Source: Cytophagales bacterium (GTDB lineage Bacteria > Bacteroidota > Bacteroidia > Cytophagales > 172606-1). Taken from it: a DNA stretch of 64,000 bases. The notes under the pieces are model-generated. The model worked only from the letters and a program-made list of their open reading frames with translations. It did no database searches and was not told the DNA's origin. This document shows positions 1-64,000 of the stretch, in pieces. Location: assembly GCA_030448185.1 (NCBI GenBank), contig JAUJNL010000016.1, forward strand, positions 1-64,000. Reading direction: 5' to 3'. Numbering within the stretch: the first letter of the stretch is position 1; the number at the start of each line of letters is the position of its first letter. The position numbers and the translations under genes were made by a program.

Positions 1-71
1 CGCTATGTATCTCATTGACAATGAATTAGTTATAAAATTCACAAAAAAGTAAATTCTTAACAAGTTGATTT

Positions 72-257
72 TTAATGAGTTATACTTTCCAAACCGGGAA
101 TTGCTGTGATCAATAGGAGAGAGGCCCGGCAGCATCTGGGTGCTTGCCGGCTTAAGGATTGCGTAAAAGAAGAGGCGGCAGAGAAAGCGGCAGTCAGGAC
201 TTGGCAGAAACTGACCGTGACTACGGCAAAGAGTGCGGAAAGAATTATTTTGCCCAT
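72..257 (-). CDS. Possible small secreted peptide
   Basis: A 61-codon frame starting MGKIILSALFAVVTVSFCQV, which looks like a bacterial signal peptide (Lys near the start, a hydrophobic core, Ala-rich end). The rest is Ser/Arg/Cys-rich with no family I recognise. No convincing ribosome binding site precedes the ATG, and an ORF of 73 codons overlaps on the other strand, so either or neither may be real. Confidence 0.3.
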   Translation of the reverse strand: MGKIILSALFAVVTVSFCQVLTAAFSAASSFTQSLSRQAPRCCRASLLLITAIPGLESITH

Positions 258-365
258 GGCAGAAAGAGTGTCAGCAAGTAGTAACGCTAATTTGAGAAGC
301 CGTCGGATGGCTCTTTCTTGTCGGTGATAATGGCAGACAACTTAATTCTGGATATCGAAAATCGT

Positions 366-707
366 TTATACGGCCATCTGGTATTGACTGGCAAAAAGCT
401 CATCAGCTATGGGTTCTTTCCAAAGCAGATCGATACACCAGCGGGTGCAGTCCCGGATAAATTCATTCAACGTAGTGGGACGCCTTAGTGCCTGGCCATT
501 TAAGTGGTAGCTATGCCCGTCGAACCAGAGTATATTGCGTTCTTCGGAACTGTCAATATAACGTCCGAAAGCTTCGTAATGCTCCCAGCCTTCAAAACAC
601 TCAACAATCAGCTCTGGGGTGAAGGGCTGCTTATACACATCCTGGATGGCTGCTGAATCTAAATGCGGAAAATGACTGACAAATTCCTCAAAAACCAGAC
701 TTTTCAT
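366..707 (-). CDS. Hypothetical protein, 113 aa
   Basis: Hypothetical soluble protein read from the internal ATG (MKSLVFEEFVSHFPHLD). The same frame extends 14 codons further to a TTG, so the start is uncertain; an AGGAG-like run lies between the two candidates. The sequence is acidic and aromatic-rich (several Trp, Tyr, Phe, and a Trp-Cys pair near the C-terminus), has no signal peptide or membrane segment, and ends QYQMAV. It has the composition of a real globular protein. I recognise no domain and assign no function. It stands alone, convergent with nothing obvious. Confidence 0.6.
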   Translation of the reverse strand: MKSLVFEEFVSHFPHLDSAAIQDVYKQPFTPELIVECFEGWEHYEAFGRYIDSSEERNILWFDGHSYHLNGQALRRPTTLNEFIRDCTRWCIDLLWKEPIADELFASQYQMAV

Positions 708-950
708 AGCGGTAACAGATGGATAACTATTGTTGACACTCCTTTGCAAAAATGCAGCAGCGCGTCAATAATATTGGTCTTATTCTGTTTACCTCTCTTA
801 CTGATGTAGGATTATTTCGCGAAAAAGCTGGTTTTCAACCGGGCACCTGGGCAACAAATCTTCTCAAAGCTTTTCGGCGACTCATAGCGCCTGCAAGGCG
901 TACAGGAAGCAGACCAGCCAGTGTACCGGGATCAGGCAGGTAACCGCCGC

Positions 951-1163
951 CTAGCTGTTACCGACCAGTCCGTACAGGATCATAATCCGTCCAAATCGCT
1001 GATTGATGTAAAGTTTATCTTCAGGAGTGCCCAGCGGACCATCATACTGCAAATATCCCCCCGACAGGACTCGTGCCCGGTTTGGTTCTTCGCCTATTTC
1101 CAGTAAGCGGTCATAAATATCACCCCGGAGCAGGCGTACTTCTTCTTTTTTCCAATCCTCCAT
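951..1163 (-). CDS. Hypothetical protein, 70 aa
   Basis: A small soluble frame beginning MEDWKKEEVRLLRGDIYDRL, rich in charged residues with a helical N-terminal half and a Gly/Tyr-rich centre. No signal peptide, membrane span or known motif is visible. The amino-acid composition is balanced and the frame closes properly, which favours a real gene, but it is short and I cannot name a family. It is transcribed away from the MOSC gene that begins 263 bp further right. Confidence 0.5.
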   Translation of the reverse strand: MEDWKKEEVRLLRGDIYDRLLEIGEEPNRARVLSGGYLQYDGPLGTPEDKLYINQRFGRIMILYGLVGNS

Positions 1164-1425
1164 AGGTTGTCAGCGTATATAGCTGTTCGGTTATTATTAA
1201 TGTAAGTGGTAAATACAGTCTTTTATGACAATGCCAACCACTAACGGCAGATGCAAGAACAGGGTTACAATAACTGCCGGAAAACTACAACACCCGATGA
1301 TTATTTCCGAAATTTAATTGACCTTTCCTTTGAATAAAAAGCTCCGGCCAGCATTGGAATACAGTCCGGACCGAATGTAATAGTTCCCTTACAAAAACAC
1401 CTAACTTATACTAACCCATTTTACC

Positions 1426-1938
1426 GTGAGTTATATTCCCGCTACTGACTCCACTATTGGAAAACTGCTATCCGTCGTACCTAAACCCGGTGAAGTAACC
1501 TGGATTGGAATTCGTCCGGCCCGTCGGGTACCCGTTAGTCCTGTGCCGGAGGTTGAGGCCATTGCCGGCCGCGGTTTGGCTGGTGATCATTACAAAGGCA
1601 GCCCTTCGAGCTCCCGGCAAGTCACCTTGATTCAGGCGGAGCATCTGACGGCGGTAGCCTCTTTTTTACAACTGCCCGAAGTGCCTCCGGCCTGGGTGCG
1701 GCGCAATATTGTGGTAAAAGGCATTAACCTGCTGGCCTTGAAGGATAAGCAATTTTACGTGGGCGAGGCTTTGCTGGAGATGACCGGACTCTGTCATCCG
1801 TGTTCCTACATGGAAGAGGTATTAGGAGAAGGCGGCTATAATGCCATGCGGGGGCATGGGGGCATCACGGCCCGCATTATCCGGGGAGGCATCATCCGGG
1901 TGAGTGACCCAGTCCGCATCGCGTCCACTGAGGCTTAA
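1426..1938 (+). CDS. MOSC domain-containing protein
   Basis: A 170-aa MOSC domain protein (molybdenum cofactor sulfurase C-terminal fold, as in YiiM). It shows the family's early GLAGDHY segment (about residues 50-57), the central RQVTLIQAEHL (about 64-75), NIVVKGINLLAL (about 94-105) and the late Cys-containing GLCHPCSYMEE, where the conserved cysteine sits. Known MOSC proteins bind or transfer sulfur in Moco chemistry; the substrate here is unknown. The start is a GTG (GTGAGTTATATT) and no in-frame ATG lies near it. Length is normal for a stand-alone MOSC protein. It has no obvious operon partner; the DoxX-like gene follows after about 90 bp. Confidence 0.85.
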   Translation: MSYIPATDSTIGKLLSVVPKPGEVTWIGIRPARRVPVSPVPEVEAIAGRGLAGDHYKGSPSSSRQVTLIQAEHLTAVASFLQLPEVPPAWVRRNIVVKGINLLALKDKQFYVGEALLEMTGLCHPCSYMEEVLGEGGYNAMRGHGGITARIIRGGIIRVSDPVRIASTEA

Positions 1939-2027
1939 TTGTATTACCCGTGCCATCCTTTACAAAAGCTTTACGACTCGGTATTTCCCGGCAACGCTCA
2001 CTAACCTGACCCGTGTAACTATTTTGA

Positions 2028-2372
2028 TTGTACGTAATGGCGTTGCTCTATGTAGTGGCCGGCATCAATCATTTTCTAAATCCAGCTGTGTATAAAAGAA
2101 TCATGCCGCCATATCTGCCGTACCCGGTGGCGCTTATTTACCTCAGCGGCATCTGCGAAATCGGGTTTGGCTTACTACTGCTGCCGTCGGTCACGAGACC
2201 GGTAGCCGCCTGGCTGCTTATTGCCTTACTGGTTGCCGTCTTCCCGGCCAATGTGCAAATGGCACTTAACTACTGGCGTGCCCATCATCCGTACCTGTGG
2301 CTTGCCGTGCTGCGACTGCCCTTACAATTGGTGCTAATTGCCTGGGCCTGGTGGTATACCAAAATTCCCTGA
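2028..2372 (+). CDS. DoxX-like family membrane protein
   Basis: About 114 aa and almost wholly hydrophobic, with four probable membrane segments. It carries the DoxX-family opening VVAGINHFLNP and the PYLPYPVALIYLSGICEIG stretch typical of DoxX-like proteins of unknown function. The frame opens with TTG straight after an in-frame stop; an ATG three codons later (2037) is equally plausible. Family members usually have some extra residues before the first span, and the frame directly upstream reads LTNLTRVTILIV, so the true N-terminus may have been lost to a single-base indel near 2025. Role unknown. Confidence 0.7.
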   Translation: MYVMALLYVVAGINHFLNPAVYKRIMPPYLPYPVALIYLSGICEIGFGLLLLPSVTRPVAAWLLIALLVAVFPANVQMALNYWRAHHPYLWLAVLRLPLQLVLIAWAWWYTKIP

Positions 2373-2441
2373 TTACTAACTTGGATAAAAGCCAAACTGG
2401 CCAAGCGGTTTTTCGATTTGTTAACAAAATTCCCCAAGCCA

Positions 2442-2490
2442 GCCTTCCGGAAATGATCCCTGGCGGAGAGAAAAATTTTTGCCGGAAGGC
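2442..2490. other. 9-bp inverted repeat (hairpin)
   Basis: Arms GCCTTCCGG (2442-2450) and CCGGAAGGC (2482-2490) are perfectly complementary around a 31-nt loop. It lies 70 bp after the DoxX-like gene. There is no T-run after it, so it is not a classical terminator; it may be a processing or pausing structure. Confidence 0.35.
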
Positions 2491-2594
2491 AATTAAAGCA
2501 AGATTAAGCAGTTAGTAGAATTTAGCAAGCTATTGATAAATTACGCTTCTTTCTTGCCCTACCCATTCGTAAACAACGATTACATAACCATACT

Positions 2595-3018
2595 ATGCAG
2601 GCTACCAACCAATCTGATTTCTTTAACTATTTTGGAATTGAAAGAATAGAAGCTTACCGCGTCAGAGAGCAGCTTTATGATAACCCGGTAGAAGCAGCCA
2701 GGGCTCAACTGTTAGTCAGGTTAAACGCATTAAAATCATAATATATTGAAAATCAATAGATTATATAATAAAATTTAGGCTTGTCTAAAGTATATATCAT
2801 TGACTATCAGACCATTAATGTTTTTGATGCGTTTAACCTGACTGTTAGTGGAGATTGATGCGTTAAATAAACAGACTGTTTATATTAAAGAAGACGGCCT
2901 TTCGTCAACTCCAGAAATAGCTTCGTGGGAGCCTGCTAACTGGGAACAATTCAGCAACCAACTGCGCCGCGTCGGGACGCTGATGGAATTTATCCGGCAA
3001 CAGGGAAAACAATTCTGA
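2595..3018 (+). pseudogene. Small hypothetical gene split by a MITE
   Basis: The left part starts ATG (MQATNQSDFFNYFGIERIEA) and runs in frame into the inserted element, where it stops at 2741. The right part resumes at 2841 with LLVEIDALNKQTVYIKED and ends GKQF at 3018. Removing the 124-bp element plus one 9-bp target copy restores one uninterrupted frame of 96 codons with no other change. The restored protein is soluble and helical, without recognisable domain; function unknown. The two halves being cleanly in frame shows that the gene was intact when the element landed and that the insertion is recent. Confidence 0.8.
2717..2840. mobile_element. MITE-like element, 124 bp
   Basis: The ends are imperfect terminal inverted repeats of about 25 bp: left CAGGTTAAACGCATTAAAA, right (complement) CAGGTTAAACGCATCAAAA. 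It is flanked by the identical 9-bp direct repeat ACTGTTAGT at 2708-2716 and 2841-2849, the expected target-site duplication. The interior is AT-rich and has no coding capacity, so movement must depend on a transposase elsewhere. None of the transposases in this window shares these ends. Confidence 0.85.
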
Positions 3019-3098
3019 GTGTAAGGAAATGGATGGACGATTTGAAAGCTGCTGGCAAAAAATGATAAATAGTTGAGCAAAAAATGAATGATGAATGT

Positions 3099-3162
3099 CG
3101 AACAAGGAACGCCGAATGAAGAAGTGTTAAAAGTTCCTTATTCATTCGACGTTCCTTGTTCG
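3099..3162. repeat. 21-bp inverted repeat after isomerase gene
   Basis: Arms 3099-3119 and 3142-3162 pair over 21 bp with one mismatch (core CGAACAAGGAACG). It lies 22 bp beyond the stop of the minus-strand isomerase gene, where it could end transcription, although no T-run follows. Related GTTCG-rich runs occur at about 50932-50972. Confidence 0.5.
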
Positions 3163-3184
3163 TTATTTGATAGCTGTTTAACGG

Positions 3185-4120
3185 TCAAACTCCCTCGGTG
3201 GCAGCCTTCATTTTGGCCAGACCATTTTGAGCTACTTTTAGGGCGTCCTGCGCGTAGTAATCCTTATTAAACACTTCCAACGAAATAATCAGCGGCTGTC
3301 CGGGGGTACGGATTGCTTCGAGGATGCGGCGAAGTGGTGCTACTCCGTCACCGGTATATACCCGGTCGGCATCGGTAATGGTAGCTGGTGGAATCGTGGA
3401 GGGATAATCGTTTACGTGGAAAATCTCAATGCTCTGCTTGCCCACCAGGTGCAGGCTATCGATACTGGAGCCACCCTTATAGAGGTGGTACACGTCGAGC
3501 AGCAGCCTTGCTGATGGGTGGCCGCTTTCGGCAGCTACATACAATACTTCACTCAGGCGGCTCAGGTTTTGGGAGAAACCCCAGAGTTCCAGATGGGGTA
3601 CTACACCCGTTTGTTCCCCTAATTCCAGAATAGTACGGTAGCGTTCACCCGCCCGTTTCAGGTCAAGCCCCGCCTCTTTGGTAGCACCCATGGGTGGGGC
3701 AGCCGTACGGCGGCAGCCCAGCTCGGCCAGCTGCTCCATTTCACGCTTAAGCTGTTCAATTCCTTTGGTCCGGGTGGCCTCGTCATCCACAATCCACTGG
3801 GCAAAACCAATGGCGTTTTCGACCTTAAGGCCCAGGTCATTGATTCTTTTGCGGGCACCGGCCAGCGTACCACCCGTATCCAGGTAAGTCTGCAAAGAAT
3901 TCATCCAGATTTCTACAGACCGGAAACCAGCCTTCGAAGCAATTTCCAGTTCCTTGACGAAGCCAAGCTTGTGACCCCGGATGGTACTCATGTTCAGGCA
4001 ATAGGTAAAAGCCGTTTTAGCAACGGGCTGAGACTGGCCTGGCTGGGGTAACAGCGACAAGCCAGCGGCGGCGCCCAATCCCTTCAGGAGGTGGCGACGA
4101 TTTAACAATGATTCAGGCAT
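3185..4120 (-). CDS. Tat-exported sugar isomerase/epimerase-like TIM barrel
   Basis: A 311-aa protein of the xylose isomerase-like TIM barrel family (AP endonuclease family 2, PF01261). The N-terminus NRRHLLKGLGAAAGLSLL is a twin-arginine signal, so it is probably folded and then exported to the periplasm. Barrel motifs include SVEIW (about residues 68-72), the HLELWGF strand, LLLDVYHLY, EIFHVNDYP and the closing ISLEVFN, which supply the Glu, Asp, His and Glu metal ligands of the family. Typical roles are isomerisation or epimerisation of sugar derivatives or inositols. Length is normal. It is monocistronic here and transcribed away from the PBP gene. Confidence 0.85.
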   Translation of the reverse strand: MPESLLNRRHLLKGLGAAAGLSLLPQPGQSQPVAKTAFTYCLNMSTIRGHKLGFVKELEIASKAGFRSVEIWMNSLQTYLDTGGTLAGARKRINDLGLKVENAIGFAQWIVDDEATRTKGIEQLKREMEQLAELGCRRTAAPPMGATKEAGLDLKRAGERYRTILELGEQTGVVPHLELWGFSQNLSRLSEVLYVAAESGHPSARLLLDVYHLYKGGSSIDSLHLVGKQSIEIFHVNDYPSTIPPATITDADRVYTGDGVAPLRRILEAIRTPGQPLIISLEVFNKDYYAQDALKVAQNGLAKMKAATEGV

Positions 4121-4377
4121 AAGGGGAGGCTATAATTGCGGGCCTAAAATTATCTTATTTTTCGTTTCTCGATGCCTGTACTATAGCCTTTTTGTCTACC
4201 GGATGAAATAACACCCATATGATATTGGTTGTTCGCTGTTATCCAGTGTCCATTTACTTAAATTAAGTTCGGGGTTACTTTCAACAATAAAAACCAATAA
4301 TGACGTCGTTTTTATCCTATTGAAAAGAATAGCCATAACATTTGGGTGGGTGAAACCCAATAATGGCCTACCCTTGG

Positions 4378-4389
4378 GGGTGATCACCC
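4378..4389. promoter_or_regulatory. Palindrome GGGTGATCACCC upstream of PBP gene
   Basis: A perfect 12-bp palindrome 41 bp before the TTG start of the PBP gene, within a 310-bp stretch (4121-4430) that has no gene. It could be an operator or a short hairpin. The only support is its symmetry and position. Confidence 0.3.
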
Positions 4390-4430
4390 GGTAGATATCC
4401 TGGTTAACTTACGTTATTTAAGCTATCACT

Positions 4431-7031
4431 TTGAAGGAACTGATTAAAAATAGCCGACGGATAGCAGTAGCCGTGCTGCAATTTATATTTGATAAACTGA
4501 TTTATCCGGTTGGCCACTGGCTGCGAGAAACGGGTTTGCAGCTCTATGACCGGCATGAGGCCAAGTTTACGGCAGCATATTGGCAGCAGCAATTTACCCG
4601 GCTCCGGCAATACGACTGGCGCCGGGCCCGGTGGTCTGACTTTGCTTTCATCTTCCGGGGGGCGCTACGCTCTTTTGCGGGCCTGATTGCCTTTGGTTTT
4701 ATTCTGTTTCTGGCAGTCTACGCGGGTTTGTTTGGCCGGATGCCTTCATCAGCTGCCTTAAAAGCCCAGCAGAACAATACGGCTTCGGAAGTGTATTCGG
4801 CAGACAGTGTACTGCTCGGGCGGTACTACATCCAGGACCGGACCAGGGTAACCTACGAACAGATTGCAACCCCGGTCATTAACGCCCTGATTGCTACGGA
4901 AGATGTTCGTTTTTATGAACACGCCGGGGTGGATTCGCGAAGCTTGCTCCGGGTATTTTTTAAAACCTTGCTCCTCCAGGAAGAAAACTCCGGTGGCGGC
5001 AGTACGCTTAGCCAGCAACTGGCCAAAAACCTGTATCCCCGCCGCCCCTACTGGTTGCTGAGCACGGGCATTAATAAGCTGCAGGAAATGATCATTGCCC
5101 GCAAGCTGGAGAATCTCTATTCCAAGCAAGAAGTCCTGGAGTTGTATTTGAATACTGTTCCGTTGGGAGGCGACCTGTACGGCATTGAACGGGCCGCCCA
5201 GCGTTTTTTCAATAAGTCGGCCCATTCGCTGAAGACGGAAGAGGCAGCCGTGCTGGTGGGGATGCTGAAGGCCAATACCACCTATAACCCCCGGCTGAAC
5301 CCCGAAAAATCGCAGCATCGGCGTAACGTGGTGCTGAACCAGATGGTAAAGTATAATTACCTGGCTCCCGAAGAAGGAGACTCTCTTAAACAATTACCGC
5401 TGGAGCTGAACTATAACTACCAGACCCATAATGATGGGCTGGCACCTTATTTCAGGGAGCAACTGCGGCTCGAACTAGTAAAATGGTGCGTCAACCGCGA
5501 AAAAGAGGATGGTACACCCTACAATCTGTATACGGATGGATTAAAAATTTACACGACCATTCACTCCCGGGTGCAGACCCACGCCGAAAAGTCAGTGCGG
5601 AAGCGAATGGCCCGTTTGCAAAAGGTATTTGATGCTCACTGGAAAGGCCGTACGCCCTGGGACAAAAATGCTCCCGTGATTGAAAATGCCATGCGGCACT
5701 CAGCCCGGTACATTCAATTAAAGGAAGCCGGAAAAACGGATGAGGAAATTGAGCGGATTTTCCAGGAACCCGTACTAATGCCGGTTTTCGATTGGCAAGG
5801 TACCACCAGGAAGGAGATGAGTCCACTGGATTCTTTGCGGTATTACCAGCGGTTCCTCAATGTTGGATTAGTATCTATGGAACCCCGTACCGGCTACGTG
5901 CGGGCCTGGGTAGGGGGCATTGACCACCATGTGTTTAAATACGATCATGTCCGGTCACGCCGGCAGGCTGGCTCCACTTTCAAGCCGATTGTGTATGCGG
6001 CGGCGCTGGAAAGAGGCATGGACCCCTGCACGTATTTTCCCAATCAGCGGGTAAATTATCCGGACTTCGAAAACTGGTCGCCCCGTAACGCCGACAACCA
6101 GTACGGCGGGCAGTACTCGATGCGCGGGGCGCTGGCCCATTCCGTAAATACAGTTTCCGCCCAGATCCTGATGCAAACCGGCATTGATCCTACCGTAACC
6201 CTGGCCCGGCGTCTGGGAATTGGCAGCCAATTGCCGGAAGTACCCGCCCTCGCTCTGGGGGTAGCCAATGTTTCGTTGCTGGAAATGGTAGGAGTTTATA
6301 CCGCTTTTGCCAGTGATGGGTATCAGGTGCCACCGGTATACGTCACCAGCATTGTAGATCAGAATGGAAAAGTAATCCGTCAGCACCAGCCTAGAACCGG
6401 CAGGCAGCAGGTATTATCCTATAAAAATGCAGCGATTATGCTGAAGCTGATGCAGGGGGTAGTAGAGGAGGGGAATGCCGCCAGCTTACGGTATCAGTAC
6501 GGTCTAACTATGGACATTGCCGGCAAAACGGGTACCACCCAGGATCATGCCGACGGCTGGTTTATTGGTATCACGCCCAATCTGGTTACGGGTGTTTGGG
6601 TGGGGGCCGAAAGTCCACTGGTGCGCTTCCGTACCCTGGCCCTGGGGCAGGGAGCGGCTACCGCATTACCCGTTTGGGGCGATTTTATGGTTTCGCTTAC
6701 CCGTGACTCCCGTTTCAAGGCTTACCGGCACAGCCAATTTCGCCCCTTGCCTTCGTTCCTGGAAGAGCAGATGGATTGCGATTCTTTTATCGATGATAGT
6801 CCGGAGCCGGAAGAGGAGGAAGGATTTTCGCTGGACAATCTGCTGGAGCGGATTTTCGAAAAGCGGGACAAGGGCGATGAAGAAGATGATGAACAGGAAA
6901 AGCAGGAAGAGGAGGAGGAGAAGCAACGGGAGGAAGCGTTAAAAGCCGAAGAGAAGGAGCAGCGCAAGGAGGAACGGAGGAGAAGAAGGCTTGAAAGAGA
7001 ATTGGAGCGACAGGAGCGGGATAATAATTAG
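4431..7031 (+). CDS. Class A penicillin-binding protein (PBP1A type)
   Basis: An 866-aa bifunctional peptidoglycan synthase. A membrane span lies at about residues 78-101. The GT51 transglycosylase follows, with the catalytic Glu in ATEDVRFYEH (about 155-164) and GGSTLSQQLAKN (about 189-200). The transpeptidase has the SxxK motif STFK (about 513-516), SVN (about 570) and KTGTT (about 698-702). It polymerises and cross-links glycan at the inner membrane. The C-terminus is a long charged tail of alternating Glu and Arg/Lys blocks (about residues 780-866), a low-complexity extension. The start is TTG, since the next ATG lies well inside the protein. Long antisense ORFs inside it are shadows. Confidence 0.93.
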   Translation: MKELIKNSRRIAVAVLQFIFDKLIYPVGHWLRETGLQLYDRHEAKFTAAYWQQQFTRLRQYDWRRARWSDFAFIFRGALRSFAGLIAFGFILFLAVYAGLFGRMPSSAALKAQQNNTASEVYSADSVLLGRYYIQDRTRVTYEQIATPVINALIATEDVRFYEHAGVDSRSLLRVFFKTLLLQEENSGGGSTLSQQLAKNLYPRRPYWLLSTGINKLQEMIIARKLENLYSKQEVLELYLNTVPLGGDLYGIERAAQRFFNKSAHSLKTEEAAVLVGMLKANTTYNPRLNPEKSQHRRNVVLNQMVKYNYLAPEEGDSLKQLPLELNYNYQTHNDGLAPYFREQLRLELVKWCVNREKEDGTPYNLYTDGLKIYTTIHSRVQTHAEKSVRKRMARLQKVFDAHWKGRTPWDKNAPVIENAMRHSARYIQLKEAGKTDEEIERIFQEPVLMPVFDWQGTTRKEMSPLDSLRYYQRFLNVGLVSMEPRTGYVRAWVGGIDHHVFKYDHVRSRRQAGSTFKPIVYAAALERGMDPCTYFPNQRVNYPDFENWSPRNADNQYGGQYSMRGALAHSVNTVSAQILMQTGIDPTVTLARRLGIGSQLPEVPALALGVANVSLLEMVGVYTAFASDGYQVPPVYVTSIVDQNGKVIRQHQPRTGRQQVLSYKNAAIMLKLMQGVVEEGNAASLRYQYGLTMDIAGKTGTTQDHADGWFIGITPNLVTGVWVGAESPLVRFRTLALGQGAATALPVWGDFMVSLTRDSRFKAYRHSQFRPLPSFLEEQMDCDSFIDDSPEPEEEEGFSLDNLLERIFEKRDKGDEEDDEQEKQEEEEEKQREEALKAEEKEQRKEERRRRRLERELERQERDNN

Positions 7032-7059
7032 CCAGGGAAGGCCAAAGATGGGTTTCTCA

Positions 7060-7340
7060 CAAAATAGTGGAGTGATGGAACAGACCTGACAATGCTTGAC
7101 ATTGGGTCTGCAAACTTTCCATTACGACGTTATCATAACGGACCCCAATCAGGGCTTGGCCTGAGGTCCATTCCCTTTTCGGCTCATGGAACAGGTGATG
7201 TAGTAGTCTTTGAGTAATTGTTGATAGTCGTTGCTGGCATACTGGCTACCCCGGTCAGAATGGTGGAGTAGGCCCTTTGCTGGTCTTCTTACTAGTAGAG
7301 CCATCCGTAAAGCACTCATCTCATCACACTGCATCGTTGC
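7060..7340 (-). mobile_element. IS3-family transposase remnant (orfB end)
   Basis: The minus strand carries HHSDRGSQYAS, followed by the SMSRKGN motif and, in another frame, YDNVVMES. These are the closing part of the DDE integrase domain of IS3-type OrfB. The match is only about 90 residues, with at least one frameshift, and is joined directly to a truncated TonB receptor. No complete element ends can be placed. It is a fossil, not an active element. Confidence 0.75.
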
Positions 7341-7647
7341 CCGGAACGGATATACTATATCCCCCGTCGGCATTCGTAACTACGCCACTAGTGGTACCTT
7401 TTACGAGTACGTTTACGCCGGGCAGGGTCGAACCGTCATCTTGCGAAGTAACCTTACCCGCTATGGTCCGGGATTGGGCCCAGGCGCCGGTTACGGACAA
7501 AATCAATAAACAACATGCCAAAGCTGTTTGCCGCAGCAACCCTAGTAATGGTAACGCTGATCGTTCTGCTGTTGAATGATTGGTCTTATCAGGCGGAGCA
7601 AAGGTTCCTGCTGACAAACCTCTGAATGGATTGTAAGAGTACATCAT
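7330..7647 (-). pseudogene. SusC/TonB receptor N-terminal remnant
   Basis: About 105 codons of the beginning of a SusC-type receptor: a start, a hydrophobic signal (CCLLILSVTGAWAQS), then the carboxypeptidase-regulatory-like domain (GKVTSQDDGSTLPGVNVLVK, GTTSGVVTNADGGYSISVPG). The frame then leaves homology and stops inside the IS3 remnant, so the other 90 percent of the receptor is gone. It is oriented opposite to the intact SusC gene 500 bp away and is probably a relic of another uptake locus. Confidence 0.8.
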
Positions 7648-7659
7648 AGAGATTGGGAA

Positions 7660-8158
7660 GGATTAGGTTGGGAAAGAAAAAACGGATGGGCGATTATTAA
7701 TACTATAAATAAATATGATTTTACTAATATTTATTTATACTTGATATGATGCAAGTAATGCAATCAGTTGAATGATTCCAAAAATTATGGAATAATTTTT
7801 AGTAAAACTTACATTAAGCAATTTTTTTCAAGATTCGCACTTTGGGCAATTTTAGTCCTATGAACTGCAGCGCTTGGTAAGATTTCCGGCTGCGAAAGTC
7901 CTCCGATTCCGCCTTGGGCATTACTACCAGACCCTAAGTAGCGAAAGGTATAACTATCCCAATTTTAAAGTTGATTCGACTAAACTTCTGATTGTCAGCA
8001 TGAAGATCGGCAGGACTGAGAAAGTTTGCGGGCAAGAGGCTTCGAAATGGCCCGTTTTGTCTGAGAGCCCTCATTAGAGAGGAAAATAAAAGCGGGTAAT
8101 AATTTTGGCTTAACAGAAAATTAATGATTAAATTACTTTTTCCTTAAAAAGAATACTT
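7660..8158. other. Gene-free upstream region of SusC
   Basis: A 500-bp stretch that is AT-rich, especially 7680-7830 and 8080-8158. I see no credible gene; the 67-codon frame at 7874-8077 has no ribosome binding site or recognisable content. It presumably contains the promoter for the SusC/SusD pair, but no single promoter match stands out. Confidence 0.5.
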
Positions 8159-11100
8159 ATGAGAAAAAAAGTACAACTATCATTGTTATTATGGTTCTTT
8201 TTGCTAGTACAGACTGTATTAGCCCAATCTCAGACGGTTACTGGCCGCGTAAGTGACGCTAAGGATGACAGTGCGCTGCCCGGTGTAAGCGTCGTGGTAA
8301 AAGGTACCTCATCCGGAACCATTACAGATGCAGAAGGACGTTATAGTCTAGCGGTTCCACCTGGTAGTACGCTAATATTCAGTTACATCGGCTACCTTAG
8401 TAAAGAGGTGCCCGTGGCCGAGGCTACCACCCTCAATGTAAAGCTGGAAACCGACGTGAAAAGTCTGAGCGAAGTAGTCGTGACGGGTTTCGGAATCAAC
8501 CGCGACAAAAAGGCGCTTGGGTATTCGGCCACTACCATACAGGGAACGGATGTAGTCCAGACTCAACGGGAAAATTTTCTGAATGCCCTGCAAGGCCGGG
8601 TGGCCGGGGCTACCATTACGCCTTCTACCGGGCAGCCGGGTGCTTCCGCCCAGATTATTCTGCGGGGAGCTGTCAGCTTTGACGGAGACAACCAACCTCT
8701 ATTCGTGGTGGATGGCCTTCCGATTTCCAACCGGACCTTTAGTCAGAGCAGTTTGGTATCAAACGGGGCGAACCGCGATAATGATTACTCTAACCGGGCT
8801 ATGGATCTCAACCCGCAGGATATAGAATCTATTACGGTACTTAAAGGTCCGGAAGCCGCCGCTTTATTCGGTACCAATGGCGCATCCGGCGCCATTGTGA
8901 TTACGACCAAAAAAGCCAAAGCCGGTAAAGGGTCAATCTCTTACGATAACAATTTCCGCGTGGAGAAGGTGTACCGCTTTCCGGAGGTGCAAACGACGTA
9001 TGGACCTGGCCTGGGCGGTTTTATCGACCCCGAAGACCGGGTCTTTTTTGGCAGCCGGTACCCGGAGGATATGCCTTTGTACGATAACATCGATGCTTTC
9101 TTCCGGACCGGTTTTACCCAGAAACACAACCTGATCTTTAGCGGTGGTAATGAACAGGCTTCTTTCCGGTTATCCACCAATTACACGGACCAGTCCGGCA
9201 CGGTGCCCACCACTACTTACAAAAAGTTTTCGGCTATGTTAAGCAGTTCGGCCAAGATCAACCGGATGCTTAGTGTCAATGGCTTTATGAATTACGTCAG
9301 TGCCCGTACCCAAAAAGCATCCAAAGGAACCGGCAGCTATCTGCTTAGTGTACTCACCTGGCCCCGGACTGACGATATGACCAATTACCTCACCCCGGAA
9401 GGCACCCGGCGTTTCCTGGACCCGACGGCAGTCACCACCGAATGGGACAACCCCTTCTGGAACGTGAATAAAAATGTCAATAGTGATAAAACGGACCGTT
9501 TAATCGGCAATGTTTCCCTGATGTTTGATCCGTTGAAGTGGCTGAATATAACCGGCCGCTTAGGCGCCGATGTATACACTACGCTGGGTAATAATTTGCT
9601 GCATCCCCAGTCATTTGATTATTTTAGTCCTAAGTTAAATGCCGGCGGTTATATTGAAAATTACACGGAAAACAGCCGCCTGCTGAGTGGGAGTCTGGTT
9701 GCTTCCATTAAGGGCAATATCGGAAAGTTCAGCCCGATTATACGGATTGGGGGAAATTTCGAAGATAACCGTTATGAAACCAACTCGGTCAGCGGGCAGA
9801 AGTTTTACGATCCTAATTTTAACAGCATCAATAATACCGATCCTACCACGCAGCGGACCAGAAATGCCGTTCCACACATCCGCAAAGTGGGTTTGTTCGC
9901 CAATTCGGAGCTGGGGTATAACGAGTTTCTGTATTTAACCTTAACGGGCCGCTTAGATGGTTCCTCTACTCTGGAAGGCACGGAAGACGGAATGTATTTC
10001 TTTTATCCCGCGGCCAGTGTCAGTTTTGTATTTTCCGAATTAGCCGCACTCCAGCATCTGAAATGGTTGTGGTTAGGAAAATTGAGGGCTTCCTACGGCT
10101 GGGCCGGCAAAGATCCCCGGGCCGCTTACGTAACCAGGCCCCGCTTAACCCCCCAAACCTCTACGGGCGGCGGATTTGCGCTGGATGCTATCGGTGGTAA
10201 TGATAAGTTAAAGGCTGAATTTACCAGATCCGCCGAAGTAGGGGCCGAATTAAAATTCCTGGAGGGTCGGCTGGGAGTGGATGTATCCTACTATGACGTT
10301 AGAAGTGATAAACAAATTACGTCGCCCCGCCTGAGCTACGGCACTGGATATGTACTCAAATACATCAATGGCGGCGAGATTACGAACAAAGGCTTCGAGC
10401 TGGATTTAACCGGAACGCCCCTGCTCCGGAAGAATTTTTCCTGGGATGTGTCGCTGCGGCTGGGCAGCAACCGGAGCAAGATCACGGCTATGCCCGCCGG
10501 CCTTGAAACTCTCTACTTATCCGACACCTGGATATTCAATGTACGGGGTGAATACAAGCTGGGCGCTTCCCTGTATAGCTTGTCTGCCATGCGCTACCTG
10601 AAAAATGATCAGGGCCAGCTGCTGATTAATCCTACGAGTGGGCTGCCGATCCGTGATGGTAATTTTTACGTAGTCGCCGACCGGCAACCAGATTTTACGG
10701 CGGGGATCACCAATAGCTTTACGTATAAGAACTTTAACCTGTCGTTTCTGCTGGACGTCCGGAAAGGCGGAGACGTTTTCAACGGCAACGAATTATATAT
10801 GTACATCCGGGGATTGTCGAAACTTACCCTGGACCGTGAAACACCGCGGGTAATTGAAGGCGTACTCCGGGATGGCTTCGAAAACTCGGAGAACCCGACT
10901 GTCAATACGATCATGGTAACGCCCTATATACAAAATACCTATTACGTCGGTAGTTACTCCGAAGAAGATTTCATTGAAAGAGACGTACACTGGCTCCGGC
11001 TGCGGGACGTAACCTTAGCCTATAACTTGCCCCAGTCGCTGTTAGGACGGCAAAAAGCAGTGCAAACTGCCAGTATTTTTGTCACCGGTACGGATCTGTT

Positions 11101-11242
11101 TATGATTACGAATTATAAAGGGGCCGACCCCAGCGTCAGCGCATTGAATACGGCCACTGGCGGCGTAGGCGGTTATGGATATGATTACGGTTCCTTAGCG
11201 CTTCCCCGGGGAGTTAATATGGGGATCAGAATAGGGTTATAA
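8159..11242 (+). CDS. SusC/RagA-type TonB-dependent outer membrane receptor
   Basis: A 1027-aa SusC-type transporter of the outer membrane. It has a signal peptide ending VLAQS, a carboxypeptidase-D regulatory-like domain (about residues 25-110, GRVSDAKDDSALPGVSVVVK), a TonB-box-like SLSEVVVTGFG (about 103-113), a plug domain with the SusC signature LFVVDGLPI and TVLKGPEAAALFG, and a long beta-barrel ending in MGIRIGL. It lacks the STN domain seen in the second SusC of this window, so it is probably not coupled to an ECF sigma factor. It imports an oligosaccharide or peptide with the SusD protein encoded 121 bp downstream. Confidence 0.95.
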   Translation: MRKKVQLSLLLWFFLLVQTVLAQSQTVTGRVSDAKDDSALPGVSVVVKGTSSGTITDAEGRYSLAVPPGSTLIFSYIGYLSKEVPVAEATTLNVKLETDVKSLSEVVVTGFGINRDKKALGYSATTIQGTDVVQTQRENFLNALQGRVAGATITPSTGQPGASAQIILRGAVSFDGDNQPLFVVDGLPISNRTFSQSSLVSNGANRDNDYSNRAMDLNPQDIESITVLKGPEAAALFGTNGASGAIVITTKKAKAGKGSISYDNNFRVEKVYRFPEVQTTYGPGLGGFIDPEDRVFFGSRYPEDMPLYDNIDAFFRTGFTQKHNLIFSGGNEQASFRLSTNYTDQSGTVPTTTYKKFSAMLSSSAKINRMLSVNGFMNYVSARTQKASKGTGSYLLSVLTWPRTDDMTNYLTPEGTRRFLDPTAVTTEWDNPFWNVNKNVNSDKTDRLIGNVSLMFDPLKWLNITGRLGADVYTTLGNNLLHPQSFDYFSPKLNAGGYIENYTENSRLLSGSLVASIKGNIGKFSPIIRIGGNFEDNRYETNSVSGQKFYDPNFNSINNTDPTTQRTRNAVPHIRKVGLFANSELGYNEFLYLTLTGRLDGSSTLEGTEDGMYFFYPAASVSFVFSELAALQHLKWLWLGKLRASYGWAGKDPRAAYVTRPRLTPQTSTGGGFALDAIGGNDKLKAEFTRSAEVGAELKFLEGRLGVDVSYYDVRSDKQITSPRLSYGTGYVLKYINGGEITNKGFELDLTGTPLLRKNFSWDVSLRLGSNRSKITAMPAGLETLYLSDTWIFNVRGEYKLGASLYSLSAMRYLKNDQGQLLINPTSGLPIRDGNFYVVADRQPDFTAGITNSFTYKNFNLSFLLDVRKGGDVFNGNELYMYIRGLSKLTLDRETPRVIEGVLRDGFENSENPTVNTIMVTPYIQNTYYVGSYSEEDFIERDVHWLRLRDVTLAYNLPQSLLGRQKAVQTASIFVTGTDLFMITNYKGADPSVSALNTATGGVGGYGYDYGSLALPRGVNMGIRIGL

Positions 11243-11363
11243 GTAAAGGAACCGTGTAAAGTGGACAATGGTAAGTCGTAAAGCGCAGCAAGCAGCCATT
11301 TTACGCTAAGCTCTATTGTAGAATCAATTTCGTCTGGATTCTTAATTTAATTTTAAAAAGTTT

Positions 11364-12938
11364 ATGAAGAAAATATTGTTAGGGATACTTATGTGCGTGG
11401 TGCTGCCCCTGAGCAGTTGTGATAAATACCTCGATATCAATAAAGACCCCGTTAATCCGCAGATTGCCCAGTCTTATGTTATTCTGCCCTCCATGTATGC
11501 CAATATGGCCCGGGCAGTCCAGTGGGATGGTCGCTATATTGGGCAATATATCCAGAATTGGGGCACCAATACCGGAGGTAATGTTTGGGAGGCTCACGGT
11601 TATCAGTTTACCGCTCTTGATCCTTTTTCAGAACATTTCCGGGCGCATTATTTTGGGATTGGTAGGAATATTGACCTGATCATTGCTGATGGGGAGCAAA
11701 CCGGGCAATACAATTACGTGGGCGTAGCCAAAGCCATCCGGGCCTGGAGCTGGCAGGCGTCTACGGATCTCTATGGCCCGATGATTCTAAAGCAGGCCTT
11801 TAAAGAAAATCAGTTCGTATTTGACTACGACTCCCAGGAGGAGGTGTATGCTGAGGTGTTAAAACTGAGCAACGAGGCCATTGAAGCCCTGCAACGAACG
11901 GATGGCACGGGTACGCCGGCCAAACTGGCGCTGGGTGATCTGGTCTATAAGGGCGACTCCCAGAAGTGGATTAAGTTTACTTATGGCCTGATGGCCCGGA
12001 ACCTCAACCACCTGTCCCGCAAACCGGACCGGTACCAGCCAGACCTGATTATTGAGTACTGCGATAAGTCGTTGGCCAGCAATGCCGACAATTTTAACAT
12101 TCCCTTTAATGGGAGCAATACGTTGGATGCGAACTTCTATGGTCCGCTGCGGAATAACCTGACCAATTACCGGCAAAGTCAGTTTATCCTGAATTTACTC
12201 AATGGCGCCTCATTCGGAGATACGATCCCTGATCCGCGGTTAAGGAGAATGCTTACAGTATCTGCTGATGGCAACTACCGCGGCGTGCTGCCCTTCAGAG
12301 GAGATCCTAATTCAACTAGTACTAATACTAATACCAGGACCCGGATACCGAATTTATTCGGCGACAGTGTGGTAAACAATCCGGTGAACGGAGGCCGGTT
12401 TTTATTTACGGATAAAGCGCCACTCCCCATCATGACCCGAGCGGAGATTCTATTTATCAAAGCCGAAGCGGCCTTCCGGAAGGGAGACCAGGCTGTAGCC
12501 TATCAGGCGTACAAAGATGGCATCACGGCGCATATGGATCTGGTAAGTTCTCTATCGACCACCGCTATTACAGCAAATGAGAGAAACGCCTATTCTGCCA
12601 GACCTTCCGTAGCACAAAGTGCAGCCACGTTAACGCTGAGTGACATTATGATGCAGAAATACATTGCCCTTTGGGGGCACGGGTTCGGGGAGACCTGGAC
12701 TGATATGCGCCGGATTGGCAATAATGGCATTTTTACGGGGTATGATCCTACTATTTACAAAGGGTTTGCCTTGCCTACTACTCTTTTTACGGATAATAAT
12801 GGTAAACCGGCTTACCGGGTGCGTCCCCGTTACAACTCAGAATTCGTATGGAACCAGAAAGCGTACTATGAAGTTGGCGGCGATAAACCCTATTACCACA
12901 CGATTGAACCTTGGTTCCTGGAACCCCTGGCACAGTGA
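11364..12938 (+). CDS. SusD-like_2 family lipoprotein
   Basis: A 524-aa surface lipoprotein, partner of the SusC upstream. The signal peptide ends in the lipobox LSSC, followed by DKYLDINKDPVNPQ, a hallmark of the SusD-like_2 subfamily (PF12771). Further family landmarks are WSWQASTDLYGPM (about residue 130) and the late MTRAEILFIKAEAAFRKGD TPR-type helix, where the ligand-binding scaffold forms. It caps the SusC barrel and captures the substrate. The frame is intact and ends FLEPLAQ. It probably shares a transcript with the SusC and the DUF4397 gene. Confidence 0.92.
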   Translation: MKKILLGILMCVVLPLSSCDKYLDINKDPVNPQIAQSYVILPSMYANMARAVQWDGRYIGQYIQNWGTNTGGNVWEAHGYQFTALDPFSEHFRAHYFGIGRNIDLIIADGEQTGQYNYVGVAKAIRAWSWQASTDLYGPMILKQAFKENQFVFDYDSQEEVYAEVLKLSNEAIEALQRTDGTGTPAKLALGDLVYKGDSQKWIKFTYGLMARNLNHLSRKPDRYQPDLIIEYCDKSLASNADNFNIPFNGSNTLDANFYGPLRNNLTNYRQSQFILNLLNGASFGDTIPDPRLRRMLTVSADGNYRGVLPFRGDPNSTSTNTNTRTRIPNLFGDSVVNNPVNGGRFLFTDKAPLPIMTRAEILFIKAEAAFRKGDQAVAYQAYKDGITAHMDLVSSLSTTAITANERNAYSARPSVAQSAATLTLSDIMMQKYIALWGHGFGETWTDMRRIGNNGIFTGYDPTIYKGFALPTTLFTDNNGKPAYRVRPRYNSEFVWNQKAYYEVGGDKPYYHTIEPWFLEPLAQ

Positions 12939-13011
12939 ACTCTAAGTACTTGAGCAAGATCAGTTTAAACTGTTCTCTTTAAATTATTCAAAATAAGTTG
13001 ATAGCTAACCC

Positions 13012-13758
13012 ATGAAAAGATATTATATATACGTATGCTGCATGGCCCTGCTCTTAGGCGCCTGCGAAGAAGACCCGTTTGTAGAGACAACTAAGTACAA
13101 AGTACCAGACCCGGCTACCACCACCTTCGTAAAATTCATAAATACGGCTCCCAGAAGCCCGAGCTTGGCTTTTTACGTAGATGGGGTGAAAGTAACCGGT
13201 GGTTCTTCCACCAATGGCAAGGAAGCTGGCCTCAACTATGCTTCTATATTCCCCGGCGAATATTCGGCTTTACCGCCTACCAGCGGCACTCTGGAGGCCA
13301 AAATTATTTCCAGTGATGCGGCCAATCCGGGACTATCCCTGTATGAAGGAGCCGTACAATTTGAGGCGGGGAAAAATTATACGGTTTTTGCCGTAGATGA
13401 ATATAGTGCTGCTACCAAAAAGATATCCACGCTGATATTGGAAGACCAGCTTCCGCAGCGGGATACTGCGGTGGCCATGGTTCGTTTTATCAACTTATCA
13501 CCCGATGCGGGACCCGTAACCATTACCCAGGAAAACGGCCCGGTGATGGCTGATAAATTGGCGTACAAATCGGTAACTTCCTTTATGGCCGTACCTGCTC
13601 CGGCTACTACCAAACTGATATTTACTGATTCAGAAGGAAAATCCATTGGTAGCATTACTGGAGCTGGTAAGTGAAGGATCTATACTGTTGCCTTACTTGG
13701 TTTAAAAGGAGTAACCCGAACGGGTGGTTTATCTCCGGGTTACTATTACATGAATTAA
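13012..13758 (+). pseudogene. DUF4397 lipoprotein with in-frame stop
   Basis: A lipoprotein (LLLGAC lipobox) with a DUF4397 domain: FVKFINTAPRSPSLAFYVDG, then a second repeat-like MVRFINLSPDAGPVTI. The frame stops at TGA 13672-13674 after GSITGAGK. In the same frame the next 27 codons read RIYTVALLGLKGV and end GYYYMN with TAA at 13758. That matches the usual end of DUF4397 proteins (a 'KIYTV..LRG' strand). The TGA thus looks like a nonsense mutation, or less likely a readthrough stop. It is the third gene of the SusC/SusD operon and is probably a surface-exposed accessory. Confidence 0.75.
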
Positions 13759-13776
13759 TTGCATATTCATAGATCT

Positions 13777-13805
13777 AACCCGACAGTTCGGGGTTTTTTT
13801 TTTTT
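13777..13805 (+). terminator. Intrinsic terminator of the SusCD operon
   Basis: The hairpin AACCCGA-cagt-TCGGGGTT is followed by a run of more than ten T residues. It lies just after the last codons of the DUF4397 gene and would end the SusC-SusD-DUF4397 transcript. Confidence 0.85.
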
Positions 13806-13894
13806 ATTCTTATCGCCGGGGGCATCTTCCGGGCCATCTACGTACAATCCGGAAAAAACTATTTTTTTTTTTTTTAATGGGGAGGAAGCGTAGT

Positions 13895-14166
13895 ATGGTC
13901 ATTGCAGTGCCAAAATATAAATTAGACGAGTACATAAGTGTAAGAAAGAGCTCAATAAACACGCTGAACAAGTACGGGATGCGGTTGACCGGTACGAATA
14001 CGTGCCCAAACATAACTGCTTGTTTGTAATCCTGTCCTTGCTGGAAAAGCACTGGATTCCCTATGGAATCCACGCGGAAAATGACTGGCGGCTACCCCAT
14101 CGGGGCGGCCGAAAGCGAATCCGGATGTCACCCGGGGGCCGGGTAAATAAACTAATTAGGAAGTAA
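13895..14166 (+). pseudogene. Small hypothetical gene, one frameshift
   Basis: It opens with GGAGG-spaced ATG and MVIAVPKYKLDEY. The frame then fails, but the neighbouring frame continues at once with KELNKHAEQVRDAVDRYEY, followed by NCLFVILSLLEKHWIPYG, and ends VNKLIRK at 14166. The total length of 272 bp is one base off a multiple of three, so a single indel at about 13940 explains it. The product would be a soluble protein of about 90 aa; I do not recognise the family. It is too short and broken to appear as one ORF. Confidence 0.6.
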
Positions 14167-14233
14167 GCGAAAAAAAACTTTATATCCGGCCATATAAGGT
14201 AACTTTCGGGCATTACGTAACAATAAGACAACA

Positions 14234-14426
14234 ATGCAAAAAGGAACAGTAAAGTTTTTTAATGATTCGAAGGGATTCGGATTTATCAAATCCACCACTT
14301 CGAATGAGGATATTTTTGTACACGTTTCCAGGCTTGATTGATGAGATCAGAGAAAATGATGAAGTGAGCTTTGAAGTGGAACAAGGAAGAAAAGGTTTGA
14401 ATGCGGTCAATGTAAGAATCGCTTAA
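14234..14426 (+). pseudogene. Cold-shock protein (CspA family), frameshifted
   Basis: A cold-shock domain of about 63 residues: MQKGTVKFFNDSKGFGFIKS with the RNP1-like KGFGFI and RNP2-like DIFVHV motifs. Straight after FVHVS one extra base (the A in TCCAGGC) shifts the frame to a stop. Skipping it restores SGLIDEIRENDEVSFEVEQG and GLNAVNVRIA to the stop at 14426. CspA proteins bind single-stranded RNA/DNA and act as RNA chaperones. The upstream 60 bp is a typical untranslated leader. Either the gene is dead or the extra base is a sequencing error; other csp copies would be expected in the genome. Confidence 0.85.
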
Positions 14427-14451
14427 CATATTCAAATAAAATATTTCCTCT

Positions 14452-14480
14452 AAAAGCCCTTGTGTAGCAGGGGCTTTTTT
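14452..14480 (+). terminator. Intrinsic terminator after cspA-like gene
   Basis: Stem AAAAGCCC paired with GGGGCTTTTTT around a ten-base loop, ending in six T residues, 26 bp after the cold-shock stop codon. Confidence 0.85.
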
Positions 14481-14557
14481 CTTGTGTCATCCGTGCAGGA
14501 CGGGTATAATACCATACCAGCCGGGAAATATGCAACAATACCCTAACAATCTACTCT

Positions 14558-14897
14558 ATGAATACAGCTGTCATTGGTTCGAGAAGTTTTCAGGATTATT
14601 CTTTTCTGAAGGATATCCTTGAAGGATACCAGATTACCCAGATTATTTCCGGCGGAGCCTATTGGCGCCGACCAGCATGCCCGTGAGTATGCGGGAAAAG
14701 ACTTACCAGTCCGTATATTCCTGCCTGATTACGCCCGGTTTGGAAAAGGGATCTTTTTTGCCAGTAATTATTCCGTGATTGATGCCGCTGACCAAGTGGT
14801 TGCTTTCTGGGATCAGAAAAGCCCCGGAACGGCGCATTCTATCCGGTATGCCCAGAAGCAGGGCAAAAAAGTCTCAATCATTCCGTTTGGGGAATAG
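14558..14897 (+). pseudogene. SLOG-fold DUF2493-type protein, frameshifted
   Basis: It starts MNTAVIGSRSFQDYSFLKD and reads to QIISGGA, the GSRSF and SGGA signatures of the DUF2493/YspA-like branch of the SLOG nucleotide-binding superfamily. One extra base at about 14663 (GCCTATTGG) throws the frame to a stop. The adjacent frame continues IGADQHAREYAGKDLP, then ARFGKGIFFASNYSVID, and ends IIPFGE at 14897. The restored length of about 113 aa is normal for the family. SLOG proteins bind nucleotides or ADP-ribose-like ligands; this subgroup's role is unsettled. Confidence 0.75.
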
Positions 14898-15128
14898 GAA
14901 ACACCATTTCTATTAGGCATTTATATACCGTTAGCCCGCTTCTTGTGAGCGCTCTTTTCAAACCTCATGGCCTTGTTACGTCAATACCATTGAGCCGGTA
15001 TGGCCGGGTAGGTTTATTGCTACCGCCTCCTTATTGCCAGCCATTCATCAAATTTTTCCCATAAAAAACGGATTCTTGTATCTCATTTCAGGTTAGTACG
15101 TAAGTATGTTTTATCAAACCGCTAACCT

Positions 15129-15331
15129 ATGGGTACAAAAATCGTGTCATTGAGAAAGAAGTCCTGGACCGGATGGTGGACCTCCGGTCAGAGCTTATCA
15201 TTCTTGCGGAGCAGGTGAATGAAACCGGAGGGGAGTATGCGTATGTTCCCCTGCCTGCCTATACTGAGACTTTCACCACGCTCCTGGATAGAAAGCAGGT
15301 TCCGTACTATATTGCTGCCTCTACAGTGTAG
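15129..15331 (+). pseudogene. Small hypothetical gene, probable frameshift
   Basis: An ATG at 15129 begins MGTK. One base later in phase the frame reads NRVIEKEVLDRMVDLRSELI, then EYAYVPLPAYTETF, and ends IAASTV at 15331. A 52-codon version from the ATG at 15173 is intact, so a shorter product is possible. The missing base lies between 15131 and 15140. The protein is soluble; I recognise no family. Confidence 0.45.
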
Positions 15332-15775
15332 TAGACTTGAGAGATAAGGAGGTATCATTGCCGCTGCTTGAATGGACGTGATAATTCGTGTTCTTTTAGT
15401 GGTTCAGGTACTGGAAAGAACCGGATAAGGGTTCAAGTAACCAAGAAGTCTTTTTCGGGGCCGTGCATGAAACGAATCCAGCCGGTACGGACGGAAATAT
15501 TTTTTTCAATGTGATTTTTTCAGGTCTAAAAGGATCGGTAAGAGGCTAACGTATTGCCTCCGTGGGTAGGAATCGTCTCTGAGGTGCTTCGATAATAAAC
15601 TTGACTCGTGTACACCCCATCCTTTTACCCGAAAGTCAGGTAACTTCTCAAAATACCTGGGTACTTCCGTCCCATTAAGCCACCCTTCCTGCGCTTTTCC
15701 CTAAATTTGGTGCGATGCCCCGGTATCATTTACTATTCTGCTTCACCCCGGCCGATTCTTGCTTACAGTAACGGA
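15332..15775. other. Gene-free region with an IS-end remnant
   Basis: There is no credible gene in these 440 bp. Positions 15526-15544 (CTAAAAGGATCGGTAAGAG) match, with one mismatch, the sequence just inside one end of the IS5-type element at 27746-28663. This suggests a leftover end of that element family. The rest presumably holds the kup promoter. Confidence 0.4.
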
Positions 15776-17761
15776 ATGAAAGACCGCGCCCAACTTAACA
15801 AAGTCACCGCCGCCGGCTTAATGGTGGCCTTAGGCATTATTTACGGAGACATTGGTACCTCGCCCTTGTACGTGATGAAGGCCATCATCGGGGAAGGCAA
15901 ACCGATTCGGGAAATCCTCGTAATGGGAGGCCTTTCCTGCGTTTTCTGGACTTTAACCCTTCAGACTACCCTCAAGTACGTAATCTTAACCCTGCGTGCC
16001 GATAATAATGGCGAGGGAGGAATTTTCGCCCTCTATGCACTGGTTCACCGGAATGCCAAATGGCTTTACATCCCGGCCATGATCGGGGGCAGTACGCTAC
16101 TGGCTGACGGCATTATTACCCCTCCCATTTCGGTAGCCTCGGCCATTGAGGGATTACGCATCATCGATCCTGATATCCAGACCATTCCTATTATCCTGGC
16201 TATTCTTACCGGCTTATTCATCCTGCAGGGATTCGGGACCAAAATTGTCGGCCGCTTGTTTGGCCCGGTAATGCTGCTGTGGTTTTCAATGCTGGCCGTG
16301 CTGGGTATGTTGTTAATCGTGCAGTATCCTCAGGTAGTAGCCGCATTGAATCCTTATTATGGGTATCAGTTACTGACTCAGTACCCGGAAGGCTTCTGGC
16401 TGCTGGGAGCGGTATTTCTGTGCACAACGGGGGCCGAAGCTTTGTACTCGGACTTGGGGCATTGCGGACGTAATAATATCCGGGTGAGCTGGGTTTTTGT
16501 CAAGACGTGCCTGATCTTGAATTATCTGGGTCAGGGCGCCTGGCTGCTTTCCCAGACGGGTAAGTCTCTAACCCAAAATCCCTTTTATGGCATTATGCCA
16601 GAATGGTTTTTAGAGATCGGCATTGCCATTGCCACCCTGGCCGCCATTATTGCCAGCCAGGCGCTGATCAGTGGTTCTTTTACCCTCATCAGTGAGGCCA
16701 TCCGCTTAAACTTCTGGCCCCGGGTAACCATCAATTATCCTACTGAGATACGGGGACAGCTCTACGTACCCGCCATCAACTGGCTATTGTGGATTGGCTG
16801 CGTAGGCGTAGTGCTCTATTTTAAAGAATCGGCTAACATGGAAGCGGCCTATGGACTGGCTATTACCGTTACCATGCTCATTACCACGGTGTTGCTTGGT
16901 TACTATCTGTATAGCCGGAAGTTTCCGGTCTGGGTAGTAGGTTTGTTTTTAATCGTCTATTTTACCGTTGAAGGGTCATTTCTGGTAGCCAATCTGGAAA
17001 AATTCCCGCATGGCGGCTGGGTGAGTGTGGCTATTGGGTTAGTGCTTTCGCTGGTCATGTACACCTGGATTACGGCCTCCCGGATCAAGAGCCGCATGGT
17101 GGACTACGTACCGCTGCCCGATCAGATCCTTGCGCTTCAGGAATTAAGTACGGATACGAGCATTCCTAAATACGCTACCCACCTCGTTTTCCTGACGGAA
17201 GCTTCCGGCAAGCAACACGTAGAGAAAAATGCCATTGACTCAATCTTTTTGCGGGGACCCAAAAGAGCCGACATCTACTGGTTTATTCACGTGGAAACTT
17301 TGGACGACCCTTATACCACCGAATATAAAGTAAACGTGCTGGCTCCCGAAGACGTCATCAAAATTACCTTCCGGCTGGGATTCCGGGTAGAGCCCCGGAT
17401 CAATCTATTCTTCCGTCAGGTACTCGAAGAAATGGTACAGCAGAAAGAGGTGGATATTACCAGCCGCTACGAGTCGTTGCACCGCCAGCAGATTACCGGT
17501 GACTTTCAGTTTATTATTTTCGAATCGTTTCTTTCTTACGAAAATGACCTTCCCTTCTTTGAGCGGGTGGTCATGAAGGGATACTTTTTCCTAAAACGAT
17601 TCACGCCGGCCAAAACCAGCTGGTTCCGGTTAGAGAGTAATAATATCCGCCTGGAAAAGATGCCGCTGGTCATTCAACCGGCCGAAAAGATTAAATTGGT
17701 GCGGGTCCCGGAGACAGAATCCGCTCATACTGCCGTTAAAAAGCCCGCTGCTGCTTCCTGA
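15776..17761 (+). CDS. kup: Kup-type potassium uptake permease
   Basis: A 661-aa KUP/HAK/KT potassium permease of the inner membrane, which brings K+ in with protons. The start is taken as ATG 15776 (MKDRAQLNKV), because the family signature GIIYGDIGTSPLYVMKAI follows about 22 residues later, as usual; the ORF extends 23 codons further upstream without support. About twelve hydrophobic spans occupy residues 20-450, including ITPPISVASAIEGL and ALYSDLGHCG. A cytoplasmic C-terminal domain follows. The length is typical. It lies 130 bp before an outer-membrane porin gene on the same strand, suggesting joint import across both membranes. Confidence 0.95.
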   Translation: MKDRAQLNKVTAAGLMVALGIIYGDIGTSPLYVMKAIIGEGKPIREILVMGGLSCVFWTLTLQTTLKYVILTLRADNNGEGGIFALYALVHRNAKWLYIPAMIGGSTLLADGIITPPISVASAIEGLRIIDPDIQTIPIILAILTGLFILQGFGTKIVGRLFGPVMLLWFSMLAVLGMLLIVQYPQVVAALNPYYGYQLLTQYPEGFWLLGAVFLCTTGAEALYSDLGHCGRNNIRVSWVFVKTCLILNYLGQGAWLLSQTGKSLTQNPFYGIMPEWFLEIGIAIATLAAIIASQALISGSFTLISEAIRLNFWPRVTINYPTEIRGQLYVPAINWLLWIGCVGVVLYFKESANMEAAYGLAITVTMLITTVLLGYYLYSRKFPVWVVGLFLIVYFTVEGSFLVANLEKFPHGGWVSVAIGLVLSLVMYTWITASRIKSRMVDYVPLPDQILALQELSTDTSIPKYATHLVFLTEASGKQHVEKNAIDSIFLRGPKRADIYWFIHVETLDDPYTTEYKVNVLAPEDVIKITFRLGFRVEPRINLFFRQVLEEMVQQKEVDITSRYESLHRQQITGDFQFIIFESFLSYENDLPFFERVVMKGYFFLKRFTPAKTSWFRLESNNIRLEKMPLVIQPAEKIKLVRVPETESAHTAVKKPAAAS

Positions 17762-17891
17762 TGCGGAGGCGTATGATTTGCATTGCGGGCAGTAGGCCTA
17801 AAAAATCAATAAACGGGCAAAAGGATGGACTAGGGATGTTATGGAGCGGTTACATTCCTACCCTTGAACCCCCTTTAGTATCTTACCTGTG

Positions 17892-18989
17892 ATGAAAAAA
17901 CTGTTTACGGCGGCCCTTGTCCTGGCTACCAGCCTGAATGCCTTTGCCCAAACCGGCATAGATTCTACCCAAACGCCCAAACTTACTTTCGGCGCTTTTG
18001 CCGATGTGTACTACCTGTACGATTTCAACCAACCGGCGGAACGGGAACGTCCCGGTTTTATCTACGCCCACAGCCGCCACAATGAAATCACCCTCAACAA
18101 TGCTGTTCTCTCGGCTGCTTATACTGCCGACCGGGTCCGGGGAAATTTGGGCCTGCACACGGGAACCTACGTACAGCGCAACTACGCCGCTGAGACGCTT
18201 AATGGCTCCGAAGTACTTAAATTTATCTACCAGGCCAATGCCGGGGTACGCTTAGCCAAGGGCTTGTGGCTGGATGCCGGTATTCTACCTTCGCACATTG
18301 GCTACGAATCAGCCTTGTCGATTGACAATTCTACCCTGACCCGAAGCATGATGGCTGATAACACGCCCTATTACGAAACCGGGGCCAAGCTTACCTGGGA
18401 CCTCAGTGATAAACTAACCGTCTCGGGCCTGGTGCTCAACGGCTGGCAGCGCATTGTGGAAACGGATGACAACAAAGCCCTGGGTACGCAGATCCAGTAC
18501 AAACCGGTCGCCAGCGTGCTGCTTAATTCGAGTACGTTTTTTGGTAAGGAGGGCGCCAACCGCTACTTCCACAACTTCTACGGCGTGTTTGACCTGATTG
18601 ACAAAGTAACGATTATGGCCGCTTTCGACATTGGCTGGCAGGAGCAATTACGTGCCAACGGCGAAAGGGATGGTTTTGACACCTGGTACAACCCGAACCT
18701 CATTGTACGGTTCAAACCCACCGATAAATTTGCCATAGCGGGCCGGGTGGAATACTACCACGACCCCAACAATCTCATCATTCCGGCCACGGATGTAGGC
18801 GGTGGGAATACGGTTGGGGGTTTTCAGACCTGGGCACCTTCACTGAACATGGATTACTTCCCCCTTTCGAATGTAGCCCTGCGGCTGGAGGGAAAACTTT
18901 ATTCGGCCAGCAACGGCGTATTTATCCAGGAAGGCAGGCCCGTTAAAACCAGCGGACTGGTAGCTGCTTCCCTGGCGTTTAAATTCTGA
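17892..18989 (+). CDS. Outer membrane beta-barrel porin (OmpL-like)
   Basis: A 365-aa barrel protein of the 'putative beta-barrel porin-2, OmpL-like' type. A signal peptide ends NAFAQT. The mature part begins LTFGAFADVYYLYDFNQP and alternates short aromatic beta-strands to the end ASLAFKF, with the usual C-terminal Phe. A GTG lies directly before the ATG chosen here. Family members in Bacteroidota are passive or ill-defined porins. Its position after kup suggests passage of ions through the outer membrane; that is inference. Confidence 0.85.
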   Translation: MKKLFTAALVLATSLNAFAQTGIDSTQTPKLTFGAFADVYYLYDFNQPAERERPGFIYAHSRHNEITLNNAVLSAAYTADRVRGNLGLHTGTYVQRNYAAETLNGSEVLKFIYQANAGVRLAKGLWLDAGILPSHIGYESALSIDNSTLTRSMMADNTPYYETGAKLTWDLSDKLTVSGLVLNGWQRIVETDDNKALGTQIQYKPVASVLLNSSTFFGKEGANRYFHNFYGVFDLIDKVTIMAAFDIGWQEQLRANGERDGFDTWYNPNLIVRFKPTDKFAIAGRVEYYHDPNNLIIPATDVGGGNTVGGFQTWAPSLNMDYFPLSNVALRLEGKLYSASNGVFIQEGRPVKTSGLVAASLAFKF

Positions 18990-19075
18990 ACCATAACGTA
19001 CGGAGGGTAGCGTCAAATTATTATTTCACCACTAAGTCAATAATTTCCAGCCTAATGCCTTCGGTTGTTCATCCC

Positions 19076-19215
19076 TTATGACCCCCATTTTTTCGGGGTG
19101 GCGTGGGTGTTCCGGTGGGCGCCTTCCTTGTAAAAGTGGTCGTAAAACTCCAGGTCAAGGTGGTGTGCCTGCAGATAGGTCAGGCAGTAAACCGCCGGAA
19201 TAGTAGCCGGGTTCT
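19076..19215 (-). pseudogene. Gene fragment of unknown family
   Basis: The minus strand reads TIPAVYCLTYLQAHHLDLEF, then YDHFYKEGAH, and closes with a stop at 19076. The composition looks protein-like, but only about 45 codons remain before the RAYT fragment begins. I do not recognise the family. Confidence 0.35.
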
Positions 19216-19233
19216 TCCGTCATACTCAAACTC

Positions 19234-19506
19234 ATGCAGGAAGATTCGGAAAGCCGCCGGGAGTGGATGCTGAACCGCTTTGCATTTGCCGCCCGAAAAC
19301 ATACCCGAAACAGTACCTATCAACTCTGGACGCATGAGAATCATGCTGTTATTCTTACTACTCCGGTATTTACCCAACAAAAGCTGAATTACATTCACTT
19401 GAATCCGGTAAGGGCTGGGCTAGTAGAAAAGTCTGAAGATTATTTGTACTCTTCTGCCCGGAATTATGCTGGGTTACGAGGTTTGATTGAAATAGATTTT
19501 GTATAA
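19234..19506 (+). pseudogene. REP-associated tyrosine transposase (RAYT), C-terminal fragment
   Basis: The 90 codons correspond to the C-terminal half of a Y1-type RAYT: SRREWML, then YQLWTHENHAVIL, QKLNYIHLNPVRAGLVEK and DYLYSSARNYAG. The N-terminal part with the HUH metal-binding motif is absent, so the protein cannot cut DNA. RAYTs mobilise REP palindromes, and three tandem hairpins sit 30 bp downstream. The first ATG (19234) is in the middle of the ancestral protein. Confidence 0.85.
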
Positions 19507-19535
19507 TTCTCAATTGCAGTAAGGATGGCAGCTTT

Positions 19536-19601
19536 GAAATGCTTTCGCATTTCGCCGGACTAAGTCCGGCACTTCAGCCATTGTAGTCTGAAGACTACAA
19601 T
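19536..19601. repeat. Three tandem REP-like hairpins next to RAYT
   Basis: Three perfect hairpins follow one another: GAAATGC-tttc-GCATTTC (19536-19553), GCCGGAC-taa-GTCCGGC (19554-19570) and ATTGTAGTCT-ga-AGACTACAAT (19580-19601). They start 30 bp after the RAYT stop codon. This is the arrangement expected of REP sequences mobilised by the adjacent RAYT. Confidence 0.75.
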
Positions 19602-19653
19602 GAACGAGTCAAACCCCTCTTCATCCGGCCACTCACTTTTCCTTCCTGATTTT

Positions 19654-19990
19654 TTACTTACGGATGGTGTAGTAGCAATTCTGGATGTCATGGGCCAGCC
19701 GGTGAATGGCTACGTCCGTGAACCCGGCGGTCTGGAGCATCTGCAAAGCCTTTTCAGTGCCCCACATCGTACCCCAGGCCCATGCCGCCGCTGGCCAGCG
19801 AAACCGCCATGCAGTGCATGGTGGAGACCGTGTATAAAAGAGTGCCCAGCGGGTGATTCAGGTTATTGACTACGTTGGAGGAGCTGTCAATGTCCTGCAT
19901 CAGGAAATAGCCTCCTTGGTTCAAGGCTTTGTAAATGCCGGCTAGTACATTATCAGGACGGGCCTGGGAATCACTTCCTTCGTGCTGTTG
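19654..19990 (-). pseudogene. SAM-dependent methyltransferase C-terminal fragment
   Basis: The minus strand reads [20 protein letters not shown], then [32 protein letters not shown]. After a shift at about 19770 it continues [20 protein letters not shown] and ends YYTIRK. This is the second half of a class I methyltransferase: the post-motif II 'L.pGG.fl..D' strand and the C-terminal helix. The SAM-binding N-terminus is missing. It abuts the Dabb gene head to head at 19982, so a deletion probably joined them. Confidence 0.7.
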
Positions 19991-20311
19991 GGACCTAGAG
20001 CTCCTAAAGTCAAGCAGCTTCGCCAGGTGGTGGCCTTTCGTTTCAAACCCGAAGTTACCTTGGAACAGATGCAGCAAGTGACACGGGAGTTCGGGCCCTC
20101 CCCGGAAAGTCCCTCAGATCCTGGCCTTCGAGGGGGACCCGACGTATCCTTCCAACAAAAGAGCGGCAAATTCACCCACTGCTTTAAGGTCACTGTCAAA
20201 AACGAACAGGAGCTTACCCTATATGGAGAGCATCCGGATCATAAAGCCTTCAGTCGATTGGTCGATCCGATGCTAGCCGAAGTAATGGTGGTAGATTACT
20301 GGACTGAGTAG
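19982..20311 (+). pseudogene. Dabb (stress-responsive A/B barrel) protein, damaged
   Basis: Dabb-family ferredoxin-like barrel: [20 protein letters not shown], then GKFTHCFKVTVKNEQEL, HPDHKAFSRLVDPML and VVDYW. Between about 20085 and 20135 the expected helix [11 protein letters not shown] is found in the next frame only, so two opposite indels about 50 bp apart have scrambled a short stretch while keeping the ORF open. The signal peptide usual for the Bacteroidota versions is missing. It may still be translated, but it is unlikely to fold normally. Confidence 0.65.
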
Positions 20312-20426
20312 GCACTTCCCAGGCAAACGTAGCTTTCTGCCACCCTCCCTTCTCTTCAATCCAACCTTTTTAGTTACGGTTTTAGGGGATTGAATCGGCT
20401 CTTTTCTCACCCGCCATTTTTAGGCA

Positions 20427-21011
20427 CGAACTCCAAATCCGACCCTGTTAGCCACCATTGCCCGCAAAGAAGGCACGTACTTAGCGCAAGTAAAAGCTAA
20501 TCAGGCTGCCTTGTTAGCCGAGTGTGAACACCTCCGGCAGCATCTGCCGGGAAAGTATCAACGAGAACGCTTAGATAAAGGCCATGGAAGAGCCGAAAAG
20601 CGTCGGGCTAGAGTCTATGAACTAAAAGCAGACTGGCTCGATAAGCGCTGGAAAGATACTCATATTGCGTCTTTGATTGTCATTGACCGGGAGCGTTTAC
20701 GCATTAAAGACAAAGCCAGCAAAGCGCCTTTTTCATCAGTAACTTGCCCTTCGCAATCGGCCAAGACTTTATTTGATGGCGTGCGCAATCATTGGTCGGT
20801 AGAAGCTGATAACTACAGCAGAGATGGTACCCTGGGAGCAGATAAAATCCGCTGTAAAGACGCTACCCGAAGCAGAATGATCGCTTCGGTGATTAATACC
20901 GCCTTGAACTTAATGCGAAAACAGGATAAAAAAGGAAAGCCTTTCGAGAGGTCCTTAACTTTTGTAAACAAACTGCTTTTGCCTGTTTCTCAACTTCTTA
21001 GATTTTTATGA
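20427..21011 (+). pseudogene. ISAs1-family transposase, C-terminal part
   Basis: It begins mid-protein with LLATIARKEGTYLAQVKANQ and continues without frameshift through RNHWSVEADNYSRDGTLGAD to QLLRFL. The NHWSxE...RD..LGED motif carries the last acidic residue of the ISAs1 DDE site (here GAD instead of GED). The N-terminal half and the left end are lost. It forms the boundary between the fragment zone and the sulfur cluster and could mark how that cluster arrived. Confidence 0.8.
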
Positions 21012-21031
21012 AATCGCCCAGTGAGACGATA

Positions 21032-21520
21032 TTAGTTAGGCAATTTATGGCTAAATTTTCCGTAAAACCACGTACCTGCAATAGCACTTACTAGCGTAAC
21101 TAGTATGACTGAAGAACCAGTGCCGATCTGAGCAAAAAGAGGTCCTGGACAAGCGCCTGTGATGGCCCAGCCTAATCCAAAGATAAACCCTCCAATGATC
21201 TGGCCTTTCCGGAATTCTTTATTAGGTAGCATTACTTTCTCTCCACTTATTGTTTTGATATTTAAATATTTGATGATCTGTACAGATATAATACCCACCA
21301 TGATGGCTGAGCTAATCACCCCATACATAAAAAAAGATTGTAATCGGAACATTTCCTGTATTCTAAACCAAGAGATAATTTCTGCTTTTACAAATACTAT
21401 CCCAAACAGTATTCCAACTAGCAAATACTTTAGCAGTCCTTTAGAACTTTCTCCCCATTTTTTTTCTATAAAAGCTTCGCCTAGTACCGGATTTGCAGTT
21501 ATTATTTTGTCATTATTCAT
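21032..21520 (-). CDS. YeeE/YedE-type sulfur transporter subunit (DUF6691-like)
   Basis: A 162-aa inner membrane protein with four hydrophobic segments and the conserved GWAITGACPGPLFAQIG stretch, whose cysteine is the hallmark of the short YeeE/YedE half-transporters. Family members (YeeE/TsuA) take up thiosulfate or related sulfane sulfur compounds using membrane cysteines. It works with the longer YeeE-like protein encoded just upstream. The start MNNDKIITANPV is preceded by a short AT-rich gap containing the palindrome GAAAGTACTTTC (21544-21555). It is the last gene of the minus-strand sulfur operon. Confidence 0.85.
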   Translation of the reverse strand: MNNDKIITANPVLGEAFIEKKWGESSKGLLKYLLVGILFGIVFVKAEIISWFRIQEMFRLQSFFMYGVISSAIMVGIISVQIIKYLNIKTISGEKVMLPNKEFRKGQIIGGFIFGLGWAITGACPGPLFAQIGTGSSVILVTLVSAIAGTWFYGKFSHKLPN

Positions 21521-21566
21521 TTTGATTTTCTATTTTTTAGAACGAAAGTACTTTCACTACTTATAA

Positions 21567-22145
21567 TCACATTAGCCATGCCATGAAGTAAGGCATCAGT
21601 AGGTGAATCATTGTAAAGCCACCTACCATAAATGAAATAGTGGCAATGAACGAAGGCCACTGTAGGGTACTTAATCCCATAATGGCATGCCCACTCGTAC
21701 AGCCACCGGCATAACGAGTACCAAAGCCGATAAGTAATCCACCCACCACAAAGAATACTAATCCTTTACCTGTAAATAGGTTTTGCCAGTTAAATATTTC
21801 TACAGGCAACAATTGTGTAAAATCATTTATCCCCAAAACTTTGAGGTCTGCCTGTGTAGACGCTGCAACAGTAATTGCCACTGGATTGGCCATAAAGGAA
21901 GAAGCGATAAAACCTCCTAATAATATACCTGCAACAAACACCAGGTTCCACATTTCTTTGCGCCAGTTGTATTTGAAGAAAGGTATATTGGCTGGTATAC
22001 AAGCGGCACAAATGTGCCGCAAGGATGAAGAGATACCAAAAGACTTATTGCCCAGGATCAACAGTACAGGCACAGTTAGTCCGATTAGTGGCCCGGCCAC
22101 GTACCAAGGCCAGGGCTGCCGGATGATTTCTATTATTTCTTTCAT
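21567..22145 (-). CDS. YeeE/YedE-type sulfur transporter subunit
   Basis: A 192-aa membrane protein with about five spans and the signature [20 protein letters not shown], where the Cys is the predicted sulfur-relay residue. It pairs with the shorter YeeE/YedE protein downstream; such split pairs are common in Bacteroidota. The start ATG overlaps the stop of the rhodanese gene (ATGA), a sign of translational coupling. Probable role: uptake of thiosulfate or polysulfide-type sulfur across the inner membrane. Confidence 0.88.
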
Positions 22146-22495
22146 ACCAGCCTTTGAGGTTTACTTAGTTGTCCAGGCCATTTTGGCAAGCCGCCCTGTA
22201 GGTTAAATACCCGAGTGAATCCCTTATTAGCCATAAAGATGCATGCAATCGTGCTGCGCTTTCCACTCTGGCAGTAGACAAAGTACGATTTGGACCGATC
22301 CAGTTCATCCAGCTTTTGACTAAAGGAAGTAGCTATCACATCCAGCTGGATGGCTCCCGGAAGGCAACCCTGCCGGAATTCATCCAAAGTACGCACATCT
22401 AGAATAAAGGCATCTTCCTTTTTCAATATTTGTTGCTCAAAATCGAATCCCGAGAGTTGTTCGTATCTTTTTTTTCTTTTCAAAAATCCAAACAT
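22142..22495 (-). CDS. Single-domain rhodanese
   Basis: A 117-aa rhodanese domain with active-site loop CQSGKRS (catalytic Cys carrying the persulfide) and preceding [11 protein letters not shown]. The N-terminus [13 protein letters not shown] has no export signal, so it acts in the cytoplasm. It moves sulfane sulfur between carriers, here most likely between the persulfide dioxygenase and the YeeE/YedE transporter encoded on each side. It overlaps the YeeE gene by 4 bp. Confidence 0.9.
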
Positions 22496-22517
22496 AGGTA
22501 GTGGAGCGTTTATTTGT

Positions 22518-23935
22518 TTACTGATTCTTTTTTAATGTTGATGGACATATATAATCCGTTGTGGACACATTGGTAGCAGATAGGGCTTTAAAACCTCCTT
22601 CAATTTCAATCAGCTTATCCCAGCCTCTGGATTTAAGTATAGAGGCAGCAATCATAGAGCGATAACCACTGCCGCAGTACAGGTATATAGGCTCATCTTT
22701 CGGCATTTCCAGCATGCGGGCATTGAGTTCATGCAATGGTAGATTAGTGGCACCTTCGATATGCATCGTACTGAATTCGCTCTCTTTTCGTACATCGAAC
22801 ACCCGCAGCTTTTCTCCTTGATAACGTCTGGCAAACTCAACGGCAGGAATTGACTCCACGCTATCTATTTGTTTATCCGCTTTTTGCCAGGTTTCAATGC
22901 CTCCCTCTAAATACCCTAAGCTATGGTCATAGCCCACCCGTGCCAGTCGGGTTACTACTTCTACTTCACGGCCAGGCTCTGTAATGAGCAGGATAGGTTG
23001 GCTCACACTAGGGAGTAAGCTACCCACCCAAGGCGCAAAACCACCATCAATGCCGATGTTGATAGCGTTGGGAATAAATCCCTTGGCAAAGATCTGGGGA
23101 GGGCGTGTATCTAGTACCACTGCACCCATCGTGTTGGCCATCGCCTCAAACGCTTTCGTGGAGAGCGCCCGGAGCCCTGTATTAAGCACTTGCTCAAGGC
23201 TTGGGTAGCCTTCTTTATTCATTTTTACATTTTCTGGAAAGTAGGCAGGTGGGGGTAGCAACCCATGGGTCACTTCCTTAATAAATTCTTCCCTGAGTCA
23301 TAGTTGCCCTTAGGGCATAGTTGCTGCTTTTCTGGTTTCCCAGTGTATCTACTGTTTTTTTCATTATGTTTTCCACCAGGCTGAACCCGCTCCATGGCCT
23401 GGATACACAATTACCTCATCAGGTAAAGTCATTATTTTAGTGCGTAGTGAGTCATAAAGCATAGAGGCTAGTTTTTCCTGAGTTAGATAGGCAACTTTCT
23501 GAGCCAAGTCAGGCCTGCCTACCTCTCCCAAAAACAAGGTGTCTCCACTAAAGATGGCATAGTCTTTTCCTTGCTCATCCCGTAGCAGGTAGGTAGTCGA
23601 TTCCAGGGTATGACCAGGTGTATGAAGTACCTTTATACTTACTTTGCCTACTTGCATCTCCTCTCCATCTTTGGCCAAGTAAAATCCAAAAGTAGGATTG
23701 GCCTGGGGCCATACACAATCTGGGCGCCAGTTTTAGCAGCTAAATCAGGTGTCCGGAAACAAAGTCTGCATGAAAGTGGGTTTCCAGCACGTATTTAATT
23801 TAACCGTCATTTTCAGCTTTCTCTATGTAAGGGTCTACTTCGCGAAGCGGAGTCAATAATGACCGCCTCTCCTTCCGATTGGATGTAGTACGCCCCTTGG
23901 GCGAGGCATCCAGTATATATTTGTTCTATTTTCAT
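22518..23935 (-). pseudogene. Persulfide dioxygenase-rhodanese fusion, frameshifted
   Basis: The gene would give a protein of about 470 aa: an ETHE1-like metallo-beta-lactamase followed by two rhodanese domains. It starts MKIEQIYTGCLAQGAYYIQS (23935), then HFHADFVSGH (metal ligands), LHTPGHTLESTTYLL, FSGDTLFLGEVGRPDL and YPGHGAGSA. At least three indels break the MBL half, near 23855, 23740 and 23290-23360. The rhodanese half (22518-23273) is open. Its first rhodanese lacks a catalytic Cys (ITEPGRE), while the second has CGSGYRS. Intact relatives oxidise glutathione or other persulfides to sulfite. The open half could survive as a separate tandem rhodanese. Confidence 0.85.
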
Positions 23936-23992
23936 TAGTTGGTGTTATTTTCTTATTCATGTAAAGCTCGGCTTTGTTTTTGTTCTTACTTG

Positions 23993-24008
23993 AGTGAGCT
24001 AAATCTCA
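23993..24008. promoter_or_regulatory. Degenerate Crp/Fnr-type box before persulfide dioxygenase gene
   Basis: AGTGAGCTAAATCTCA has the AGTGA-N6-TCTCA form, matching 8 of 10 half-site bases of the box at 25884. It lies 58 bp upstream of the dioxygenase start on the minus strand, a normal operator position. Confidence 0.45.
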
Positions 24009-24020
24009 TTAGCATTTATT

Positions 24021-24816
24021 TTATAACCATACCTGGTGTACAATAATCAAAACTCCTATCGAGAGAACAAACCAGCCAAAATCTTTTTCAACTTTTCTCC
24101 TTGTATATATAATGGGAGAGGTATCCACCTAGCAAGATGCCTGCTACGGCAATAAGGGCGATGAGCAGCAGAAACGAAAAATCCATCACCCGGCCTGTTG
24201 CTATATCAGCTATAAAACCAATCAGGGAATTAGTTGCAATAACAAGCAGGAACTTCCCACCGCCTTTTTCATGGGTAAACCAGCAAAGGAGATAAGTGCG
24301 GGAATAATTAAAAATCCACCTCCGGCTCCTACTAGTCCGGTAATTAGGCCTACTGCTGTTCCTATCAAGGCTATTAAAAGATATTTTCCAATGAATGTAT
24401 ATGCTTTCCTTACCCCTTTCTGTCGTACACGAATCATGTTGATGGAAGCAGTGAGCATCAGAAGGGCAAAAAGTAGCATAAGGGCCATGTCCCGTGTGAT
24501 AGATACGCCACCAATGATTGCCAGCTCGTGAGGAATCATTGGCAGCCAATCCATCTTCGGGTCACGAATACACCCAGTAAAGAGGGCATGGCAAAAATTG
24601 TCGTTGCCTTCAGGTCAATCGGGGAATGATAGCTGTTGAGGATCCCACCCACCAAGCAGTAATGCCTACAATAAACAAGGAATAAGCCGTAGCTAGTGTA
24701 GGCTCGATGTGAAATAGGTATACCATCACCGGAATAGTCAAAATTGAGCCGCCACTGCCTACCAATCCCAGGGAAATCCCAATCATTGCAGAAGCTAGGT
24801 AGCCAAGAATCTCCAT
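24021..24816 (-). pseudogene. TauE/SafE family sulfite/organosulfonate exporter, frameshifted
   Basis: About 265 codons of a TauE/SafE permease. The start is MEILGYLASAMIGISLGLVG with the family's GLVGSGGS motif; the internal repeat is GLITGLVGAGGGFLIIPAL; the end GVLIIVHQVWL is at 24021. Eight or so hydrophobic spans are recognisable, but four frameshifts (near 24630, 24545, 24245 and 24100) break the frame. The role in this cluster would be exporting the sulfite made by the persulfide dioxygenase. The decay parallels that of the dioxygenase. Confidence 0.85.
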
Positions 24817-24861
24817 AGGTGTTTATTTTTACCAAAGGTCGGGCTTCTGTACTAAATTATT

Positions 24862-24877
24862 GGTGACTCAAGTCACA
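24862..24877. promoter_or_regulatory. Crp/Fnr-type box before TauE gene
   Basis: GGTGACTCAAGTCACA matches TGTGA-N6-TCACA with one change. The inner part GTGACT-ca-AGTCAC is perfectly symmetrical. It lies 46 bp upstream of the TauE start and directly after the regulator gene's stop. Confidence 0.65.
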
Positions 24878-24883
24878 GGGACT

Positions 24884-25507
24884 TTATAATTTCAGATTGG
24901 TAATCAGGTGGCGGGAAAGAGCAATTCTTTGTTGGGTTTCCAATTTATTCAAAAGTCGTGTAATTACTTCGCGGGAAGAATTCAAGTCGTTAGCAATTTG
25001 CTGATGAGTAATGGGAATGCTATTCTTTCCAAATTGATTAAATTGCTTTTTTAGATAGAATTCCAACTTCTCATCCATAGAATGAAAAGCAATTTGGTCT
25101 ATCATTTGAAGCAAATCTTCATAGCGGGAACGGTAGGTATCGAGCACAAAATAATACCAGTTGCGGTAGTTTTTCATCAAGCTGTCCATGTGCTGTAGTG
25201 GAATGGCAAATGCTTTCACATGCGTCACGGTAATGGCTTTAACCTCGCTGGCTTCATTTTTGGCTGCACTAATCATTGAAAGGGCACAGGCACTACCACC
25301 TGATAAATAATAAAGAAAAAACTCTTCTCCTTCCAATCCCTGTCGATAGAGCTTGATGGTTCCTGCCAGCATCAACAGAGAATGCTTGAAATACTGACCG
25401 GTCCGCATCAGGACTTCTCCTTCCTCAAACTCAACAATATGACCAATTCTGAGCAGCTCATCCATTAAACCCTGATCAAATTGAGGAAAAAGTTCTTGAA
25501 GTTTCAT
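24884..25507 (-). CDS. Crp/Fnr family transcriptional regulator
   Basis: A 207-aa regulator from MKLQELFPQF (ATG 25507); the ORF extends 12 codons upstream, but this start fits the family. The cyclic-nucleotide-binding-type beta-roll covers about residues 15-120 (GEVLMRTGQYFKHSLLML). A long dimer helix follows, then a winged helix with THQQIANDLNSSREVITRLL (about 165-185). No N-terminal Fe-S cysteine cluster is present, so it is not a classical Fnr. It sits inside the sulfur cluster, and three TGTGA-N6-TCACA-like boxes lie before neighbouring genes, so it probably controls them in response to a sulfur or redox signal. Confidence 0.9.
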   Translation of the reverse strand: MKLQELFPQFDQGLMDELLRIGHIVEFEEGEVLMRTGQYFKHSLLMLAGTIKLYRQGLEGEEFFLYYLSGGSACALSMISAAKNEASEVKAITVTHVKAFAIPLQHMDSLMKNYRNWYYFVLDTYRSRYEDLLQMIDQIAFHSMDEKLEFYLKKQFNQFGKNSIPITHQQIANDLNSSREVITRLLNKLETQQRIALSRHLITNLKL

Positions 25508-25581
25508 TGTACTATGGGTAAGGGCGGAAGTATATACAGGCACTTATGCTACGTTAATTTAACACCTATTGATGCGACAAT

Positions 25582-25618
25582 AAAAAGGGGGTCCTAAAAA
25601 GTAGGACCCCCTTTTTTT
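25582..25618. terminator. Bidirectional intrinsic terminator
   Basis: Perfect stem GGGGGTCCTA / TAGGACCCCC (25587-25611) with A-run on one side and T-run on the other. It separates the DUF2892 gene from the regulator gene; both are on the minus strand. Confidence 0.9.
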
Positions 25619-25623
25619 ACTTG

Positions 25624-25836
25624 CTAATTAGTTTGTCTCTTTCTTAATGTCTTGATTCCAAAAGGCAGATAAAGCGGACAAGAGCTAATAAAGCTAGTTA
25701 AAATAAAAATCCCCGATAAAACAAGTAAAACGATGGCCAATGTACCAGAGATTACCTTGCCAAGGTATAAAGCAATAATTATAACAGAAATTAAAATCCG
25801 GATAATTCTGTCGGCAGTGCCCATATTTTTTTTCAT
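25624..25836 (-). CDS. DUF2892 family inner membrane protein
   Basis: A 70-aa protein: MKKNMGTADRIIRILISVII, with two hydrophobic helices and the SSCPLYLPFGI segment typical of DUF2892 proteins. In other genomes this domain is also fused to rhodanese (YgaP), which links it to sulfur metabolism. It has its own Crp-like box 48 bp upstream and a terminator directly downstream, so it is a monocistronic member of the sulfur regulon. Confidence 0.88.
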   Translation of the reverse strand: MKKNMGTADRIIRILISVIIIALYLGKVISGTLAIVLLVLSGIFILTSFISSCPLYLPFGIKTLRKRQTN

Positions 25837-25883
25837 AACTGTCTATTTTTTGATGAAAGGTAGATAAGGTTTTAATTAATGTC

Positions 25884-25899
25884 TGTGACTTCTATCACA
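25884..25899. promoter_or_regulatory. Perfect Crp-type box before DUF2892 gene
   Basis: TGTGACTTCTATCACA is an exact TGTGA-N6-TCACA site, the consensus bound by Crp-family proteins, 48 bp before the DUF2892 start. Confidence 0.7.
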
Positions 25900-25997
25900 T
25901 AAACGGGCTCTTTTTGCTTATTAAGACTTTTGCGAAGACCCAATTGCGTCCTCTTGAAGAAAGTCCTAAAAATAACATTTTTACTCAGGCGCTACCC

Positions 25998-26029
25998 GCA
26001 GTTGGGCAATTTTTTAATCGCCCAACTGC
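25998..26029 (-). terminator. Hairpin after Lrp-like gene
   Basis: A perfect 10-bp stem, GCAGTTGGGC paired with GCCCAACTGC, 47 bp beyond the stop of the minus-strand Lrp-like gene. The loop is T/A-rich. There is no strong U-run, so it may be a weak terminator. Confidence 0.5.
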
Positions 26030-26075
26030 ACCAGATAAATTATAGCTAGTGTTACCCTAAAAACAATACGCGGCG

Positions 26076-26602
26076 CTACTCATTCGTGCGCAATAAGTCC
26101 AGGTCCGGCTGGGCGTATTTAAGCATTTTAAAGTACATATCCGTTTTGGTCTGGTAGACGCCTTCTATTTTGGAAATCCGCTCATTGATGACTTGCAGCA
26201 AATGGTTGTTGGCCCGGCATATCACATCCACCTCCAAACCAAAGTCTCCGGAAGTAATCGCCAGAAGGCTGACTTCCCGGAGTCCTTGTAGCTGACTGGC
26301 TACCTGTTCAATGAGATTGGCCGGACGGAAATTTTTATGTGGGCGTAGGCATGGAAATCAACTTTTTCCGGATTCACCCGGCCGACTAGCCGACTATTTG
26401 AATCGTTTTGTCCTCAATCAATTTGCGGGTCCGGATGGTACTCACTGAGTGAGGCCCGTAATTTTTCGGCCATAACGGTGAAGGAGGCCCGGCCATCTTG
26501 CTGTAACTGGACCAGGATGGCAAAATCAAGTTCATCCAGAGATGCATTATGTACATGAGCGGTGAGGGGTGGCTCCATCAGGTGGATTGCATTTAAAAGC
26601 AC
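26076..26602 (-). pseudogene. Lrp/AsnC family regulator, frameshifted
   Basis: N-terminal HTH: LDELDFAILVQLQQDGRASF, then TVMAEKL. After shifts near 26440, 26390 and 26335 the ligand-binding RAM domain follows: VNPEKVDFHAYAHIKISV, LLAITSGDFGLEVDVIC, SKIEGVYQTKTDMYFK, ending DLDLLRTNE at 26076. Lrp-type proteins respond to amino acids. It is divergent from the amino-acid permease and PLP enzyme genes at 28.8-31.3 kb, with two IS elements now in the former intergenic region, so it was probably their regulator. Confidence 0.85.
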
Positions 26603-26713
26603 AATAAATCGACCTATTTTCCTTGAATAAGTACTTCGACAAATTTAGCTTAGGCTATTCCGAAATTAGTTTAGGTTATTTTGACTGTTCAGGATGACTT
26701 TGTGCATAAATTA

Positions 26714-27665
26714 GTTTAGAAACTGTTTTAAAAGGGATTAAAGGCGGTTCAACATAAGTGGTAGCATAGCCAGATAGACCATTGATTGGCTATTTCTTCT
26801 GGTTTTTTCGTAGTCCTTGTTTAGCCGTCTAGCATTAAGAATCCAAGCGAAAGTACGTTCAACTACCCATCTTCTGGGCAGTAGCTTGAAGCCCTTCTCA
26901 TCATCGGTTCTCAAGACTACCTGCCAGGTCCAGTTCCATAGCTTTTCCACGTATTGGAGCAATTCTTCTCCCCGGTAGCCTCCATCTACCCAGACTAACT
27001 TAATCTGCTGGCAGAGTTGGCGTAGATGGAGATTCATTTTGATATAACGCAACAGTTGCATGGCTCCTTTCTTTTCGGAAATACTGGCCGCACAAATCCA
27101 CACAGCCAACAGTAGACCTTGACTGTCGGTGAGAATAAAGCGTTTTCTGCCTTTGACTAGTTTGCCCTTGTCAAATCCCCGGTGCTCTCCCCCGCAAGCA
27201 GTGGTTTTGGCGCTTTGGGAATCCCGAGCAAGCGGCGGCACTGGGCGTGGGATTTCTTTCATCTTTTGCCTGACTTTCCTGACCAAAAATGAATGAATCT
27301 CCTGCCATAACCCACTCTGGCTCCAACGGTTAAAGTAGCCATAAACCGTAGACCAGTGGGGCAAATCATCGGCATACTCCGCCAACTACAGCCCGTTTTC
27401 ACTACATACATAATGCCATTGATGACCTCCCTACTTGAGGTCAGTCCTGCCTCGGCCCACCTGCTTTGGTGACTGTGCTTGCGGCAAATAGGGCTTTAAC
27501 TTTTTCCATCCAAATTTCTCACTGATGTCACTTGGATATGGCCTGCGTTTTACTTTCACTTTGAGTAGTACTCATCGTGGATTTGTCTGTTTGTTAACGC
27601 TACAAACTTATCCACTTTGAGTACTTCCTTTTAGCCCCTATCGGTTTTAAAACAGCTTCTTAGAC
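26714..27665 (-). mobile_element. IS5-family-like element, about 950 bp
   Basis: The ends are imperfect inverted repeats: left GTTTAGAAACTGTTTTAAAA, right (complement) GTCTAAGAAGCTGTTTTAAAA. One transposase gene (26738-27385) lies inside, with decayed upstream coding sequence to about 27560. The flanks read TTA and TAT, so I cannot confirm a target duplication. Confidence 0.7.
26738..27385 (-). CDS. IS5-family transposase, N-terminally truncated
   Basis: 215 aa covering the catalytic half: VYGYFNRWSQSGLWQEIHSF, RDSQSAKTT (first Asp), KLVWVDGGYRGEEL (second Asp) and RRWVVERTFAWI (final Glu), the DDE arrangement of DUF4096-type IS5 transposases. The DNA-binding N-terminus upstream (27386-27560) is frameshifted: the frame stops where the DUF4096 segment should begin. 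It probably cannot transpose on its own. Confidence 0.8.
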   Translation of the reverse strand: MAEYADDLPHWSTVYGYFNRWSQSGLWQEIHSFLVRKVRQKMKEIPRPVPPLARDSQSAKTTACGGEHRGFDKGKLVKGRKRFILTDSQGLLLAVWICAASISEKKGAMQLLRYIKMNLHLRQLCQQIKLVWVDGGYRGEELLQYVEKLWNWTWQVVLRTDDEKGFKLLPRRWVVERTFAWILNARRLNKDYEKTRRNSQSMVYLAMLPLMLNRL

Positions 27666-27745
27666 TATCTTACAGTAACTTATTGATTACCAGCATATAT
27701 TCATTTGATACCCTAAACTAATTATGGTGAACTACTTATTATTAA

Positions 27746-28663
27746 GTGTCTATCCGAAAAACCTAAAAGGATCGGCAAGAGTACAATTTTTCCAAACAAT
27801 ATGGGCACAAGCCAAGTGGAGAAAGGCTAAATAATTATCCACTTTCTTTTCCCAGCGGATTAGAATGCGTCTAAAGCGGTTCATCCAACTATGGGTTCTT
27901 TCGCAGACCCATCTTCTGGCTCTGTAACCGGGCGTTTTGAGTTCTTTTTGTTCTTCTCCTCGAGCTTTGATATGATCTGTTAGAAAAATAAAGGATAACC
28001 GAACGAATGTCTACATAATCATACCTTTGTCAGCGAAGTGCAATGGGTTTTCTTCATCCGGCAAGGGAGTAAGAAGGGGCATACTATCCAGCAAAGGTTC
28101 TACTTGTTTTTTATCGTGTACATTGGCTCCCGTTACGGTTAGGGCAATGGGTAAGCCATGGGCTTCGGTGATAATATGTCTTTTCGTGCCGCCTTTTCCT
28201 CGATCCGTGGGATTGGCTCAAACGGATTCTCCCTAGTGGCGCTTTACTGGAAGCCGAATCGATACTTTGCCACTCCCAGTCTAACTGGCCTTCCACCTGG
28301 TTCTGCATCAACCCTAAGTGCCATAACTCTTCGATGCTCACTGCCTTGACCCACTCCCTGATAGCGGTCATGGGCAGAGAAACCGCACCAAGTTGACTAG
28401 GAAGGGCCTTCCACTGAATGCCCGTTCTTAACACGTAGAACATGGCATTGAATAGTTGTTGGGCATCCCCTCTAGGGCGGCTTCTCCTTTGGGTTTAGGT
28501 TTTTCGACGGGCAGTAGTGGTTCGTCACTTCCTTCATAGTTGGGTTGGCAAATATGCTTTGTTTATGCTACTTTTCGGGTTCCGAACGCTTCATGGAGAG
28601 AGATATTTTGTTGGAGTCGTGTCTTGCAAAATTACTGCTCTCCTGAGGTTTTCGGATAGACAC
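27746..28663 (-). mobile_element. IS5-type element, copy A (decayed)
   Basis: 918 bp with ends GTGTCTATCCGAAAAACC and, complemented, GTGTCTATCCGAAAACCTC. It is flanked by TAA on both sides (27743-27745, 28664-28666), the 3-bp TNA duplication typical of this IS5 subgroup. The transposase frame is recognisable (FYVLRTGIQWKALPSQLGAV, IDSASSKAPLGR) but split by several indels. An opposite-strand copy is at 32818-33733. Confidence 0.85.
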
Positions 28664-28807
28664 TAAATAACCGAGTGAATGTCACCGTAATCTTTTCAGA
28701 AAAAGAATCAATTAGTATAAAAACAATTCAACATAGGGTAATTTCATTAATGCATCCGCTATCCGCTATCCGACATCAATATTCCTGCTATCACAGCACC
28801 GAAAACG

Positions 28808-30122
28808 ATGCCCGACAAACCAAAATTAAAACTATTTGATCTTACCATGATTGTAGTGGGGCTGGTCATTGGCATGGGCATCTTTCGTACGGCGGCCACC
28901 GCTGCCAACGCCGCCATTACTCCCGGAATATTTTTTAGTGCCTGGGTCGCCGGTGGTATCATAGCTTTGTGCGGGGCGCTGACCTACGCCGAAATCGGCT
29001 CCGTTTTCCGGTCATCGGCAGGTATTATAAAATATTTGCGGCGTGTTACCACCCCTCCGTAGCCTTTGCCATTAACTGCATTATTCTCATATCCAACGCG
29101 GCTTCTATGGCCGGTGTCGCCCTGATTGGCAGCGAATATTTAAGTGAGGTAATCTTTGCCACCGATCCACCGCCCCTGATGAAAGCAGGTATTGGCATGG
29201 CCGCTATTGCCTCTTTTTACAGCGTGAACCTGCTCGGACTGCGCATGAGCTCCAAAACGCAGAATGTACTGATGATTATTAAAATCGATGATTATGCTGC
29301 TCATCAGTTCTATTTAGTCAACCATCCGCCGGAAGCAGTTGCGGTGGTTTCTGCACACACTTGGTCTGGATTACGTAAAATCCTTTGGCGTAGCCCTGGT
29401 AGGGTTTCTTTTACCTACGGCGGTTACCAGCAAACCATCAATTTTGGCGGAGAAGTACATAATTCCACCCGCACCATTCCCAGGGGTATCTCCATCGGTA
29501 TTTTAATCATCATCGTCCTGTACCTGGCGGTCAGCTATGCCTATTACCATGCCATTGGTTTTGACCAGTTAAAAACATCCAAAGGAATTGCGGCCTGGTA
29601 GCCGAACAACTATTTGGCCCCAATGGCCGCTGGTATTTTTCGGTACTGCTTTTTCTGGCCGTGCTGGCTTACGTCAATGTCCTGCTGCTGAGCAACCCGC
29701 GGGTCATGTTTGCGATGAGTGAGGACGGAATACTCCCGGCGGCTTTAAAAAGCGGGACGAAAAAAGGGATGTACTTACCGTGAGCTTAACTGCTTTTGCG
29801 GCCATTGGTATCGTAGTGCTCTTTTTTGCCGAAACCTTTGACCGCATTTTAGGTTTTACCATTTTTCTGATTCCATTGGTATGGCCACTTCCGCAGCTAC
29901 CATTTTTATTTTGCGTAAGCGTACCCGGCACCTGGATGGCACGGGTATTTACCAAATGAAATTATACCCCTGGCTGCCACTGATATTTATTGCAGCTTAC
30001 GTATTTGTAGGAATCAGCATCTGGATCAATACCCCGGAACTGGCCTGGACCGGTCTGGCCGTATTTGCCCTGTTTCTGCTGATTTATTTTTATTACCCGA
30101 TTCAAATCCAAAAAGTTGTATG
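28808..30122 (+). pseudogene. APC-family amino acid permease, frameshifted
   Basis: The start is MPDKPKLKLFDLTMIVVGLV with GMGIFRTAA, the classic first APC span. After a shift at about 29025 it continues YHPSVAFAINCIILISNAAS and GLRMSSKTQNVLMIIK; shifts at about 29290, 29595 and 29745 follow, then LAYVNVLLLSNPRVMFAMSE and FILRKRTRHLDGTG. Twelve spans can be pieced together. Intact relatives import amino acids with protons. It overlaps the start of the PLP enzyme gene, so both were one operon. Confidence 0.88.
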
Positions 30123-31293
30123 CCGATTCCTGAACACCTTTCGCACATTATCAATGAACTCGGAGAGGACCGGGAACACTATTTCAATGCCGTGGCCCTG
30201 CCCATTGTACAAACCAGCAATTTCGCTTTTAAAACGGTAAGCGATTTGCAAAAGGTATTTGAAGATGAATACAGCGATTATCTGTATAGCCGGGGCTTAC
30301 ACCCTACGGGTGATATCTTGCGAAAAAAATGGCGGCTCTCGACGAGGCTGAAGATTGCCTGCTATTCAACAGCGGCGCTTCGCCATTTTTGCCGCCGTGC
30401 TTTCCTGCGTCCAATCCGGTGACCACCTTATTTCCGTCCGTAAACCGTATACCTGGGCGCAGAAAATGTTTGATACGGTGCTGTCCCGCTTCGGGGTAAC
30501 TACCACCTACGTGGACGGGAGAAATATTGAAAATTTCGAACGGGCCCTGAAGCCCAATACCAAACTGATTTATCTGGAGTCGCCTAATTCGTGGGATTTT
30601 GCTTTGCAGGATTTAGGTGCGGTAGCCCAGTTGGCTCAGTCAAAAACATCCTGACGATTTGCGATAACAGCTACTGTACGCCTTTGTACCAAAAGCCCAT
30701 CAAGCATGGGATTGATCTGGTGCTTCAGTCGGCTACAAATACATTGGTGGGCACAGTGATGTAGTGGCGGGCATCCTTACGGGTAAGCAAGCGGCGATGA
30801 AAAAGATTTTCGACAGTGAACTGCTGAATATGGGTAACGGCATTACTCCCTTTCATGCCTGGCTGTTAATCCGGGGTTTACGAACCCTTCCGGTACGGTT
30901 GAAGCAGGTAAGTCAGACGGCTACGGAAGTCATTACTTTTCTAAAGAATCACCCCAAGATTGAGCAGGTACTCTATCCGCTGGATCCGGCATTTCCTCAG
31001 TATGCGTTGGCCCAAAGGCAAATGACCGGTGCCGGAGGATTATTTACAGTGGTCTTACAAGTAACCCAAAGGCAGGAAATTGTGGAATTCTGTGAATCAC
31101 TGCAACATTTTCTGATGGCGGTTAGCTGGGGTGGTCATGAAAACCTGGCCTTGCCGCGTTGCGCGCAGCCATCAAACCGGAACATTTCGATCCGTCCCAC
31201 CGGGAGCACCGGATGGTTCGTTTGTATACCGGTCTGGAAGAAGCGGAGTTTTTAATAAAGGACCTGAACGAGGCATTGAAAATGATACAGTGA
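30120..31293 (+). pseudogene. Cys/Met metabolism PLP-dependent enzyme, frameshifted
   Basis: A trans-sulfuration family enzyme (cystathionine gamma-synthase/beta-lyase or methionine gamma-lyase type), about 390 codons: SDYLYSRGLHPTGDILRKK, LLFNSGASAIFAAVLS, YLESPNSWDFALQDL, the PLP-lysine motif QSATKYIGGHSDVVAG, and a C-terminal VSWGGHENLALPR. Frameshifts lie near 30330, 30375, 30645, 30735 and 31155. The exact substrate cannot be told from sequence. The gene follows the permease directly, which suggests uptake and degradation of a sulfur amino acid or homologue. Confidence 0.88.
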
Positions 31294-31329
31294 ATGGACT
31301 TCGTACATGGTAAGTGAGGGAGAGCTACT

Positions 31330-31357
31330 AAAAGGGAAAAATACCTCTTTCCCTTTT
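31330..31357. terminator. Bidirectional terminator between convergent genes
   Basis: AAAAGGGAAA paired with TTTCCCTTTT around an 8-base loop, lying between the 3' ends of the PLP enzyme (+) and sulfatase (-) genes. Confidence 0.8.
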
Positions 31358-31374
31358 ACAACTCAGGCACAAGG

Positions 31375-32321
31375 CTATCTGGTAGTATTACGCAGCAGTG
31401 TTTGCATTTGAGCTACCACCTTGGCATAAGCCGGATTAGTGGCCAGGTTCACGTATTCCTTAGGATCTTTCTCGTGGTGATAGAGCTCCGTGCCAGCTCT
31501 GCCGCCATCCCATTCCGTATAGCGCCATTTTTCGGTACGTACACTCCGCCCCATGATCTCTTTCCGGTTGATCTGTTATAGGCCGGTTTGCTCCATTTCC
31601 AGGGTAGGGTTATTGAGTAAGGGCACTAAACTTTCGCCCATCAAGTAAGGAGGAGCTTTGAGTCCGCTAAGCCCAGCCAGGGTCGGATACAGATCAAGTA
31701 ATTCAACGGTACGGGGTGAAGCTTTCCCGTTGCCTTTGGCCCCAGGCGCAGCAATAATTAAAGGGACCCGCAGATTCTTCAAATAAGCTCTGTTTCATCC
31801 ACTGACTATGTTCGGTTAACAAATACCCGTGGTCACTCCAGAGCACAATCACGGTGTTCTTGGATAGGCCGAGCCGGTCGACAGCGTCGAGTAAACGGCC
31901 CACCTGCGCATCCATGAAAGAAATGGAAGCGTAATACGCCCGGATAGCCTCCCGACAGGCTTGTTCGTTTAGCCCCCATATCCGGACGAGTCCAGACCGC
32001 ATGCCAGGATAAACTATCATCCGTCAGCAGCGAGGAGCGGCTGGACCGTTGGCACCGTAGAGCGGAAATCTGGCAGTAGGCCTTCTGAAAGGTTACGCCT
32101 CTTTTAGCCAATTTATCAATATTGGGTGATTGTACCAGCGGATGGCCGTAACAGCCCAGGTTATTATTTAGATCATCAACGGCAATAAACAGCACATTAT
32201 AGCGAGGCGGAGCCTGCTTTGGCTGGGCTAACGTAAAGCCGGATAGCAGCAAAATCGCAAGTAAAGCACCTGCCCTCTTCAGCAAAAACGTGGACTTGTG
32301 GCGATAAGAAAGAAATCTCAT
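31375..32321 (-). pseudogene. Iduronate-2-sulfatase-like sulfatase, deleted and frameshifted
   Basis: It starts MRFLSYRHKST with a signal peptide ending FTLAQ, then NVLFIAVDDLNNNLGCYGHP (metal-binding Asp pair). The expected C-x-P-S-R active-site segment is garbled: AYCQISALRCQRSSRSS reads as a mis-framed CSPSR. Later pieces are [38 protein letters not shown] and [16 protein letters not shown], ending LLRNTTR. About 315 codons remain of the usual 470 or more, so the middle is deleted. Such enzymes remove sulfate from polysaccharides in the periplasm or at the surface. Confidence 0.85.
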
Positions 32322-32344
32322 GGAATAATGTGCGCTATGTTGTT

Positions 32345-32755
32345 CAAATTGTTTCCGAAGCTGGTCCAACTTTCAGGCAAGCTGATTATGGGGGGCTTGC
32401 CTCTGCATTAGTGTGCCGTCTGGCGCCTTCCTCCAGCCGGTGCGGAAATTGGCGTTTAACAGTGCGGCGCGGGAGGGTGTACACGAAGGGGTGGCACAGT
32501 AGGCATTTGTAAATATTACTCCCTCCTCCCGGGCAATCCGGTCGAAGTGAGGCGTTTTTACCACCTTATCCCCGTACATTCCCGCGTGCGGAAAAGACCA
32601 GTCGTCGGCAATGACCAACAGGATGTTCGGACGCTGATCAATAGTTGAAGGGTTGCTCTTTAATTCCCTTTTTTCTTCCGATGCCTGATAGCCCAGGGCT
32701 AACACCAGGAGTAAAAGCAAGCAATGGATTTTATAGAACGAAACTGACATAGAAT
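32345..32755 (-). pseudogene. Sulfatase N-terminal fragment
   Basis: MSVSFYKIHCLLLLLVLALG (signal), then PNILLVIADDWSFPHAGMYG and the catalytic sulfatase signature CTPSR, where the Cys becomes formylglycine. A shift occurs at about 32465, followed by PHRLEEGA. After about 130 residues the protein is cut off and the next sulfatase remnant begins about 25 bp later. It belongs to a different subfamily from its neighbour (ADDW versus AVDDL). IS copy B lies 60 bp upstream of it. Confidence 0.8.
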
Positions 32756-32817
32756 GCAAGATTGGGTAGGTTGTATAGGCCGTACACTTACACTGGAAGC
32801 ACGTACGCTTCCACTAA

Positions 32818-33733
32818 GGGCCTATCCGAAAACTTCAGGAGAGCAGTAATTTTGCAAGACACGACTCCAACAAAATATCTCTCTCCATGAAGCGTTCGGA
32901 ACCCGAAAGTAGCATAAACAAAGCATATTTACCAACCCAAGAACTATGGTTAGCGACGGAACCACTACTGCCCGTCGAAAACCCAAACCCAAGGAGGCCG
33001 CCCCAGAGGGGATGCCCAACAACTATTCAATGCCATGTTCTACGTGTTAAGAACGGGCATTCAGTGAAGAGCTCTTCCTAGTCAACTTGGTGCCTTCTAC
33101 CGCTCATGACCGCTATCAGGAGTGGGTCAAGGCAGGAGTATTCGAAGAGTTATGGCACTTAGGGTTGATGCAGAACCAGGTGGAAGGCCAGTTAGACTAG
33201 GTGGCAAAGTATCGATTCGGCTTCCAGTAAAGCGCCACTAGGGAGAATCCGTCGGAGCTAATCCCACGGATCGAGGAAAAGGCGGCACGAAAAAAGACAT
33301 ATTATCACCAGAGCCCATGGCTTACCCATTGCCCTAACCGTAACGGGAGCCAATGTACACGATAAAAAACAAGTAGAACCTTTGCTGGATAGTATGCCCT
33401 TCTTACCCCCTTTGCCGGATGAAGAAAACCCACAGCACTTTTGTGCCGACAAAGGGTATGGTCTATGCAGACATTCGTTCGGTTATCCTTTTATTTTTCT
33501 ATCAGGATCACATCAAAGCCCCGAGAAAGAACAAAAAGAACTCAAAACGCCCGGTTACAGAGCCAGAAAATGGGTCTGCGAAAAAAACCCATAGTTGGAT
33601 GAACCGCACAAATTTACATTCTATCCGCTGGGAAAAGTGGATAATTACTTAGCCTTTCTCCACTTGGCTTGTGCCCATATTGTTTGGAAAAAATTGTACT
33701 CTTGCCGATCCTTTTTAGGTTTCGGATAGACAC
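32818..33733 (+). mobile_element. IS5-type element, copy B (decayed)
   Basis: 916 bp and the same element as copy A in the opposite orientation. The right end is the intact GTGTCTATCCGAAA-type end; the left end is worn to GGGCCTATCCGAAAAC. TAA flanks both sides (32815-32817, 33734-33736). The transposase pieces MFYVLRTGIQ, VEGQLD and GTKKDILSP-like segments are in several frames with stop codons, so it is inactive. Confidence 0.85.
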
Positions 33734-34128
33734 TAAGTATTATCCGGGATTTAGTAATATCTCATTAAAAAAATCTGATCTATTTTACAGGCAGTCTGAC
33801 AGCGCCCCTGATTGTACAGTAATGATTGATAGATAAGTGATTTATGTTCAGCTACTTACCTATTGCCTATTTTCAATTTTCCATTGTCCCTTTACTTAAT
33901 TCAGTTAGGTACTAAAGGAATAATTTATTGGACTTATTCTATATTAACTTACTTCCGGCTACCGAAGAATTTTATTTTTTCTAAAATAAATAAATTTTTT
34001 TTGATGAGGTTTTACCTGCCCCTGGATAATGGTTAATAGAAAGGGTAGTTCACGTAATAGCTTAAGCTACGAACTATCTTAAACCCCACTTACCCTATTT
34101 ATTATCCATCCAAAAATAACCCTTTTCT
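33734..34128. other. Gene-free, AT-rich upstream region
   Basis: About 395 bp with long A/T runs (33960-34010) and no credible gene. It lies between IS copy B and the beta-helix gene and probably holds that gene's promoter. I see no distinct motif. Confidence 0.5.
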
Positions 34129-37100
34129 ATGCAATCAAAAAGCCTTTACCTTATTACTAATCAATCAGTTACGTTGCTTTCAGGCACTGGCCCGCTGTAG
34201 TATGATAATCGCCTTTGTATGGCTGGCTGCCAGCTCCGGGTATGCGCAAGACAATTGCAGGCCTGCGCCGATCCGGAGATATGACCAATGCCCCTAGCGG
34301 TGACAGCACCGTTACCATCAAAGATACCAGCTATGATCCTGCCGGAGGCCTTTTTGTGGATGCCGTCAAGGGACGATGCCACCGGAGACGGTACTATCGG
34401 CAAGCCCTGGAAAACCTTGAAAAAGGCCATTACCGCCGCTCCTGCCGGATCTAAAATTGTCCTCAGAGAAGGTATTTACCGGGAAGGATTGTATAAGGCC
34501 ATTGATGGCAGTACTTCCTTAAACCGGAGTACAAGCTTCAATAAGAAGCTTACCCTTCAGCCCTATCCCCACGAAAAAGCCTGGCTGAAAGGCAGTTTGG
34601 ATGTGTCTACCGGATGGAGTCCGGATGGTGCGATATGGGTAAGAAACTGGCCTTATCAGTTTCAGTCGGATACAGTACGATGTCCGCAGTGCGTGAACAA
34701 ACCGAACGGAAAATATCCGGAATCCTCTATCATTACTGCGGCAAGGGACATGGTTTTTATCAATGGCAAGAGCATGAAACAGGTACTTCGGAAAGAACAG
34801 GTAGTACCCGGATCATTTTATGTTGACTATACTACCGACCGGTTGTATATCGGGGATGATCCGGCAGGTAAACTGGTGGAAGCGACTGCGTTTGAAGGGG
34901 CATTTGGTATCTCCGGCGGAAACCCGGGGCCTGCCGATGGCTTAGTGATCCGGGGACTCGGATTTGCCCATTTTGCTTACTCAGCCTTTTACCAAAACGC
35001 CAGAGATGCCGTCATAGAGAACAACACTTTTGCCTGGAATGCCATTACCGGCGTCAATCTGACTGCTACGAATATAACCTTCAGAGGTAATATTGCCAGT
35101 TACAATGGCCGCCTCGGCATCAGAGCAGGAGGAAGCCACCTGAGAATGGAAGGCAATGTGATCAGCTACAACAACATTGAAGGCTTTAGCGCATCCTGGG
35201 ATGCGGCCGGAACTAAAATTACGGCGAGTGAATCAAGCTTTATTTCCGGACTGGTAGTGCGTAATAACTTGGTTGAAAATAATAAATCTTCCGGAATTTG
35301 GCTGGACATTAATGTGTTAAATGCAGTAGTCACCCATAACCTTACCCGGAAAAACTCGGCCATTAGTATTTTCCTGGAAATCTCCCAGGGCGGCATCATT
35401 GCCGGAAACACCTGCATTGAAAACGGAACCGGTATTGCCGTGAGTGGTACCAGCAAGGCCAAGGTCTATAACAATACGTTGATAAACAACAATACCAGCC
35501 TGTACGTCAAAGATAATGAAAGGCTTAATAAAAACGCTACGCTGAAAAGCCAGGGCTTTGATTGGGAATCGTACGACAATATCTTAAAGAACAACATTTC
35601 GTACGAAGGGAAGCCTACTAGAGAGCCTTTTGCTATGGTAGATTTCGAACAATGGCCCTGCAATGACGAGGAGGCAATGGTATCAGCCATGGATCATAAT
35701 GCCTATTACCGTACCGATGCCAATAGTCCTAAGAACATCATCCGTTATGCTCCGGCTCCTAATGATGATTGTGCTAATCCTGCTACCATCGGAATTAAAT
35801 TTCCGACTTTAGCCGCTTTCCAGGCTGCTTTTCCTCAGTTTGAACAGCATTCGATCTACCGGGAAGGGCAGGGGCAGAACGTCTTTTTTGTGGATGCTTC
35901 CAGAGGAGACTATCGTTTGAGGTCGGGTTCTCCAGCGATTCGGGCCGGGGAGGCACTTCCTACGGATGTAGCCAAGGTCCTGGGCCTGCCCGCTGGAGTA
36001 GCCGTAGACATGGGTGCCTACCAAACCCAAGCGCCGGAAGCTCCTTCCACGTTGACCGCCACCGCGGTATCGAATACGCAGATCGATGTAAGCTGGAAGG
36101 ATAACTCGGCCACCGAAGCTGGTTTTGTGGTAGAAGTATCAAAAGGAAGCGCCTCCTCTTTTGTGGTGATGGATACGACTAGCGCCAATGCAGTTGCTTA
36201 TAGCGCCAAGAGCCTGAGCGGAAATACGACGTATTTCTTCCGGGTGAAAGCACTCAATACCGCGGGAAGTTCAGCCTATAGTGAGTCAGCTTCAGCCACT
36301 ACCTTGCCTAATCCCCCTCTAGCCGCTACCAGCCTGGTAGCTACGGCCCTTTCGCAACGAACTGTCAGTGTAAGCTGGACCGATAATGCCGATAACGAAG
36401 AAGGCTACCGAGTAGAACGCCGATTAACTACTGATTCGGCCTATACGGTCGTGGCCACGCTGGCGGCTGGTTCGACTACTTACCGAGAGACCAGCCTTAA
36501 AGCCGCTACGAGCTACACGTACCGGATTACGGGCTTTAACCAGGGTGGAGAGACGGCTTCCCGGCCGGTAACCGTTACCACCTTGCCTGCGGGCACGGGA
36601 CTGACGGGTACCTATTATAAGAGCAAGCACTTCAATGGGTCATCCTTTACTAGGGTAGATTCCACGGTTAACTTTGACTGGGGAACTGGCTCTCCAGATT
36701 CTACCATGAGTCAGAATACGTTCTCCATCCGCTGGACGGGACAAGTAGAAGCCATTCATAGTGAAACCTATACGTTCCATACCTTGACCGATGGAGGCGT
36801 ACGCTTGTGGGTCAATGGTAAGTTACTGATTGATGACTGGAGCAATAAAGCACCCCGTGAACACCAGGCTACGGTGCAACTGGAGGCCGACCACAAGTAC
36901 GCGATCCAGATGGAGTACTACGAAAACGAAGGTTCAGCTTTTGCCAAGCTCTACTGGTCGAGTGCTTCGCAACCCAAACAGATCATTCCCCAATCCCAGC
37001 TCTTCCCCGACGGGCAAGTACTGACTACCGGGAAAGACAGCCCGCAAGCGCCTGTAGAAAAATGGAATCTAACGCTGTATCCTAATCCAGCCAGCGAGTC

Positions 37101-37313
37101 TACCAACCTGCAAGTACAGTTAAATCAGGCCGGGCCCCTGCGCATCACCGTCTATAATGCTTTCAACTGGCCCGTGCTGACTCTGGAGCGGCACCTATCC
37201 GTCCAAACATGCCTGCGTCTACCAGTACACCAGCTCAAAGATGGCGTTTATGTAGTAAAGATGGAAAGAGGTGGCAGCAACTAGTCACCAAACTCATCGT
37301 TAAAAAAGAGTAG
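34129..37313 (+). pseudogene. Beta-helix protein with FN3, PA14 and T9SS tail; ends frameshifted
   Basis: A large open frame at 34288-37284 encodes a right-handed parallel beta-helix (about residues 25-580: WKTLKKAITAAPAGSKIVL, then AWLKGSLDVSTGW and repeated NNTF/NNIS turns), two fibronectin type III domains (about 580-765), a PA14 domain (about 770-910, GTYYKSKHFNGSSFTRVD) and a T9SS type A tail (LYPNPASESTNLQV). The N-terminus is damaged: signal peptide MIIAFVWLAASSGYAQ and the link APSGDSTVTIKDTSYDPAGG lie in other frames. At the C-terminus an extra base makes the frame stop after ERGGSN; the next frame reads QQLVTKLIVKKE to 37313. It is probably a secreted polysaccharide lyase or hydrolase. 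Confidence 0.85.
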
Positions 37314-37336
37314 GTAGTCCTGATCCCGATTTTGAT

Positions 37337-37414
37337 TTTGCTTCTCCCTATCGCAATATACCCCTTGAGCCTGACTAATGGTTTTAGGGGTATATTGCGA
37401 TAGGGAGAAGCAAA
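37337..37414. repeat. 29-bp perfect inverted repeat
   Basis: Arms 37337-37365 and 37386-37414 are perfectly complementary over 29 bp (outer part TTTGCTTCTCCCTATCG) with a 20-nt loop. It lies 24 bp after the beta-helix gene's ancestral stop. It would form an extremely stable RNA hairpin or a DNA cruciform. An A/T-rich run follows, so termination is likely, but the stem is far longer than needed. Confidence 0.85.
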
Positions 37415-37651
37415 TTTTATAATAAAAAATAAATGGCGGCTCAAAAACAAGTACTGCTAGTTGCGACAATACCTGTTTTTGAAAACTTCTCGGTAATGTT
37501 AAATTTTGAATGCTGAACGCTCAATGAAATGCTTACAAGTAATGGTACTTCAATCCACTATCGATTTTTCGTTTACCCTTTAGAATGTAACATTGGTATT
37601 ACCAATTTTTCAATTAGCTAGCTCCCTTGGTAGCTTTATGAACCCCGTTTC

Positions 37652-40477
37652 ATGCACACATTTCGTTTAAGATTTCCCGTATATCTTGGCCTCGCTTTCG
37701 GTCTGATTACCGCTTGTTCCATCAATCAGAACAGACTAGGCAACCGTACGGCCCAAAATCAGGCGGCGGCTGTTGTTCACTCACCCGTTTCACCGGATTT
37801 TCTGACCCCGGCGGACGTAAAATGGCTGTCTGGCACGCACAGCCTCTCTTTACCCGATTGGGGGCCCTACAGCAAGAATTACGTGGGGATCTCACATGTG
37901 GCTGATTCTACGGAAGGACTGCGGTTTGACCTGACCGTATTCCCGGGTTTTTACCGGCAGAAAGTACTGATCCCTAATGTATTGTTTGAGTCGGGCTACC
38001 ATCCCTGGGAGGCTACCCCCGATTTACATTACTTTTCGTTCCGGCACGAACTGGAGTGGAAAGACCAGGTGTATAGTGATATTTCTTTTTCCCGGATTGA
38101 TCCTCAGGCCCGTCTCATCCGGGCTCACTGCGTAAACAATACGGCCGTGCCGCAGAACCTGGTACTGCACTTCATGGCCAATCTCAATTTTCCCGATAGT
38201 AACCCTTTACGCATTGCCTTGCCGCCTGACCGCACCTGGATAAATGCCGTAGATTACCGGAACATGCAGTTTGCGGAGGCCCGTCCGCAGGATAATTTAA
38301 CGTACGATGGCTTCCGGAAAGGAGAAGTTCGCAGCGGCGACTATGTCGGAGGCAGCGCCTTGGGCCAGGGTTTCGGCGCTGATAAAAGCGACGTGGTGGT
38401 TTACCGCTTGCCTCTTTCTACCAAATTAACCAATGCTGTACTGGCTATCCGGTCACGGGTAAAGAAGGGAGAAACGGCTACTTTCCGGGCCAGCGGCCTG
38501 TTAGACCGGGAAATAACCTTAGCCGGTACTGGTAATTTTGAGTGGCAAGTCTTTCCGGTGGGAACGCAGGAAAAGGGTAACTACGAAATTACCCTCTCCT
38601 CCATGGATACTGCCGCCGCCGAACTGGACGGCTTGGCCCTCTTGCAAGCCGGCGAAGTAAACACCATCCAATTGACGCGGTACGAAAACCCGATTCCCAA
38701 AATCACTGCGGGACCTACGCGCAACAGTCTTATATTGAAATACCCAGGCGTAAACCAGTATTACGGCTTAGCCTGGCAAGCTGAACAAGCCGAAATCCGG
38801 GAGATACTGAACGATGAGCTGGACATTTTCCTGCGTAAAAACGTACATAAACACACGACGAAAGTATTCCGGGGCAACGAAAAAGGCCATTTTACCAACG
38901 TATTTCTGCGCCCCATCCCACTAGCGGCTCATACCAGTAAAGCTGTGTATGGTCTGGTTTGCTCGGGCAGTCAAGAGCAAGTAACGCAGTATTTGCAGGG
39001 GTTTGAGGACAAATCCAAATACGAATCTATCTATTCGCAGGCTCGTCAACCGCTGGACCAGGCAAAGCCCACCCCGGCCGGAGAACGCTATGCCTTTGGC
39101 CAGCAACTCATGGCCGCTACCACGCTTACCAACCTGGTCTATCCGGTGTACACGCAACGTTCATACATTAAACACTCCCCGCCGGGTCGCTGGTGGAACA
39201 GCTTATACACCTGGGATTCGGGCTTTATTGGCCTGGGACTGGCCGAACTGGATGCACGCCGGGCCGTAGAATGCTTGAATGCCTATACTACGCCGGAAGG
39301 AGATGAATCCGCATTTATTCACCACGGTTCGCCGGTACCCGTGCAGATCTTTTTATTTCAGGAACTCTGGAACCAGACGCAGTCAAAGGAGTTATTGGCG
39401 TATTTCTACCCGCGTCTGCGGCAATACCATCGGTTTATGGCCGGACGCCTTGGCAGCTCTACCACCCGTACCCTCCGGTCGAATATGCTGAAAACCTGGG
39501 ATTATTTTTATAACTCCGGAGGCTGGGATGATTACCCTCCCCAGCAATACGTGCATGAACAAAAACTCGAATCTACCGTAGCCCCGGTTGTCAATACGGT
39601 GATGGCCATCCGGACGGCCAAAATACTGAGAATGGCAGCGCAAGCTTCCGGCCATGCCCGGGACACGGTTGAATATGACCAGGACATTGCCCTATTCTCC
39701 CAAGCGCTGCAGCAGCACGCCTGGGACAAAAAGTCGGGTTACTTTGGCTACGTACAGCACGATGAGGCCGGCAACCCCGTCAAGATTATGACCACTGAGC
39801 AGGGCGTGAATTACAATATGGGCCTGGATGGCGCTTATCCGCTATTGGCGGGAATCTGCACCCCGGCTCAGCAAGAAGTGCTGTTGCACCGCATTATGGA
39901 CCCGGGCCGGATGTGGACGCCCATTGGCATCTCCGTGGTGGATCAGCAGGCTCCTTATTACCGCAATGACGGCTACTGGAACGGATCGGTATGGTTGCCA
40001 CACCAGTGGTTTGTCTGGAAGACCATGCTCGACCTGGGCCGGGGGGATTATGCCTACCAGATTGCCCAAACCGGATTGGAACTCTGGAAAAAAGAAACGG
40101 AAACCAGCTACAATTCCTTTGAGCATTTTATGGTAAACACGGGCCGTGGCGCCGGCTGGCACCAGTTCTCGGGCCTGTCTACCCCGGTATTATCCTGGTA
40201 TGGCGCCTACTTCAAGCCCGGCCGCCTGACGGTCGGCTTCGATTGCTGGGTAACCGAGAAACGTTTCAATGAGGATCATACCCGGCTGGAGGCCAGGCTA
40301 ACGGTTAATCCTTCCACAGAAAAACGCAGTATGGTAGTAAGTCTGAATCCGGGCCGTAAGTACCGCGTGTACGTCAATGGTCAACCGCTGCCCTTCCGGC
40401 TGATTTCGGCTGGAGTGCTGCAACTGGACCTGCCTGCCGGCATTGCCAGAGCGCAGGTAAGCATACAACCTGTGTAG
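37652..40477 (+). CDS. GH63/MGH1-like glycoside hydrolase lipoprotein
   Basis: A 941-aa secreted glycosidase. The N-terminus is a lipoprotein signal (GLITACS). Residues 50-430 form a beta-sandwich-rich N-domain. The rest is an (alpha/alpha)6 barrel of the GH63/mannosylglycerate-hydrolase-like clan: WWNSLYTWDSGFIGLGLAEL (catalytic-acid region), TWDYFYNSGGWDDYPPQQY and YWNGSVWLPHQWFVWKTMLD. A small beta-domain ends the protein. Known relatives cut alpha-glucosides or alpha-mannosides; the exact substrate is not readable here. The frame is intact and sits between two beta-helix/PUL blocks on the same strand. Confidence 0.85.
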   Translation: MHTFRLRFPVYLGLAFGLITACSINQNRLGNRTAQNQAAAVVHSPVSPDFLTPADVKWLSGTHSLSLPDWGPYSKNYVGISHVADSTEGLRFDLTVFPGFYRQKVLIPNVLFESGYHPWEATPDLHYFSFRHELEWKDQVYSDISFSRIDPQARLIRAHCVNNTAVPQNLVLHFMANLNFPDSNPLRIALPPDRTWINAVDYRNMQFAEARPQDNLTYDGFRKGEVRSGDYVGGSALGQGFGADKSDVVVYRLPLSTKLTNAVLAIRSRVKKGETATFRASGLLDREITLAGTGNFEWQVFPVGTQEKGNYEITLSSMDTAAAELDGLALLQAGEVNTIQLTRYENPIPKITAGPTRNSLILKYPGVNQYYGLAWQAEQAEIREILNDELDIFLRKNVHKHTTKVFRGNEKGHFTNVFLRPIPLAAHTSKAVYGLVCSGSQEQVTQYLQGFEDKSKYESIYSQARQPLDQAKPTPAGERYAFGQQLMAATTLTNLVYPVYTQRSYIKHSPPGRWWNSLYTWDSGFIGLGLAELDARRAVECLNAYTTPEGDESAFIHHGSPVPVQIFLFQELWNQTQSKELLAYFYPRLRQYHRFMAGRLGSSTTRTLRSNMLKTWDYFYNSGGWDDYPPQQYVHEQKLESTVAPVVNTVMAIRTAKILRMAAQASGHARDTVEYDQDIALFSQALQQHAWDKKSGYFGYVQHDEAGNPVKIMTTEQGVNYNMGLDGAYPLLAGICTPAQQEVLLHRIMDPGRMWTPIGISVVDQQAPYYRNDGYWNGSVWLPHQWFVWKTMLDLGRGDYAYQIAQTGLELWKKETETSYNSFEHFMVNTGRGAGWHQFSGLSTPVLSWYGAYFKPGRLTVGFDCWVTEKRFNEDHTRLEARLTVNPSTEKRSMVVSLNPGRKYRVYVNGQPLPFRLISAGVLQLDLPAGIARAQVSIQPV

Positions 40478-40540
40478 ATAGATAAGTGGCAATTTAATGC
40501 TTAGCCGTTCTTAAACAGAAATAACTCTGTCGGTTAACCG

Positions 40541-40796
40541 GATTAGTGCAGGTTCCTTACCCAAGCTATTACTACAGGTAGAATTAAAATTTGGGTCTTT
40601 ATGACTTTACTAAATGAAGCTATGTAGACATGCTTGACGCAAGTCCTACTTGTACCCAAGCGTAGTTGCCAGTCTCCGACTGGCAGGAAGTCGGAGACTT
40701 CCTTTTGTTTCTCCACACAAGACTAAAGCCTTGCCCGAGAAGGGATCAGTGCCGCCATTTTATCTAAGAGATTACTGCAGGCGGAATTAAAATTTG
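40541..40796. repeat. 53-bp imperfect direct repeats around twin hairpins
   Basis: Copies at 40541-40593 and 40744-40796 align without gaps with 39 of 53 identical bases; the last stretch GAATTAAAATTTG is identical. Between them lie two perfect hairpins: GCCAGTC-tcc-GACTGGC (40668-40684) and GGAAGTC-gga-GACTTCC (40686-40702), REP-like in form. The 466-bp gap before the ECF sigma gene (40953) contains no gene. Confidence 0.65.
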
Positions 40797-40952
40797 CACC
40801 TGCAAATATCATTATCAGTATAAAATATTTAACTTTATCAGTAACCCCTAGGTATGCGAGGTAATTGTATAACTGGGTGATATTATCAAATCTACTCTTG
40901 TACCCGTCTGATAGCGAAAGCCGTAAGGGATAAGTTTCACTTCAATTAGTCC

Positions 40953-41552
40953 ATGAAGAATCCTGACAAACCTTATAAAGATGAAAGCAGTCTTTGGCAG
41001 GCTTTTCAGGATGGAGATGAGCAGGCATACGAACTTTTATACCGTAATTACTTCAGTACTTTGTACCGGTACGGCCGAAAATTTACCCCTAATACTACGC
41101 TGATTGAAGACTGTATCCAGGATTTATTTATCGGGTTGTGGAAAGGCCGGCAACAGCTTCAGCAGCCTGCTTCCGTCAAAAACTATCTGCTCAAATCACT
41201 GCGGCAACGCATCTTCAAACAAACCGCCGCGCTGACGAAATCACTCCATCAATCGGGCATCCCCGAAGAATACGATAAGGAAACTATGGTTTCTTACGAA
41301 TTTGAACTGATCGGCCAGCAGACCGAAATAGAGCAGCACGAAAGAGTAAACCGGGCCCTATTACAGTTATCCAAAAGACAAAAAGAAGCCGTGTTCTTAA
41401 AGTTCTACAATAACCTGAGCTACCAGGAAGTGGCCGCGATTATGAACATCAGCATTGAGGCCGTCTATAACCTGATTTCCAAGTCGGTAGCCCTGCTGCA
41501 AAAGACCATAAATAAGATCTATATCCTGCTGCTCGTACTCATGCTTGGTTGA
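40953..41552 (+). CDS. ECF RNA polymerase sigma factor
   Basis: A 199-aa sigma-70 family ECF factor. Region 2 is at about residues 20-95 (YELLYRNYFSTLYRYGRKFT, then DCIQDLFIGLWK). Region 4 is at about 130-185, with LSKRQKEAVFLKFYNNLSYQ and EVAAIMNISIEAVYNLISKS forming the -35-binding HTH. A hydrophobic tail (IYILLLVLMLG) is unusual and could tether it to the membrane. It is followed, after one intervening lipoprotein gene, by FecR and an STN-type SusC, so it is the regulator of that polysaccharide locus. Confidence 0.92.
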   Translation: MKNPDKPYKDESSLWQAFQDGDEQAYELLYRNYFSTLYRYGRKFTPNTTLIEDCIQDLFIGLWKGRQQLQQPASVKNYLLKSLRQRIFKQTAALTKSLHQSGIPEEYDKETMVSYEFELIGQQTEIEQHERVNRALLQLSKRQKEAVFLKFYNNLSYQEVAAIMNISIEAVYNLISKSVALLQKTINKIYILLLVLMLG

Positions 41553-41609
41553 ATGACTTTTCTTTCCTTCCCTTCGCCCCAGCTATTCTCCTGTTAGCGG
41601 AAATAGAAG

Positions 41610-42332
41610 ATGAAACACATTTACCTAATCGGTCTGCTTCTTGTTAGTATAAGCGCATGTCAGGATTCTTCTTCCCGGCAGGTGCAGCAATCTGATCGGA
41701 AAGCTGATACGCTTTTTTATCTCAAGGCAAGGTTGGCAACCATGGATTTGGTGAAAGACTTGGGCGAGGCTTTTGATGAGAGAGAGCATAAGCTTGTCCT
41801 GCCTCCCCAGCTGCCTCCAGTGGAGGATATTTATGCTGATTCTTTAAATTGTGCTTTGTATGGTGCTCCTTCCCCTGCCTTGCGGAGTCAACATTATCCC
41901 TTCAATCAAGCAAAAGCAGTAAAACTTATCTCTTATAAGGCATTCTCCTACCTGGATACAGCGGTTCATGATCAATCCCACCACTACTTACTTCTGTATC
42001 AGGGAAAGCTGAATCTGAGGGAAACTAAACAAACCGTATCCTTACGGGAAGCACAAATTGATTCGCTGGCTCATCTCTTGTATAATTTCCAGTATAAAGG
42101 GGCAACCTTTACTTACTCAGAAGCTAAATGTTTGTTTACGGCCCGTAATGCGATTATCTTTTACAATTCTGAAGATAAGCCCTTTGCCTATATGGAGATT
42201 TGCTTTAGCTGTGAGCAGTTTTTAGTTTTCCCTAAATGGTTTCAGACGGGAGAGTTCTGCAATCAGAAGTTTACCTTACTAGCCGCGTTTTTTCGACAAG
42301 TCGGCATCAGCTCCGGGATAGGACCTGAGTGA
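41610..42332 (+). CDS. Hypothetical lipoprotein between sigma and anti-sigma genes
   Basis: A 240-aa protein with a lipoprotein signal (LLLVSISAC). The mature part is mixed alpha/beta with a Cys-containing motif CFSCEQFLVFPKWF near residue 200 and another Cys in KCLFTARNAIIFYN. I recognise no domain. It interrupts the usual ECF-sigma/FecR pair: 57 bp after the sigma gene and 166 bp before FecR. It is AT-richer than its neighbours, so it may be a later insertion. Confidence 0.75.
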   Translation: MKHIYLIGLLLVSISACQDSSSRQVQQSDRKADTLFYLKARLATMDLVKDLGEAFDEREHKLVLPPQLPPVEDIYADSLNCALYGAPSPALRSQHYPFNQAKAVKLISYKAFSYLDTAVHDQSHHYLLLYQGKLNLRETKQTVSLREAQIDSLAHLLYNFQYKGATFTYSEAKCLFTARNAIIFYNSEDKPFAYMEICFSCEQFLVFPKWFQTGEFCNQKFTLLAAFFRQVGISSGIGPE

Positions 42333-42498
42333 CGTCCACTTTTATCAAATTGCCTTGTGCTTATAAAAATCTGCTCAGCTTCCGGGCAAAATTATATGCC
42401 GTACAAAATAAAGTAAAAACTTTGATGAGATATCCTCCATCGGCGGATAATACCTATAGAAGCCTGTACCTAACCTTCTTCCAATTCCTTATCCTTAT

Positions 42499-43569
42499 AT
42501 GGATTACGCTGACTTCTCGGCCGAAGACTTTGCTTTGGATGAGCATTTTCAACAATGGGTCCTGGCGCCGGATACCGAAACAGCCCGGTTCTGGCAAAGG
42601 TGGCTGCAGGCACATCCCGAAAAAGAGTCGGCTATCCGCGAAGCGGAAATAATTGTGCAGCAAATGAGTAAGGACGATGAGGGCCCGGCCCCTGATCGGG
42701 AGGAAATTGTCTGGACCAACATTTACAGACACCTGCAGGAAGAAGGTTTTGGACAAACTGCACCGGTGCAGCCGCGGCGCTTGCCCGTGTTTGCCTTTGT
42801 CACTAGTCTCTCGACCTGGCAAAAGGTAGCCGCTGGATTTGCCGGATTCCTGCTGGTGGCCTCTTTATTACTGATGGTAAATCAGATTCGTGGGACCCGG
42901 TACACAACCGGTTTTGCCCAAACCGAGAACATTACCTTACCTGACGGCTCGGAGGTAACGCTCAACGCCAACTCTTCATTACGCTTACCTTCCTCCTGGA
43001 ACTCCAATCAGGCCCGGGAGGTATGGCTCGAAGGAGAGGCTTTCTTCCACGTTAGAAAAAAGCCCGGGGCTGCCAATGCCCGTTTTATTGTCCACACCGG
43101 TCAGTTGCGGGTGGAAGTACTGGGAACGCAGTTTAATGTAAACAACCGCCGGGGAAAAACGAAAGTAGTGTTAACGGAGGGGAAAGTGCAGGTAAACGAC
43201 CCCGATAAGGGCCATAAGCTGATGATGCAGCCCGGCGATTACGTAGAGTACTCCGGTCAACAGGCTGCCATTGCAAGAAAAAAAGTAGATCCCTCCCTGT
43301 ACTCTTCCTGGAAAAATAACCGCCTCATTTTCACTGATACGCCCCTTGGGGAAATTGCCCATCGCTTAGAGGACCATTACGGAGTGCAGGTGGTATTTAA
43401 AGATGCGTCCTTGCAAGAGCTTGCCTTCACCGGCAATTTCCCCGCCAATGACCTCCCCTTCTTCCTGCAAGTACTTTCCCGGTCTTTGAACATTTCCGTA
43501 ATCCGGGACGGCAATCAACTCATCATAGATCAGGAATCCGAAAATAAGGCCCCCTCGCAACCGCAATAA
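42499..43569 (+). CDS. FecR family anti-sigma protein
   Basis: A 356-aa transmembrane regulator. The cytoplasmic N-terminus is at about residues 1-95; a membrane span (WQKVAAGFAGFLLVASLLLM) is at about 110-130. The periplasmic FecR domain is at about 145-250 (ENITLPDGSEVTLNANSSLR, WLEGEAFFHV, VEVLGTQFNVN). The DUF4974 domain is at the end (LEDHYGVQVVFKD). It holds the ECF sigma factor inactive until the SusC receptor's STN domain signals substrate binding. The gene is followed 9 bp later by susC, so they share a transcript. Confidence 0.93.
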   Translation: MDYADFSAEDFALDEHFQQWVLAPDTETARFWQRWLQAHPEKESAIREAEIIVQQMSKDDEGPAPDREEIVWTNIYRHLQEEGFGQTAPVQPRRLPVFAFVTSLSTWQKVAAGFAGFLLVASLLLMVNQIRGTRYTTGFAQTENITLPDGSEVTLNANSSLRLPSSWNSNQAREVWLEGEAFFHVRKKPGAANARFIVHTGQLRVEVLGTQFNVNNRRGKTKVVLTEGKVQVNDPDKGHKLMMQPGDYVEYSGQQAAIARKKVDPSLYSSWKNNRLIFTDTPLGEIAHRLEDHYGVQVVFKDASLQELAFTGNFPANDLPFFLQVLSRSLNISVIRDGNQLIIDQESENKAPSQPQ

Positions 43570-43577
43570 TCAGTCGC

Positions 43578-45271
43578 ATGAAAAAAACACTACCGTCACT
43601 CAATCTTTTACTGGCAGTGCTCCTAAGCCTGATAGCGGGAGCTATAACCATTACAATCCCGGTCACGGCTCAGGAAGTAGCCTCCGCCCAGACGCCGCAG
43701 GAAGGAGAATCAAGCAGTCATTCTGCCGCCAAGCGGGAATTAAAAGCCGTCTTGTCCGAAATTCAATCCAGGCAAAACGTCTATTTCAGCTACAACAGCC
43801 ATTCGCTTAAGAATAAGTATGTAACGATCCAGACCGCAGCCATCAACCGCGAGAACCTGGAAAAGTTTCTTCGGGAAGCTATAGCCCCAGTGGGACTGAA
43901 AATTGAAAAACTAAAGGATAATCAGTACCTGATCTATGCTCATACGAACAAAAGGCAGCTTAGAGAAATCAGAGGGATAGCTCCATCGGCTGACACCGCC
44001 AAACAAGCCCTGATTGACCAGTTGCTGGAATCTGCCCAAACTTCCTTTTCAACCACGCTGTCTGCTGCACCAGTTACCCTGTCCGGTAAGGTCACCGCTG
44101 ACACGGGAGGAGAACTGCCCGGGGTAAGTGTCGTGCTCAAAGGGACTACCACCGGCACCGCCACGGATTCAGAAGGCAATTATACCCTTACTGTTCCGGA
44201 TGGGAATGGAACTTTAGTGTTTTCATTCATCGGATACGTCACGGAAGAAGTGCCCATTGGTGGCCGGACCCGGATCGATATGTCTCTGGCTCCTGATATT
44301 AAAGCCCTGCAGGAAGTAGTGGTTGTAGGGTATGGCACCCAGACCCGCCGCAATATCACCGGTTCAGTGGCTTCGATCAACACCAAAGAGCTGGAAGGCG
44401 TACCGCAGGCGGGAATTGACGCCCTGATGCAGGGCCGTGCCGCCGGAGTGCAGGTTATTCAAAACTCGGGCACGCCGGGAGGCGGGGTTACGGTCCGCAT
44501 CCGGGGAACTACATCGATCAGTTCGGGCAATGAGCCACTGTACGTAGTTGACGGCATTCCGATAGCGGCCGGCGATTTTTCGGGCATTAATGCCGGTCAG
44601 CAGGGCACTAATGCCTTAAATGATATTAATCCCAGTGATATTGAATCGATTGAAATACTGAAAGATGCCTCGGCTTCAGCCATTTACGGAGCCCGGGCCG
44701 CCAACGGCGTAGTACTGATCACCACCAAACGGGGCAAAGCCGGAAAGGCCAGCGTAAGCCTCAACCTAAGCCGGGGGGTGCAGCAGTTGGGAAAGAAAAT
44801 GGATATGCTCAACAGCCGCGAACTCGTGCAGCTGTTTTATGATCAGACCATTAACGCTAACCAGTCGGTGCCGGAATTTTTAAAAGATACAACCTCGCTT
44901 TTCGATCCCCGCAACCAAACCGATTGGCAGGACGTCTTGTTTCGTCCGGCCCCCATTACTACGGCGGATCTGTCTTTCCGGGGCGGCAACCCCAATCTCC
45001 GGTATGCAGTTACGTTTGGCTATTTCGATCAGCAGGGCATTGTCATCAATTCAGGGTACAAGCGGTTTACTTCCCGCCTGAACCTGGACTACGAAGTCAG
45101 CAAAAGACTCCGATTAGGGAACAGCGTCGCCTTTACCCGGTCCAATAACCAGCGCATTACTTCGGATAACAATGAGCAGGCTGTACTGGCCAATGCCGTC
45201 CGGATGCTGCCTTTCGTGCCGGTATACAACGAAGACGGGAGTTATAATTTTGAAAAAAATACCCCTTAGTA
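43578..45271 (+). pseudogene. STN-type SusC receptor, first part (IS-split)
   Basis: The first 562 codons of a SusC/TonB receptor of about 1160 aa. It has a signal peptide; an STN (secretin/TonB N-terminal) signalling domain at about 50-110 (ELKAVLSEIQSRQNVYFSYN); a carboxypeptidase regulatory-like domain at about 165-240 (LPGVSVVLKGTTTG); a TonB box and plug at about 250-380 (LQEVVVVGYGTQTRRNITGS, LYVVDGIPIA); and early barrel strands. The frame stops at TAG just before the ISKra4-type element. The rest is at 47573-49352. With the first part only, no barrel can form. Confidence 0.93.
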
Positions 45272-45325
45272 GGGTGTAGGACAAGTTCTGAAAAGCAATT
45301 TAACTTAGGTAAAAAAACGGGTATC

Positions 45326-45544
45326 ATGCACGAAGAAGCCGAATTTAAAGCACTATATGAGCAGTTTGTTGCTTGGAAGCAAAGTCAGCAAGGTCAACAG
45401 GATGGATATGCGTATGAGAAAAGCTTCGCCGATTTTTGTCAGCAGTTCAATCAGCAATTATTAGAATTGGCTGCTAACCCTAAGGTGAGTGCAGGGGAAA
45501 AGCAAGGGGCTAAAAAAAAGTCCATACCCGGTTCGGAAAAATAA
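45326..45544 (+). CDS. ISKra4-like transposase, 5' frame
   Basis: 72 codons, MHEEAEFKALYEQFVAWKQS and a helical Gln-rich N-terminal region. Read alone, it ends SIPGSEK. The slippery site A AAA AAG at 45514-45520 near its end allows a -1 shift into the long frame. Confidence 0.8.
   Translation: MHEEAEFKALYEQFVAWKQSQQGQQDGYAYEKSFADFCQQFNQQLLELAANPKVSAGEKQGAKKKSIPGSEK
45514..45520 (+). promoter_or_regulatory. Slippery heptamer A AAA AAG
   Basis: In the upstream frame the codons are AAA AAA AAG, giving the classical -1 slippery heptamer A AAA AAG inside a run of eight A. A -1 shift here continues as VHTRFGKIMVPVTHCLAPSG into the downstream frame, matching the continuous sequence of related transposases. 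Confidence 0.65.
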
Positions 45545-46494
45545 TGGTTCCGGTTACGCATTGCTTAGCTCCCAGTGGCAGGCAAGGTTTTCGCTTGAGT
45601 CCCTATTTTCAGGAGAAGGCTTTACTAGTAGGCCAGGCACTGCCTTTTGATCAAGCCAGTGCATTGATCGAAGAGTTGCTCGGAGAGCCTATGAGCGACA
45701 AGCAGATTGAGCGGGTGTGTCATTATTATGGACAAGTACTGGAAGCAGAAAAACAACAAGAGCCGGTTTACCAGGCTACTGAGCAGTTGCATTACGCCAT
45801 GATGGATGGGTCAATGGTCTTTATCCGGCAAGAAGGCTGGCGGGAGATTAAATTAGGAAGGGTATTTGCTGAGCGTGACTCGATGGCTGAAAAACAGCGG
45901 GGGACGATCCGAGAAAGCCGATATGTAGCTCATTTAGGGGGTCATGATGGGTTTTTAGAAGAATTTGACCACTTACTTTCCGGCAAGAAACAACTGGTTG
46001 CCTTGGCAGATGGAGCCCGTTGGATATGGCAGTATTGGGATACATTCCATCCGGAGGCAATCCAGATTCTGGACTTCTACCATGTAGTGGAGAAAATCGG
46101 TCAGTGGGCTTCGCTCTTGTTCACTGACCCGGCCAAGCAACAGGAGTGGATGGATTTACAGGAGCAGTATTTGCTCACCAATCAAGCCAGAGAAGTAATT
46201 GACGCTATTACTAGCTTTACCTGCCAGGGAGAAAAAAAGAAGCTTCAGGACCAGTTACTCACCTATTTGAAAAACAACCTTGATCGTATGCACTACCAGA
46301 CTTACCGGGAAAAAGGCTACCACATTGGTTCAGGAGCCATTGAAGCCGCCCATCGTAACGTGATTCAAAAAAGACTTAAGCTCTCCGGACAGCGTTGGAC
46401 GGCGCAAGGACTTCAACAAGTAGCCAACTTAAGAGTAGCTTACCTGTCGAACCAGTGGGAATGCGTCCAAAGTGCTATCCGATCTGCCGCTTAA
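45544..46494 (+). CDS. ISKra4-like transposase, catalytic frame
   Basis: 316 codons with the family's catalytic landmarks: YAMMDGSMVFIRQEGWREIK (first Asp), QILDFYHVVEKIGQWA (second Asp) and YHIGSGAIEAAHRNVIQKRL (Glu in GAIEAAHR). The ATG at 45544 overlaps the stop of the first frame (TAATG), so re-initiation could also give this shorter product. Both ends and the catalytic residues are intact, so the element may be active. Confidence 0.85.
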   Translation: MVPVTHCLAPSGRQGFRLSPYFQEKALLVGQALPFDQASALIEELLGEPMSDKQIERVCHYYGQVLEAEKQQEPVYQATEQLHYAMMDGSMVFIRQEGWREIKLGRVFAERDSMAEKQRGTIRESRYVAHLGGHDGFLEEFDHLLSGKKQLVALADGARWIWQYWDTFHPEAIQILDFYHVVEKIGQWASLLFTDPAKQQEWMDLQEQYLLTNQAREVIDAITSFTCQGEKKKLQDQLLTYLKNNLDRMHYQTYREKGYHIGSGAIEAAHRNVIQKRLKLSGQRWTAQGLQQVANLRVAYLSNQWECVQSAIRSAA

Positions 46495-46537
46495 AAACCC
46501 AATGGTAAACTTGTCCTACACCCCCCTTAGTATCATT

Positions 46538-47569
46538 AGAGAATATGTTGAATTAAATTGGTAAACTCCCGCGTGCGAGCAAACTTTGGGGATGAAATAC
46601 GAACAATGGTTAACGAATCCGACTCGTTGTAAGGCCATGACTGGTTACAGTGTGGAAGCCTTTCAAGAGTTAGTGCCCTATTTCGAGCAAGCCCACAACG
46701 AGTATTTGAGCCGGTATCATCTCAACGGGAAGCGTCGAAGCGGCTTACGCCAGTTTGTGCTCTATGCCAATAGCCCTTTACCTTCAGTAGCCGAACGGTT
46801 AGCTTTCATTCTATCCTACTGCAAACTCAATCCCTTGCAAGAACAACATGCAGACCTGTTTGGTATCGAGCAGCAGCAGTGTAATGTATTTGTGCACGGA
46901 TTGCAAGTGATTCTGGATAAAAGTCTGGCCTTAGCCCAAGCAGTACCCGCTCAGACCGATGCCCAATTACAAACCGTTTTAGCTGCTAGTAAGGCTCACT
47001 CAACTGATGATCCGGTCAGTAAACATCTGTTGCACGAGGGAGTAGAACGAGAAATTCCCCGTCCCCAAGACCCCGATGCGCAACAAACCCATTACAGTGG
47101 CAAAAAGAAGAATCATACCATTAAGCATGCGTTAGTGGTTAATTCTTTGTGCCTGGTCTTGTTTGTAAGTGCCACCGTTACGGGTAAAACCCACGATAAG
47201 AAGCTGGCCGATACGCACTATTCGATTCCTAAAGGCTTTACCCTCTGGCAAGATACCGGCTATCAAGGCTACCGTCCCGAAGGCGTAACCATTCAGCAAC
47301 CGATGAAAAAGCCGCGTGGTAAAGAACTGACAGCTCAGCAGAAACAAACCAACCGGATTGTTTCCGCTTTTCGGGTCCGCATTGAACACGCCATCGGCAG
47401 TATCAAACGCTACCGCATTCTCAAAGACGAGTGTCGTTTGCGTAAAAACCAGTTTACCCATAAAATCTTCCTGACCTGTGCCGCCTTGCATAATTTTAGG
47501 CTTCGATTCCACCCCTTTCACTATGAAGTTACTTACTCGGCTCTATAAAACTAAATCAACATATTCTCT
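46538..47569 (+). mobile_element. DDE_Tnp_4-type IS element in susC
   Basis: 1032 bp, with inverted ends AGAGAATATGTTGAATTAAA and (complement) AGAGAATATGTTGATTTAGT. It is flanked by ATT on both sides (46535-46537, 47570-47572). It lies only 2 bp beyond the right target copy of the ISKra4-like element. Confidence 0.8.
46592..47548 (+). CDS. DDE_Tnp_4-type transposase
   Basis: A 318-aa transposase from ATG 46592 (the frame opens two codons earlier at a TTG). It has a helical DNA-binding N-terminus (KAMTGYSVEAFQELVPYF), then the HARBI1-like nuclease: HYSGKKKNHTIKHALVVN, LWQDTGYQGYRPEG (Asp), and RIEHAIGSIKRYRILKDECR (Glu). The last 26 codons run toward the element's right end. The frame is intact, so the element could be active. 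Confidence 0.88.
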   Translation: MKYEQWLTNPTRCKAMTGYSVEAFQELVPYFEQAHNEYLSRYHLNGKRRSGLRQFVLYANSPLPSVAERLAFILSYCKLNPLQEQHADLFGIEQQQCNVFVHGLQVILDKSLALAQAVPAQTDAQLQTVLAASKAHSTDDPVSKHLLHEGVEREIPRPQDPDAQQTHYSGKKKNHTIKHALVVNSLCLVLFVSATVTGKTHDKKLADTHYSIPKGFTLWQDTGYQGYRPEGVTIQQPMKKPRGKELTAQQKQTNRIVSAFRVRIEHAIGSIKRYRILKDECRLRKNQFTHKIFLTCAALHNFRLRFHPFHYEVTYSAL

Positions 47570-47572
47570 ATT

Positions 47573-49352
47573 TAATAACCCCGTGGCCCTTGCCAATGAA
47601 ATCGACTACAATTCCTTAGGCAACCGGATTCTGGGCAGCGTCCACGGCGAATTTGACCTTATCGAAGGGCTCTCTTTCAGGACCCAATGGAGCATTGACC
47701 TGGTGGACCAGCGCGACAACCGGTTTATCAGTTCACTGGCTACCGTACGCGGAGAACGCAGGTCCAGCGCGGCTACTACGCAAAATCTGAGCTGGACCAA
47801 CACCAACACGTTAAACTTCACCAAAATGTTTAACCAGGTGCATAACCTGAGTGTGCTGGCCGGTTACGAACAACAGGAAGTACGGCGGGAGGGCAACCGG
47901 AGCGAAACATCGGGTCATTCCAGCAACGACATCATTACCGTGAACGGAGGGCCCATCCTGGAAACGGCTACTTCCGAAAGGCGGGGCTTTGGAATCGAGT
48001 CACTCTTTGGCCGGGTAAACTATGCCTTTAAGGACAAATACCTGTTTTCAGCCAATGTGCGGCGGGATGGTTCTTCCAAGTTCGGACGAAACAAACGGTA
48101 CGGAATTTTTCCTTCGGCCTCTGCAGGTTGGCGTATATCGGCCGAACCGTTTATGCGCAGATTCGGCTTTATCAATGACCTGAAGTTACGGGCCAGCGTA
48201 GGCGCTACCGGTAATCAGGATATTCCCGAATACGCTACCCGGGGTCTTTTCGTAGCCGGGCGCAATTATGCCGGGTTGGGCGGCGTATTCCCTACCGAAA
48301 TACCTAATCCGGATCTGAGCTGGGAATCCACCACGCAATACAATGTAGCCCTGGACCTGACCATACTCGACGGCCGGATCACTTTTGTAACCGAGGCGTA
48401 CTTAAAACGGACCAAGGACCTGTTAATTCAACGGTTTATTCCGCAGGCTTTCGGGATTGACCGGGTCTGGCGCAACGATGCCGACACGGAAAACAAAGGA
48501 TTGGAGTTTGGCCTCAACAGCAAAAACATGGTGGGAGCGCTTAAGTGGGAAACCAATTTTAATATCAGCTTTAACCGGAATAAAATTCTCAAGTTCGGCA
48601 ACTCCTTCCGGTCTACCGTGGCCCGGCAGGGATTCGGAATTCAGGGGCCCGTATCCAACGTGCAGGAAGGGCAACCAATTGGCCTGCTGATCGGACAAAA
48701 GGCGCTGGGTGTACTGCCAACCGACGAAGACAATGTTACCGGGCTAATGAACGGTACTACGCTTCTGCGGGGGGGCGATTTTTTGGTGGAAGATCTCAAC
48801 GGGGATAACCGGATCACGGCCACCGAAATCAACGGCTCCATTATCGGGTATGCGCAGCCCTTTTTTACCGGAGGCGTCAATAACACATTTTCTTACAAGG
48901 GGATTCAGTTGAGTGTGTTTCTGCAGGGTAGTTATGGCAATGATATATTCAATGCGGGCCGGGCCATCATCGAGGGAATGGATAGTTACGACAATGCCAG
49001 TAAAAATACCTTGCGGCGCTGGCGGAAGCCGGGTGACCTAACGGATGTTCCGATTGCCATCCAGAACGAAACCCGCAATCAACCCCAGAGCCGGTTTATG
49101 GAAGATGGGTCCTACCTGCGGGTCAAAACCCTGACGCTTGGCTATACCCTTCCGGCCAGTCTTACGAATAAAATAAAAGCCGCCACGATTAAAGTATACG
49201 CCACGGGTCAGAACCTGTTCACCTTTACCAACTATACCGGCTGGGACCCCGAAGCCAATACCTTTAGCCGCGACCCCTTCGACCTGGGCATCGACTATGG
49301 ATCTTTTCCGCAGGCCCGTACCATTGTACTGGGCATAAACATGGGTTTTTAA
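47573..49352 (+). pseudogene. STN-type SusC receptor, second part (IS-split)
   Basis: About 593 codons of the receptor's beta-barrel, resuming at FNNPVALANEIDYNSLGNRI and ending ARTIVLGINMGF. It has typical SusC features such as SANVRRDGSSKFGRNKRYGI, FPSASAGWRIS and GDFLVEDLNGDNRITATE. It is in the correct frame from the first residue after the insertion. There is no start codon or signal peptide of its own; any ATG that the ORF shows lies in the IS. The downstream SusD and other genes are now separated from their promoter by 2.3 kb of IS DNA. Confidence 0.93.
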
Positions 49353-49425
49353 CTGCTTACCCTTTATGAGACACCTCAACGCTGTTATATCAATCCTAAG
49401 AAAGCATACTTCAGAACATACGCTG

Positions 49426-50922
49426 ATGAAGAAGTATGCAACCCGTATCAATAAGGCATATACCTACCTGGTAATCCTGTTTTTACTGACCGGAAACTAC
49501 GCTTGCAAAGTATTAGACCAGGACCCGATCAGTGTCATTCCGGCTGACAGCTTCTTCAAAGATCTGGCCCAGGCCGAAGGCGCCGTCATCGGGTGCTATG
49601 ATGCCTGTCAGGTAGATGCCATGTGGCTGGTGCTGCGTGGCGACGGAAGGTCGGACTTATACCGAAGTGGCGTGGGTACGGCCCGGAACAACTTAATTAA
49701 CAATAACCTCCAGATTTCGAATAATCCCGATCCCTCCTGGGCGGTCACGTACGATATCATCAATGCCGCTAACAACGTCATTTACGCCACGCCCCGGATT
49801 GCCGTAACGGCCGAGGCAGCCCGGGTAAAACAGGATCAGCTCGTCGGGGAAGCCTTATTTTTAAGAGCCTGGATGTATTTCAACGCGGTAAGAAACTGGC
49901 GCAATGTGCCGCTTATCACCTATCCGCTGATCCGACTGGACAGTTTGCAATCGGCGGCGAAGTACCAGAGATTTTATGACCATCCCAGTTACCCCAAAGA
50001 TGACGCGGTGCTGGTGCAGATTGAACAAGACCTACTCGCGGCTGAATTATCACTTCCGGTAGACTACGGTTCCGCAACGATTCAGACGCGGGGCAGAGCA
50101 ACCAAAGGAGCCGCCCGCGCCCTGCTGGCCACTGTTTACCTATGGAGAGCAAGCTATGAACAACGACCGGAGTTTTATGCGAAGGCAGCCGGCTATGCCC
50201 AGCAAGTAATTGCGGATGCTACGCGCTACAAACTATTGCCTGCCAGTGCCTATGGTACCTTGTTTACTACCCGTAATACGGAGGAATCCATATTTGAACT
50301 GCAATTTAACAGCCAGTTCAACGAGAGCAATGGCTTGGCCGCCAGTTTTTACCCAGATCGACCCTGGGGCCGCGGCGGAGATCACACCCTGGAACCCAGT
50401 ACTACTATTATCAATGCCTTTGAAGCCGGCGACATCCGTAAAGACGTAAGCATTCAGCATACCGGAAATCCGGCCCGGGATCCCTGGACCACCAATAACC
50501 GGTTTTACGTCAACAAGTACCAGGGTACGCTTACCCCCACGGGTAGAGAAAGGGATGATAACCTGAAAATCCTGAGGCTGGCCGATATGTACCTGATCAA
50601 AGCGGAAGCCCTGAACGAAATGGGCGAAACGGGTCCCGCTTTAGAAGCATTGAATGTGATCAGAGACCGGGCCTTTAATAACGACATTACCAAACGCATT
50701 GCACCCGCGGACCAGGAAGTGGTGCGGGAAGCCATTGCCAATGAACGGTTTAAAGAACTCTGTTTTGAAGGCCACCGGTGGTATGACCTGGTCAGAACAC
50801 ACCAACTGGAAGAAAAACAACCCAGTTTAACTGATACGCCGGAAAAGCTGACCCGCCAAAGGATATTTCCCATTCAGAATGGGCAGATCAGCGAAGGCTT
50901 CATCCAAAATCCGGGGTATTAA
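49426..50922 (+). CDS. SusD/RagB family lipoprotein
   Basis: A 498-aa lipoprotein from MKKYATRINKAYTYLVILFL (lipobox GNYAC). The ORF extends 20 codons further upstream into the intergenic gap. Features: KVLDQDPISVIPADSFFKDL, then AEGAVIGCYDAC, the TPR-like VGEALFLRAWMYFNAVRNW, and the C-terminal ERFKELCFEGHRWYDLVR of the RagB/SusD family. It captures the glycan for the SusC partner. The gene is intact although its SusC is split, so it may be made from IS-borne or internal promoters, or not at all. Confidence 0.93.
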   Translation: MKKYATRINKAYTYLVILFLLTGNYACKVLDQDPISVIPADSFFKDLAQAEGAVIGCYDACQVDAMWLVLRGDGRSDLYRSGVGTARNNLINNNLQISNNPDPSWAVTYDIINAANNVIYATPRIAVTAEAARVKQDQLVGEALFLRAWMYFNAVRNWRNVPLITYPLIRLDSLQSAAKYQRFYDHPSYPKDDAVLVQIEQDLLAAELSLPVDYGSATIQTRGRATKGAARALLATVYLWRASYEQRPEFYAKAAGYAQQVIADATRYKLLPASAYGTLFTTRNTEESIFELQFNSQFNESNGLAASFYPDRPWGRGGDHTLEPSTTIINAFEAGDIRKDVSIQHTGNPARDPWTTNNRFYVNKYQGTLTPTGRERDDNLKILRLADMYLIKAEALNEMGETGPALEALNVIRDRAFNNDITKRIAPADQEVVREAIANERFKELCFEGHRWYDLVRTHQLEEKQPSLTDTPEKLTRQRIFPIQNGQISEGFIQNPGY

Positions 50923-51096
50923 TATTGGTTATTCGTTGTTCGATGTTGGTTGTTCGATGTTCGCAACCCATTAGACTTGTTCCTGTTTGAATATCAATAA
51001 GTTAATGAATCAACCACCCCTGCCCCTCCTTTATAAGGAGGGAGTTGACTGCAAAAGGAGAGATTATGGGCAGAAACCTATAATCCCTAAGTTCAG

Positions 51097-51302
51097 CGTA
51101 GTCTTCAGACTACGTTGGAGTGAAAGCCACCATGAAGTAGCAACGCAGTTAATCTTCAGATTGGCGAATAGCTAAGAATAATTAATAAAATTCTGTATTT
51201 CAGCAATTTATACTTGTATTCGCTAATCTCGCCAATCTTCAGCTTAACTTCTTGCTACTGCGTGGTGGCACGTAAAAAGGGCGTAGTCTTCAGCCTACGC
51301 CC
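51097..51302. repeat. BIME-like composite inverted element
   Basis: A 206-bp symmetrical unit. The outer hairpins are CGTAGTCT-tc-AGACTACG without loop gap (51097-51114) and GGGCGTAG...CTACGCCC (51279-51302). Inside them lie inverted arms of about 47-49 bp (51126-51172 and 51221-51269) sharing GCCACCA, AGTAGCAA, AGTTAA and AGATTGGCGA in opposite orientation. The centre is AT-rich. It has no coding capacity. The gap 50923-51413 contains nothing else beyond GTTCG-rich short repeats at 50932-50972. Confidence 0.7.
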
Positions 51303-51413
51303 AACCAGAGAATAGTTTAAAGTAATTGTAGAGAACTGCTTAAACCTAATTAATTCATATTCTGGCATTTATCGACACATCAGCACATCATCTAATCTGC
51401 ACATCAACTTACT

Positions 51414-52418
51414 ATGCCCGGCACTACATTGATCTATACAGTCCGATTTACAAAAGTGGCTTTTCTTTTTCTCGTAGCCATTCTGCTCGTGAGCGGATGT
51501 GACCAGGAGAAAGAATACGCTCCTGTAGAACCAAGTGTGATGTGGAAAATTCTTCCAGACACTACGCTGTCCGTTTTCCTCGACGGCATGAACCGGCTGG
51601 GTCGTTCGCGGGAGTTAAACAATGTAGGCAGCGCCTATACCGTTTTTCCGGTCGCCAACGCTGGGTTACGCGCCTTCCTGGCTGATACGGCCAGGCACGA
51701 GGGGTTCGCCGGCATAACCGATCTGAACAATGACCGCGACGTGCTGGCGGCCATCATTAACTACCACATTGCGGAAGGAGTAAGGTTAACGGCCACGGAT
51801 CTGCAAAGCACTTCGGTGATCAATACGGCCCAGGGCGGACAGATCGCGGTAAGCATGCGTAGTGCGGTGATGCTGAACAACAAGGCGACCCTTTCGGTAG
51901 AGCGTACGGCAAGCAACGGCGTAGTGCATATGATTGATTCGTTGCTCATTCCCGATGTGGTAAATATCAGGTCCCTGAGACAGACCATTAGGGATGAGAG
52001 CAACCTGAGCACCTTTTATGAGGCTATCCAGCGTCTGTCCGCTACGAATGCGACAATCAAAGGGTACTTCAACGGCACCAATAGTTTACGCACTGTATTT
52101 GCCCCCACCAACGAAGCGTTTGCCGCCTATTTCCGGCAGTACCCGGCCGACATCTCCGTAACCCGGATGAATGCGACTAAACTGCTGAACTTGGTCAACT
52201 ACCATATCCTGCAGACGGCCGGTAAGCGGAATCAGGCTTCTTTTACCGGAACTGCGGAAAGAACCAGCTTGGTCAGAAACGGAACGCCGGTTATGATAAC
52301 CGTCAATGGAGCCCCTTTTACGTACGGCGAATCCCCCGTGCATACCCCTGATATAACCGCATTCAGGGGCCTAATTCACGTCATTGACAAGATTTCAGTG
52401 CCTACGGGAGGCTTTTAA
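51414..52418 (+). CDS. Fasciclin (FAS1) domain lipoprotein
   Basis: A 334-aa protein with a lipoprotein-type signal (FLVAILLVSGCDQ) and two FAS1 domains. The first (about residues 45-185) has YTVFPVANAGLRAFLADTA, NYHIAEGV and VHMIDSLLIPD. The second (about 190-334) has TVFAPTNEAFAAYFRQYP, LVNYHILQ and LIHVIDKISVP. FAS1 domains mediate adhesion or glycan binding at the surface. Its position after SusD in the PUL is common in Bacteroidota; it probably helps hold substrate. The frame is intact. Confidence 0.9.
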   Translation: MPGTTLIYTVRFTKVAFLFLVAILLVSGCDQEKEYAPVEPSVMWKILPDTTLSVFLDGMNRLGRSRELNNVGSAYTVFPVANAGLRAFLADTARHEGFAGITDLNNDRDVLAAIINYHIAEGVRLTATDLQSTSVINTAQGGQIAVSMRSAVMLNNKATLSVERTASNGVVHMIDSLLIPDVVNIRSLRQTIRDESNLSTFYEAIQRLSATNATIKGYFNGTNSLRTVFAPTNEAFAAYFRQYPADISVTRMNATKLLNLVNYHILQTAGKRNQASFTGTAERTSLVRNGTPVMITVNGAPFTYGESPVHTPDITAFRGLIHVIDKISVPTGGF

Positions 52419-52472
52419 GTCCGTCGGGTGCAGACAGCACAATTATTTACCCACCATTCAGATTTCCGAGCC

Positions 52473-52904
52473 ATGCTACTATCTACCATTATTGAACCCA
52501 GATTCTCTTTCGGGAAATTGTTTTACGCAGGTTTCCTGATCGGGCTGCTTTCCCTGGGAGCTTGTTCAGAAGATATCGCCGTGCCCAGGGCATGCTTCAC
52601 CATAAACACGCAAAACGACGCGGGGGAATTTATTCCGATTGATAGAGTGAAGGTTGGGAAAGCAGTTACTTTTCTGAGTTGCAGCAAGGATATGAATTAC
52701 CTGGTCATCTATACCGGGGATGCCGGCAATGCAAAGGCTGAATATTCAGCTCCCGGACGGGAGATTGCCCTTGCCGCGGGCAGTTATACCTACACCTATA
52801 AGGCTCCCGGTACTTATAACGTCCATTTCATCGCTACGGGATTTGGCAAGGATAAAAAAGTGCTGCGGTCTGAGGCCACACAGGTAATTACGGTTGACCC
52901 CTGA
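52473..52904 (+). CDS. PKD-like domain lipoprotein
   Basis: A 143-aa protein from MLLSTIIEPRFSFGKLFYAG with lipobox LSLGAC. The mature part has a PKD/Ig-like fold: VGKAVTFLSCSKDMNYLVIY, then YTYTYKAPGTYNVHFIATGF. The sequence fits small surface lipoproteins in SusCD loci that act as extra glycan-binding or spacer proteins. It starts 54 bp after the FAS1 stop and is probably co-transcribed with it. No catalytic residues are visible. Confidence 0.8.
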   Translation: MLLSTIIEPRFSFGKLFYAGFLIGLLSLGACSEDIAVPRACFTINTQNDAGEFIPIDRVKVGKAVTFLSCSKDMNYLVIYTGDAGNAKAEYSAPGREIALAAGSYTYTYKAPGTYNVHFIATGFGKDKKVLRSEATQVITVDP

Positions 52905-53002
52905 ATAAGACCATATTCTTGAGTAAGGATACATTTATGGACGCTTGTTTGTGAATCTCCCTTCCCTCTTACCTCATCTGTTTTATGGTATTCACCCGTT
53001 GA

Positions 53003-53152
53003 AATAGCCCAATACCATAACTGAACTTATTGTGTACAAAGTATGTATAGCTTCTTTTGCGCATGGTCTGCTACTTTTATAAAGGCTTTCGGCGGCAAAG
53101 CTACGGCCACCGGTTTAACTGATTACAAAATCATCGGCACACTCCTGGCTCC
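53003..53152. repeat. Repeated leader, copy A
   Basis: About 150 bp matching 58646-58797 in the same orientation, with most bases identical. Shared blocks include TAGCCCAATA, CTGAACTTATTGTGTACAAA, TTTCGGCGGCAAAGCTACGG and GATTACAAAATCA. It lies 160 bp upstream of the GH51-like gene. It also reads as a 43-codon frame (MYSFFCAWSATF), but the second copy has an indel that breaks it. Confidence 0.7.
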
Positions 53153-53312
53153 AGCATTATTCTTATGCCTTTAGATAAGTGCCAATCTGAAGACTGATGC
53201 GGGAATCTGAAGTTTATATTCAGTCCATGATCCATTTACTCAATTCATTTGGGTATCAGTTCCGTCCGAGCTGTGCATTACCGGCAAGGTTACTTCGAAA
53301 CACCACTCTACT

Positions 53313-56205
53313 ATGATAAATTTTACTCCGATAACGTTACGCACCCTCATTTGTGCACTGGTTCTGTTAGGGTCAGCCGAAGTAGTACGGGCTCAGGCTA
53401 CGCTGATTAAAATTGATGCAGCGACCAATAATGGAACGATCCATCCGGAGATCTACGGGTCTAACCACCGTTTTACCAATAACGGCTCTACCATGTGGGA
53501 CCCGGTGAGCAAACAGGCTTTTCCCAAGTTTGTATCGGTGTATAATGAAGTTGGCCTGCGTTCGATGCGCTATCCGGCCGGTACCGCGGCCAGCTTGTTT
53601 TTCTGGAAGCGTTCGATTGGTCCTTTAGAAAACCGGTCTAACATCATTAACGGGAAGTCCTGGGAAGAGAATACGGGCTCGGATTTTCCGAATTTCGGCC
53701 TGGACGAAGCGGCCCGCTTCTGCGAGGAGAACAATACCAAACTCAATTACATGTATAATTTCGGCAATGGCAACGCGGCTGACGCGGCCGATCTGGTCGA
53801 ATACCTGAATGCCCCCTTGGGAACAAACCCCAATGGAGGGATTGCCTGGGCCGAAGAACGGGCTAAGAACGGACACCCGGCCCCTTATAATATTAAAACG
53901 TTTGAAATGGGTAACGAAATGTACCCGATAGCCCGGCAGCATTACTGGCTGGATGGCACTACTCCGCAGAACTATAGTTATGAATACAAGTATTGCTTCG
54001 GGGCGGAAGTGAGTTTTGTCAAACAAGGCGTAGGCGAATATGCCAATAACTCCATAAGTGCAGCCCGAAGTCGCAACACGGCTAATCAGGTAAAGTATAT
54101 CAAGTATCCGGTGGTGCTGCCGGGCACGGCTACTGTGTACGTAAACGATGTGGCCTGGACCCGGGTAAACAGCCTGGCCGGACAAGGAAAAACCAATGTG
54201 TATACCCTGGATGAAACCAGTGGCAAGATCACTTTCGGAGACGGCGTGGACGGCACTATTCCCCCGGCCAATACGGTTATCACGGCCAGCTACACCAGTC
54301 GACGTGATGGCTTTGATGATTACTACCGGGCCATGAAAGCCGTAGATCCCACCATTAAAATATACAGCTGTCTGGTTGACCGGAAGTTTATCAACACCAT
54401 GGGCACCTCACCTTACGACGGGATTGCCATGCACCCCTATGCTTTGCCCGGGCATTTACCCAAAACCGAGACGGTGGAGAATTACCATGATCTGATCATG
54501 CAACTCTCCGACGAAGAAGCCGACAGCATCAAACACACCAAAGAATACATGCGGATGAAGGCAAGCCCCGACCGGAGAGATTCCATGCACGTTATTTGTT
54601 CGGAGTACGGATTGGACTTTGAACCGACTCCGGGGTATGGATCATCCATCAATCAGGCCTTGTTCTCGGCGCGGATTGTAATGGCTGGCATTGATCAGGA
54701 TTCGCCCCTGACCAATAAACACAGTTTAACGTCAACCATTATCTCCAATGCCCCTCATTTTTTTATTTCGCCCACGGGGTATATGTTTAAGATGTTTACC
54801 AGCCTGTTTGGACCTACCAGGATTAGCTCCTCCATTGAGAATAATCCCAAAAGGCCGGTCGTAGCCAATCCTTACCTGACCCGGGTCGGCAAACCCATGC
54901 CGTATCTGGATAAGCTGGCCATTTCTGCCAGTAAGGATGCCCGGGGGAATGTATACCTGATGGTCCTCAACCGTGACCGGGAGGATGCCGTAACCAGTGT
55001 CATCCAGTTATCGGATTACCATATCACTGACTCCGCTACCATCTGGACCTTGAAGGGGCCCAACTACTTATCGACCAATACGGCTTCTAATCCCCATAAC
55101 GTAAGCATCAAAGAGTCGCGCCGCCGGGTAGGGACTACTTCCTTTGAGCACACTTTTCCGCCGCACTCCATTACCGCTATTAAACTAAGTGGCATCATTA
55201 CGCCAATAGCCCCGGCTAACCTGCAAGGTTCCGTCAAGTCCCAAAGCCAAATCGAAGTACACTGGCGTGATGACTCGGATAACGAGAGCGGTTTTGTGCT
55301 GGAACGATCAGCGGGCCAGGACAGCAGCTTTACTGAGCTAGTGACCCTACCAGCTAACGTGACTACTTACCTCGATAAGAACCTGATGGGCAGTACTACC
55401 TATTTCTACCGGGTTAGGGCAGTCAATGAGGCGGGTGCTTCGGCGTACAGTACTACCACTTCGGCTACTACCTTAGCCGAAGGAACGGGGTTACTGGGTA
55501 CTTACTACAAGAGCAAACATTTCAATGGGCGTAGTTTTACTCGGGTAGACTCGACAGTGAACTTCGACTGGGGAATGGGAGCTCCGGATACTTCTCTGAG
55601 CCAGAACACGTTTTCGATCCGCTGGCAGGGACAAGTAGAAGCACCGGATGAGGGAACCTACACCTTCCATACGGAGACGGATGACGGGGTGCGGCTTTGG
55701 GTAGACGGGCAGTTACTCATCGACCAGTGGGAGAAACACCAGGGACTGCAGCAACATAGCGCCGGTATCCGTCTCGAATCCGGTAAGCAGTACGACCTGA
55801 AGCTGGAGTATTTTGAAAATGACGGCCATGCGGCAGCTAAGCTCTACTGGTCAGGGGAAGGACTGCCCAGGCAAATCATTCCCGAAGGTGGTTCTTTCCG
55901 GCTACTCCTGCCCCGGTACCAGCCGGAGAGGCAGTAGTCAACCTGCCAGCTTGGGCGCTATCCCTCTTTCTATTTCCCAATCCGGCCAGCGATGTAGTCT
56001 ATATAAAATTGGCAGCCCGGTCCGCAGAAGGGGTTCGGATTGTAGTATACAACAGCCTCTCCGGGAAGTGTTACGCATGGAGAAGCTTTGGTCAGCGGAT
56101 GGCGGGGTAATTTTGCCCTTGCATACCCTTAAAGCGGGAGTATACACCCTTAGCGTGGAACAGGGTCACTGGCGCATCACCTCCAAGCTGGTAGTTGCCA
56201 GATAA
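53313..56205 (+). pseudogene. GH51-like arabinofuranosidase with FN3, PA14 and frameshifted T9SS tail
   Basis: The 874-codon frame 53313-55937 encodes a secreted enzyme (signal ends VVRAQA). Its GH51-like barrel has the acid/base motif FEMGNEMY (about residues 203-210) and nucleophile region CSEYGLDF (about 430). A small beta-domain is inserted after the acid/base (about 240-325, GKITFGDGVDGTIPPANTVI). An arabinofuranosidase-type C-domain follows (about 530-630), then FN3 (about 630-725) and PA14 (about 728-860). The frame ends early. The T9SS tail LFPNPASDVVYIKLAARSAE follows in another frame, and KAGVYTLSVEQGH in a third, to 56205. Confidence 0.85.
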
Positions 56206-56455
56206 CCTGCTGGCAGTTCATCAGTAGCGTTTTACAGCTGAGAGATTTGGATGGCCGCAGCCTGTTGTATTATTGGGAAGAAAAAATGAGCATCGGGAGG
56301 TAGTATTCGGCACGCATACCAATCCGGGCATTTACAGCGGGCAGGCGTACCCGATTCGCAGCATCCGGCTTTAGGCAAGCTCAGCCGAAGCCGGATGCTG
56401 CGTCCCTATACTGTGCTCTTTAGTGCGGTCGATGATCTGAACAACCCTGATTCCC

Positions 56456-58549
56456 TTACTTACTGGCTTTACTGCTTGAAGCAGCTGTTTTGCGTACGCC
56501 TACTTGGGTTACGTCTATCGGGTGAAACCCAATGTAAACGCCGGTGATTCGGGTCTTAACCGGAAATCAAAAGCGGCCGCATCTACAAACAACGGATCGG
56601 CATAAAGTGAATGCAGGTCTTTGCCGCGCTGCTGCCACTCGGCCCCAGCTCTGTCCGTTAAACGTAGCCTGTTCTACCGGGAGCGTAGGGTTGTAGTACA
56701 GGTTGTAATCCATATCAAACGTGCTGGTCACTTCCTGCGGCGCTTTTAAGGCCGACAGATGGAATTTGTAAGGCTGGTCCTGCCATTTTTTACTCAGCAG
56801 TTCGCCTTCTTGCCAATAGATAATATTATTCTCGAAGAAGACACTCTTGTGCGGCTCTATCCGGGTACGGCTGAGTTGTTCCAGCTTCCCCAAGGCAAAA
56901 ATATTGTTGCGCACGGTTACTTCTTTGCTGAAATGAATGTTGAAAGGGGCAAATTTGGTGTTGTACACCACATTATTTTCAACGAGTAAATGGGTGCTGC
57001 CCTCATCGTGATACATCCCCCAGCCGCCGTAATGGTTGGCGTTGATGTCGTGGATCCTATTGTTACGGATGACGGTGCCCGGCGATACGCCCAGGGTATA
57101 ATGCCGCCCATATCCGAAAGTAAGCCCGTTTGGCCGATGTCGTGGATATGATTGTATTCAATGAGATTATGGGTGCTCACGCTGCGGCGGTAGCCCCACA
57201 CCCATCCCGCCGAAATTCCGGTATACCAGCCGTGGTGGATTTCGTTGTGGGCTACCTGGTTGTGGCTGGCATTCATCAGCAGGATGCCTACTGCCGAGGG
57301 AAATACTTCGCCGTAATGGTGCAGGGTATTATCGGTAATCTGGTTATGGGTGGTGCGCAGCAGGGGATGATCTTTTTCGGTGCCGCCGTTCAGCCGGATG
57401 CCGCCGCTCCCAGGTAACTTAACTGGCAATAGCTAATCTGATTGTACCGGGAACCATCTAACATATCCATCGCGAAAGTACCCGTATTGCGGATGCGGCA
57501 CCGCTCAAAGGTGCAGTGTTGCGCCCCTTTTAAAGTTATGGCCGCCGGAACGCTGGCGAGCCTTGCTTATCGTTGGAATCACCGGCCGGTAACTCAAAGT
57601 GGGTATGCTGAAAAGTAAGCCCCGTAAAATGAAGATAAGCCACCGGTTTGTGCTCGGTTGGTTTGCCTTCCAGGTGCAGCAATGCCGGGGCAAGCGGGGC
57701 AATCACCTCCGCCGCGTGGGCCAGGTCTTCGCCGGGCAAGGGATAGTAATAAAGGACACCGGTCTTTTTGTTCAGGTACCATTCGCCGGGGGCGTCCAGC
57801 CCTTCCCACAGGTTTCTACTACGTACCGGGCACCGGTTTTGGTAAAATCATCGGTAAACACTTTGCCCGCTTTGTGCCCAAAGGTGACAATACGGCTTTT
57901 GGGGTCAATGGATTGGATGGGCAAATGTGAATCGGTCCAGAAGTGATACACAATTACTTCCACGTCGGTCAGGTTGGTCCAACGGGGTTCAGATCTCCTT
58001 CGGCGTATTCAAAGCGCTGGCAATCGGTGTGGTAATGTACTTCAGGCCCCCGTCCGGAAACCCTTTTACCCGCAGAAAACCCTGGTTAGGCTGGCGGGCC
58101 TGTTGCCGCAAGGCGCCGTTAACGTACAGTTGCCGGAACGACCACTGGCCGTTTTTAACCTCGGGGAGCTTAGTCATCCAAATGCCTTTTGTAGGGTCGC
58201 CAGCCGCTGATCGTTTTTCCGCCGCTGATGATTACTTCCTCATCCTGATAGGCCTGGTAGGTGATCGGTGCCTGTTCGGTGCCGGAATCTTCTTCGTTGA
58301 ATATAATCGGCTTTGAAGGGGATAGGTGCCGCCACGCAAATGCACGACCACCGGTTTGGTTAGCTGGCGGCTTGCTTTAGCTCCCGGATGGCTTGTTGGG
58401 CAGCATCCAGGAGGCAAACGGGTGGCTTCACTAGTACCATTTGCATTTGCTTGGCCCGTAGGGGCTACGTAAAACTGGATTACTTCCTGCGCCAATAGCG
58501 GGTTAAAAAAGACCAAAACAAAGATAAATACGGAGAGAATCCATTTCAT
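56456..58549 (-). pseudogene. Right-handed beta-helix glycan-degrading protein, decayed
   Basis: About 690 codons from MKWILSVFIFVLVFFNPLLA (signal, ends AQE). It continues VVVHLRGGTYPLQS, QLYVNGALRQQARQPNQGFL, EWYLNKKTGVLYYYPLPGED and a beta-helix with NQITDNTLHHYGEVFPSAVG, HNEIHHGWYTGIS, MYHDEGSTHLLVENNVVYNT, ending AASSSKASK at 56456. At least seven shifts or stops break it, near 58430, 58330, 58200, 57970, 57560, 57095 and 56600. Relatives are annotated as pectate-lyase-like proteins acting on plant or algal polysaccharide. It is opposite in strand to the rest of the PUL. Confidence 0.85.
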
Positions 58550-58645
58550 GGCAAGTAAATTTTATGAGAGAGCAATAGAGGCGCTAATCTATCCACGCAG
58601 GGAATCTTCAATTGATCAGGCAATAATAAAAAATATTCTGGCCGC

Positions 58646-58797
58646 CATAGCCCAATAATACAACTGAACTTATTGTGTACAAAGTATGTATGGCTTCTTT
58701 TGCTCATGGTTTGCTACCTTTATAAAGAATTTCGGCGGCAAAGCTACGGCTACCGGATATAACCGATTACAAAATCACCGGCACACTGCTGGTACCG
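58646..58797. repeat. Repeated leader, copy B
   Basis: Second copy of the leader at 53003-53152, about 95 bp upstream of the sulfatase start. Differences are scattered single bases plus a one-base indel in the 3' third, as expected for non-coding DNA. Confidence 0.7.
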
Positions 58798-58891
58798 GCC
58801 GCAAGCTCTATTTCGCTGAAGCTGGACCTACGATCTTCTTTTGCGCCTCAGGGCGTTTCATTGTCTTTTTTATACGGGTTTTATTTTAATT

Positions 58892-60372
58892 ATGAAAAAA
58901 CTGCCTTACGCTATCCTGACTGTTTGGTATGTGCTTAGTTGCTGGATCGTACTTCCGGTATTTTCCCAATCACAAACCCGCGTGGCTCCAGGCAAAAAGC
59001 CGATGAATGTCTTGTTCATTGCCGTCGATGATTTGCGCAATGAGTTAGGCTGTTACGGCCAATCCCCATTATTTCGCCCCATATCGACAAGCTGGCCGCG
59101 GGGAATGGTCTTTAACCGGGCCTATTGCCAGCAGGCCATTTGCTCCCCTTCCCGCACCAGCCTGCTCACCGGTCTTAGGCCCGCTACTACGAAAGTAACG
59201 GATCTGAGGACCCATTTCAGAAATACGATTCCTGCTGCGGTGACGCTGCCCCAGTATTTTAAGCAACAAGGGTATTATACCTTTGCCATGGGAAAAATTT
59301 TTCATAATGGATTGGACGATTCCTTATCCTGGAGTCAGCCTTCCTGGTGGCCACAGCCCAAAGGAGAAAAGTACGTGAAGCCGGAAAACCGGGAGCTGGT
59401 CAACAACAAAGAAAAAGGCCCGGCGTGCGAATCGGCCGATGCTCCGGATAATGCCTACCAGGACGGCAAGGTGGCCGAACACGCCATAGAGGCGCTGAAA
59501 ACGGCACAGAGGAGCCGGCAACCCTTTTTATGGCCGTTGGCTTCAGCAAACCTCACCTTCCGTTTGTGGCTCCCAAGAAATACTGGGATATGTACGACGC
59601 GGCTACCATCAAACTGGCCGACAACCCGGATCATCCCCAGCACATGCCCGAAATCGCCCTTACCAATTCCGGCGAAATGCGGTCTGGCTATACTATTCCG
59701 CCGGGCGTAGTTGGCGATACCCTGGCCCGCCACCTGAGACACGGTTATTACGCCTGCGTGAGCTTTGTGGATGCCCAGATCGGAAAAGTGCTGGCTGAAC
59801 TAAAGCGTCTGGGACTGGAGGAAAAATACGATTGTGATTTTATGGGGCGACCACGGGTTTAAGTTGGGCGAATACCGGGAATGGGGCAAACACACCAATT
59901 TTGAACTGGATGCAAGGGTGCCTTTACTCTTAAGCTATCCGGGAATGAAACAGCCAGGTAAAAAGACGAATGGAATTGTTGAGCTCGTTGACGTATACCC
60001 CAGTCTGTGTGAACTGGCGGGGATTCCGGTACCCAACGGCCTGGAAGGCACCAGCTTTGTGCCCCTGCTCAAAAATCCGGAAAAATCCTGGAAACCGGCC
60101 GCCTTTAGTCAGCATACGCGGGAATTTTATAAAAGGGATCTGTATCCCAACCGGGACGTGATGGGTTACTCGATCCGTACCGACCGGTACCGTTTTACCC
60201 GATGGCAACGCGGACCCGCCAGTAAACCCGAGGAAGTGATTGCCACTGAATTGTACGACTATCAAAAAGGCTCCCAGGAAAGGTAAACCTGGCCAATGAT
60301 CCGGCGTATGCCGCACTGGTCAAGGAGATGACGGCACTACTTGAAAAAAGGAGCAAGCGCCGCCTTGCCTAA
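58892..60372 (+). pseudogene. Iduronate-2-sulfatase-like sulfatase, frameshifted
   Basis: About 490 codons. Signal MKKLPYAILTVWYVLSCWIV; metal ligands NVLFIAVDDLRNELGCYGQS; active-site signature CSPSR (Cys to be oxidised to formylglycine); LPQYFKQQGYYTFAMGKIFH; FSKPHLPFVAPKKYWDMYDA; ILWGDHGFKLGEYREWGKHT; VDVYPSLCELAGIPVPNGLE. Shifts at about 59070, 59530, 59835 and 60283 break the frame. The end NLANDPAYAALV...KRRLA is at 60372. It would remove sulfate esters from a sulfated polysaccharide, with the GH51 and beta-helix proteins of the locus. Confidence 0.9.
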
Positions 60373-60393
60373 ATAAAGCGTACTTACAACCTA

Positions 60394-61646
60394 GTACTGT
60401 GTAACCTTAGTTCTTGAGAAGAAGTACTTAGCTAAGTACCAATGTAAAAAGGAAATGGACCGGGTTATCAAGTCAGTATCACTGAAGGCAGCAGCAGTAG
60501 CACAGTTAGAGAGTATGTTAGGGAAAGGCACTCACCAAGTGCGAATGCTCAAACGGGCCCAGGTATTACTGAGGCTTCATCAAGGATTAAAGCCGCAAGA
60601 GGTAGCTCAGCAAGCAGGAGTAAGTCTGGCCACGGTCTATAATATCACGGGGCGCTATAATGAGAGCCGCAGCTAGTGGATGCTCTAGAGGAGAAGCCCC
60701 GGAGTGGTCAGCCGACTAAGTTTAGTAAAGCGGCTCAGGCTCAACTTACGGCTTTAGCTTGTAGTGAGGCACCAGAAGGACACAGTAAGTGGACATTAAG
60801 AATGCTGGCCGATAAACTGGTGGAACTCCAGGTAGTAGCGTCCGTATCGCATCAGGCGGTAGGGGAACAATTAAAAAAAATGAGCTTAAGCCTTGGCTGA
60901 AAAAGCAGTGGTGCATCGGTAAAATAGACGGGGAGTACTTAGCCAGGATGGAGGATGTCTTAGACGTATATAGTCAGCAGCAACCAGTAGGAGAAAAGCA
61001 ACAGTGCGTGTATGTTTTGACGAACGTCCTTGTCAGCTGATTGATGATGTTATGACTCCGCTGCCTGTCAAACCCGGCAAGTCGCAAAAGCAGGATTATG
61101 AGTATGAACGCAAAGGAACGGCTTGCCTTTTACTGGCTTACGATCTGGATACGGGCCAACGGTATGCCCAGGTGCGGGAGCAGCGTACCAAACAAGATTA
61201 TGCCCAATTTATGGATTGGTTAGTGAAGAACATTATCGGAGGCGGACAAAATCCATTTGGTGCAGGATAATTTAAACACCCATCAGGCGGGCAGTTTTAC
61301 GAGTACTTACCCGTAGAGAGAGCCTATGAGCTAAAAAACAAATTCGTTTTTCATTACACCCCGATCCATGCCTCCTGGCTCAACATGGTAGAAATAGAGT
61401 TTTCCGCCCTTTCCAAGCAGTGTCTGGATCGAAGAATTGCTACGATTGATACCTTACGGCAAGAGGTAATGGCTTGGATGAAGGAACGTAACGAAAAGAA
61501 AGTCAAAATCAATTGGCTCTTTGATACCCCTAAAGCTCGAACCAAACTCAAAAGGCATTACAGTAAAGTCAATCCCGAAAATGAACCAATGGTAGATGCT
61601 GATAATAATACTATTGCCTCTTCTAATAACTAAGGTTACAGAGTAC
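60394..61646 (+). mobile_element. IS630-family element (decayed)
   Basis: 1253 bp with inverted ends GTACTGTGTAACCTTAGTT and (complement) GTACTCTGTAACCTTAGTT. TA flanks both sides (60392-60393, 61647-61648), the normal IS630 target duplication. The transposase is spread over several frames: HTH (VRMLKRAQVLLRLHQGLKPQ, 60455-60676), LEEKPRSGQPTKF, CFDERPCQL (first Asp), KIHLVQDNLNTHQAG (second Asp) and HASWLNMVEIEFSAL (Glu). At least four indels or stops make it inactive. Confidence 0.88.
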
Positions 61647-61648
61647 TA

Positions 61649-61792
61649 GTACCCCGCCAATTTAGTTTTTATAAAATCGTGCATCCGCATTTTGGAATGC
61701 GGATGCACAGAGAAGCGCATTTTAAATGCGCCTTTCCGAAAGTTCCGCATTGAAAATGCGGAACAACTCAAAAAATTAAATTGGCGGTGTAC
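61649..61792. mobile_element. MITE-like element with three internal hairpins
   Basis: 144 bp. The ends are inverted: left GTACCCCGCCAATTTAG, right (complement) GTACACCGCCAATTTAA. TA lies on both sides (61647-61648, 61793-61794). Inside are three hairpins: GCATCCGCATT-ttgg-AATGCGGATGC (61681-61706), GCGCATTT-t-AAATGCGC (61715-61731) and GTTCCGCATT-gaa-AATGCGGAAC (61742-61764). All share a GCATT/AATGC core. It directly abuts the IS630 element, sharing its TA. Confidence 0.85.
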
Positions 61793-61858
61793 TAGTCTGC
61801 CAACCTTTTGCCATTCCTCACCCCTAACCCGTATTGCTAAACCCAACTCCCATTTACA

Positions 61859-64000
61859 ATGAAAAAACACCAACGCTTTATCTATCCGGTTCTTAGCTGG
61901 GTATTGCTCCTTTTGCTTTTGCCTGCCGGGCAAATGCTAGCCCAAAAGTAGACCTGAAAACAACGAATTATCCCATTCCCAGCAGCGGGGTAGTGGTTTA
62001 CGTCGCTCCCGAGGATGACAATCAGACTCGGGTGTAGCCACTAATACCGGCACGAGTCCGGCCCTCGCCCTGGACGTTAAGTAAGGCCCTGCTAGAGGCG
62101 CCGGCTGGTGCCACCGTGCTACTGCGGGGCGGCGAGTACCGCTCGGTCAATCAAAGCCGCATTACCAATAAGATCACCTTGCAGGCCTATCCGGGCGAGA
62201 AACCCTGGATCAAAGGCAGTATCGTAGTAACCGATTGGCAACCCGTGGGTGAGGTATGGGTGCACGCTGGCTGGCCCTACCAGTTTCCCCGAACTACCGT
62301 AAAGGAAGACATCGGCACCAACCCATTGTGTGATAACCGGGATATGGTGTTTATCAATGATATAGCCCTCACTCAAGTGGACACCCTGAGCAAAGTAGGC
62401 CCCGGCACGTTTTACGTCGATTATGCTGGCGATAAACTCTATATCGGTACCGATCCCGCGACGGGAAGAGTCGAATCTACCCGCTACGATTCGCCCATCA
62501 TGCGCAAGACGCCCACCGGGGGAGAGTTCAGGGTACCCAATGGCACGGCCATGAAAGGCATCGGCTTTACCCATTTTGCCGATGAAGGGCTGGAAGTAGT
62601 CTGTGCCGGAGGGTTGCTGCTTGAAAACAATACGTTTGCCTGGAATGGTACTGCGGGCGCGGGCCTGGTGGCGCCCACGGCTATCATCAGAGGCAATACC
62701 TTTGCCTATAACGGCAAACAGGGGATGGGTGGAAATAACCTTAAAGAAACCCTGGTAGAACACAATATATCTTACCGAAATAACGTAGAAAATTACAGCC
62801 TTAGCTGGTCGGCGGCCGGGATCAAAGTAATTAACAGCAAAAAAACCAGAATCAGGCACAATGTGGTAGAAAACAATAACGGGGCCGGCATCTGGATTGA
62901 CATCAGTGTGATAGACAATGAATTAAGCTACAACACAATAAAAAGAAATAACGGATTCGGTATCTTCTCCGAGTTAAGCAACGGCACCCTTATTGCCGGT
63001 AATCTGCTCATCGATAATAGGAACTTCGGGGTGGCCGTTGCCGATGGAGATTCCTCAGAAGTATGGAACAATACCATTGTCAGCGCCAATGGCAAAGGGT
63101 TTTTTATTAAAGACTCGCCCCGCTTAGCTTCATCGGTGCAGCCGGGCAGTCCGTATTATAACAACAGCCGGGAAGCCAGCTGGATCACGCGGGGCAATAT
63201 CATCAAAAACAACCTTGTCATCGCCCCTACCCTGTGGATGGAAAATACTTCCCCGGCTAACCTGCAAGTAAAAGAGAGTGATTTTAATGGCTATTACCGC
63301 AACTCAGCTAATACCGGGGCCAATGTGTACAAATGGAATAACGTAACGTACCAATCCCTGGCGGCATTTAGAGCGGCCAATCCAACCTATGAGGCAAATT
63401 CCCTGGCCTTCTACGGTCCGGAGGCTAATCCCTTCTTTACTGATACCACCTACCAGTTAAAAGCTACTTCACCCGCCATCAAAGCCGGTACCCCCCTGCC
63501 GGCTAAGATAGCGGCCTTGTTGGATTTAGCTCCAGGAGTATCCGTCGATATGGGCGCCCGCCAAACGGTAGCGCCACCAACGGGCAGTACTATTGCTTAC
63601 AATACCGGTGGGGGCGCTTTTACCTCTGTGAGCGGCCAAGTCTATCAACCCGACAACCAGGTAACGGGTGGCCATCTCTACGAAAGAGCGGACTTAGCTA
63701 TCGAAGGCACGGACGAGGATGCCCTGTATCAAAATGAACGGTTTGGTAATTTCAATTATGCGATTCCGCTGACCAACGGCGATTACGAGATTACCTTCAA
63801 ATTTGCCGAACTTTACTGGCAGCACCCCGGCATGCGCGTATTTGATGTGATTGTAGAAGGTAAAGAAGTCATTACGGACCTGGACATCTACGCCCAGGTG
63901 GGCGCCACTACCGCCCTGGATATACTCAAAACCAGCACCATTAGCGATGGTACGTTAAATATTGAATTTAAAACCAATCTGGACAATGCCCAGCTTTGCG
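61859..64000 (+). pseudogene. Beta-helix/malectin protein, partial, 5' frameshifts
   Basis: The signal MKKHQRFIYPVLSWVLLLLL ending MLAQK starts at 61859. Shifts near 61950 and 62035-62065 follow; from PWTLSKALLEAPAGATVLLR (about 62070) the frame is open to the window end. It is a paralogue of the 34.1-37.3 kb protein: PWIKGSIVVTDWQPVGEVWV, DMVFIND, GTFYVDYAGDKLYIGTDPA, then beta-helix repeats (NNTFAWNGTAGAG, EHNISYRNN). It ends with a malectin domain (ITFKFAELYWQHPGMRVFDV) that binds carbohydrate. It lacks an ATG in the open part, so a gene finder may miss it. Probably a secreted polysaccharide-degrading enzyme. Confidence 0.85.

Follow-up and report, generated by a model that had tools for sequence, protein, structure and literature searches.

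Target duplications in the ISAs1 family of insertion sequences (IS) range from 8 to 10 bp according to ISfinder. ISAs1 itself is described with ends starting with CAGGG and a 10-bp duplication (PMC11946415). Among the MITEs described so far, two sets can be compared to the one analyzed here. MITEPye1 of Paracoccus yeei carries IS1182-type ends (PMC11578231) and is alike in its low copy number, in terminal repeats that match those of a resident IS, in its target duplications and in its long stem-loop, but it differs in that the partner family is ISAs1 in our case, and in that our copy lies inside a reading frame whereas MITEPye1 lies between genes. The MITEs of Anabaena sp. 90 are short hairpin elements causing pseudogenes, in a genome that also has an ISAs1-family IS (PMC3542288); no IS with ends matching those of the MITEs was found there, whereas one was found here. 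No ISAs1-derived MITE is described in the literature searched, the coverage of which was partial, and we therefore make no claim of a first.

The element considered here lies in a stretch of 64,000 nucleotides (hereafter the window, on contig C167 of a 6.4-Mb draft genome of 207 contigs). It is a real, ordinary case of an IS-linked MITE insertion in a small reading frame, and the preliminary description, made from the sequence alone, had read it correctly. We propose that it is a non-autonomous MITE of the ISAs1 family that would have been inserted in a small gene, moved in trans by an ISAs1-family transposase (probability of about 0.93). An orphan-looking hairpin is thus tied to a likely transposase within one genome, which adds an ISAs1-linked MITE to those described.

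Anatomy of the insertion

Coordinates and anatomy were rechecked, and the 124-bp element with inverted ends of about 25 bp and identical 9-bp target copies reported in the preliminary description was recovered in every respect (Table 1). The terminal inverted repeats are CAGGTTAAACGCAT and ATGCGTTTAACCTG. With 75% A+T, the element has no coding frame and carries stop codons in all six frames, and therefore truncates any frame that it enters. The whole window was scanned for inverted repeats (12 bp or longer, with a spacing of 60-2000 bp) whose outer edges carry an exact direct repeat of 8-10 bp. Just two places passed, namely the MITE site and an ISKra4-like IS; the arrangement is thus not due to chance. 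Four promoter-like hexamers were found in the MITE or at its edge versus 2.1 expected, a number that A+T-rich sequence easily yields.

The ISKra4-like IS (45272-46523) is 1252 bp long, with ends (GGGTGTAGGACAAGTT) unrelated to those of the MITE and a 9-bp duplication (CCCTTAGTA); its 316-aa ORF is most similar to ISKra4-family transposases, at 186.8 bits where the cut-off is 205. The preliminary description had set the 9-bp duplication of the MITE against the TNA- or TA-making elements of the window; the length of 9 bp stands, but the contrast does not extend to this IS.

Table 1. Features of the interrupted frame and of the inserted element (window positions).
Feature	Position	Strand	Remark
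5' part of small gene, from ATG at 2595, including first target copy	2595..2716	+	codon-use score +0.10
First target copy ACTGTTAGT, 9 bp	2708..2716	.	
MITE, 124 bp, ISAs1-type ends	2717..2840	.	second copy C108:23215-23337
Left terminal inverted repeat	2717..2741	+	first 14 bp perfect, 22/25 matched over 25 bp
TAA closing the interrupted frame after 48 aa	2739..2741	+	
Right terminal inverted repeat	2816..2840	-	
Second target copy ACTGTTAGT, 9 bp	2841..2849	.	
3' part of small gene, to TGA at 3016-3018	2850..3018	+	codon-use score +0.08

The folding of the element on itself beats 200 of 200 shuffles (z -7.15), which is what paired ends would give. A non-mobile hairpin (terminator, REP-type palindrome or structured RNA) flanked by 9-bp repeats that arose by chance would also fold well alone, and the matches in Rfam are mostly to microRNA hairpin families, though far below gathering scores and of a kind that a long palindrome may give. 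Yet the probability of such a hairpin is practically negligible given that a second copy lies elsewhere, flanked by another exact 9-bp duplication, and that the ends are common to a transposase-bearing element. A structured RNA or terminator was likewise rejected, all Rfam matches being below gathering scores and the element being mobile. Four features expected of a MITE are present: the element is short and non-coding, shares its ends with an IS, has a duplication of the same length as that of its partner, and occurs in more than one copy, at unrelated sites.

A second copy and a full-length partner in the same genome

The 14-bp end was found at 22 sites of the genome with at most one mismatch, versus 2 for a backwards control. 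This search, which the preliminary description had suggested, uncovered both a second MITE copy and a 1176-bp element bearing a transposase. The second copy, on contig C108, is 123 bp long and 98% identical to the first (one substitution and one 1-bp indel), and has its own 9-bp duplication (ATCAATAAT) at a site unrelated to that of the window. The copies known are thus those on C167 and C108, which is few for a MITE. All seven insertions with clean duplications in this genome have 9 bp (two of this MITE, one of the IS and four of a second MITE family). Concerning the six others than the one in the window, none of those on C108, C188, C54, C153 and C142 falls within a frame of at least 90 aa, and the IS adjoins a 105-aa frame (14 + 91).

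The full-length element (C138:71276-72451) has the ends CAGGTTGAACGCATTAAAAT and CAGGTTAAACGCATTT and a 9-bp target duplication (GGTTGTATC), the same length as in both MITE copies and inside the range of the ISAs1 family. It carries one uninterrupted ORF of 365 aa that encodes an ISAs1-family transposase (NF033564, E 3.5e-110, 368 bits versus a cut-off of 70) with the Pfam domains DDE_Tnp_1_assoc and DDE_Tnp_1. Four public ISAs1 transposases are 40-42% identical to it (tblastn), and in their alignment the DGK, IDA and ENxLHW blocks, which we take to hold the catalytic residues (D, D and E) of ISAs1 transposases, are kept. The left ends of the MITE and of this IS are identical at 19 of 20 bp, and 14-15 bp are common to the right ends. 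As this ISAs1-type partner has matching ends and a 9-bp duplication, we assign the MITE to the ISAs1 family. The autonomous family member that had been predicted, unseen, thus exists, with matching ends, a 9-bp duplication and an intact transposase ORF. The interiors of the two elements have nothing clear in common, and the MITE is therefore not a plain internal-deletion derivative of this IS.

According to the mechanism that we propose, an ISAs1 transposase supplied in trans by a full-length element like that on C138 would recognize the CAGGTTRAACGCAT ends of the MITE and insert it at a 9-bp staggered cut, and the repair of the gaps would duplicate the 9-bp target. As it stands, the host frame is cut to 48 aa. 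The movement would presumably follow the usual DDE route. The mover may instead have been a different ISAs1-family element, one that is no longer intact or is absent from the assembly: damaged ISAs1-like transposase stretches are found in the genome (C203, C41, C113 and others), the damaged copy on C203 has the end CAGGTTAAACGCATTTAAATTTGG, and two short deletion derivatives (on C19 and C134) retain the initial codons of a further ISAs1 transposase. In addition, the assembly is 75% complete and holds just two copies of the MITE, which leaves room for a different ISAs1 as the actual partner. We nevertheless regard this as somewhat unlikely, since the C138 element is the sole full-length uninterrupted ISAs1 copy found in the genome and its left end shows a single mismatch to that of the MITE. 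The most likely mover is the transposase of C138 or of a close sister, and presumably that of C138 rather than of a lost or unassembled relative.

The interrupted frame

Starting from its ATG, the interrupted frame runs over 41 codons and then 7 within the MITE before it reaches a stop. With the element and one of the target copies deleted on paper, the 96-codon frame of the preliminary description was reproduced, from the same ATG to the TGA given in Table 1. The restored frame has a codon-use score (log ratio per codon) of +0.09. The scores of 20 window genes span -0.05 to +0.24, an interval that includes this value, and in a reversed-window control every one of 57 ORFs of 80-130 aa scores lower (mean -0.13, maximum +0.07); but of 64 shadow frames in genes, 7.8% reach it as well. 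At the local composition, a given frame would stay open over 96 codons with a probability of about 0.002.

The search for the 96-aa product in relatives, which the preliminary description had recommended, yielded no convincing homologue. None was confirmed among 45 candidate stretches in genome_contigs, and in 148 genomes (own included) the one match outside the own genome was weak (28% identity) and lay inside a 498-aa frame; no homologue was found in phages or plasmids, and no Pfam family was matched. This lack of homologues would also be expected if the frame had never been a gene and the MITE had landed in non-coding DNA, which we consider unlikely in view of the codon use and of the low chance of such an open frame, the shadow frames mentioned above notwithstanding. 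The small gene of the preliminary description is thus retained as a frame with gene-like codon use, while, as no convincing homologue was found, its status as a gene is one that we infer. It is probably an orphan gene, and presumably once was a working one. A clean reversal of the insertion would be possible, on paper.

Just behind the small gene, at 3094-3167 of the window, lies a palindrome that resembles stretches on five further contigs of the genome (C88, C193, C197, C140 and C33), with which it forms an intergenic repeat family.

Distribution in relatives

No element of 110-140 bp with the exact 14-bp ends was found in genome_contigs, a set that may not include the own genome, or in viral_contigs. 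When the DNA of the MITE was compared to 59 genomes (own included), partial matches of about 26-50 bp were found in 9 genomes outside the own one, none with the ends. In two members of the genus (G001 and G002), the MOSC and isomerase-like neighbours are present, lying on different contigs in each genome, and neither member has a match to the stretch of the small gene; the flanks of the C108 copy have no match in the two genomes of the genus other than the own one, and no empty site for the window MITE was found in relatives. The preliminary description had named two outcomes as contrary to an insertion, relatives with the gene and the element in place and no empty sites, or a lack of further copies of the ends. 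Neither was observed: the ends do have second copies, and no relative with gene plus element was found.

Ends and duplication length compared to known ISAs1 elements

The full-length IS and the MITE resemble the ISAs1 family (NF033564) in their CAGG..ACGCAT.. ends, in a duplication of 9-10 bp and, for the full-length partner, in the transposase; they differ by CAGGTT in place of CAGGG, by 9-bp duplications and, for the MITE, by having no transposase. The ends of the C138 element retain CAGG as well as the ACGCAT core, with T instead of G as the fifth base. Four public plasmid copies of ISAs1 all have CAGGG ends, three with clean 10-bp duplications and the fourth without duplication. We thus see a mild novelty in the combination of CAGGTT ends and 9-bp duplications, instead of CAGGG and 10 bp.

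In a survey of 29 loci in relatives (L120-L148), 7 showed ends together with a duplication, of 10 bp in five (L130, L135 and three copies in one genome) and of 9 bp in two (L137 and L142). The remaining loci comprise three with ends but without duplication (L128, L139, L145), one spurious pair (L147) and 18 with no ends under the filter used. Both 9-bp cases sit in one genome (G007) of the same family as that of the window: L137 has the same CAGGTT ends and a transposase 58% identical, and L142 has CAGGGC ends. The 9-bp stagger may therefore be a trait of the ISAs1 elements of this bacterial family, and the CAGGTT end may be that of one ISAs1 branch within it, the sample being small in both cases. 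The difference between 9- and 10-bp duplications, along with the altered ends, offers a small, testable handle on the cut spacing of ISAs1 transposases.

Other ISAs1-type elements

The second MITE family, of about 244 bp, has ends (CAGGTTGAACGCATTTAAATTTC ... CAGGTTGATTGCAT) related to those of the 124-bp MITE and is found at 10 sites, 75-100% identical to the query copy, with exact 9-bp duplications in 4 of the 10 copies. That an ISAs1 sub-branch of this bacterial family, with CAGGTT ends and a stagger of 9 instead of 10 bp, supplies the transposase for both MITE families of the genome, unrelated to each other, with clean loss of the MITE switching the small gene on and off, seems highly improbable. 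Two 244-bp copies (L108, C151:4514-4757; L109, C101:26075-26317) have a 9-mer (GGTGCTGGT) in common, which lies in the left flank in one case and in the right flank in the other. It is the sole flank cross-match of this kind among 9 compared copies and reflects either recombination between MITE copies or a mis-join in the draft assembly. The pieces on C19 (160 bp) and C134 (132 bp) have no duplication and, judging from the retained first codons of the transposase, seem to have arisen by internal deletion from another ISAs1 copy. Two further remnants were noticed in the window: a 52-bp right end of the 244-bp MITE family at 26579-26630, and, at 20436-21011, the C-terminal part of an ISAs1-type transposase, whose match to NF033564 (49 bits) does not reach the cut-off.

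Follow-up and report, generated by a model that had tools for sequence, protein, structure and literature searches.

Among small repeats, REPs and MITEs are generally regarded as distinct classes that depend on different enzymes for their mobility. RUP, a MITE of Streptococcus pneumoniae related to IS630-Spn1, is a non-autonomous element of about 107 bp (PMC2229807). The MITE family analysed here, family A, resembles RUP in its TA target, in ends that are like those of a resident IS630 and in insertions at other insertion sequences, but neither a REP-type array nor an interior common to MITEs of other transposase families is reported for RUP (PMC2229807). In Bacteroidetes, the RAYTs (REP-associated tyrosine transposases, TnpAREP) of subclass 2.6 (group 5) are about 180 aa long and carry NH[LIV]H, WQ and YIH[QN]NP motifs, and the structures that flank their genes are termed atypical and lack GT[AG]G (PMC6006769). 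The array inside family A is like these REPtrons in that hairpins of its class flank RAYT genes in related genomes, have copies elsewhere in the genome and show no GT[AG]G tag; it differs in lying inside MITEs with no adjoining RAYT in its host genome, and subclass 2.6 REPs have been published only as "atypical secondary structures" (PMC6006769). In REPINs, too, inverted REPs form a mobile unit depending on an enzyme encoded elsewhere, but the present array has three hairpins and appears to move by DDE-transposon ends with target site duplications (PMC3116915). Mosaic TIMEs of the Tn3 type are likewise non-autonomous and composite, but have Tn3 ends, and the abstract describing them mentions no REP cargo (PMC4133298). 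An earlier report of the capture of a REP array by transposon ends was not found in the open-access literature searched.

The window analysed here is a stretch of 64,000 nucleotides from a Cytophagales bacterium, whose assembly (G000) comprises 6.4 Mb in 207 contigs and is 75% complete. Positions 61647-61794 hold a MITE of 148 bp that is flanked by TA and contains three stacked hairpins (Table 1). We consider it probable that this element is a chimera, with an IS630-derived MITE outside and a RAYT-type REP/BIME array inside, and that the array was captured by several transposon end-sets. An earlier note, made from the sequence alone, had described a three-hairpin MITE-like element at 61649-61792 that shares its TA with an IS630. 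The element is real, its previous limits being those of the MITE minus its two TAs, and the exact limits place the common TA at 61647-61648. The idea, also raised there, of a REP array captured by IS630-like ends is upheld by arms that match a genomic IS630 and by a core found in other vehicles, in none, and beside the RAYTs of relatives.

Table 1. Features of the MITE and the abutting insertion sequence (positions in the window).
Feature	Position	Strand	Remarks
IS630-family insertion sequence, ends TAGTACTGTGTAACC...GGTTACAGAGTACTA	60392..61648	+	TIR pair located; transposase broken into several frames
Family A MITE, complete, TA to TA, ends TAGTACCCCGCCAATTTA...TAAATTGGCGGTGTACTA	61647..61794	+	10 genome copies; TA at both ends in 8/8 scored
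TA common to IS630 right end and MITE left end	61647..61648	.	CTAG target preference in most other A copies
MITE left arm TAGTACCCCGCCAATTTAGTTTTTATA	61647..61673	+	Matches left end of IS630 C73:30544
MITE right arm, reverse complement TAGTACACCGCCAATTTAATTTTTTGAG	61767..61794	-	Matches right end of IS630 C73:30544
Three-hairpin REP/BIME-like core (~88 bp)	61680..61767	+	Match to covariance model R1; same core in families B, C and TIR-less copies
Hairpin 1 GTGCATCCGCATT-TTGG-AATGCGGATGCAC	61679..61708	+	
Hairpin 2 GCGCATTT-T-AAATGCGC	61715..61731	+	Stem with compensatory changes between families
Hairpin 3 GTTCCGCATT-GAA-AATGCGGAAC, then AAC	61742..61764	+	Reverse strand: 5' GTTG tag and hairpin

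The MITE of the window folds with a minimum free energy of -80.7 kcal/mol on the plus strand and -78.8 kcal/mol on the minus strand (z of -12.4 and -14.1), the two strands folding almost equally, and 0 of 200 shuffles folded as well. The outer hairpins of the core are inverted to each other. With up to two mismatches, the motif TTCCGCATTNNNAATGCGGAA was present at 112 sites of the genome, against 2 for a reversed control pattern.

Ten copies of family A are present in the host genome. Its arms match over about 27 nt the ends of a genomic IS630 (C73:30544-31843, and partly C126:55961), as seen with ACTAGTACACAACCAATTTAGTTTTTA against ACTAGTACCCCGCCAATTTAGTTTTTA; the left arm agrees at about 25 of 27 nt, and the right arm also matches strongly. 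The difference between the left (AATTTAGTTTTTA) and right (AATTTAATTT) ends is kept between the MITE and this IS630, and a DDE_3 transposase agrees with the IS630 assignment. Since its arms match genomic IS630 ends, family A is a RUP-like IS630-derived MITE. Duplication of TA, on which the earlier note had staked its reading, was observed on both sides of all eight copies with both ends scored, and CTAG is the site of most copies. The copy on contig C159 splits a response regulator; when the flanks are joined with one TA the reading frame is continuous, and the receiver-domain match has an E value of 6e-7, versus 3e-3 for the left part. The copy on C73 was not used as evidence of frame restoration: its joined frame is PAS-like, but within a few codons of the junction there is a stop, in place of which the query had W.

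As previously remarked, the MITE and the adjoining IS630 both start with GTAC and otherwise differ at their ends; they are different IS630-type elements, their ends diverging beyond TAGTAC. Two ORFs of the window IS630 (60455-60676 and 61004-61270) gave the Pfam matches HTH_23 and DDE_3. Elsewhere, a family A copy on C180 lies at the end of a 107-bp TAGTGCATT...TGCACTA element, the partner IS630 on C126 lies at the end of the same element, and another A copy, on C16, adjoins an IS630. The TA common to the window IS630 and the MITE is explained by insertion of the MITE at a CTAG formed by the end of another element, because CTAG is targeted and such an end offers the site. The two copies of the 107-bp element, at L082 (C126) and L004 (C180), are 100% identical. 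Upstream in the window, the sulfatase-like gene at 58841-60286 is broken up over three frames, like the IS630 transposase, and these frameshifts may reflect real decay or assembly indel errors.

A search with BLAST and the covariance model R1 revealed about 80 copies of the three-hairpin core in the host genome, with a mean column identity of 82%. The core is held by family B, with ends GGGTGTACGACAAA, and by family C, with ends TACTACTTTAACACTTTA, and is also found without recognisable ends (L020, L118, L172, L179, L187, L198 and L200). Family D (ends GAGGGGYGGTC) contains a related array of four hairpins of the same type. The target site duplication of family A is the 2-bp TA; that of family B is 8 bp, exact in 23 of 36 copies (0.66 expected by shuffling), and that of family C is 4 bp in 7 of 10 copies (2.15 expected). 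For family D it is probably 10 bp, the length seen in two copies. Unequal duplication lengths mean different transposases, and an autonomous partner was identified for family A only. Six of 60 cores lie in ORFs, versus 51% of random positions. With their palindromic form, high copy number, extragenic location and inverted orientation, the units of the core show the features by which REPs and BIMEs are recognised. An 864-kb sample of the host genome, made of hand-chosen stretches mostly from gaps between known copies and so gauging the completeness of the catalogue rather than frequency, contained no single scattered GCATT hairpins other than those of the window copy and of degenerate B-type copies. 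The catalogue of core copies is therefore nearly complete, and the present-day spread of the array seems to occur only as MITE cargo.

A tree of the core, built on about 86 positions and with weak deep branches, separates A, B, C1 and C2 as distinct clades with TIR-less cores between them, while the half-armed L197 falls within C1. These families might also derive from a single capture followed by stepwise change of the ends through nested TIR replacement, an account that bears on how many captures there were and leaves the REP nature of the core untouched. We regard it as possible, though on balance doubtful. Within its own TIR, C1 retains a left arm like that of B (GGTGTAYGACAAATTGCAG), and the partial copies L018, L055 and L197 carry that arm alone, so that the captures by B and C may not be fully independent; however, no arm sequence is common to A and either B or C, and the TIR-less cores that branch between the families have unrelated flanks.

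The wider distribution of the core was analysed with its covariance model, which matched 26 of 292 genomes from the order, among them the host genome (E up to 1e-4). A DNA search of 98 relatives returned the host genome alone, the wider family being visible only with the model. The best foreign genome (G135, 75.8 bits) carries the array as GTTAGTCAAGATTTG.AATCTTGACT, a short hairpin and AGTCCGAATTG.AAATTCGGACTAAC; no TIRs were seen at its free arrays, which occupy several places with unrelated flanks. The exact pattern GTTCCGCATTNNNAATGCGGAACAAC had 0 matches in a scan of genome contigs, and plasmids and phages gave no match. One viral contig matched TTCCGCATTNNNAATGCGGAA, and 25 single matches to this motif scattered over phyla were read as chance or terminators. 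Model matches in another genome (G007) are REP clusters of similar type for which homology to the core is not claimed.

Y1 transposase genes were present in all 24 foreign genomes searched. Hairpins with an ATTnnnAAT apex lie within 350 bp of 13 of 54 RAYT-type loci, a proportion that is no order-wide rate as the 24 genomes were picked for array matches; 12 of these 13 loci have two or more, and arrays are often on both sides of the gene. Within the same genomes, the density of these hairpins is 1.58 per kb near RAYT loci versus 0.20 per kb further out, and none of the 15 IS200-type Y1 controls has them. The strongest case is the RAYT of G135 (L358), flanked on both sides by arrays with GTCAAGATTTGYAATCTTGAC, and downstream also with CTTATACAAGCCCGAATTGTAAATTCGGACTAAC, that are nearly identical to the free three-hairpin copies of that genome. 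All six RAYTs tested passed the NF047646 cut-off. In length and in motifs (NH[LVCI]H, WQ or WE in most, and YIHxNP) they fit or approach subclass 2.6. The tag of the core is GTTG or GTTC, and the canonical 5' GT[AG]G of subclasses 2.2, 2.4, 2.5, 2.7 and 2.8 is absent, which excludes the canonical RAYT subclasses only. GTTG also precedes the hairpin in some RAYT REPs of this bacterial family (L099, L215 and L220), as in hairpin 3 of the core. No GCATT hairpins were found beside the three RAYTs (L095, L096 and L099) of the 75%-complete host genome; the cognate RAYT may be missing from this assembly or may have been lost. The REP pair flanking each of these three genes differs from those of the other two; L096, for example, has AGGTCAGGTTTGAGAACCTGACCT around it.

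We aligned 14 sequences from the host genome and three others (G135, G175 and G154). Changes on both sides of the stem are observed in 17 of 27 pairs, a value reached by 0 of 500 shuffles. In the same alignment 97% of cells pair, versus at most 45% for slid structures; because the sequences were retrieved with a model built on the same structure, the pairing percentage is biased in its favour, whereas the compensatory changes are less affected. The hairpins are kept among copies, as the earlier note had required. The pattern that it proposed to look for, covarying stems with drifting loops, is present between genera but only partly otherwise: within the genome hairpin 2 alone compensates, and the apex is partly conserved, ATT...AAT being nearly invariant in the alignment.

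These data bear on the view that the element is an ordinary IS630-derived MITE whose interior hairpins evolved by chance, their likeness to REPs being convergence. Family A is plainly a MITE and has a partner IS630, and the interiors of bacterial MITEs are commonly strongly base-paired (PMC2229807). Nevertheless, convergence is improbable: the same core occurs within ends of differing duplication lengths and without ends, and its architecture recurs beside RAYTs in other genera with compensatory change.

In two copies, L062 (C42:9069) and L204 (C168:1), hairpin 1 has grown into a perfect stem that reads AAATGCCCGGCTATACACATCCGCATT...; the added sequence seems to be a copy of the downstream side, made by a templated template-switch mutation. 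Because hairpin 1 was perfected in this way at C42:9069, template switching can keep stems matched without selection, and compensatory change therefore shows that the hairpins are maintained, not that they act as RNA. Selection of the hairpins as a functional structured RNA on mobile elements (a terminator, attenuator or small RNA), akin to the structured RNA-coding element that the earlier note had offered as its other option, would suit the very stable fold, the compensatory changes and the 54 of 60 cores outside ORFs, but is very unlikely, as the searched window has no Rfam family match at gathering score, both strands fold near-equally, orientation to neighbouring genes is unbiased (11 with, 9 against, 5 convergent and 6 divergent) and RAYT genes have arrays beside them, often on either flank, as with DNA-level REPs.

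Our preferred reading thus remains the capture of a REP array by transposon ends. The ancestral unit would be an array of a GTTS tag, a long hairpin, a short hairpin, an inverted long hairpin and CAAC, such as flanks RAYT (Y1 HUH) genes in the order, and a RAYT would first have spread it. Ends may then have arisen or inserted on both sides, so that the ends of three or more transposon systems (A with TA, B with 8 bp and C with 4 bp) would have come to enclose the array, a related array being present in D. Captured arrays would then have been amplified as cargo of these MITEs, family A presumably being moved in trans by the IS630 transposase with duplication of the TA target. More speculatively, and with little confidence on our part, the array might benefit its carrier, for instance by attracting a RAYT or a host factor or by directing insertion into hairpin sites between genes, and hence be a favoured cargo of unrelated DDE transposons, with two modes of mobility, single-strand through RAYT and double-strand through DDE enzymes.

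One REP-type array as the cargo of several end-sets in a single genome would illustrate how a family of REPs can outlast its RAYT or part from it. The core also provides the REPs termed "atypical" in Bacteroidetes RAYTs with a concrete anatomy, made up of a tagged long hairpin, a short hairpin and an inverted long hairpin, the apex being ATTnnnAAT, and this makes a model-based search possible.

An 18-19-nt repeat, TAGCTTCGCTGAGA(A)TAGT, is found at the same loop point of GCATT hairpins in families B, C and D: in hairpin 1, inverted in hairpin 3 and as a variant in hairpin 2 (L101-L130, L173, L182 and L187 in the genome; L229, L245 and L252 in the sample). A reading of the 18-nt loop insert as hairpin-specific was dropped, the insert also being found alone elsewhere in the sample. 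Copies L145 (C70), L035 (C138:10062), L164 (C205:35114) and L187 (C32:22876) have lost one end or have none, and their flanks carry imperfect 20-40-bp duplications of neighbouring DNA, often a hairpin. Finally, the right arm of a family B copy (L059, C36:4117) contains tandem repeats of AACAACACGAACAAAGTTTA.
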